In this document: one piece after another, positions 1-32,065 of the stretch
Layout: every line of letters begins with the position of its first letter
Numbering within the stretch: position 1 is the first letter of the stretch
Made by a program: the position numbers and the translations under genes
Assembly: GCA_018064885.1 (NCBI GenBank)
Contig: JAGHUI010000075.1
Coordinates: forward strand, 1 to 32,065
Direction of reading: 5' to 3'
Source: Candidatus Minthosoma equi
GTDB lineage: Bacteria; Bacteroidota; Bacteroidia; Bacteroidales; Bacteroidaceae
DNA: 32,065 nt
The notes under the pieces: generated by a model
The model's database searches: none
The model's input: the letters and a program-made list of their open reading frames with translations, nothing else
Told to the model about the DNA's origin: nothing

Positions 1-1191
1 ACAGGCTCACTTCCCAAGCGCTTCTGCAATATGTTGAAATATGCACCTTTCCGCAAGCAGTTTATCGATGCTTATTGTCTCATGAATGGCAGCGTCTTTG
101 ATCCAGAACGCTGCAAACCTATTCTTATGGCAATGAATGACAAGGTGACTAAGGCTTTGCAATTTGAAGGAATGAATGCAATGGAAAGGACAGAAGATAT
201 CTACGACCGCATTGCTGATGCTGAAGTACGAAGACCTGCTCTAAAGAAAAGCCTTATTGAAGCATTCGGTTTGCATGATGAATATAACGTAAGACTAAGT
301 TCCAACATACCTCATGCTAAGCTACTGCTTAATGGTCAGGAGATACCAAGTGGTAAGTTCAATGGTTATCTCTTTGATCCGGTTGTATTGACTTCTTTAG
401 CTCCAGATGGTTACAGGTTTGTTAGGTGGAACGTAAACGGAGAAGTTGCCAGCACAGACTCCGTCTTTACTCTTGGCGAAGAACATAAAAATGGTGATTA
501 TGAGATTACAGCAAACTATGAAGTTGATGAAAACAATGTCTGTCCACCAATACGAATAAATGAGATAAGTTCATCAAATGATATTTACATCAACGATTAT
601 GGAAAGAAGGCAGATTGGATAGAGCTTTACAATACGACAGATAATGATTTTGACTTGAACGGCATCTATCTTTCGGATAATATCAATAAGAAGAAAAGGT
701 TCCAAATCGTTTCAAATGACATAGATACAACTATTCCTGCTCATGGTTACAAAATAGTATGGTGTGATGGCAAGTCCTCTACTTCTCAGCTACATACTTC
801 ATTCAAACTGGAGAATGTCGACAGTGCATTTGTATGCATTATGGCAGAAGATGAGTCATGGACAGATAGTATATGTTACAAGGCTCAACCACGATGGTTT
901 ACTTATGGTCGCTACCCAGATGGTGGTTCTTCTTTGGCTTTGTTTGAAAGACCTACGATATGCAATACCAACAGCATCTGTACTTCAACAGAAATAACAG
1001 CTTCAAGAGCTGACCAGAACGCCAATGATGTCATTATCAACAACTACAACACCAAACAAGTCGTTGATATAGCATATTACAACCTAAAAGGGCTGAGAAT
1101 TTCCAATATAGAAAGGGAGCGCATTGTCATACAACGAATTGTCTATAATGATGGCAGTAGCACATCCAAGAAAGTGCTCGTAAAGCAATAA
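1..1191 (+). CDS. Secreted CotH-type protein with lamin-tail domain, 3' part only
   Basis: The reading frame is open from the first base, so the gene starts left of the window; the Met at 31 is internal. The visible part is about 396 residues. The first 70 or so (FCNMLKYAPFRKQFIDAY, then a run ending IEAFGL) resemble the C-terminal end of CotH-like atypical kinase domains, which in Bacteroidetes occur in secreted surface proteins. Next is a segment resembling bacterial Ig-like/InlB B-type repeats (PDGYRFVRWNVNG, about codons 115-165), then a lamin-tail domain beginning RINEISSSN and containing DWIELYNTT and LSDN. The last 45 residues (AYYNLKGLRIS...KVLVKQ) match the short C-terminal tail seen on many secreted Prevotella proteins. 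Domain naming is from motif memory; the ligand or substrate is unknown. The gene ends at a strong hairpin shared with the convergent neighbour. Confidence 0.7.
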   Translation, partial: TGSLPKRFCNMLKYAPFRKQFIDAYCLMNGSVFDPERCKPILMAMNDKVTKALQFEGMNAMERTEDIYDRIADAEVRRPALKKSLIEAFGLHDEYNVRLSSNIPHAKLLLNGQEIPSGKFNGYLFDPVVLTSLAPDGYRFVRWNVNGEVASTDSVFTLGEEHKNGDYEITANYEVDENNVCPPIRINEISSSNDIYINDYGKKADWIELYNTTDNDFDLNGIYLSDNINKKKRFQIVSNDIDTTIPAHGYKIVWCDGKSSTSQLHTSFKLENVDSAFVCIMAEDESWTDSICYKAQPRWFTYGRYPDGGSSLALFERPTICNTNSICTSTEITASRADQNANDVIINNYNTKQVVDIAYYNLKGLRISNIERERIVIQRIVYNDGSSTSKKVLVKQ

Positions 1192-1210
1192 CACATAATT
1201 ATAATACAAG

Positions 1211-1250
1211 CACTAAGAAGGTGCCGAGTTCCGGCACCTTCTTAGTGTAT
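1211..1250. terminator. Bidirectional intrinsic terminator between convergent genes
   Basis: A perfect 16-bp stem (1211-1226 with 1232-1247) closes a 5-nt loop. It lies 20 nt after the stop of the CotH-type gene and 28 nt after the stop of the convergent gene. The stem begins with A-rich and ends with T-rich bases, so it can terminate transcription in both directions. Confidence 0.85.
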
Positions 1251-1275
1251 TTATTATATGTATTTTATTGCGAAA

Positions 1276-4200
1276 TTACTTAACAAGCATCTTAACTGTT
1301 TGACCGTTTGACATCTTGACGATGTTGATGCCCTTCTGAGGAGCTGCGAGGCGAGCGCCTGAGATTGAGTAGTAAGCAACTGGAGTGAGAACATCAACTG
1401 GAGTTTCTGCTTCTACCTTCTCGATTGCTGTGCCCTGACCGTAGTAGTAGAGGTGCCATGGACCTACGACTGTGTAGTCGTTTGAACCGATTGTCTCGTC
1501 GAGACGGAGACCGATTGTTGCTTTGCCATCCTCACCTACTGTGAACTCAAGTTCGTTGAGGAAGAGACCTGCCTCGTAGCACTTAACCGATGCTCCTGTA
1601 CCGTCTGGAACGATGATTCCGTTGATCTCCTTTGTGCCGATGCCTTCTGGAAGTGTTACGCCCTGTGAGCCCTCAGAGAGGTTCATGATGGAAGTAACGT
1701 AGTTGTCAACACCTGTGTTAGCGAAGAACTTCATGAGGTGAGTGTCCTTGCCTGCTGTGATGTTGGCTGCTTCTTCTTCGTAAGAGCCTGCACGGTAGTA
1801 AGTCTGAACTGTAACCTTGTAGTTACCAGCTGGGAGACCTTCAAGGTCCTGTGATAGGTTGAATGTACCCTTGTTGAATGAGCAAGAATAGCTCTTGTAA
1901 CCGTTGAGGGCGCCTTCTACGTTCCAGCCGTCAATGCGCTTCTCGTCCTTGTTGCCCTTCTCAGGATCGAAGTTGTTATTAACGATGAGGTCTGTGAAAT
2001 CCTCTTCCGTAACCTTCTCTTCACCATAGTAGTAGAGGTGCCATGGACCAACGACTGTGTAGTCGTTTGTTCCGATTGTCTCGTCGAGACGGAGACCGAT
2101 TGTTGCCTTGCCATCCTCGAGCACATAGAATGTGAGCTTGTTGAGGAAAAGACCTGCCTCGAAGCACTTAACAGATGCGCCTGTACCGTCTGGAACGATA
2201 ATTCCGTTGATTTCCTTTGTGCTGATGCCTTCTGGGAGAGTGACACCCTTAGAACCCTCTGAGAGGTTCATAATAGAAGTCATATACTGATCCTGTGAGT
2301 TGTTTGCATAGAACAGCATAAGGTGAGTGTCCTTGTCAGCTGTGATATTGGCTGCTTCTTCTTCGTAAGAGCCTGCACGGTAGTATGTCTGAACTGTAAC
2401 AACATACTTACCCTTTGGAAGACCTGCGAGATCCTGTGAGAGGTTGAATGTGCCCTTGTTGAATGAGCAAGAGAAACTCTTGTAGCCATTGAGGGCGCCT
2501 TCTACGTTCCAGCCGTCAATGCGCTTCTCATCCTTGTTGCCCTTCTCTGGATCAAAGTTATTATTAACGATGAGGTCTGTAAAATCCTGTTCGTCATCAT
2601 CCTGAGATGGCTTAGACATCTTGACTGCTGTTGTCATTGCCTTAGTATCAGATACGGCAGTTTCTGCGTCTGCATTGTTGAGAGATTTGTTCTCGTATGC
2701 AGCAGAAAGGGTGCTGTAGAGATCTTCTGCCTTAGCAACAACGGAGGCATCAGCAGATGCGTTGCCATCGATAGCTGCACGGAGATTTTCAAGAGCAAGC
2801 TTGAGCTCTGCATAGAGTGTTACGCTCTGGTTTGCTGCATCGAGAGCTTTCTTGAGCTCAACGAGAGCTGCGTAACCTTCGTCGCCAGAGATGCCTTCAG
2901 CTGAAGAGATAGCTCTGTTGAGCAAATCTGCCTCTGTTGTGCCATAGTAGCTTTCTGCAAGACCTGCAGCCTTAACCTTAAGGTCTTCGAGAAGTGCTGC
3001 GCATGCTTCTGCATTCTTTGAACGGAATGTGAGTGACACACCGCCTGCCCAGAGGATGCCCTGCTCGCCAGTACGGAGACGATTAGCAATACCAACCTTC
3101 ATTGTTCCGTCTGTAACAAGACCGTAAACCTTTACAGGATATTCGCCAGCTGCGAACTTCTCGGATGCTACAGTTGCTGCATCGATAATCTGGTCTTCTG
3201 CTGTGACAGGAACCAAAACGTCGAAGTCGTTGATGTAAGCGTATGTCTGACGGATGTCTGCGTCGTTGTCTGGTCGGTAAGCAGCCTGGAGGTTCATCTC
3301 GTAGATACCATTCTGAAGACCGCTCAACTGCTGGTAAACATCAGCAACACGGCCCCATGCCTGGAACACTCGGAAGCTTTCCTCACCTTCTGGCCATGAG
3401 ATACCAGCTGCTGCAGTCCAGCCGCCAGCTTCTGTGAAGTTAGGGTTGACGAGAAGCTTTGTGCAGTCGTCGCCATCACTCATAGCATTTGCCATAGCAT
3501 CCTTGAGAATCTTGTCAAAGTATTCTGTCTCGGCTGCTATCTGTACGGCATCGAGATTACCGTTGATGAGAATATACTGCGCACCGCCGTTGCCATTGTA
3601 ATCACCAGCTGTGAATGTGTCGTCATCAAGGTAGTCGCTGAGCAGGTTCACTTCGTCGCTTTCTGCTGTTGTAGAACCGAGCCAATCGGATGCTTCCTCG
3701 TACTTAGCATAGAATTTGTCATAAGCTGCTACGCTTTCAGACATTGCCTTTGCTGCCTTGTTGAATGATTCGAGAGCTGCGGCGATTTCCTCGGCAGTAG
3801 CTGCAGAAGAAAGAGCTGTGCATGCTGCCTTGTAGTCTTCGTAAACAGAAGCCTGGCAGAATGTCTCGCCTTCCTTGTAATCTGGCTGTGAGTTAATAGC
3901 ATTTTCTACAAGATAAGCATAAGCTGCTGCATCGTTGCCTACATAATAAAGGTTCACGTTGTCAAGACCAACCCAGTTAGGACCTTTCTTTGCAACCTCA
4001 AGACCAATCTCAAGCGTGCCGTTTGTAACAACTGCGTATGCATCAAAGCTCTGCTCAATGTCAATCTGAGTTGCTGTCACTGGCGCCTGGCTGCTGCCTG
4101 CAAAGAGGTAAGTATCTGCACCTGTGTTTGTGAAAGCAAGAGCATTGAGATGATAAACGCCTGTTGCAAGATCTGTTGCTGTTGCATAAATCTTACCTGG

Positions 4201-5169
4201 TGTGAATGCATCGCCGTTCCAGTTCTCATAGTGATTGCCTGTTGTTGCGAAATCCTTGGCGTTGTTGCCATTGCTTGCCTGCTTGTTGCTTGCACTTGTT
4301 GTTGATGACCAGCCAGGGCATGTACCATCTGTGAAGTCTGTAGCAATGCCGAGGATAGAGAGCACCTCTACAGGATTATCTACGCTGGCAATTGAGTACT
4401 TGGCATTCTTAATAGCAAGATCGAGAGACTTCTTCTGAGCAGCAAGAGCGTCTGCTGTGCTTGATGTGTTGGCATAAGCAGCCTTTGCATCAGCCAACGC
4501 TACAGCATCTACGCCAGCAACTGTCTCTGCCTCGTCAATAGAAGCCTTGAGAGCTACTGCTGCCTCATATTGAATCATCGCCTGTGTGTAAGTTGCATAG
4601 TTGGCAGGAGAGACGAAGTACCAAAGAACCTGACACTTTGAGAAGTCATAGCCATCGCTGTTATCCAATTCGCAGAAGTAGAGACGTGTGTCGTTCTTCT
4701 CTGGAATAACGCCAAGACACGCTCCTGGATAGTTGGCATCTGTATATTCTCCTGTATTGGCATTAGAAAGACCAATCTTGAAAGTGCCATCGCCCTGATC
4801 AAGGAATGTGTACTGGTTGCATGGCTTGCCTTCCTTTGTGTTATCCACATAGATTGCAGAGACATTGTCAACAAACATGTAGCCAATCTGGTCTGCCATG
4901 CCACCCTGAAGGACATAATTAGTGATGTAGTACGAACCGTCTGCCGTACCTGCCTCAATATACACTTTGTGTCCTGCTGTTGTGCTGACACTGGCGCGTG
5001 TACCCCAATCATTTGCACCAATAAGGAAACCACCAGCTTCCTTGTTGAATAGATAGCATTCCTCGCCTACAGCAAGAGGTGTGCTGGCAGGGTCTGCCGG
5101 CTTAACCCACTGAGCGAACGAAGCTACACTGACAAACAGTGATGCAACAAAAAGAATGAGTTTGTTCAT
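1276..5169 (-). CDS. Large secreted multidomain protein with four jelly-roll-like modules
   Basis: This 1297-residue protein begins with a clear signal peptide (MNKLILFVASLFVSVASFAQ). Residues about 30-190 form an N-terminal domain I do not recognise. After that, helical Ala/Glu-rich spacers alternate with modules that resemble carbohydrate-binding or discoidin-like beta sandwiches, at about 279-412, 572-717, 862-1049 and 1057-1244. The last two are near-identical copies (see repeat entries). The C-terminus (AYYSISGARLAAP...KMLVK) resembles the short tail shared by many secreted Prevotella proteins, possibly a type IX-like sorting signal; this was not tested. No catalytic domain is visible, so a surface adhesin or glycan-binding role is only inference. 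It has its own canonical promoter (5228-5260) and is monocistronic, ending at the shared terminator. Confidence 0.75.
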   Translation of the reverse strand: MNKLILFVASLFVSVASFAQWVKPADPASTPLAVGEECYLFNKEAGGFLIGANDWGTRASVSTTAGHKVYIEAGTADGSYYITNYVLQGGMADQIGYMFVDNVSAIYVDNTKEGKPCNQYTFLDQGDGTFKIGLSNANTGEYTDANYPGACLGVIPEKNDTRLYFCELDNSDGYDFSKCQVLWYFVSPANYATYTQAMIQYEAAVALKASIDEAETVAGVDAVALADAKAAYANTSSTADALAAQKKSLDLAIKNAKYSIASVDNPVEVLSILGIATDFTDGTCPGWSSTTSASNKQASNGNNAKDFATTGNHYENWNGDAFTPGKIYATATDLATGVYHLNALAFTNTGADTYLFAGSSQAPVTATQIDIEQSFDAYAVVTNGTLEIGLEVAKKGPNWVGLDNVNLYYVGNDAAAYAYLVENAINSQPDYKEGETFCQASVYEDYKAACTALSSAATAEEIAAALESFNKAAKAMSESVAAYDKFYAKYEEASDWLGSTTAESDEVNLLSDYLDDDTFTAGDYNGNGGAQYILINGNLDAVQIAAETEYFDKILKDAMANAMSDGDDCTKLLVNPNFTEAGGWTAAAGISWPEGEESFRVFQAWGRVADVYQQLSGLQNGIYEMNLQAAYRPDNDADIRQTYAYINDFDVLVPVTAEDQIIDAATVASEKFAAGEYPVKVYGLVTDGTMKVGIANRLRTGEQGILWAGGVSLTFRSKNAEACAALLEDLKVKAAGLAESYYGTTEADLLNRAISSAEGISGDEGYAALVELKKALDAANQSVTLYAELKLALENLRAAIDGNASADASVVAKAEDLYSTLSAAYENKSLNNADAETAVSDTKAMTTAVKMSKPSQDDDEQDFTDLIVNNNFDPEKGNKDEKRIDGWNVEGALNGYKSFSCSFNKGTFNLSQDLAGLPKGKYVVTVQTYYRAGSYEEEAANITADKDTHLMLFYANNSQDQYMTSIMNLSEGSKGVTLPEGISTKEINGIIVPDGTGASVKCFEAGLFLNKLTFYVLEDGKATIGLRLDETIGTNDYTVVGPWHLYYYGEEKVTEEDFTDLIVNNNFDPEKGNKDEKRIDGWNVEGALNGYKSYSCSFNKGTFNLSQDLEGLPAGNYKVTVQTYYRAGSYEEEAANITAGKDTHLMKFFANTGVDNYVTSIMNLSEGSQGVTLPEGIGTKEINGIIVPDGTGASVKCYEAGLFLNELEFTVGEDGKATIGLRLDETIGSNDYTVVGPWHLYYYGQGTAIEKVEAETPVDVLTPVAYYSISGARLAAPQKGINIVKMSNGQTVKMLVK
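1438..2001 (-). repeat. Tandem module copy 2 (residues 1057-1244)
   Basis: This second 188-codon copy of the same module starts with the same DFTDLIVNNNFDPEKG. Differences from copy 1 cluster in two places: the stretch after KDTHLM, and the strand after EAGLFLN. That clustering is what one expects if exposed loops vary while the core is kept. Confidence 0.9.
2023..2586 (-). repeat. Tandem module copy 1 (residues 862-1049 of the 1297-aa protein)
   Basis: This is the first of two adjacent 188-codon copies, running from DFTDLIVNNN to WHLYYYG. Aligned by eye with copy 2 it differs at about 21 of 188 residues, and long stretches of the DNA are identical. A 7-residue linker (EEKVTEE) separates the copies. 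Confidence 0.9.
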
Positions 5170-5227
5170 GTCTTTGTTTTTAAATAGTTAAGATTTAATT
5201 ATATTACATATTTTATTATACACGTTT

Positions 5228-5260
5228 GCAAATTTATAAATTATTTGTCATTCATACAAA
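5228..5260 (-). promoter_or_regulatory. Bacteroidetes-type promoter of the 1297-aa protein gene
   Basis: Read on the minus strand, TTTG (5257-5260) is followed by a 20-nt spacer and TAAATTTGC (5228-5236). This matches the -33/-7 consensus of the Bacteroidetes housekeeping sigma factor. It leaves a leader of about 50 nt. Confidence 0.75.
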
Positions 5261-5312
5261 GTGTTTTTACAATTTTGTTAGTATTTCTGCCACGTTTTTG
5301 TCTCATTTACAT

Positions 5313-5321
5313 TATCTTTGC
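5313..5321 (+). promoter_or_regulatory. -7 promoter element of mnmG
   Basis: TATCTTTGC fits TAnnTTTGC. No good TTTG was found at the usual distance upstream. The expected start site is only about 15 nt before the mnmG ATG. Confidence 0.55.
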
Positions 5322-5342
5322 ACAAACAATTGACTAAAACTG

Positions 5343-7283
5343 ATGATATTCAACTATGATGTTATAGTGGTTGGAGCTGGTCACGCTGGATGCGAGGCTG
5401 CTGCCGCCGCTGCTAATCTTGGTGCAAAAACATGTCTCATAACAATGGACATGAACAAGATTGCACAGATGTCGTGCAACCCTGCCATTGGCGGTATTGC
5501 TAAAGGGCAGATTGTGCGAGAGATTGATGCTTTGGGAGGACAAACAGGTGTGGTTACAGACCGTTGTAGTCTGCAATTCAGAATGTTAAACCTTTCCAAA
5601 GGTCCTGGTGTGTGGAGTCCGAGAGCTCAATGCGACAGAGCAAAGTTCATCTGGACTTGGCGAGAGATACTAGAAAACACTCCAAATCTCAATATCTGGC
5701 AAGACCAAGCAAGAGAGTTAATAGTTGAGAATCAAGAAGTTCGAGGTATCATAACCTATTATGGCGCTGAATTCAGAGCAAAGTGTGTCGTGATTACTGC
5801 TGGCACATTCCTCAATGGTCTTATGCACATAGGCAGGGTGAAGATTCCTGGAGGCAGATGCTCTGAGCCTGCTTCTTTAGAACTTACAGAATCCATAACA
5901 AAGCATGGAGTTCGTGCTGGCAGGATGAAGACAGGAACCCCTGTTCGCATTGACCGCCGAAGCGTGGATTTCTCTCTTATGGAGATGCAAGATGGTGATC
6001 ATGATTTTCATCAGTTCTCATATCTTCCTACAGAACAGCAGAAGGTGACAGAACGCAACAATATACCTTGCTGGATATGCTACACTAACAAGGCTGTTCA
6101 CGATGTGTTAAGAAGCGGCTTTGCCGACTCGCCTCTTTTCAATGGGCAGATCCAAAGCATCGGTCCAAGGTATTGTCCGAGCATTGAAACAAAGCTTCAT
6201 ACTTTCCCTGAAAAGGATGAGCACATGCTGTTTCTTGAGCCTGAGGGGGAGGCGACAAACGAGATGTACCTAAATGGTTTTTCATCATCTCTTCCTTTGG
6301 ACATTCAGCTTAATGCTCTCAGACAGATTCCTGCCTTCCGCAATCTTCAGGTGTATCGTCCGGGATACGCAATAGAGTATGATTATTTTGATCCTACTCA
6401 GCTAACACATTCGCTCGAATCTAAGGTAGTCAAAAATTTGTTCCTTGCAGGACAGGTGAACGGAACAACAGGATATGAGGAGGCTGCCGGGCAAGGTATC
6501 ATAGCTGGTATAAACGCTGCCATCAATGCAAGTGTATGCAACTGCAACAAAGACGGTGAGAAAAACACTTCGCCTCTGAACGAAGGAAAGCCTTTCACGT
6601 TAAAACGAAACGAGGCTTACATAGGAGTGCTTATTGATGACCTCGTGACAAAGGGCGTTGATGAGCCTTATCGCATGTTCACGTCAAGAGCTGAATACCG
6701 TATTCTTTTACGTCAGGATGATGCCGACATGCGTCTTACCGAACGCAGTTACCAACTGGGACTTGCGACAGAGAAGCGTCATAATCTCATGCTGTCAAAG
6801 AAAAAGATGATTGAGGATATCCTTGGTTTTGCAGCTAATTTTTCTGTGAAAGCAGCACTCATAAATCCAGCTCTTGAATCGCTTGGCACTACTCCACTCT
6901 CTCAAGGCTGTAAACTGGAAGATTTGTTAGGACGACCACAAATCAACATTCATAACATTCTTCCACATATTGATCCTTTCAGAAAACACATTGACAAGGT
7001 TATTGGTGATGATTCGCGAAGGGAAGAAATACTTGAAGCTGCAGAGGTGCAAATTAAGTACAAAGGCTACATAGTTCGTGAACAGCAAATGGCAGAGAAG
7101 ATGATCCGCCTTGAAAGCATCCGCATTGCTGGCAAGTTCGACTACCCTAACCTCACCCAAATTTCCATTGAAGCACGACAGAAACTGCAAGCCATACAAC
7201 CAGACACTCTTGCACAAGCATCACGAATACCAGGTGTAAGTCCTTCAGACGTAAACGTGCTTTTGGTGCTTATGGGACGATGA
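5343..7283 (+). CDS. mnmG: tRNA uridine 5-carboxymethylaminomethyl modification enzyme MnmG
   Basis: MnmG (GidA) binds FAD and, with MnmE, installs the carboxymethylaminomethyl group on the wobble uridine of certain tRNAs in the cytoplasm. The 646 residues are slightly above the usual 620-630. The N-terminal FAD-binding GAGHAGCEAA lies at residues 11-20, followed by the family signature around SCNPAIGG. Further family motifs are GTFLNGLMHIG, ETKLHTFPEK, GQVNGTTGYEEAAGQG and YRMFTSRAEYRILLRQDDAD, and the C-terminal helical domain is complete. The start is the first ATG after the -7 element. It heads the mnmG-apt-uvrC-dtd-deoC run. The mnmG gene is often near the replication origin, which fits the parS-like sites just downstream. 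Confidence 0.97.
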   Translation: MIFNYDVIVVGAGHAGCEAAAAAANLGAKTCLITMDMNKIAQMSCNPAIGGIAKGQIVREIDALGGQTGVVTDRCSLQFRMLNLSKGPGVWSPRAQCDRAKFIWTWREILENTPNLNIWQDQARELIVENQEVRGIITYYGAEFRAKCVVITAGTFLNGLMHIGRVKIPGGRCSEPASLELTESITKHGVRAGRMKTGTPVRIDRRSVDFSLMEMQDGDHDFHQFSYLPTEQQKVTERNNIPCWICYTNKAVHDVLRSGFADSPLFNGQIQSIGPRYCPSIETKLHTFPEKDEHMLFLEPEGEATNEMYLNGFSSSLPLDIQLNALRQIPAFRNLQVYRPGYAIEYDYFDPTQLTHSLESKVVKNLFLAGQVNGTTGYEEAAGQGIIAGINAAINASVCNCNKDGEKNTSPLNEGKPFTLKRNEAYIGVLIDDLVTKGVDEPYRMFTSRAEYRILLRQDDADMRLTERSYQLGLATEKRHNLMLSKKKMIEDILGFAANFSVKAALINPALESLGTTPLSQGCKLEDLLGRPQINIHNILPHIDPFRKHIDKVIGDDSRREEILEAAEVQIKYKGYIVREQQMAEKMIRLESIRIAGKFDYPNLTQISIEARQKLQAIQPDTLAQASRIPGVSPSDVNVLLVLMGR

Positions 7284-7291
7284 TAATATGA

Positions 7292-7321
7292 AAAGCGTTT
7301 CACGTCTTAAAGGAACGCTTT
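7292..7321 (+). promoter_or_regulatory. Hairpin after mnmG containing a split parS-like sequence
   Basis: An inverted repeat (7292-7301 with 7312-7321, ten pairs including one G-U, 10-nt loop) sits 8 nt after the mnmG stop. It lacks a T-tract, so it is a poor terminator. It contains GTTTCACGT (7297-7305) and GGAAC (7312-7316). These are the two parts of a parS site, separated by six extra bases. Confidence 0.4.
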
Positions 7322-7336
7322 GTTCCACGTGAAACA
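7321..7336 (+). promoter_or_regulatory. Candidate parS site (ParB binding), left copy
   Basis: TGTTCCACGTGAAACA differs at one base from the widely conserved palindromic parS consensus TGTTTCACGTGAAACA. It lies in the 127-bp gap between mnmG and apt. ParB-CTP clamps load at such sites and organise origin-proximal DNA. The match is seen directly; function is inferred. Confidence 0.8.
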
Positions 7337-7410
7337 ATCCATTTGTATCAACAATCAAATCAGCAAGTTATAAGAATACGTTAAACAAGTAAATCAACAA
7401 TACAAAAAAA

Positions 7411-7941
7411 ATGAACAACCAATATCTCATAGACAACGTACGTTCTATAATGGACTTCCCGCGCAAAGGGATAAACTTCCGCGATGTAACCACGCTTTTC
7501 AAGGACTCAAAAGCACTTGAAATTATGGAAGAAGAACTTTACGGACTTTACAAGGACAAGGGCATCACCAAGGTTGTTGGCCTCGAAACTCGCGGATACA
7601 TCATGGGGTCCATCCTTGCTCGCCGTTTAGGCGCTGGCTTCGTGATGGCAAGAAAACCAGGAAAGCTTCCTTACAAGACTTTGCAGGAAAGCTATTCGAA
7701 GGAATACGGCACAGACACTATCGAGATTCACATTGACGCAATAGAGCCAGACGATGTCGTCCTCATCCACGACGATCTTCTCGCCACAGGAGGAACCATC
7801 AAGGCGGCATGGAACCTTGTCAAGAAATTCAACCCAAAGAAGTGTTATATGAACTTCATTATAGAAATACGCGACGAAGGGCTTACAGGAAGAGAGTTCA
7901 TCGGCGATGGCATCGAAATAACAACACTGATGAAATTCTAA
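7411..7941 (+). CDS. apt: Adenine phosphoribosyltransferase
   Basis: Apt salvages adenine by joining it to PRPP to make AMP in the cytoplasm. The protein is 176 residues, typical for the family. The type I PRPP-binding motif VVLIHDDLLATGG spans residues 116-128. Family motifs are also seen in KGINFRDVTTLF, GLETRGYIMG and ARKPGKLPYKT. The gene stands between two candidate parS sites, and its flanking gaps (127 and 151 bp) are wider than those later in the run. Its own transcription start was not located. Confidence 0.96.
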   Translation: MNNQYLIDNVRSIMDFPRKGINFRDVTTLFKDSKALEIMEEELYGLYKDKGITKVVGLETRGYIMGSILARRLGAGFVMARKPGKLPYKTLQESYSKEYGTDTIEIHIDAIEPDDVVLIHDDLLATGGTIKAAWNLVKKFNPKKCYMNFIIEIRDEGLTGREFIGDGIEITTLMKF

Positions 7942-8033
7942 GGTTTCATTGAAAGCTCCACGGAATTGCAAGTGAAGCAACCGTAAAACAATAATCATGT
8001 TTGTTGTTGAAATACGGTAAGTTAGCAACAATT

Positions 8034-8049
8034 TGTTTCACGTGGAACA
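8034..8049 (-). promoter_or_regulatory. Candidate parS site (ParB binding), right copy, inverted
   Basis: TGTTTCACGTGGAACA is the exact reverse complement of the left copy at 7321-7336. It is therefore the same 16-mer in opposite orientation, in the 151-bp apt-uvrC gap, about 700 bp away. Two exact copies in consecutive non-coding gaps are very unlikely by chance. Confidence 0.8.
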
Positions 8050-8092
8050 TTTTGCCAATTAAAGAAACACTTTAAGTAACAGGATTCGAGGA

Positions 8093-9907
8093 ATGACTAA
8101 AGACGAGGAAAGATTGCAAAGGCTGAAGCTTGTTGTAGATTGCTTGGAAGAAAGGCCGGGCGTTTACCAATACTTCGACAAAAACGATAAGATTCTTTAC
8201 GTTGGAAAAGCAAAGAGTCTTAAGCGTCGTGTGACCTCGTATTTCAACAACAGCCCCAAAAACAGGAAGACGCTTATCTTAGTAAGCAAGATTGAAAAGA
8301 TCATTCCAACATATGTAGATTCCGATGAAGACGCCTTGTTGCTTGAAAACAGCCTTATCAAACAACATCAGCCATTCTACAACATTTTGCTCAAGGACGG
8401 AAAGACCTACCCTTCTGTTTGCGTGACAAACGAGTATCTTCCTCGTGTGTTCAAGACGAGAGATATTAATAAAAAGACAGGAACATTCTACGGTCCTTTC
8501 AGTCATGCTGGAACACTAAATGCGATGCTTGATCTCATTAATAAACTATACAAGGTGAGATTATGTAATAAGCCTATTGTTCCTGAAAAAATCGCAGAAG
8601 GCAAATACGAGTTGTGTGTTTATAGCCATATTAATAAATGTGACGCTCCATGCATTGGCAAACAATCACGCGAGGATTACATGAAGCAGATTAGCGAAAT
8701 AAAAGAGATTCTCAGCGGAAATACAAGGATACTTTGTCAGCAGCTGTATGAAAACATGCAAAAATTGGCAGAAGAAGAGCGTTATCTTGAGGCAGCGGCG
8801 GTTAAAGAAAAATATCTTCTAGCAAAGGATTTTGATAATAAAAGCAGGGTTATTACAAGCACTAATCAGAACATTGATGTATTCAGCATTGAAGATGACG
8901 AAAGCAAAGCATTCGTCAATTTCATGCATGTGGTTAATGGATGTATAAACCAGACCTACACAGTAGAATACAAGAAACAGCTTGACGAATCGAAGGAAGA
9001 AGTGCTTCAGCTTGCCATTGTTGAAATGCGAGAAAGATACGAAAGCAAATCAAAGGAAATCGTCGTTCCATTTGAGATGGACATAAAGATGAATGACGCA
9101 GAATTTATCATACCAAAAGCTGGAGATAAGCGCAAGCTTCTTCTTTTGTCAGAAACAAATGTAAGACAATATCGTTTAGACGCATTAAAACAAGCAGAAA
9201 AGCTTAATCCAGAACAAAGAAATACCAATATTCTAAAAGAACTTCAGCGAAAACTGAAACTTGAAAAGATACCTATGAGAATTGAGTGCTTTGACAACTC
9301 AAATACCATGGGACAAGATGCAGTTGCTGGCTGCGTTGTCTTTATCGGAGGTAAGAAATCAAAGAATGACTATAAGCGTTTCAATATAAAAAGCGTAACT
9401 GGACCTGATGATTATGCTTCTATGAGTGAAGTTGTATATAGGAAATACAGTCGTGCCATAGAGGAAGGTACTCCTTTGCCAGATCTTATCATCACGGATG
9501 GCGGCAAAGGACAAATGGAGGTAGTAAGAAAGGTTATTGAAGACGAACTGAAACTCAACATACCAATTGCAGGTCTGGCGAAGGACAATCATCACCGCAC
9601 GAACCAGCTCTTATTCGGCTTTCCTCAGCAAATAGTTGGAATTGAAATGGAAAGTCCACTATTCAAACTTCTGACACAGATCCAGGATGAAGTACACCGA
9701 TTTGCCATCACATTCCATAGGGAGAAACGCGCTAAGCACAATAAGGAATCCGAATTAGATAAGATTAAAGGTATTGGTGAAGCAACTAAGATACTGTTAC
9801 TCAAAGAGTTCAAGAGTCTCAAAAGAATAAAGGAAACTCCTTTAGAGGAATTAAGCAAGGTCATTGGGCCCGCCAAAGCAAAGATCCTTATTGATGCATT
9901 TAATTAA
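8093..9907 (+). CDS. uvrC: Excinuclease ABC subunit C
   Basis: UvrC makes the two incisions flanking a lesion in UvrABC nucleotide excision repair. The 604 residues match the family. The N-terminal GIY-YIG nuclease carries PGVYQYFDKNDKILYVGKAK (about residues 22-41). A UVR/UvrB-interaction region includes EEERYLEAAAVKEKY. The C-terminal RNase H-like nuclease includes IECFDNSNTMGQDAVAG and LIITDGGKGQ. The last 60 residues form paired helix-hairpin-helix motifs (IKGIGEATK and VIGPAKAK). The start is an ATG closely preceded by a weak purine stretch (GAGGA). A candidate parS lies 43 bp upstream, and dtd follows 41 bp after the stop. Confidence 0.97.
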   Translation: MTKDEERLQRLKLVVDCLEERPGVYQYFDKNDKILYVGKAKSLKRRVTSYFNNSPKNRKTLILVSKIEKIIPTYVDSDEDALLLENSLIKQHQPFYNILLKDGKTYPSVCVTNEYLPRVFKTRDINKKTGTFYGPFSHAGTLNAMLDLINKLYKVRLCNKPIVPEKIAEGKYELCVYSHINKCDAPCIGKQSREDYMKQISEIKEILSGNTRILCQQLYENMQKLAEEERYLEAAAVKEKYLLAKDFDNKSRVITSTNQNIDVFSIEDDESKAFVNFMHVVNGCINQTYTVEYKKQLDESKEEVLQLAIVEMRERYESKSKEIVVPFEMDIKMNDAEFIIPKAGDKRKLLLLSETNVRQYRLDALKQAEKLNPEQRNTNILKELQRKLKLEKIPMRIECFDNSNTMGQDAVAGCVVFIGGKKSKNDYKRFNIKSVTGPDDYASMSEVVYRKYSRAIEEGTPLPDLIITDGGKGQMEVVRKVIEDELKLNIPIAGLAKDNHHRTNQLLFGFPQQIVGIEMESPLFKLLTQIQDEVHRFAITFHREKRAKHNKESELDKIKGIGEATKILLLKEFKSLKRIKETPLEELSKVIGPAKAKILIDAFN

Positions 9908-9948
9908 CACTTTGAATATTAAACAATTAAAAATAAAAAAGATAAATT

Positions 9949-10401
9949 GTGAGAGCTGTAATACAAAGAGTAAGTCATGCTTCCGTGACAATTGAAGGAA
10001 AGGTTAAATCCGCAATAGAGAAAGGGTTTCTTGTACTTGTTGGCATTGAAAATGCTGATACAGAAGAAGACATACAATGGTTATCTAAGAAAATATGCGG
10101 TTTAAGAGTGTTTGACGATGAGAACGGAGTGATGAACAAAAGCATAATGGACGTTGGTGGAGACATTCTTGTTGTAAGCCAATTCACGCTTTGGGCAAGC
10201 TACAAGAAAGGAAATCGTCCATCATATCTTCGTGCAGGCAGTCATGAGATTACAATACCGCTTTACGAGCGCTTTTGCACGGTTTTATCGGAACAATTGG
10301 GACATGAAGTAGGCACTGGAGAGTTCGGTGCAGACATGAAAGTTGAGCTTCTTAACGATGGACCCGTAACTATCTGCATGGACACAAAGAATAAGGAATA
10401 A
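9949..10401 (+). CDS. dtd: D-aminoacyl-tRNA deacylase (GTG start)
   Basis: Dtd hydrolyses D-aminoacyl-tRNAs, and Gly-tRNA-Ala, so that D-amino acids do not enter proteins. At 150 residues it has the usual length. It carries the two active-site motifs, SQFTLWASYKKGNRPSY starting at residue 77 and NDGPVT at residues 136-141 (the cross-subunit cis-proline motif). The N-terminus MRAVIQRVSHASV is typical of the family, which supports the GTG at 9949 as the start although GTG starts are uncommon here. It is in the mnmG-deoC run, 39 bp before deoC. Confidence 0.96.
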   Translation: MRAVIQRVSHASVTIEGKVKSAIEKGFLVLVGIENADTEEDIQWLSKKICGLRVFDDENGVMNKSIMDVGGDILVVSQFTLWASYKKGNRPSYLRAGSHEITIPLYERFCTVLSEQLGHEVGTGEFGADMKVELLNDGPVTICMDTKNKE

Positions 10402-10440
10402 AAAGGATTTTGGGCATATACGTAAAAACAAAAAAATAAT

Positions 10441-11328
10441 ATGGAAGATAATAAGTATGACAAGGTTTTAAGTCTTTACGACTGTAATCTTGATGATGAG
10501 AAAGTTGCTCGTCAAGTCGAGATTATTCTTAAGGAGCACTTGCAGGAAAACAACACCCCAGAAGTGAAGAAATTCCTTCTGAATAGCGTGGAACTTACAA
10601 CACTTAAGACTACTGATAGCGAAGACAGCGTGTTGAAATTTGTAGAGAAAGTGAATAAGTTTGATGATGTTTATCCAGAACTAGGCCACGTTGCAACTGT
10701 ATGTGTTTACCCATGCTTTGCTAAGATATGTCACGATACTCTTGAAAATGAGAACATTGAGATCGCATGCGTTTCTGCTTGTTTCCCAAGCAGCCAGTCA
10801 TTTATAGAGGTTAAAGTTGCAGAGGCAGCACTTGCCATAAAAGATGGAGCAACAGAAATCGACATAGTAATTCCTGTAGGCAAGTTCCTTGCTGGCGACT
10901 ATGAAGGCATGTGTGATGAGATTGAAGAAATCAAAGCAGTTTGTGGAGACAGAAAATTGAAGACAATACTTGAAACAGGTTGTCTGAAAACAGCATCCAA
11001 CATTAAGAAAGCCAGCATACTAGCCATGTATTCTGGTGCTGATTACATTAAGACATCAACTGGCAAACTAGAACCAGCCGCAACACCAGAAGCAGCATTC
11101 GTTATGTGTCAGGCCATTAAGGAATATTACGACAAGACAGGCATTCAGATTGGCTTCAAGCCTGCTGGCGGAATGAAGACTGTTGAGGATGCACTCACTT
11201 ACTACACTATCGTGAAGCAGGTTCTTGGCGAGAAATGGCTTACAAACCAATACCTTAGACTTGGAACAAGTTCACTTGCAAACAAACTTCTCTCAGACAT
11301 AGAAGGTAAGGAAGTAAACTTCTTCTAA
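10441..11328 (+). CDS. deoC: Deoxyribose-phosphate aldolase
   Basis: DeoC cleaves 2-deoxyribose 5-phosphate to glyceraldehyde 3-phosphate and acetaldehyde in deoxynucleoside catabolism. The class I aldolase features are present: Schiff-base Lys204 in DYIKTSTGK, proton-relay Lys240 in GFKPAGG, and Asp141 in EIDIVIP. The 295 residues include an N-terminal extension of about 70 residues before the barrel, as in the longer Bacteroidetes/E. coli-like form. It is the last gene of the plus-strand run and is closed by a strong terminator. Confidence 0.95.
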   Translation: MEDNKYDKVLSLYDCNLDDEKVARQVEIILKEHLQENNTPEVKKFLLNSVELTTLKTTDSEDSVLKFVEKVNKFDDVYPELGHVATVCVYPCFAKICHDTLENENIEIACVSACFPSSQSFIEVKVAEAALAIKDGATEIDIVIPVGKFLAGDYEGMCDEIEEIKAVCGDRKLKTILETGCLKTASNIKKASILAMYSGADYIKTSTGKLEPAATPEAAFVMCQAIKEYYDKTGIQIGFKPAGGMKTVEDALTYYTIVKQVLGEKWLTNQYLRLGTSSLANKLLSDIEGKEVNFF

Positions 11329-11357
11329 CCTATAGCGATCTGTCCTACATCTACGAA

Positions 11358-11408
11358 GTGGTGTGCCCCTCACCTCATCTCAATCAAGGTGAGGGGCATA
11401 CCATTTTT
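11358..11408 (+). terminator. Intrinsic terminator of deoC
   Basis: A 12-bp perfect GC-rich core stem (11364-11375 with 11387-11398) extends outward by up to six more pairs, including wobble, and runs into TTTTT (11404-11408). It lies 30 nt after the deoC stop and in plus orientation. Confidence 0.85.
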
Positions 11409-11424
11409 AGAAATAGTGTAAAAA

Positions 11425-11474
11425 GAGAAAATCGCTCGCTTTGATAGCAAAGTCAATATCAAAGCGAACGATTT
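11425..11474 (-). terminator. Intrinsic terminator of the polyprenyl synthase gene, overlapping its stop codon
   Basis: A 17-bp stem with one mismatch (11429-11445 with 11458-11474) is followed on the minus strand by a T-rich run (TTTTCTCTTTTT). The TGA stop of the minus-strand gene (11459-11461) lies inside one arm. The terminator therefore overlaps coding sequence. Confidence 0.75.
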
Positions 11475-12436
11475 ACGACATAATCAATATAAAAATTCAG
11501 CAATTGTTTTATTTCCGAGTCAGGGAAAGCATCAAGAAGGCGTTTTGCTTTGTCAGCATATTCAAACATCACCTTTTCAGCATAATCAATACCACCATGC
11601 TTGATAGTGAAATTAACAAGAGAATCTATCTCGTCTTGAGATACATTACCTTCTTTAACCTTCAAAGCAAGATCTTTAATTGTATCGTCACCAAATGTAT
11701 TGACAGCATAAATGGCAGGAAGAGTGAGCTTTCCTTCCTTCATATCATTACCAGTCGGCTTTCCTATCGCTTCATCATGGCCATAATCAAAAATATCATC
11801 TCGAATTTGGAAACATATACCGACTATTTGGCCAAACTGAGCCATTGTTTCAACAGCCATTTCATCCGATGAAACCGCAATAGCACCTGCCTCGGCACAT
11901 GCTTTGAACAGAGCCGCTGTCTTACCCTTGATAATTTCAAAATAGACATCCTCGCTAAGCATATTATTCCTCACATTGCTTAGCTGAAGAATCTCACCTG
12001 CAGCAAGGTTTTGAGCAGCAACAGAAAGAACCTCTACCAAACGTGGGTTGTGTGTCTGAGAGACACAATGAAGAGAATTTGCAAGGATGTAATCGCCGAT
12101 AAGAACAGCAAATTTATTGCCATAAGAACTATGAACGGCTTTTTGACCTCTGCGCTCATCGCTCTCATCAACGACATCATCATGAATAAGGCTTGCTGTA
12201 TGGAAAAATTCCAAAGTTGCAGCACTTCTCAAAGCATTTTCATTAATCTTACCATTAATCAGTTTGGCAGAAAGAATAGTAAGAATAGGGCGCATCATTT
12301 TGCCTCTGCGCTGAATAATGCTATTGAAAACAGCCTGCATCAAAGGATTAGAGTGCACAAGATAAGACTCGAATACTTTATTGTATTGAATCATTTCAAC
12401 GTCTATTGTCTTTGTTATCTGTGCTAATAAATCCAT
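11459..12436 (-). CDS. Long-chain all-trans polyprenyl diphosphate synthase
   Basis: This enzyme elongates farnesyl diphosphate with isopentenyl diphosphate to the long side chain of menaquinone. The 325 residues match IspB/octaprenyl-type synthases. The first Asp-rich motif is DDVVD at 86-90 (within LIHDDVVDESDERRG) and the second is DDIFD at 213-217. The residue five before the first motif is Ala81 rather than a bulky aromatic, which fits a long product. Exact chain length cannot be read from sequence. The gene diverges from polA and has a TAACTTTGC promoter element at 12455-12463. Confidence 0.9.
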   Translation of the reverse strand: MDLLAQITKTIDVEMIQYNKVFESYLVHSNPLMQAVFNSIIQRRGKMMRPILTILSAKLINGKINENALRSAATLEFFHTASLIHDDVVDESDERRGQKAVHSSYGNKFAVLIGDYILANSLHCVSQTHNPRLVEVLSVAAQNLAAGEILQLSNVRNNMLSEDVYFEIIKGKTAALFKACAEAGAIAVSSDEMAVETMAQFGQIVGICFQIRDDIFDYGHDEAIGKPTGNDMKEGKLTLPAIYAVNTFGDDTIKDLALKVKEGNVSQDEIDSLVNFTIKHGGIDYAEKVMFEYADKAKRLLDAFPDSEIKQLLNFYIDYVVNRSL

Positions 12437-12454
12437 ATTTTTGAAATTTCGAGT

Positions 12455-12463
12455 GCAAAGTTA
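12455..12463 (-). promoter_or_regulatory. -7 promoter element of the polyprenyl synthase gene
   Basis: TAACTTTGC on the minus strand matches TAnnTTTGC, about 19 nt before the start codon. The polA promoter must lie in the same 78-bp gap. The best plus-strand candidate there is the weaker TAATTTTAC at 12487-12495. Confidence 0.6.
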
Positions 12464-12514
12464 GTACATTTTTCAAAAATCTTCCGTAATTTTACACACA
12501 AATTCAATCAAGAT

Positions 12515-15403
12515 ATGAAAAAACTATTCCTTCTCGATGCTTACGCATTGATATATAGAGCATACTACGGATTCATTAAGAACCCACGCATCAATAGCAA
12601 AGGTGAAAACACCTCTGCCGTATTGGGATTTGTAAATACTCTGGAAGAAATCCTTGCAAAAGAGAATCCCGACTACATCGGTGTAGGATTTGATCCGCAT
12701 GGTCCAACATTCCGCCATGAAGCATATCCTGAGTATAAAGCACAAAGAGAGGAAACACCAGAGGCTATACGCTTTGCCGTTCCCATTATAAAAGATGTGC
12801 TGAAAGCATACCGCATCCCTGTAATGGAAATGGCAGGATACGAAGCAGACGATGTTATAGGCACGTTGGCAAAACAGAGCGAATCCATCGAAGGTCTTGA
12901 AACCTATATGGTGACACCAGATAAGGATTACGGACAGCTCGTGGCTAAAAATGTCTGGATTTATAAACCTCGTCATGACGGAGGCTTTGACATTCTTGGT
13001 GAAAAAGAAGTAATAGAAAAATACGGAATTGAAAAAACAACCCAAGTCATCGACCTGCTTGGACTCATGGGAGATAGTGCTGACAACTTCCCTGGCTGTC
13101 CTGGTGTGGGAGAAAAGACTGCTGTAAAACTCATAAAGGAGTTTGGTGATACGGAAACACTTGTTCAGAACACGGACAAGCTGAAAGGTGCGCTGAAGAC
13201 AAAAGTTGAGGAGCACATTAAGGAGATAACAATGTCAAAGTATCTTGCAACTATCAAGACCGATGTTCCAGTAACTCTTGATTTGGAAAGTTTCAAACGA
13301 GAGCCAATCGACGAAGATGCTCTGAAAGAAATTTTCGAAAGATTGGAGTTCCGCACATTGATGAAAAAATTTTTCAATGCAGACACTCCTCGTACTTACT
13401 CCCCTACCCCATCAAAAGAAAAAACAAAATCTAAGAGTCAAAAATCTCAACCAGATTTGTTCAGCGGTGATTTATTTGGTGGAGCAAACGAAAATGCACA
13501 AAACAACAATTCTGTGCAAAAAAATGATGCGGAAAATACGAACGCGAATACGGCAGACATATTTTATTCAAATCTCAGCGACTTGACTAATACGCCTCAC
13601 GAATATCATCTTGTTGAAAAAGAGGAAGAAATAGACAAGTTGATTGCAAATATCTTGACAAGCGATTTTGTTTGTTTAGATACAGAGACAACTTCACTCG
13701 ACACAATGTCCGCAAAATTGGTCGGATTGAGCTTTGCCGTAAAAGAAGGCGAAGCATTCTATGTTCCAATCCCAGATCATGATGATTGGACCAGCGAAAG
13801 CTTCGAGCAGGCACAAAGAATTGTCAACAAGTTTAAAGAGATTTATGAAAATCCTCAGATTATCAAAATCGGACAAAACATAAAATACGACCTTTCCGTC
13901 TTGGCAAATTATGGAATCACCTTGAAAGGTAAAATGTTCGACACCATGATCGCACATTATCTCATAGCACCAGAGTTAAGGCATAACATGGATTACCTTG
14001 CCGAGATTTATCTTAAATACAAAACAATTCATATCGACCAACTCATCGGCACCGGCAAGAAGCAAAAATCTATGCGAGAGCTGAAACCAGAAGAAGTATA
14101 TGAATATGCAGCTGAAGACGCAGACATCACTCTGAAGCTGAAGAATGTTCTGGAAAAAGAGCTGAATGAGAAAGGCCTTGGCAAACTATTTGAAGAGATA
14201 GAAATGCCACTTGTTCCAGTATTGGCAAGAATGGAAAGAAACGGCGCACGACTTGACATCAATGTCCTTGCCGAAACATCACGAATCTTCACAGAAAGAA
14301 TGAACGATATAGAGAAAGAGATTCGAGAGGTTGCCGGTCAGGAAATCAATATCAGCTCACCAAAGCAGATTGGTGAACTCCTGTTTGACAAACTTAAAAT
14401 AGATACAAAAGCAAAGAAGACTAAGACAGGTCAATACGTTACAGACGAAGCAACGCTTTTAGCTTTGAAATCAAAGAATCCAATTGTTGAAAAGATTCTT
14501 GATTATCGTGGCTACAAAAAACTGCTCAGTACATATATCGATGCTTTGCCGCAGCTTATAAACCAACGAACAGGACATATTCACACCTCATACAATCAAG
14601 CAGTTACTGCTACAGGACGATTGTCGTCAAGCAACCCAAACCTGCAGAATATCCCAGTAAGAGACGACAACGGCAAAGAGGTGCGCAAGGCATTCATCCC
14701 AGATGAAGGCGAGGAGTTCTTTTCTGCCGATTACAGCCAGATAGAACTTCGACTGATGGCACACTTGAGTCAAGACAAGAACATGGTTGAAGACTTCAAC
14801 AGCGGACACGATATTCACCAAGCAACAGCAGCAAAGATCTTCAAAGTAGATATAAAAGATGTGACAAGCAGCATGAGACGAAAGGCAAAAACTGCCAATT
14901 TCGGAATCATCTATGGCATCTCAGCATTCGGCTTGGCTGAGCGAATGGAGGTGAGCAGAAGCGAAGCAAAACAACTTATTGACGAATACTTCTCCACTTA
15001 TCCTGGAGTGAAAGAATATATGGACAAGAGCATAGAAAAAGCCCGTGAAAAGGGATATACAGAGACGCTCTTCGGTCGCCGCTGCCAGCTTCCAGACATC
15101 AATTCGCGCAACTCCGTTGTGCGTGGCTATGCAGAACGCAATGCCATAAACGCTCCTATTCAGGGAACAGCTGCCGACATCATCAAAATTGCAATGATAA
15201 ATATAGATCGTCGTATGCAAGAAGAACATCTGAAATCCAAGATGATTCTGCAGGTACATGACGAACTTAATTTCTCTGTTGTTCCTGAAGAGAAAGAACA
15301 CTTGCAGAAGCTTGTCATAGAAGAAATGAAAGCAGCCACTATCCTATCCGTACCTCTGTTTGCTGACTGCGGATGGGGGAAAAATTGGCTGGAAGCACAC
15401 TAA
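12515..15403 (+). CDS. polA: DNA polymerase I
   Basis: Pol I fills gaps and removes RNA primers in repair and replication. The 962 residues carry all three domains. The 5' nuclease spans about 1-290 (GYEADDVIGTLAK, LLGLMGDSADNFPG). The 3'-5' exonuclease retains its acidic residues: Asp389 and Glu391 in DTETTS, Asp459 in NIKYDLS and YAAEDAD near 531. The polymerase has motif A with Asp739 (DYSQIELR), motif B RRKAKTANFGIIYG at 788-801 and motif C His915-Asp916-Glu917. A low-complexity Asn/Lys/Ser-rich linker at about 290-350 separates the first two domains. The proofreading site appears intact, unlike in Taq-like enzymes. The stop overlaps the next gene's candidate ATG by one base. Confidence 0.97.
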   Translation: MKKLFLLDAYALIYRAYYGFIKNPRINSKGENTSAVLGFVNTLEEILAKENPDYIGVGFDPHGPTFRHEAYPEYKAQREETPEAIRFAVPIIKDVLKAYRIPVMEMAGYEADDVIGTLAKQSESIEGLETYMVTPDKDYGQLVAKNVWIYKPRHDGGFDILGEKEVIEKYGIEKTTQVIDLLGLMGDSADNFPGCPGVGEKTAVKLIKEFGDTETLVQNTDKLKGALKTKVEEHIKEITMSKYLATIKTDVPVTLDLESFKREPIDEDALKEIFERLEFRTLMKKFFNADTPRTYSPTPSKEKTKSKSQKSQPDLFSGDLFGGANENAQNNNSVQKNDAENTNANTADIFYSNLSDLTNTPHEYHLVEKEEEIDKLIANILTSDFVCLDTETTSLDTMSAKLVGLSFAVKEGEAFYVPIPDHDDWTSESFEQAQRIVNKFKEIYENPQIIKIGQNIKYDLSVLANYGITLKGKMFDTMIAHYLIAPELRHNMDYLAEIYLKYKTIHIDQLIGTGKKQKSMRELKPEEVYEYAAEDADITLKLKNVLEKELNEKGLGKLFEEIEMPLVPVLARMERNGARLDINVLAETSRIFTERMNDIEKEIREVAGQEINISSPKQIGELLFDKLKIDTKAKKTKTGQYVTDEATLLALKSKNPIVEKILDYRGYKKLLSTYIDALPQLINQRTGHIHTSYNQAVTATGRLSSSNPNLQNIPVRDDNGKEVRKAFIPDEGEEFFSADYSQIELRLMAHLSQDKNMVEDFNSGHDIHQATAAKIFKVDIKDVTSSMRRKAKTANFGIIYGISAFGLAERMEVSRSEAKQLIDEYFSTYPGVKEYMDKSIEKAREKGYTETLFGRRCQLPDINSRNSVVRGYAERNAINAPIQGTAADIIKIAMINIDRRMQEEHLKSKMILQVHDELNFSVVPEEKEHLQKLVIEEMKAATILSVPLFADCGWGKNWLEAH

Positions 15404-16404
15404 TGAAGTCAGGAGCAAAGGGAGAAGAGTTAATAGTTGAAACTAATAAGGTGAAACTATCCATACACATATTATATTTCCTTGTTGCTATTATCACATG
15501 CCAGACGATGCAGGCACAACAACGCACCTTCAATGTGATGACTTACAACATAGAAAATGCCTTCGACACCATTCATGACGAGGGCAAGAATGACTATGAG
15601 TATTGTGCTGGAGGTGAAAGGCGATGGACAAAATACAGATTATTCAAGAAACTCAAATCCGTATGCAAGGTTATTGTTGCGGCAGACGAGAAAAAGCCTT
15701 TGGATCTCGTGGCATTATGCGAGGTGGAAAATGATACAGTAATGGAATACCTCACTCGCAAAACTGCACTAACAAACATCGGTTACCGCTATATAATGAC
15801 TCATTCTGATGATGAACGCGGAATTGATGTTGCTCTGCTCTACTCACCATTTACATTCCATCCTATTGACACTCAGTTTATAAAACCACACTTTCCAGAT
15901 CATCCTACACGAGACATTTTGCATGTTGCTGGCACATTAGCAAATAGCGACACGCTGGATGTTTATGTGATTCATCTGCCTTCTAAAAACGGCGGTGAGA
16001 AAGCATTCAAACGAAGCATGAAGGTGACTGAAATGCTGAAAACAAACATAGATTCCGTTCTCTCTGTAAGGATAAAGCCTAATGTCATAGTCATGGGTGA
16101 TTTCAATGCAGAAGAAAGATCTGCACAACTGAAACTTCTGAAAAGTGGAGGAACACTCTACGATGCTACTCAAAAGCTGAATCCTGGCACATATAAATAC
16201 CAAGGACGTTGGTCTATCATCGACCATATTCTTATCCACACTACATCTCTAAAACATGTTTCATCAAAAGCACTCACCCTACCCTTCCTGACCGAACCTG
16301 ACAACATCAACGGAGGTATCAAGCCACACAGAGCATTTCTCGGACCTGCATACAAAGGTGGCGTCAGTGACCACCTTCCTGTTGTGGGCAGATTCACATA
16401 CTGA
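15403..16404 (+). CDS. Secreted endonuclease/exonuclease/phosphatase-family protein
   Basis: The family fold is shown by MTYNIENAFDT, LVALCEVEND (metal-binding Glu), VIHLPSKNGGE, VIVMGDFNAE and the C-terminal SDHLPVVGRF, so the Mg-dependent phosphodiesterase site appears intact. ATG at 15403 overlaps the polA stop (TAATG). However, GTG at 15451 would give MKLSIHILYFLVAIITCQTM, a much cleaner signal peptide ending AQ before QRTF, and may be the real start. An earlier in-frame ATG at 15373 lies inside polA and is unlikely. Export implies an extracytoplasmic nuclease or phosphatase acting on nucleic acid, sugar phosphate or lipid; the substrate cannot be told. Overlap suggests co-transcription with polA. 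Confidence 0.85.
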   Translation: MKSGAKGEELIVETNKVKLSIHILYFLVAIITCQTMQAQQRTFNVMTYNIENAFDTIHDEGKNDYEYCAGGERRWTKYRLFKKLKSVCKVIVAADEKKPLDLVALCEVENDTVMEYLTRKTALTNIGYRYIMTHSDDERGIDVALLYSPFTFHPIDTQFIKPHFPDHPTRDILHVAGTLANSDTLDVYVIHLPSKNGGEKAFKRSMKVTEMLKTNIDSVLSVRIKPNVIVMGDFNAEERSAQLKLLKSGGTLYDATQKLNPGTYKYQGRWSIIDHILIHTTSLKHVSSKALTLPFLTEPDNINGGIKPHRAFLGPAYKGGVSDHLPVVGRFTY

Positions 16405-16445
16405 GCGTATTTCATGCAGTTTTAACTCATTATAATACATTTTTC

Positions 16446-16476
16446 TTTGCTCATTCCCATCTATTTCGTACCTTTG
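16446..16476 (+). promoter_or_regulatory. Bacteroidetes-type promoter of the TPR protein gene
   Basis: TTTG (16446-16449), a 19-nt spacer and TACCTTTG (16469-16476) match the consensus. Only five bases separate the element from the ATG at 16482. The predicted start site is therefore at or next to the start codon. Confidence 0.75.
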
Positions 16477-16481
16477 TCCCC

Positions 16482-18200
16482 ATGAAACGTTTTTATTCTA
16501 CATTCACATTATTCATATTGAGCGTAATGCTCATTTCCCTTCATGCCCAGCCAAAGTTTGCTGGAAAAGTTCAGAAGGGCATTTTTTCTATCAACACATA
16601 CGGCAAGGACGGCAACTTGCTGCATCAAGGCACAGGTTTCTATGTTGGCCAGAATGGAGAAGCTGTTGCTGATTATGCTGTATTCAAGGGAGCTTACAAA
16701 GCAACTGTGATCGATGCTTCAGGCAAACAAACTGACATTGATTGCATCCTTGGTGCTGACGACACATACTCATTAGTAAGATTCCGTGTCAATACCAAAG
16801 GAAACACCGTTTTGAACATGGTTTCTGCCCCTGCAAATAAAGGAAGCAACGCTTTTGCTTTAGGGTATTCCAACAACGGCACAGGACAAAGTGAGCAAGC
16901 TGCAGTAACAGACACATCCATAATTGATGGCAAATATGCTTACTATGCATTGGGGAAGAAGTTTGATGACAAACTTATCGGATCACCAGTATTTAATGAA
17001 AGCGGCAGCCTTGTGGGCATTCTTAAAGCACCTATGGGCGAGAAGAGCTATGTGCTTGACATCCGATTCAAGGAAGTACTGAAAATGGAAGCCATCGCCT
17101 CACGCTCTGCCAATGTTGCTCTATCAAACATCTTTATTCCTAAGGGCTTGCCAGATTCTGCAGAAGAATCTCTCGTGTATCTTTATTTTAAGTCACGCAA
17201 TACAAGCAATGAAGAATACATGGATATGCTAAATCGTTTCATCACTTCCTACCCTCAAAACGCAGAAGGATATTACCGCCGTGCCACTCCTCTCATTGAT
17301 CTTCAAAGATTTGACGATGCAGAAGCTGATTTGCAGAAATACCTTTCTCTTTGTACCGACAAGGCAAAAGGAAACTACAGCGTTGCATCAACCATATTGA
17401 ACAAGCTCACACTCCAGCCACAGCCAGCATACGATAAGTGGACATACGATGTTGCTATTGACTATGTGGACAAGGCTTTGACGCTGAACCAAACAGAAAC
17501 AAAGGAAGAAGCTGAAAAAAAGAATAATGATATAGAATATAAGATTCTCAAAGCACAAATCCTGCGTGGAAAAGGCGACTACGATGGTGCAATCAGCATT
17601 TATGAATCCTTGAATCAGGGCGCCACAAAATCACCATCATTCTTCTATGCCATAAGCCTTGCAAAAGAAGGCAGAGGCGACTCTATCGGAGCTTGCATTG
17701 AGCCTCTTGACAGCGCATTGGCTATGTTCCCTGACCCAATGCCAGCAGATGCTGCTGAGTTCGTTATTCGACGTGGAAAATTATATGCTAATGGAGGCAA
17801 ATATCGTGAAGCTGTGGCAGATTACAACAAATACTGCTATCTGATGGAAAGCAAAGTCAATGATGTCTTCTACTACGAGCGTTCACAGATTGAGCAGAAT
17901 GCACGAATGTTCCAGCAGGCACTTGACGACATCAACAAATCCATTGAGATTGCCCCACGTTATGCAATCTATCGTGTAGAGAAAGCAGCCCTCACTATAC
18001 GCTTAGGACTATACGACGAATGTATAGAAGCATGCCAGGCAGCCATAGCATTAAACCCTGACATCATCGACAGCTACCGTATCCTCGGCTATGCGCAGCT
18101 GCAGAAAGGCGACAAGGCAAATGCTCGTACAAACCTGCAGAAAGCCATTGATCTGGGCGATGAAAATGCCAAGACAATCATGGAGAAATACATGAAATAA
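16482..18200 (+). CDS. Secreted trypsin-fold (inactive) protein with C-terminal TPRs
   Basis: The 572 residues start with a signal peptide (about 1-23, ending SLHAQ). Residues 30-200 follow the pattern of trypsin/DegP-like domains: GTGFYVGQNG at 50-59, an acidic DDTYSLVRF near 93, and GSPVFNESGSLVGIL near 167. The catalytic His position (normally NYHV) is Ala66 in DYAV, and the nucleophile position just before GSP is Ile166, so a protease reaction is not expected. Residues about 225-572 are tetratricopeptide repeats (EGYYRRATPLIDLQRFDDAEADL, AIYRVEKAALTIRLGLYDECIEAC, SYRILGYAQLQKGDKANARTNL). A binding or scaffold role in the periplasm is inferred. It is preceded by its own promoter and closed by a 25-bp-stem terminator. 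Confidence 0.75.
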   Translation: MKRFYSTFTLFILSVMLISLHAQPKFAGKVQKGIFSINTYGKDGNLLHQGTGFYVGQNGEAVADYAVFKGAYKATVIDASGKQTDIDCILGADDTYSLVRFRVNTKGNTVLNMVSAPANKGSNAFALGYSNNGTGQSEQAAVTDTSIIDGKYAYYALGKKFDDKLIGSPVFNESGSLVGILKAPMGEKSYVLDIRFKEVLKMEAIASRSANVALSNIFIPKGLPDSAEESLVYLYFKSRNTSNEEYMDMLNRFITSYPQNAEGYYRRATPLIDLQRFDDAEADLQKYLSLCTDKAKGNYSVASTILNKLTLQPQPAYDKWTYDVAIDYVDKALTLNQTETKEEAEKKNNDIEYKILKAQILRGKGDYDGAISIYESLNQGATKSPSFFYAISLAKEGRGDSIGACIEPLDSALAMFPDPMPADAAEFVIRRGKLYANGGKYREAVADYNKYCYLMESKVNDVFYYERSQIEQNARMFQQALDDINKSIEIAPRYAIYRVEKAALTIRLGLYDECIEACQAAIALNPDIIDSYRILGYAQLQKGDKANARTNLQKAIDLGDENAKTIMEKYMK

Positions 18201-18218
18201 TTTAGCGTATAGGTCAAT

Positions 18219-18277
18219 TTTAATACAAGAATCGCCTTCAGCATAGGTAACCTGCTGAAGGCGATTCTTGTATTAAA
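18219..18277. terminator. Bidirectional terminator with 25-bp perfect stem
   Basis: 18219-18243 pairs perfectly with 18253-18277 around a 9-nt loop. T-rich sequence follows on the plus side (18281-18290) and the left arm begins with TTTAA. It separates the convergent TPR gene and xth. A 25-bp perfect stem is unusually long for a terminator. Confidence 0.85.
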
Positions 18278-18330
18278 GATTTTATTATTTCCTCCGTAAT
18301 TCTACTACGAACGTACAGTAAAAGCACACT

Positions 18331-19089
18331 TTACTTTATATCTATGTCCACTTCTACAGGACAATGGTCACTGCCAAGAATATCAGCATGTATTTTAGCG
18401 CCCTTTAACTGCCCCTCTAAACGCTTTGAGCACACGAAGTAATCTATACGCCACCCTGCATTCTTTTCGCGCGCATGGAAGCGATATGACCACCAAGAAT
18501 AGACGTCAGTATCTGTTGGATAGAAGAAGCGGAACGTATCTGTAAATCCTGCTGCCAAAAGTTCGGTGAATTTTGCTCTTTCTTCGTCGGTGAAACCTGC
18601 ATTCTTACGGTTTGACTTCGGATTCTTCAGGTCTATCTCTTCATGTGCCACATTCATATCGCCGCACATGATGACAGGCTTCTTTTCATCAAGAGCCTTA
18701 ACATAGGCACGAAAAGCATCGTCCCAGGTCATTCGGTAGTCAAGACGCTTGAGTCCATCCTGAGAGTTGGGCGTATAGACCGTGACAAGGAAGAAGTCTG
18801 AATATTCCAGCGTGATTACTCGTCCTTCATGGTCGTGTTCCTCTATGCCCAGTCCGTATGTCACATTGAGCGGAACGTGCTTGGCATAAATTGCCGTACC
18901 AGAATAGCCTTTCTTTTCGGCATAGTTCCAATATGACTGATAGCCTGGAAATGCAAGGTCTAACTGCCCTTCCTGCATCTTTGTCTCTTGCAGGCAAAAG
19001 AAATCCGCGTCGAATTCGGCAAAGGCTTCAGAGAAACCCTTGCCGGCACACGCGCGGAGTCCGTTTACATTCCAAGAAATGAATTTCAT
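18331..19089 (-). CDS. xth: Exodeoxyribonuclease III / AP endonuclease
   Basis: This enzyme nicks DNA 5' to abasic sites and degrades 3' ends in base-excision repair. The 252 residues are typical. Active-site residues are visible: Asn7 (SWNVNGLRA), Glu35 (LQETKMQ), Tyr105 region (VTVYTPNSQ), Asp144 and Asn146 ([18 protein letters not shown]), Trp199/200 region and Asp241-His242 ([10 protein letters not shown]). It lies 27 bp downstream of the CoA-transferase gene in the same direction and is probably the last gene of that operon. Confidence 0.95.
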
Positions 19090-19116
19090 CTCCCGTTAGT
19101 ATTTTTATGAGTTAGT

Positions 19117-20616
19117 TTACTTTACATAGCTTGCCCAATCTGTCTTGTGCATGTCACCCTCACGGAGGAATGTGTCGTGCATAGCAAGAGCAGCAGACAT
19201 CTTGTGGCAAGACTGACCCTTGTCAGCAATCTTGAGGTAATCCCAAAGGAGCTGCTTGTAGTCAGGATGAGCACAGTTCTCAATGATTGCCTGAGCGCGC
19301 TGAATTGGACTCTTGCCACGAAGGTCAGCAACACCCTGCTCTGTAACGATTACATTTACATCGTGCTCTGTATGGTCGATGTGTGAACAGAAAGGAACGA
19401 TAGAGCTGATCATGCCACCCTTGGCAACTGATGGACATGTAAAGATTGAGATAAATGCATTACGCTCAAAGTCACCAGAACCACCAATACCGTTCATCAT
19501 CTTTGTACCACAGATCTGGGTAGAGTTAGCATGTCCGTAAAGATCAACCTCAATGGCTGTATTGATAGCGATAAGACCGAGACGGCGGATAACCTCTGCA
19601 TTGTTAGAGATTTCTGACTGACGGAGAACGAGCTTATCCTTGAAGAAATCGATATTTTCGTAGATAGAGAGGAGTTTGTCGTTAGTTACTGTGAGTGAGC
19701 AAGTAGAAGCACACTTAACCTTTTCTTCAAACATGAGGTCAACAATAGCATTCTGAAGAACCTCTGTGTAGATCTCCATCTGAGGCATTTCTGGGTTGCT
19801 TCCGAGAGCATAGAGAATTGCATTTGCTGTTGTGCCTACACCGCTCTGGAATGGAAGGAATGATGGAGGAATGATGCCGCGCTTACGCTCGCCCATAAGG
19901 AAGTTTGCAACATTCTCACCAATCTTGTCTGTGATAGGATCCTCGCCCTTGAAAGCACGAGCCTCATCAGGAAGATTGCACTCAACAACACCTACAACCT
20001 TGCTTGGGTCGAGCTGGAGATATGGAGTGCCAATACGGTCTGTCACATGTTCGATTGGAATAGGCTTGCGGCATGGAGGGTCAAGTGGCTCATATACATC
20101 GTGAATACCGATCGACTTTGGAGAGTGGAATGCATTGAGCTCAAGGATAATACCCTTCTTAGCCAAACGAGCAACTGTTGGAGATATACCACCAGCGGCA
20201 GTAAGGTAAACCTTGCCATCTTCCTCGATAGCACAAACCTCAAGAATTGCCCAGTCAATTTCTCCAAGGAAACCGTAGCGGAGATCCTGAGCCATCATGC
20301 CAAGGTGAATATCATTGTATGCAACTTCACCTGCATTTACATGCTTACGGAAGTCAGCATTTGTTGTGTATGGAGCACGATAGCGGATTGCGTTCTCGTT
20401 AGAGAGCACACCGTCGCAAGACTGACCAGTAGAAGCACCAGTGAAGATACCAACCTGGAATGGGCGTCCAGCTTCGTGTTCTGCATGTGCAATTTTAGCA
20501 AGTTCTGCAGTGACAGCCTTTGCTGTACCCGCTGGAGTAAATCCAGAGAGACCAATGTTGTCACCATTCTTGATGAGCGCTGCAGCTTCGGCAGCAGTAA
20601 TTCTTGTAAAAGCCAT
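19117..20616 (-). CDS. Acetyl-CoA hydrolase/transferase family, likely succinyl-CoA:acetate CoA-transferase
   Basis: Family members move CoA between succinate, acetate and related acids. In Prevotella this links the succinate/propionate and acetate fermentation branches. The 499 residues carry LSGFTPAGTAKAV near 23, IFTGASTGQSCDG, PFQSGVGTTANAI (256-267), the candidate catalytic Glu285 in EIYTEVLQ, and NGIGGSGDFERNAF in the C-terminal half, all typical of class I CoA-transferases of this family. Whether it prefers succinate, acetate or propionate cannot be read from sequence. It lies between glsB (28 bp upstream) and xth (27 bp downstream), all minus, consistent with one transcript. Confidence 0.88.
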   Translation of the reverse strand: MAFTRITAAEAAALIKNGDNIGLSGFTPAGTAKAVTAELAKIAHAEHEAGRPFQVGIFTGASTGQSCDGVLSNENAIRYRAPYTTNADFRKHVNAGEVAYNDIHLGMMAQDLRYGFLGEIDWAILEVCAIEEDGKVYLTAAGGISPTVARLAKKGIILELNAFHSPKSIGIHDVYEPLDPPCRKPIPIEHVTDRIGTPYLQLDPSKVVGVVECNLPDEARAFKGEDPITDKIGENVANFLMGERKRGIIPPSFLPFQSGVGTTANAILYALGSNPEMPQMEIYTEVLQNAIVDLMFEEKVKCASTCSLTVTNDKLLSIYENIDFFKDKLVLRQSEISNNAEVIRRLGLIAINTAIEVDLYGHANSTQICGTKMMNGIGGSGDFERNAFISIFTCPSVAKGGMISSIVPFCSHIDHTEHDVNVIVTEQGVADLRGKSPIQRAQAIIENCAHPDYKQLLWDYLKIADKGQSCHKMSAALAMHDTFLREGDMHKTDWASYVK

Positions 20617-20644
20617 AATATGTTATTGTTGTTTCTGAAGTTAC

Positions 20645-21673
20645 TTATTTAACTGGATCGAAATCGTCTTCCAACTCTTTCTTGTCCTTTGGTTCGTAGA
20701 AAATCTTGTTTGCACCAGACGTTATCTTCACATATTCTGGATGCTCCTTAGCAAAATTATCTACATAGCGGATGCGCTTCTGATCGTAAAGCTCGCTCAC
20801 AGCAATGAGGATACCTGTTTCTTCAACATCGCCAAAACCATAGTTAATCGCAGTTCCGAACATCTTCATTGTAGGAGATAACCCCATGTATGCATTTACG
20901 AGCGGAGGAATGTTGTACCCCAAGGCACGAACCTCACGATTCAAGATCTTATAATCGTCTTTGAATTCGTCATAACAGAAAAGAGATTCGAATTCCTTTG
21001 GATCATGTTCCAGTTCCAAAGGCTTTGTAGGAATAACAAGACCATCCTTATCGCCAAAATGCTTTTGGAGAAAATAGAGAATCATGTCACGGCCCTTGCG
21101 GTTGTAGCTTGGATACATGGTCATCTTGCCGAAGAAATACTTACATCCCGGCATAATAACAGCAAGTGCACCTAATCCGTCCCATAGATTGTCGAGGGCA
21201 AAGATAGACTTGCCATCTGGACGTGTTGATTGATACTCTACGCTAACGAAAGAACGTCCAAGCTCAATCGTGTAAGGCATGTAGTTCTGGATGAAATTGT
21301 CAGAGAATCGGAACATGTGGCTTGTAGCAAGGATAGGCTGCCCCTCCTTGTCATACTGCACATCAGGACCGAGAATATAACGATAGCCGCCAATGATTTC
21401 TTCCTCTTCTGGATTCCATACAATGAGCTGCTTATATGGATTCTCCATTGTGTCAAACTCGTCAAGATCGCAGTCAAGACCAGTTCCGCCGCCTGCTGTG
21501 CGGAAGGCTATTTCACGAAGACGACCAATCTCACGAACGACATTAGGGGCGTTCTGCCAAGTCACGACATAAACCTCATTGTTGCTCTTGCTAGTCATTC
21601 GCAAGCGCCTTTCCTCTGTTAACTCTGATTTCAGCACCTCCTTTGGTATCGGTGCGATGATTTCTTGTTCCAT
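20645..21673 (-). CDS. glsB: GNAT-fold N-acyltransferase, glycine-lipid type (GlsB-like)
   Basis: The 342 residues belong to the hemolysin-like/OlsB-like acyltransferase group. Seen motifs include VVREIGRLREIAFRTAGGGTGLDCDLDEFD, EEIIGGYRYILG, YTIELGRSFVSVEYQ and LWDGLGALAV, followed by a C-terminal extension with LGYNIPPLVNAYMGLSPTMKMFGTA. In Bacteroides this family N-acylates glycine in the first step of glycine (monoacyl then diacyl) lipid synthesis, and the gene sits beside the O-acyltransferase glsA, as here (12-bp gap). The assignment to glycine rather than ornithine or serine lipids is by taxon and context. Confidence 0.8.
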   Translation of the reverse strand: MEQEIIAPIPKEVLKSELTEERRLRMTSKSNNEVYVVTWQNAPNVVREIGRLREIAFRTAGGGTGLDCDLDEFDTMENPYKQLIVWNPEEEEIIGGYRYILGPDVQYDKEGQPILATSHMFRFSDNFIQNYMPYTIELGRSFVSVEYQSTRPDGKSIFALDNLWDGLGALAVIMPGCKYFFGKMTMYPSYNRKGRDMILYFLQKHFGDKDGLVIPTKPLELEHDPKEFESLFCYDEFKDDYKILNREVRALGYNIPPLVNAYMGLSPTMKMFGTAINYGFGDVEETGILIAVSELYDQKRIRYVDNFAKEHPEYVKITSGANKIFYEPKDKKELEDDFDPVK

Positions 21674-21685
21674 TTGCTATGTTTC

Positions 21686-22549
21686 CTACAATTCGTAAAC
21701 CTTTTCTTTCACCCACTGTGCCCATTCCGAAGCTGTCTTGCTCTTGTCGAAAGTCTGCCAAGGTATAGGCTCACCAAATGTTACTGTAAATGTTTTACCT
21801 TGATTCTTATACATCTCGTCGGCAAGATAAAGCATTGCAAAATTAAACTTTATATGCAGTCTCTTGCACCAGCGAGCTATGTTATAAAATTTATCTGAAT
21901 TCTGTCCTGAGAAATGTACCGGTATGACGTCACGCTGATACTGAACAGTCTTTGTTATGAATGTCTTTTTCCATTCCAGATCCTTTATCACATTATCTTC
22001 ACCTTTTCTTGAACAAAGACCTGCTGGAAACATCACCACATTTTTTGGCGACTGGAACGCCGCTTCGACCATCTTTGGGAAGTTGCGGCTATTCTTGCCT
22101 GTCTTGTTTATCGGCACACAGAGCGGAGCGAGTCCTTTGAAGTTCATCAAGATGTCATTCACGAGATAGACCATCTGGCTGTCGTATTTATGGCAGATTA
22201 TGCTTCCAAGGGCAATGCCGTCCTGACCACCCAATGGATGGTTGCTAACAATGGTGAAATATCTGCCACCTTCGTTTCCTGGCAAAGCATCAAGTCCTTC
22301 ACGAATCTCTCCATTGATGTTTGTCTGCACTTTAAGCTTGCAATTCAGATAGCCCAGACATCCGTCAAGCCATTCTACACCAACCTGCCCTTTGCCTGCA
22401 CCGCAAAGATGAACATTCATCCAGTCTTGATGAATTATGCCTTTTAGCCAGTTCACAACAAAAGATGGAACAAACTTGACTTTGTCACCAAGCTTGTCCT
22501 TCAGCACTTTGTCAATATCTACGCGGAATTCCTCCCCTTCTGTTGTCAT
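21686..22549 (-). CDS. glsA: 1-acyl-glycerophosphate-type O-acyltransferase, glycine-lipid type (GlsA-like)
   Basis: This LPLAT-family protein is inferred to acylate the hydroxyl of N-acyl-glycine to finish glycine lipid. The acyltransferase motif NHPLGGQDG (HxxxxD type) and the later FPAGLCSRK block are visible. The frame is open up to an ATG at 22654, but I chose the ATG at 22549 (MTTEGEEFRVDIDKVL), giving 287 residues. A TAATTTTGC promoter element (22566-22574) lies just upstream of it, and the upstream extension (KSSNFIKKQKRFGNFACN) has no family resemblance. It heads the glsA-glsB-CoA-transferase-xth operon. Confidence 0.8.
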   Translation of the reverse strand: MTTEGEEFRVDIDKVLKDKLGDKVKFVPSFVVNWLKGIIHQDWMNVHLCGAGKGQVGVEWLDGCLGYLNCKLKVQTNINGEIREGLDALPGNEGGRYFTIVSNHPLGGQDGIALGSIICHKYDSQMVYLVNDILMNFKGLAPLCVPINKTGKNSRNFPKMVEAAFQSPKNVVMFPAGLCSRKGEDNVIKDLEWKKTFITKTVQYQRDVIPVHFSGQNSDKFYNIARWCKRLHIKFNFAMLYLADEMYKNQGKTFTVTFGEPIPWQTFDKSKTASEWAQWVKEKVYEL

Positions 22550-22565
22550 AATATCAAAATTACAT

Positions 22566-22574
22566 GCAAAATTA
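22566..22574 (-). promoter_or_regulatory. -7 promoter element of the glsA operon
   Basis: TAATTTTGC on the minus strand, 16 nt before the chosen glsA start, fits TAnnTTTGC. It rules out the longer reading starting at 22654. Confidence 0.6.
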
Positions 22575-22638
22575 CCAAATCTTTTTTGTTTTTTAATGAA
22601 ATTTGACGACTTTTCGATGAATTGGGGAGAAAAAGTAG

Positions 22639-22647
22639 TATCTTTGC
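22639..22647 (+). promoter_or_regulatory. -7 promoter element of the PHP phosphatase gene
   Basis: TATCTTTGC matches TAnnTTTGC. It is about 75 nt before the start codon and divergent from the glsA promoter. A clear -33 TTTG was not found. Confidence 0.55.
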
Positions 22648-22722
22648 ACAGCAAATTGACATTATGAGTAGTTTATGTCTGTTATTCAGCATAAAATCTT
22701 TAGTAATATAAAAAAAGTATAG

Positions 22723-23442
22723 ATGTTCTTTTTCTCAAAGAAACAAAAACTTATTCAGACAAGCATTTTCAAGGGTGCAGTGGATTGGCATTCCCACATT
22801 CTGCCAGATGTGGACGATGGCATACCTTGCATGGATGATGCTTTGGAGGTTCTCAGCTACTACGAAGAATTGGGAATTAAGGAGATATGGCTGACACCTC
22901 ACATCATGGAGGAGATGCCAAACACTACTGACGAGCTTCGTAAGCGCTTTGGGGAATTGAAAGAAAAATACAATGGCTCTATCCACCTTCATCTTGCAGC
23001 CGAGAACATGATTGACAATCTTTTCGAAGAACGATTTGAAAAGAATGACTTTCTCCCTATAGGTAATGAAGGCAATCATCTTCTTGTAGAAGCATCATAC
23101 TATCAGCCTCCTATGGATCTTTACGGCACTCTTCGACGCATTTCCGAGAAGGGTTACTACCCTATCCTCGCCCATCCAGAGCGTTATCGCTACATGGATG
23201 ACAAAGACTACGATTACTTGAAAGCTATGAAAGTGAAACTGCAGATGAACGTGATGAGTCTTGCTGGAGGCTATGGAAAGGCAGCTCAAGAGAAAGCAGA
23301 ATATCTCCTTTCAAAAGGCTATTACAATTTCTACGGCACAGACATCCACAACCTCAACCATTTCAAGGAAGCAATCAACGAAAAAGCACTCAAGAAGGAA
23401 ACTGTGGAACTGCTTCAAGGCATTCCAAACTTTATCTCGTAA
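22723..23442 (+). CDS. CpsB/YwqE-type tyrosine phosphatase of the PHP family
   Basis: The 239 residues have the PHP metal-site pattern: DWHSHILPDVDDG (His23, His25), TPHI (His60), AEN (Glu94), AHPERY (His151) and GTDIHN (Asp207, His209). This combination is characteristic of the manganese-dependent protein-tyrosine phosphatases that dephosphorylate bacterial tyrosine autokinases controlling capsule or exopolysaccharide export. No kinase or polysaccharide genes are in the window, so its partner must be elsewhere. The gene has its own promoter, and its stop lies only 14 bp from that of the convergent WbqC-like gene, with no clear terminator between. Confidence 0.88.
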   Translation: MFFFSKKQKLIQTSIFKGAVDWHSHILPDVDDGIPCMDDALEVLSYYEELGIKEIWLTPHIMEEMPNTTDELRKRFGELKEKYNGSIHLHLAAENMIDNLFEERFEKNDFLPIGNEGNHLLVEASYYQPPMDLYGTLRRISEKGYYPILAHPERYRYMDDKDYDYLKAMKVKLQMNVMSLAGGYGKAAQEKAEYLLSKGYYNFYGTDIHNLNHFKEAINEKALKKETVELLQGIPNFIS

Positions 23443-23456
23443 AATCTTTTCAACTT

Positions 23457-24050
23457 TTACTTTACTTCTCTCATGAGAGTAATTACGCTCTCAGGTCCCA
23501 TATTGAATATCAAATCAATGATGCTCAGGTTCTGCAAGAAACCATGTTTCTCGGCAAATACTTGATAATAAGAATGTGAAAGCATGCCATTAGGTATGCT
23601 TTTTTCGTTTATGTCAAGTCCCAGGTACCGCCCTGTTCTATTGATGTCCAAATCAATATCAATCAGTTCTATGCATTTATTAAGAAGAGCCTCGTTGAAG
23701 TCCATGAGATAAGTCCATCTCTTTTCATAGAAAGGACGGAAATCATCCTGAAGATATTCGAAAAAAGGCGAATTGTAATAACTTGTCTCCAAAGCATACC
23801 AATGCTGATGCTGCCAATCGCTATGTGTACTGATTTTCACATCTTTCATCTGGCACTTCCCCATAGAGAAATTACTCTTATCAATAGGAATGGAAAGGTT
23901 CAGCACGCCATTTGGAGAGTCGATGACACAGCGGTTCCTGATGGTCTGCTTGATGAAGTTCTCATGTTGCTCAATAAAAATTGGTTCGCCCGAACTCATT
24001 GCTCGGACAAACCAATCTATAGGTGGTAAATATGCACTTGGAAGAACCAT
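23457..24050 (-). CDS. WbqC-like family protein
   Basis: The 197 residues begin VLPSAYLPPIDWFVRAM, resembling the family start (x-PxYxPPxxYF). They contain FIKQTIRNRCVIDSPNGVLNLSIPI and HWYALETSYYNSPFFEYL, both typical of the WbqC family found in O-antigen and other loci. Family members are thought to be enzymes of amide or sugar modification, but no reaction is established. In Bacteroidales it is commonly the last gene of the dapB-lepB cluster, as here. It starts 3 bp after the lepB stop, so translation is probably coupled. Confidence 0.8.
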   Translation of the reverse strand: MVLPSAYLPPIDWFVRAMSSGEPIFIEQHENFIKQTIRNRCVIDSPNGVLNLSIPIDKSNFSMGKCQMKDVKISTHSDWQHQHWYALETSYYNSPFFEYLQDDFRPFYEKRWTYLMDFNEALLNKCIELIDIDLDINRTGRYLGLDINEKSIPNGMLSHSYYQVFAEKHGFLQNLSIIDLIFNMGPESVITLMREVK

Positions 24051-24053
24051 TGT

Positions 24054-25541
24054 TTACTTGATGTTATCAACCCAAGTGAACAGTCTCTTCCATCTTACGC
24101 CATGAGTCTGACCATTGCGGTCTGTGACGAGAGAAAGCCAGATGAACAGCGGCTTGCCAACAACATGATCCTCAGGAACGAAGCCCCAATAACGAGAGTC
24201 AGCAGAATTGTGGCGATTATCACCCATCATCCAGTAGTAGTCCATCTTGAATGTGTACTCTGTTGCCTCTTTGCCATTGATGAAAATCTTATCGCCCTTG
24301 ATCTCAAGCTCATTATTCTCATATACACGGATTGGACGCTCGTAGATAGCTATGTTATCAAGCGTAAGCTTAACTTTCTGTCCCTTAGCAGGAATCCAAA
24401 CAGGACCATAGTTGTCGCGAGTCCAGCCATACTGATGATTGATAGGGTACATATTTCCCCTGTAGCCATCCTTTATTTCAACAACACTATCACAGAATTC
24501 CTTATTAGCACGCAAAGCCTCAACAGCCATCTTTGTGAGAGGAATACCATCGTTGTGGTCAAACACCTTATCGCGGTCTTCATCGCTGATATTCAGTTCT
24601 TCACACATCTCATCAGAAAGCACCTGATTGTTTCTTGTGTAAACTTTATAGTTGAACTGAGCAAATGTTGGAGTCTCCTGCTTCTTTCCGTCAATATAGA
24701 TAATCTTATCTTTGATCTGGAGAGTCTGTCCTGGAAGACCGACACAGCGCTTCACATAATTCTCTCTGCGGTCAGCAGGACGAGCAACCACACTGCCATA
24801 GATATTTGTATTTTTCGCAACAATATCCTTACCTATATTATAAAGTTGGTCAAACACCTGCTGCTGCTCCTCTCTTGGAAGAGTCTCCATCATTGGAACC
24901 TCAAAGCCCTGCTCGTATGCCGCCTTGCAGCCTTCCTGATAGCAGAGGTCATAGTAATCAGCGTTGACATTGACTGCCACAGTATCACCAGCAGGATAGT
25001 TGAACACAACAATGTCGCCAAGCTCCACCTTGCCAAAGCCTTTCACACGGCGATACTCCCACTGAGGCCATTCAATATATGACTTGCAGTTTATAACAGG
25101 AAGCGTGTGCTGAGTCAATGGCATAGTGAGCGGCGTCTGTGGAATGCGAGGGCCATAGCTCATCTTGCTCACCAACAGGAAGTCACCAGTCATCAACGTC
25201 TTCTCCAATGATGAAGATGGAATCTGATAATTCTGGAAGAAGAAATTGTTGACAAAATATACTGCCACCAAAGCAAATATGATAGCATCCACCCAGCTCA
25301 TGATGGCACGAGCAATGTCGCTCTCAAGGTCTTTCCACCATGTCCACTTTATATACTTTGTAATGTATGCGTCAAAAATGAATGGAAGCACAATGAGACC
25401 CCACCAAGATTCTACCCAATAGAGGAATGCGAGGAGACATACTGTGGCAAGAGTGAACTTCACCCATTTCCATCCTGCCCACTCAGGCTTATCCTTCTTG
25501 CCCGAGCGTGATTTCTTGAAATTCTTATAATCTAAACCCAT
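24054..25541 (-). CDS. lepB: Signal peptidase I, enlarged Bacteroidetes form
   Basis: This membrane serine protease removes signal peptides of exported proteins. At 495 residues it is much longer than the 324 of E. coli LepB. Hydrophobic segments lie at about 28-57 and 84-103. The nucleophile region QIPSSSLEKTL gives Ser111, and the general base is Lys264 in RRENYVKRCVGLPG. Both are present but 153 residues apart, against 55 in E. coli. A second insertion (about 290-432) precedes the conserved MMGDNRHNSADSRYWGFVP. The extra blocks therefore enlarge the periplasmic domain while the catalytic dyad is kept. It lies 2 bp after dapB and 3 bp before the WbqC-like gene. Confidence 0.93.
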   Translation of the reverse strand: MGLDYKNFKKSRSGKKDKPEWAGWKWVKFTLATVCLLAFLYWVESWWGLIVLPFIFDAYITKYIKWTWWKDLESDIARAIMSWVDAIIFALVAVYFVNNFFFQNYQIPSSSLEKTLMTGDFLLVSKMSYGPRIPQTPLTMPLTQHTLPVINCKSYIEWPQWEYRRVKGFGKVELGDIVVFNYPAGDTVAVNVNADYYDLCYQEGCKAAYEQGFEVPMMETLPREEQQQVFDQLYNIGKDIVAKNTNIYGSVVARPADRRENYVKRCVGLPGQTLQIKDKIIYIDGKKQETPTFAQFNYKVYTRNNQVLSDEMCEELNISDEDRDKVFDHNDGIPLTKMAVEALRANKEFCDSVVEIKDGYRGNMYPINHQYGWTRDNYGPVWIPAKGQKVKLTLDNIAIYERPIRVYENNELEIKGDKIFINGKEATEYTFKMDYYWMMGDNRHNSADSRYWGFVPEDHVVGKPLFIWLSLVTDRNGQTHGVRWKRLFTWVDNIK

Positions 25542-25543
25542 AA

Positions 25544-26260
25544 TTAAAACTTGAACATATCGTCAATAGTCAGCAAACCAGAGTTCTTAGCAGTGAACTC
25601 AGCAGCAAGCACAGCACCTAAAGCGAAGCCGCGGCGTGAGTGAGCATCGTGAGTGATGGTGATCATATCCTCTGGTGAGTCGTAAGTGATGGTATGGATG
25701 CCCGGCACTTCTTTGCGGCGAATGTCGTCAATGCGAAGCACACCTTCAGCGGTCTCATGAAGTCCCCACTTCTGCTTTCTGTCCAAGTTTTCGATAATGC
25801 CCTCAGCAAGAGTGATGGCAGTACCAGAAGGAGCATCAAGCTTATGAACGTGGTGAGTCTCCACCATATTCACATCGTACTGCTCAAACTGATTCATGAT
25901 CTTAGCAAGATACTTGTTCACAGCGCTGAAAATAGCAACGCCAATACTGTAGTTGCTTGCCCAGAAAAGCGTCTTGCCATCTTCGCCGCATGCCTTGCGG
26001 ACATCATCGCCATGCTCCTTCAGCCAACCTGTGCTGCCGCTAACAACCTTCACGCCCTTAGCCCATGCCTTAAGGAAGTTGCCATAAGCAGTCATTGGTG
26101 ATGTGAACTCGATAGCCACATCCGCGCTGGCAAAAGCCTCACTTTCGAAATCCTCCTGATTGTCAATATCAATAATTGAAACTATTTCATGACCACGGTC
26201 AAGGGCAATCTGCTCTATCATCTTACCCATTTTTCCGTATCCAATAAGTGCTATTTTCAT
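25544..26260 (-). CDS. dapB: 4-hydroxy-tetrahydrodipicolinate reductase
   Basis: DapB reduces the dihydrodipicolinate precursor with NAD(P)H on the path to diaminopimelate and lysine, and so to peptidoglycan. The nucleotide-binding GYGKMGKMI (8-15) and the catalytic block ETHHVHKLDAPSGTA with His136 and Lys140 are intact. The 238 residues are slightly shorter than the 265-270 of proteobacterial enzymes, as is usual in Bacteroidetes. It is first in the dapB-lepB-WbqC operon, with a TAACTTTGC promoter element at 26294-26302. Confidence 0.95.
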   Translation of the reverse strand: MKIALIGYGKMGKMIEQIALDRGHEIVSIIDIDNQEDFESEAFASADVAIEFTSPMTAYGNFLKAWAKGVKVVSGSTGWLKEHGDDVRKACGEDGKTLFWASNYSIGVAIFSAVNKYLAKIMNQFEQYDVNMVETHHVHKLDAPSGTAITLAEGIIENLDRKQKWGLHETAEGVLRIDDIRRKEVPGIHTITYDSPEDMITITHDAHSRRGFALGAVLAAEFTAKNSGLLTIDDMFKF

Positions 26261-26293
26261 CGTTTTATGAACATTATTAAGTAAAAAAACTGT

Positions 26294-26302
26294 GCAAAGT
26301 TA
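26294..26302 (-). promoter_or_regulatory. -7 promoter element of the dapB operon
   Basis: TAACTTTGC on the minus strand matches the consensus, 33 nt before the dapB start. It is divergent from, and 21 bp away from, a similar element reading plus. Confidence 0.65.
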
Positions 26303-26323
26303 ATCATTTAGAAATAAAAATCT

Positions 26324-26331
26324 TAACTTTG
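26324..26331 (+). promoter_or_regulatory. -7 promoter element of the DUF2851 gene
   Basis: TAACTTTG on the plus strand, about 50 nt before the start codon, mirrors the dapB element. The -33 box is not clear. Confidence 0.5.
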
Positions 26332-26381
26332 GCACAATTTTATGCTTTTTTCTTCTAATCTTTTAACTAAAAAACCAATCA

Positions 26382-27716
26382 ATGGAAGAACTTCTGCATT
26401 ATATCTGGAAACATAAAATACTGCCTCTGCACGAACTCCGCACCAACCAGGGTAGAGTAGTGGAGGTGCTAAACCCCGGTTTCCATAACACTAATGCTGG
26501 TCCCGACTTCACAGGAGCAAAGATAAAAATTGATGGCACCGTGTGGGCAGGAAATGTAGAGATACACGTCAGGACAAGCGACTGGTTTCGCCATCATCAT
26601 GACAAAGATGAGAACTACGACAACATCATTCTTCATGTAGTTTCCATAATAGACCAACCTCTATATTATCCAAACGGTCAAGAGATTCCACAACTGCAGA
26701 TAGACGTGCCGCAATACATACGTGACAATTATTCCGAACTCCGCACCAGTGACATCAATCCGCGTTGCCGAAATGTTGTCAGCACATTGCCAACTCTGCT
26801 TATTCACAATTGGCTCACCTCGCTCACGCTCGAACGCTTCGAACAACGCACCCAGCAAATAATGCAGCGACGCGATCAACTGGACAAGAACTGGGAGGAC
26901 ACGCTCTTCGTCACCTTAGCCCGCAATTTCGGCTTCGGAATCAATGGCGACGCCTTCGAGCAATGGGCACAATCCATACCAATGAACGCCGTAGCGAAGC
27001 ATCGTGACGACCTCTTTCAAATTGAAGCGATATTCTTTGGGCAAGCAGGATTATTGGATATTCCAGATAATCAGGGAAAAACAGCCTATCCAGCCCACTT
27101 CCACAAACTTGCAAAAGAATACCAATATCTCCGTCAAAAGTTCTCGCTCACGCCGATGGACTCATCTGCATGGAAATTCCTGCGCCTGCGTCCCCAGAAC
27201 TTCCCACACATCCGCATTGCCCAATTAGCGATGATATACTACGAACAGCGGCTCAACCTCTCCAAGCTCATCAATGCAGAAACAACAGATGAAGTTTACA
27301 GCTTGCTGCTCACCCACGTCAGCGACTTCTGGAAGACTCATTACAGCTTCAGCAGCGAGGCATCACGCTCATCCGAGAAGCATCTTAGTCAATCGTCACT
27401 GAATCTCATTATAATCAACACCGTAGCACCAATTCTTTTTGCCTACGGAAAATACAAATCAGATAATGAACTGTGCCAAAAAGCATTTGACCTTTGGCAA
27501 GACGTAAAACCCGAGCAAAACTACATCACACGCCAGTGGGAAGCAGCAGGAGTCACTTGCCAAAACGCAGGCGACAGCCAAGCTCTCATCCAGCTCAACA
27601 ACCGCTATTGTAAATCTCGCGACTGCCTCCGCTGCCAGTTCGGATATGAATACATAAAGCGCACACCTGGATTACTGAGAGAAGAAGATTACTCACGCTC
27701 GGAAATACTCAAATAA
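26382..27716 (+). CDS. DUF2851 family protein
   Basis: The 444 residues match a Bacteroidetes-wide family of unknown function (MEELLHYIWK at the start, NAGPDFTGAKI, GNVEIHVRTSDW, NIILHVV). No signal peptide is present, so it is cytoplasmic. The N-terminal block has the order Pro41-Asp42, then Glu60-Ile-His62 after a strand-like stretch. The C-terminus has four cysteines (393, 410, 415, 418, the last three as CKSRDCLRC). This combination recalls PD-(D/E)XK nucleases with an Fe-S cluster, but that is only my inference. It has its own promoter and lies 57 bp upstream of purD. Confidence 0.8.
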   Translation: MEELLHYIWKHKILPLHELRTNQGRVVEVLNPGFHNTNAGPDFTGAKIKIDGTVWAGNVEIHVRTSDWFRHHHDKDENYDNIILHVVSIIDQPLYYPNGQEIPQLQIDVPQYIRDNYSELRTSDINPRCRNVVSTLPTLLIHNWLTSLTLERFEQRTQQIMQRRDQLDKNWEDTLFVTLARNFGFGINGDAFEQWAQSIPMNAVAKHRDDLFQIEAIFFGQAGLLDIPDNQGKTAYPAHFHKLAKEYQYLRQKFSLTPMDSSAWKFLRLRPQNFPHIRIAQLAMIYYEQRLNLSKLINAETTDEVYSLLLTHVSDFWKTHYSFSSEASRSSEKHLSQSSLNLIIINTVAPILFAYGKYKSDNELCQKAFDLWQDVKPEQNYITRQWEAAGVTCQNAGDSQALIQLNNRYCKSRDCLRCQFGYEYIKRTPGLLREEDYSRSEILK

Positions 27717-27717
27717 A

Positions 27718-27750
27718 TTTGGTATTTTTCTCGCTTAATCGTACCTTTGC
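27718..27750 (+). promoter_or_regulatory. Bacteroidetes-type promoter of purD
   Basis: TTTG (27718-27721) begins one base after the DUF2851 stop, followed by a 20-nt spacer and TACCTTTGC (27742-27750). It leaves a leader of about 18 nt. Confidence 0.75.
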
Positions 27751-27773
27751 AAAAAATTTATAATTGATACAAC

Positions 27774-29072
27774 ATGAAATTGCTATTGTTAGGTAGTGGC
27801 GGCCGTGAGCACGCCTTGGCTTGGAAGATTGCCCAGAGCCAGAAGATCGAGAAACTCTTTATCGCACCAGGAAATGCAGGAACAGCAGGAGTAGGGGAGA
27901 ACGTCCCTTTGAAAGCTGACGATTTCCAAGGCATCAAATCATTCGTTCTGGAAAACAAGATCGACATGGTCGTTGTCGGTCCTGAAGACCCACTGGTAAA
28001 GGGTGTGTACGACTTCTTCAAGAACGATCCAGAGATTGCCTCCATTCCTGTTATCGGTCCAAGCAAGGCAGGAGCCGTTCTTGAAGGCTCAAAAGACTTT
28101 GCCAAGTCATTCATGCAGCGCCACAACATCCCAACAGCCGCATATCGCTCTTTCAACGGCACAAACATTGAAGAAGGCATCGCATTCCTTGAAACACTCC
28201 AAGCACCATACGTTCTCAAGGCAGACGGACTCTGTGCAGGCAAGGGCGTGCTCATCATCGACAACCTTGAAGACGCCAAGCGCGAGTTCCGCGGCATGCT
28301 CGACGGCATGTTCGGCGAGGCCAGCGCAACAGTAGTTATCGAAGAATTCCTCAGCGGCATCGAATGTTCTGTATTCGTGCTCACAGATGGCAAGAACTAC
28401 AAGATACTTCCAGAGGCAAAAGACTACAAGCGAATCGGCGAAGGCGACACAGGACTCAACACAGGCGGCATGGGCTCCGTAAGCCCAGTGCCATTTGCCG
28501 ATGCAGAATGGATGAAAAAGGTTGAGGAGCGCATCGTGAAGCCAACAATCGAAGGACTCCAGAAGGAAGGCATCGAATACAAAGGCTTCATCTTCCTTGG
28601 TCTCATCAAGGTAGATCGAGACTACGCATACGCCGAGACAGGCGACCCTGTCGTTATAGAATATAATGTACGCATGGGCGACCCAGAGACAGAAACCGTA
28701 ATGCTCCGCATCAAGAGCGACCTCGTAGAACTCCTCGAAGGCGTGGCACAGGGCAACCTCGACACACGCACACTTGAGTTCGACCCACGCTCAGCCGTCT
28801 GCGTCATGATGGTCAGCGGCGGCTATCCACAGGCATACAAGAAAGGTTTTGAAATCACAGGCATAGAAAACGTAGAAGGCTCAGTAGTGTTCCATGCAGG
28901 CACAAAGCTTCAGGAAGGCAAGGTCGTAACCGATGGCGGTCGTGTGATTGCCGTAAGCTCATACGGCGCAACTCAGAACGAAGCACTTGTCAAGTCATTC
29001 ACCGAAGCAGGCAAGATTCAGTTCGAAGGCAAATACTTCCGTCGTGACATTGGTCAAGACCTCTTGAAATAA
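27774..29072 (+). CDS. purD: Phosphoribosylamine--glycine ligase
   Basis: PurD joins glycine to phosphoribosylamine with ATP in the second step of purine synthesis. The 432 residues match the family. The N-terminal [37 protein letters not shown], the ATP-grasp block [14 protein letters not shown], the signature RMGDPETE near residue 302 and the C-terminal VFHAGT are all present. It is apparently monocistronic, between its own promoter and a strong terminator. Confidence 0.97.
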
Positions 29073-29112
29073 ACGAAAACCAAAACGAAAACTAAAACGG
29101 AAAAGACAAGAA

Positions 29113-29151
29113 AAGGTGGTTGTTCAACAAAGAGCAACCACCTTATTTTTT
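29113..29151 (+). terminator. Intrinsic terminator of purD
   Basis: A 13-bp stem with one G-U pair (29113-29125 with 29132-29144) and a 6-nt loop is followed by ATTTTTT. Its complement is A-rich upstream, so it may also serve the convergent alcohol dehydrogenase gene. The bases just before it (29073-29112) are an A-rich run with imperfect repeats of AAAACGAAAAC. Confidence 0.85.
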
Positions 29152-29175
29152 ACTATAACGCTAAACACAGCCCCC

Positions 29176-30351
29176 TTAAAGCGCAAGTCTGTAAATCTCC
29201 ATCGTAGCATTATGATCAAGCTCCATATAGCCAGGCATGATGTCGCCCTTAAGACGATGCAAGCGAGTATTTAGAAGTTCCAAATCAGGATTCTCTATTC
29301 CAAGCTGCGCAAAGGTTACTGGCATCTGGAGAACATCATGAAACCAAGCCTTGAGTGCCATAGCTCCTTGCATAGCATCAGCCTCAGCATCACCAGTATC
29401 AGCAACGCCAAGTACACGATGAGCCAATTGGGCAACCTTATGAGGATTGCGCTTAGCAGCATATTGCAGGAATGCTGGGAAAATAACAGCAAGACCAGCA
29501 CCATGAGTCACATCATATTCAGCAGAAATCTCATGTTCCATGGCATGGCTGTTCCAGTCCTCCTGACGACCGATGGAACAAGTGTCATTGTGAGCAATCG
29601 TGCCGCACCACATTATGTTGGCACGAGCCTCATAGTCCTCAGGATTCTTCATCAAGCGTGGCGCAACCTCCATAATCGCCAACAGCATAGCCTCAGCCAA
29701 GCGGTCGCCAATCTGCACGTCAGGCGTATTGCTCAAGTAGCGCTCTAAGATGTGAGCCATCATATCTGTAATGCCGCTTGCAGTTTGCCATTGAGGCAGA
29801 GTGAGTGTGAGTTCTGGATTCATGACAGCAAACTTTGGGCGCAAAAGCTTTGGCTGACGAAGACCAGCCTTCACCTTTGTCTGCGTATTCGTGATAACCG
29901 TATTGCCCGAACCCTCGCTGCCAGCAGCAGGAATTGTCAGCACCACACCCACAGGCAACGCCTTTTGCGGTTTTGCCTTACCGATATAAAAGTCCCAGAA
30001 GTCACCATCGTAATAGTATCCAACAGCAATAGCCTTAGCTGTGTCGATAACAGAACCGCCACCAACAGGAAGCAGGAAATCAGGCTTGAACTCACGAGCC
30101 AAGTCAAGACCTTCACGTACCTTTGTGTCTATAGGATTAGGCTGCACACCCGACAATTCACACATTTCCATTCCTTCCGCAGCGAGTGAGCACTTCACCT
30201 TATCCAGCAAGCCAGAACGCACAGCGCTACCGCCACCATACACTATCATTACGCGGTTTGCCCCGTAAGCTTTGCAAAGCCCACCAACTTGCTCTTCCAC
30301 ACCCTTACCGAACACAAATTCTGTAGGGCTATAAAAAGTAAATCCATTCAT
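29176..30351 (-). CDS. Iron-containing alcohol dehydrogenase, YqhD/butanol dehydrogenase type
   Basis: This cytoplasmic enzyme reduces aldehydes to alcohols with NAD(P)H. The 391 residues carry the nucleotide-binding GGGSVIDTAK (97-106). A metal-binding set at Asp196, His200, His269 and His283 has the same spacing (4, 69, 14) as in E. coli YqhD. The first residues FTFYSPTEFVFGKG are typical of the butanol dehydrogenase subgroup. The physiological substrate is not determined; detoxification of short aldehydes or fermentation are both possible. It is transcribed from its own promoter element (30413-30421), with a perfect palindrome at the presumed start site. Confidence 0.92.
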   Translation of the reverse strand: MNGFTFYSPTEFVFGKGVEEQVGGLCKAYGANRVMIVYGGGSAVRSGLLDKVKCSLAAEGMEMCELSGVQPNPIDTKVREGLDLAREFKPDFLLPVGGGSVIDTAKAIAVGYYYDGDFWDFYIGKAKPQKALPVGVVLTIPAAGSEGSGNTVITNTQTKVKAGLRQPKLLRPKFAVMNPELTLTLPQWQTASGITDMMAHILERYLSNTPDVQIGDRLAEAMLLAIMEVAPRLMKNPEDYEARANIMWCGTIAHNDTCSIGRQEDWNSHAMEHEISAEYDVTHGAGLAVIFPAFLQYAAKRNPHKVAQLAHRVLGVADTGDAEADAMQGAMALKAWFHDVLQMPVTFAQLGIENPDLELLNTRLHRLKGDIMPGYMELDHNATMEIYRLAL

Positions 30352-30389
30352 ATATTTGTCCTTCTGTATTTTATTTTGAAGCAGAATCT

Positions 30390-30409
30390 GGATAAGAGAA
30401 TGCTTATCC
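30390..30409. promoter_or_regulatory. Palindrome at the start site of the alcohol dehydrogenase gene
   Basis: GGATAAG (30390-30396), a 6-nt spacer and CTTATCC (30403-30409) form a perfect inverted repeat. It begins 3-4 bases after the -7 element, so it covers the expected transcription start. It could be an operator or an mRNA 5' hairpin. Confidence 0.45.
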
Positions 30410-30412
30410 TTT

Positions 30413-30421
30413 GCAAATATA
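30413..30421 (-). promoter_or_regulatory. -7 promoter element of the alcohol dehydrogenase gene
   Basis: TATATTTGC on the minus strand matches the consensus. An ATTG about 19 nt upstream is a near match to the -33 TTTG. Confidence 0.65.
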
Positions 30422-30474
30422 CATCTTATATCTCACATTGCAATGGATTGAGAGGAGAAATTTGTGAACAAGCT

Positions 30475-31107
30475 TTAATGATTCTTAAAGTTAAATCTGT
30501 ATCCGATAGTGATGGCAGACATGGTCAAATTTGAGGAATGCAAGTTGGAACTCATATTGTCGCGAGGACCGTAATCATCAGCCAAACTCACGCTGCTGCG
30601 AAGCTCTATTGACAGCTTATTGTTGAAGCTGTAACCGATAACAGCACACAGCCCGAAAGAAAAGCTGTTCATCGAAATGTTCTCATCTCCAGATGCGCCA
30701 AGGCAAATAGATGGCTGCACACCTCCGCCAATGCGGAAATTGTGTGTCGGATTGTGAGTTACATAGCTGGCTTGCAAAGGAAAAGAAAGATAATTCGCAA
30801 TAACCTTATTATCAGTATAATTGCCATACAATGATTTAGTTTCACACTTTATTCCAGCGCGATTCCAGAACACTCCGAGCGAAGGCATGAAATGCTTTGA
30901 TGAACGATAGCCGATGTCGGCACCAACAGTGAGATCGCTATGGTCTTTCGCAAATGTCTTTGAATTGTGGTAGTCCTTCTGGCAAATGGTAGAAGTGATG
31001 TTCAAACCAACGGTAGGCTGAATGAATGTTGTTCCTACCACCTCATCCTGCGCATTAGCAGTAATGGCGAAGAGAATTGTTAAAAGTAAAAAAAGAGTCT
31101 TTTTCAT
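30475..31107 (-). CDS. Small outer-membrane beta-barrel protein
   Basis: The chosen ATG at 31107 gives 210 residues starting MKKTLFLLLTILFAITANAQ, a clear signal peptide; a longer reading to 31176 overlaps the preceding gene and is unlikely. The mature part is built of alternating amphipathic strands (TVGADIGYRSSKHF, SFPLQASYVTHNP, FRIGGGVQPSICLGAS, SFGLCAVIGYSFNNK, LSIELRSSVSL) and ends in an aromatic-containing strand (AITIGYRFNFKNH), as in 8-stranded OmpA/OprF-like or PorT-like barrels. No peptidoglycan-binding domain is present. The function is unknown. It starts 1 bp after the stop of the small lipoprotein-like gene, so the two probably act together. Confidence 0.7.
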   Translation of the reverse strand: MKKTLFLLLTILFAITANAQDEVVGTTFIQPTVGLNITSTICQKDYHNSKTFAKDHSDLTVGADIGYRSSKHFMPSLGVFWNRAGIKCETKSLYGNYTDNKVIANYLSFPLQASYVTHNPTHNFRIGGGVQPSICLGASGDENISMNSFSFGLCAVIGYSFNNKLSIELRSSVSLADDYGPRDNMSSNLHSSNLTMSAITIGYRFNFKNH

Positions 31108-31108
31108 T

Positions 31109-31552
31109 TTAGTTGATATTATGACGATTAATACTATCTTTATGATACTCGCCTGTGTATGTAACCTTATAGCCATGCATTTTCAGGCCTGTATAACTGT
31201 ATTGATAAATCTTAATGAGATTCTTTTCTATAATTTCTTCGTCCGATAGATTCTTTATCTCTCCTTGTTTTGCCAAAGCTATATATAGAAATGATCCCTC
31301 ATAATCGTTAATTCCACTCATAATAAAATCGCCAGGCAAAAGAACGCATGTATATCCTTCCGATTTTGACTCAAGAAAATCCTCTGCCGTTAGCTTTCTC
31401 GTGTAATTATCCAATAACTCTATAGTATCGTTGGAACAGTTTTCAATAGTAACGGAAGCAACGTAAGCACCACCAAAATCTTCCACACATGTCATTGCTG
31501 TAAACATTAAAAAGAGATAGCAAATTGCAGAGTTTATGATAAATTTCTTCAT
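31109..31552 (-). CDS. Small secreted or lipoprotein-like protein of unknown function
   Basis: The ATG at 31552 gives 147 residues beginning MKKFIINSAICYLFLMFTAM then TCVEDFGG. The hydrophobic stretch followed by Cys with acidic residues (CVED) looks like a lipoprotein signal with a surface-export tag, although Thr before the Cys is atypical. The rest (VASVTIENCSNDTIELLDN, YTCVLLPGDFIMSG, FLYIALAKQGE) looks like a single small beta domain. I do not recognise the family. The frame is open further upstream to 31687, but that part lies in the structured leader. It is the first gene of a pair with the beta-barrel gene. Confidence 0.6.
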   Translation of the reverse strand: MKKFIINSAICYLFLMFTAMTCVEDFGGAYVASVTIENCSNDTIELLDNYTRKLTAEDFLESKSEGYTCVLLPGDFIMSGINDYEGSFLYIALAKQGEIKNLSDEEIIEKNLIKIYQYSYTGLKMHGYKVTYTGEYHKDSINRHNIN

Positions 31553-31586
31553 ACTATTAAACTTTATAAAGTCTTTGAAAGATGCA

Positions 31587-31828
31587 AGAGGATACGTCTG
31601 ACTTCCTACCAAAACAATACGTGGACAGTTTCTTGTCCAGTACTGCGGTGGTAGGAAAAACCGGTAAAAACAGACAAGAACGTCCACGCAAACGCATGAA
31701 CATTCACTAATCTGTTCTTTGGTTTTTACTGTTAGTTTCCTACGCTTTCAGTACACCAGAACAAATAGCAAACGCTATAATAAATATGTATGTCCTCTAA
31801 GTCACAGCAGATACTTGTTTCCCAAGAG
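31587..31828 (-). ncRNA. Structured leader or small RNA upstream of the lipoprotein gene
   Basis: This lies directly after a canonical minus-strand promoter and has dense pairing. A closing stem joins 31793-31798 with 31587-31592. A hairpin lies at 31765-31778. A longer stem joins 31755-31763 and 31749-31753 with 31727-31731 and 31713-31718. A two-part stem joins 31682-31688 and 31673-31680 with 31630-31637 and 31620-31626. A 9-bp pairing between 31649-31657 and 31603-31611 would form a pseudoknot with the last stem. An alternative hairpin (31622-31627 with 31634-31639) competes with it. No convincing protein is encoded. It could be a separate RNA or the 5' leader of the downstream pair. I could not match it to tmRNA, RNase P RNA, SRP RNA or a known riboswitch. 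Confidence 0.5.
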
Positions 31829-31833
31829 ACGTT

Positions 31834-31866
31834 GCAAATATAGTCCTTTTGTTTTATTCCACCAAA
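31834..31866 (-). promoter_or_regulatory. Bacteroidetes-type promoter reading into the structured region
   Basis: On the minus strand, TTTG (31863-31866), a 20-nt spacer and TATATTTGC (31834-31842) give a perfect consensus. Transcription should start near 31828, about 275 nt before the lipoprotein ATG. Confidence 0.8.
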
Positions 31867-31876
31867 ATTTTCAAGA

Positions 31877-31911
31877 AAAAAATAATGGCAACCTCACGAA
31901 TGAGATTGCCA
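31877..31911 (-). terminator. Hairpin with T-run, minus orientation
   Basis: 31886-31895 pairs with 31902-31911 (one mismatch, 6-nt loop). On the minus strand it is followed by TTATTTTTTT, the form of an intrinsic terminator. No minus-strand gene was found between it and the right edge, so what it terminates is unclear. The stretch 31912-31983 is A/T-rich with nothing else recognised. Confidence 0.55.
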
Positions 31912-31983
31912 AATATACATATAGCATATTCCGATAAAACAACAAAGCACTTCTACGCTTTTTAAGAAAAACAATATCAAAGT

Positions 31984-32016
31984 TTTGGAGGAAATAAAAA
32001 AATATTGTACTTTTGC
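31984..32016 (+). promoter_or_regulatory. Bacteroidetes-type promoter of the right-edge gene
   Basis: TTTG (31984-31987), a 20-nt spacer and TACTTTTGC (32008-32016) match the consensus, 17 nt before the ATG at 32034. Confidence 0.75.
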
Positions 32017-32033
32017 ATCAAAAGAAGAATCAG

Positions 32034-32065
32034 ATGGCAATGGAAAGCAGATATATAAACCCACT
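32034..32065 (+). CDS. 5' end of a gene, possibly Rpn/PD-(D/E)XK transposase-like
   Basis: Only ten codons are visible, MAMESRYINP, before the window ends. Many Bacteroidetes proteins of the Rpn family (recombination-promoting nuclease, PD-(D/E)XK, often labelled putative transposase) start with a short tail and then RYINPxTDFGFKxLFG, so this is my best guess. The promoter and A-rich leader show that a real gene starts here. Ten residues cannot settle the family. Confidence 0.45.
   Translation, partial: MAMESRYINP

Follow-up and report, generated by a model that had tools for sequence, protein, structure and literature searches.

In established ParABS systems, ParB loads at parS, slides along the DNA as a CTP clamp and is moved by ParA, as outlined in excerpts of PMC7053999, PMC8367383 and PMC7022226. 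Location of the par operon in the ori domain is presented in the last of these excerpts as a common feature of such systems and not as their definition. ParB is set apart from Noc by two specificity positions, R173 and G201 in ParB and Q and R in Noc (excerpt of PMC7383237). For mouse-gut Bacteroidota, excerpted text of PMC10197239 states that the origin does not always accompany dnaA, and that no known condensin homologs are present in Bacteroides caecimuris and Muribaculum intestinale.

Here we address two 16-mers of Candidatus Minthosoma equi, found in a stretch of 32,065 nucleotides (contig JAGHUI010000075.1; hereafter the window, meaning the whole stretch analysed) from a draft genome of 3,510,409 bases in 114 contigs, 97.56% complete. 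In our assessment they are very probably chromosomal parS sites, likely bound by the ParB of this genome; what is kept would be the mnmG-uvrC neighbourhood near the origin, and the bracketing of apt would be happenstance. The sites and their neighbours are listed in Table 1. Plus-strand genes around the sites follow in the order mnmG, apt, uvrC, dtd, and deoC, and dapB and lepB are recognized inside the window by Pfam. The initial annotation described one 16-mer and its exact reverse complement in the intergenic gaps on either side of apt; sequence, coordinates and intergenic position were all confirmed.

Table 1. Features of the mnmG-uvrC neighbourhood (window positions; identities are means over the columns of a 27-row alignment)
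Feature	Position	Strand	Remarks
mnmG (gidA)	5343..7283	+	Pfam GIDA, 519 bits; parS neighbour in most other Bacteroidota loci read
Candidate parS site, left, mnmG-apt gap	7321..7336	+	TGTTCCACGTGAAACA; 99% identity vs 54% in the remaining gap
apt (adenine phosphoribosyltransferase), between the two sites	7411..7941	+	Pfam Pribosyltran domain; name from the initial annotation and gene order
Candidate parS site, right, apt-uvrC gap	8034..8049	-	TGTTCCACGTGAAACA on the minus strand; 98% identity vs 50% in the remaining gap
uvrC, 3' of the right site	8093..9907	+	Pfam

Two further sequence features of the window can be mentioned. Positions 1276-5169 of the minus strand encode a 1297-aa protein with a start that resembles a signal peptide by eye and with a weak DUF5013 match, in which a 195-aa segment is present in two copies, starting at residues 865 and 1060 (164/190 identical). 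A 12-bp tandem repeat of 2.8 copies (29071-29103) lies at the 3' end of the ORF 27774-29072.

The 16-mer differs by a single base from the palindrome TGTTTCACGTGAAACA, the consensus used in the excerpted part of PMC10197239, in agreement with the closeness to parS proposed initially. Its reported uniqueness also held, as a window search allowing ≤ 3 mismatches returned four rows, representing the two places on both strands, and no third match. In shuffled controls the mean was 0.31 rows and the maximum 2, and none of the 100 shuffles reached four. Throughout the 3.51-Mb draft, TGTTYCACGTGRAACA occurs exactly at only these two places, 713 bp apart, vs ~ 0.004 places expected when the base composition of the window is taken for the genome. 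When the wider pattern TGTTNCACGTGNAACA was reversed as a control, no exact match was obtained in the same genome. With ≤ 2 mismatches, the genome holds four places and the reversed control seven, so the weaker matches carry no meaning; those with two mismatches on contig C92 were considered as extra sites and rejected, because all places together are fewer than in the control.

Conservation was followed in a 27-row tree group (the window plus the 26 named relatives closest to it, with alignment gaps counted as differences), in a same-genus set of 36 genomes, and in 80 named loci out of 206 obtained in a search with Apt. The last two sets partly coincide and cannot be counted as independent. 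In the tree group, the 16 positions of each site are conserved far above their surroundings (Table 1). An apt match is present in 31 genomes of the same-genus set, all 31 with an exact site beside it, on both sides in 27 and on the uvrC side only in four (G004, G008, G015, G028); the five genomes without an exact site are the same five without an apt match. When sites with ≤ 2 mismatches were accepted up to 450 bp before and 750 bp after apt, the named loci showed them on both sides in 58 cases, on the right only in seven (including L139, cut by its contig end), and on neither side in 15. The left site is absent in a clade of five.

Such conservation bears on the proposal that the 16-mers arose by chance, or that they are an unrelated palindrome of another DNA-binding protein. 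The core CACGTG is indeed a simple palindrome, and binding of ParB to the 16-mers is only predicted; against this stand the near-zero expected number of exact sites compared with the closely spaced pair found, the conservation of all 16 positions, and the absence of sites together with ParAB in one clade, described below. We regard this proposal as scarcely credible.

In the 58 loci with sites on both sides, the two are 577 to 1197 bp apart, and their spacing is therefore not fixed. The inverted orientation noted initially is literally true for the window; however, because parS is near-palindromic and the asymmetric bases are so arranged in only 18 of these 58 relatives, it does not represent a conserved feature. 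In two loci, parS-like palindromes TGTTACAnnTGTAACA were found inside arrays of 23-bp repeats (L078:7866-7966, 4.3 copies; L205:3670-3723, 2.3 copies). An mnmG-apt-uvrC locus of the Bacteroidales type, with parS, is also found in one record titled Roseburia sp. (L111), which clusters among Prevotellaceae MAGs and is probably a mislabelled or mixed MAG.

Transcription signals were surveyed between positions 7200 and 8150. Two sigma-70-like promoter sites were detected vs 1.7 expected, in a scan made for this promoter type rather than for others such as those of Bacteroidales. Upstream of the left site, a half-site GTTTCACGT can pair as RNA with the right half of this site (window 7297-7335; − 16.5 kcal/mol, z − 3.85), as would be anticipated if the sites belonged to an RNA structure or transcription terminator following mnmG. 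Nevertheless, no terminator-like sites were found in the surveyed segment, the 27-row alignment shows conservation of the 16-mer but not of the upstream arm, and an RNA structure at this place leaves the right site unexplained. A role of this kind is thus most improbable.

The frequent bracketing of apt among relatives could alternatively mean that the sites are operators for specific control of apt, perhaps also of uvrC, by ParB or some other factor. In Pseudomonas aeruginosa, some genes adjacent to parS are repressed by ParB bound there, for example next to parS3 and parS4 (excerpt of PMC5521831), whereas, according to the excerpt of PMC7022226, genes next to parS are unaffected in B. subtilis and three genes are affected in V. 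cholerae. Changes in gene order are informative in this respect. In two loci from which apt is gone (L079, L084), a single 1-mismatch site persists between mnmG and uvrC (G062, G063; L197, L198), and none is found beside the relocated apt. In a clade of four genomes with moved uvrC (L107, L109, L110, L119), two genomes keep two sites directly before uvrC (L195, L196), in L195 with a third site between dtd and deoC; no sites are located beside apt, and none was found in the other two genomes. Sites are also adjacent to mnmG in three genomes of other families which have no apt match (G046, G049, G052), and the clade of five mentioned above lacks the left site. Because rearrangements of gene order do not carry the sites along with apt, control of this gene is unlikely as their purpose, and we assign the operator proposal a low probability. 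The link with apt looks incidental, and the conservation pattern argues that this gene is a bystander of putative parS sites anchored at mnmG.

Anchoring at mnmG extends beyond the closest relatives. Among 24 genomes from other Bacteroidales families (G037-G060), searched within 1 mismatch, 19 have a site < 100 bp from the matched mnmG end, some of them with further places elsewhere (G038, G044, G049, G058, G060). In G053 the site is away from mnmG, and in G037, G045, G050, and G054 no site within 1 mismatch was detected in the genome. A draw of 118 genomes across the phylum revealed the exact site in 87, the genome of the window included, and mnmG lies within ~ 150 bp of the exact site in 26 of the 29 phylum loci read besides that of the window. 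In some families mnmG itself is flanked by two sites (G039, G041, G048, G049, G056), and site pairs ~ 1.9 kb apart recur in the phylum draw. Elements of the parS kind are well known; less expected is that parS should be anchored at mnmG and away from parAB, and as judged from the compared sequences, its position in the phylum is more conserved than expected. Titles and opening lines of abstracts of the papers listed disclosed no report of parS beside mnmG in Bacteroidota, although the survey of Livny et al. 2007, reportedly the main one for parS, may contain one.

The initial annotation proposed a ParB loading region, and the genome was found to encode a candidate protein. A TIGR00180 search gave one ParB match, on contig C81, with a score of 198.5 bits, above the cut-off. 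The protein is comprised of ParB_N, HTH_ParB, and ParB_C domains and has a GERRW motif; parA is located directly upstream and a DUF5683 gene directly downstream. Its best PDB matches are Noc chains. Identification as Noc/NBS was nevertheless rejected, since Q and R are absent at positions 173 and 201 and alignment to Noc combined with motif reading places R and G there, the same residues as in 29/29 ParB loci of relatives that were read. The neighbours of parAB on C81 include mutL, OmpA, DUF5683, a transglycosylase, and relA/spoT type genes, with no match to dapB or lepB in the 20 kb read. Proximity of the dapB-lepB cluster to parAB, put forward initially in support of an origin-proximal location, consequently does not apply: parAB resides on another contig, without these genes in the stretch read, and in Prevotella communis parB, at 2.402 Mb, is 1.12 Mb distant from parS.

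Loci without sites offered a comparison with the presence of ParB. Nine of the 15 loci lacking a site beside apt (L094, L095, L097, L099, L100, L101, L112, L120, L124) retain the order mnmG-apt-uvrC, in L112 with uvrC 1.5 kb away, and contain no place similar to parS at ≤ 3 mismatches. In the tree built from Apt and MnmG, these nine genomes form one group (SH-aLRT 92). In a search covering 69 of the 80 named-locus genomes, ParB above the cut-off was found in none of the nine (G064 has a 21.5-bit match) and in 56 of the 58 genomes with a site at the locus, or 54 of the 58 on a stricter reading. Similarly, no ParA ortholog was detected in the nine (best match 147 bits), vs scores of at least 439 bits in 9/9 ParB-bearing genomes tested. 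The nine genomes being one tree group, the joint absence represents a single evolutionary event and not repeated ones. From these comparisons, the clade of nine MAGs, which includes Candidatus Colivivens, has apparently lost the whole ParABS system.

There are exceptions to this association. ParB was not found in the site-bearing G100 and G077, and in G101 and G109 the sole match above the cut-off comes from a frame of 547-550 aa that does not resemble chromosomal ParB; none of these four has a detectable ParA ortholog, which is likely a consequence of missing contigs, or else true loss. In G095, ParB is split across contig ends. Overall, the site is kept only where ParB is kept, as observed on one event; G071 and G072, conversely, possess ParB although their whole assemblies gave no site within 1 mismatch. 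They are members of the clade with uvrC moved away from apt, and are the two genomes searched for ParB that combine a moved uvrC with no site found. Of the nine ParB-less genomes, six do show a place within 1 mismatch outside their own locus: G076 carries one exact 16-mer on a 9-kb contig, of which 6 kb were read without a match to window genes, and 1-mismatch places, single or double, occur in G067, G068, G069, and G073. In the ParB-less MAG G066, contig C83 (L192, 6042 bases) holds mnmG-apt-uvrC-dtd once more, here accompanied by two parS-like sites, and is probably contamination.

With the window's own genome being a draft in many contigs, its placement relative to the origin rests on relatives. 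An origin-proximal location, as suggested initially, is supported by a GC-skew switch near parS in three of four single-contig relatives (P. communis, G186, and G181; the fourth is G224). The complete P. communis chromosome (3,551,722 bases) has only two places within 1 mismatch, at 3,522.4 and 3,523.0 kb, beside apt. Its skew was sampled in stretches of 6.7-20 kb. Values were positive for 10/10 stretches between 0 and 1.55 Mb and negative for 14/15 between 1.71 and 3.55 Mb, where only the stretch with parAB deviated; the skew switches at the record start, ~ 29 kb from parS. In G186 the minus-to-plus switch is between 2.52 and 2.557 Mb, with parS at 2.567 Mb and 1/20 stretches out of sign; in G181 it is between 2.11 Mb and the record start, with parS at 2.138 Mb. 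Few sites clustered near the origin are thereby indicated, the nearness being given by skew in relatives. The GC skew of the window itself, in 2-kb steps, was rejected as an origin locator, since its plus-to-minus change near 16 kb is ascribed to gene strand.

Neither parAB nor dnaA consistently accompanies this position. In P. communis, the one genome in which this was assessed, parAB is ~ 1.15 Mb, or a third of the chromosome, away from the skew switch, and the par operon is not in the ori domain. Mapping against dnaA, suggested at the outset as a guide to the origin, proved misleading. The gene was located in nine genomes; its distance from parS is 6.6 kb in G181, ~ 0.79 Mb in P. communis, 0.75 Mb in G186, 0.43 Mb in G136, and 1.4 Mb in G224. 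In G235 dnaA is near the record ends, as is parS, and in G051, G057, and G146 the two are on different contigs. By skew and by these distances, dnaA was rejected as an origin mark for P. communis and G186.

The presence of a parS-type ParB, the strong conservation of the sites, and their joint absence with ParAB in one clade all speak for the ParB loading region. We infer that ParB, coded beside ParA on C81, most likely binds the two 16-mers, where it would close into a CTP-dependent clamp and slide across mnmG-apt-uvrC and neighbouring genes. Together with ParA, it would then move the newly copied origin region apart. The conserved unit would be the neighbourhood of mnmG and uvrC close to the replication origin, in which one to three sites are usually present, and the two sites flanking apt a chance layout in this genus and Prevotella relatives. 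By analogy, a side effect on the expression of apt or uvrC is possible.

In a broader sense, the balance leans slightly towards parS held at mnmG, independently of parAB and dnaA, marking the origin in Bacteroidota, and towards one Bacteroidales clade, with Candidatus Colivivens, having lost ParA, ParB, and parS together and segregating its origin otherwise. Bacteroidota are a leading gut phylum, in which, to our knowledge, chromosome segregation has been little studied. If true, the mnmG-parS mark would be a practical origin marker for draft genomes in which dnaA misleads, and comparison with the clade devoid of ParABS would be a natural way to learn the role of ParABS in these bacteria.

Compared with described systems, the 16-mers resemble chromosomal parS of the ParABS type known from B. 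subtilis, C. crescentus, and P. aeruginosa in sequence, in low copy number, and in nearness to the origin, as inferred by skew in relatives. The C81 ParB shares with these systems the CTP-type motif and the parS-specific residues. It belongs to the same protein superfamily as Noc of the Noc/NBS system, but differs from it at the two switch positions, with R and G in place of Q and R. In contrast to the common ParABS layout, the anchor is mnmG-uvrC instead of parAB or dnaA. The closest parallel within the phylum is with the mouse-gut species Bacteroides caecimuris and Muribaculum intestinale, where, according to the excerpt of PMC10197239, which names no genes beside parS, parS helps place the origin.
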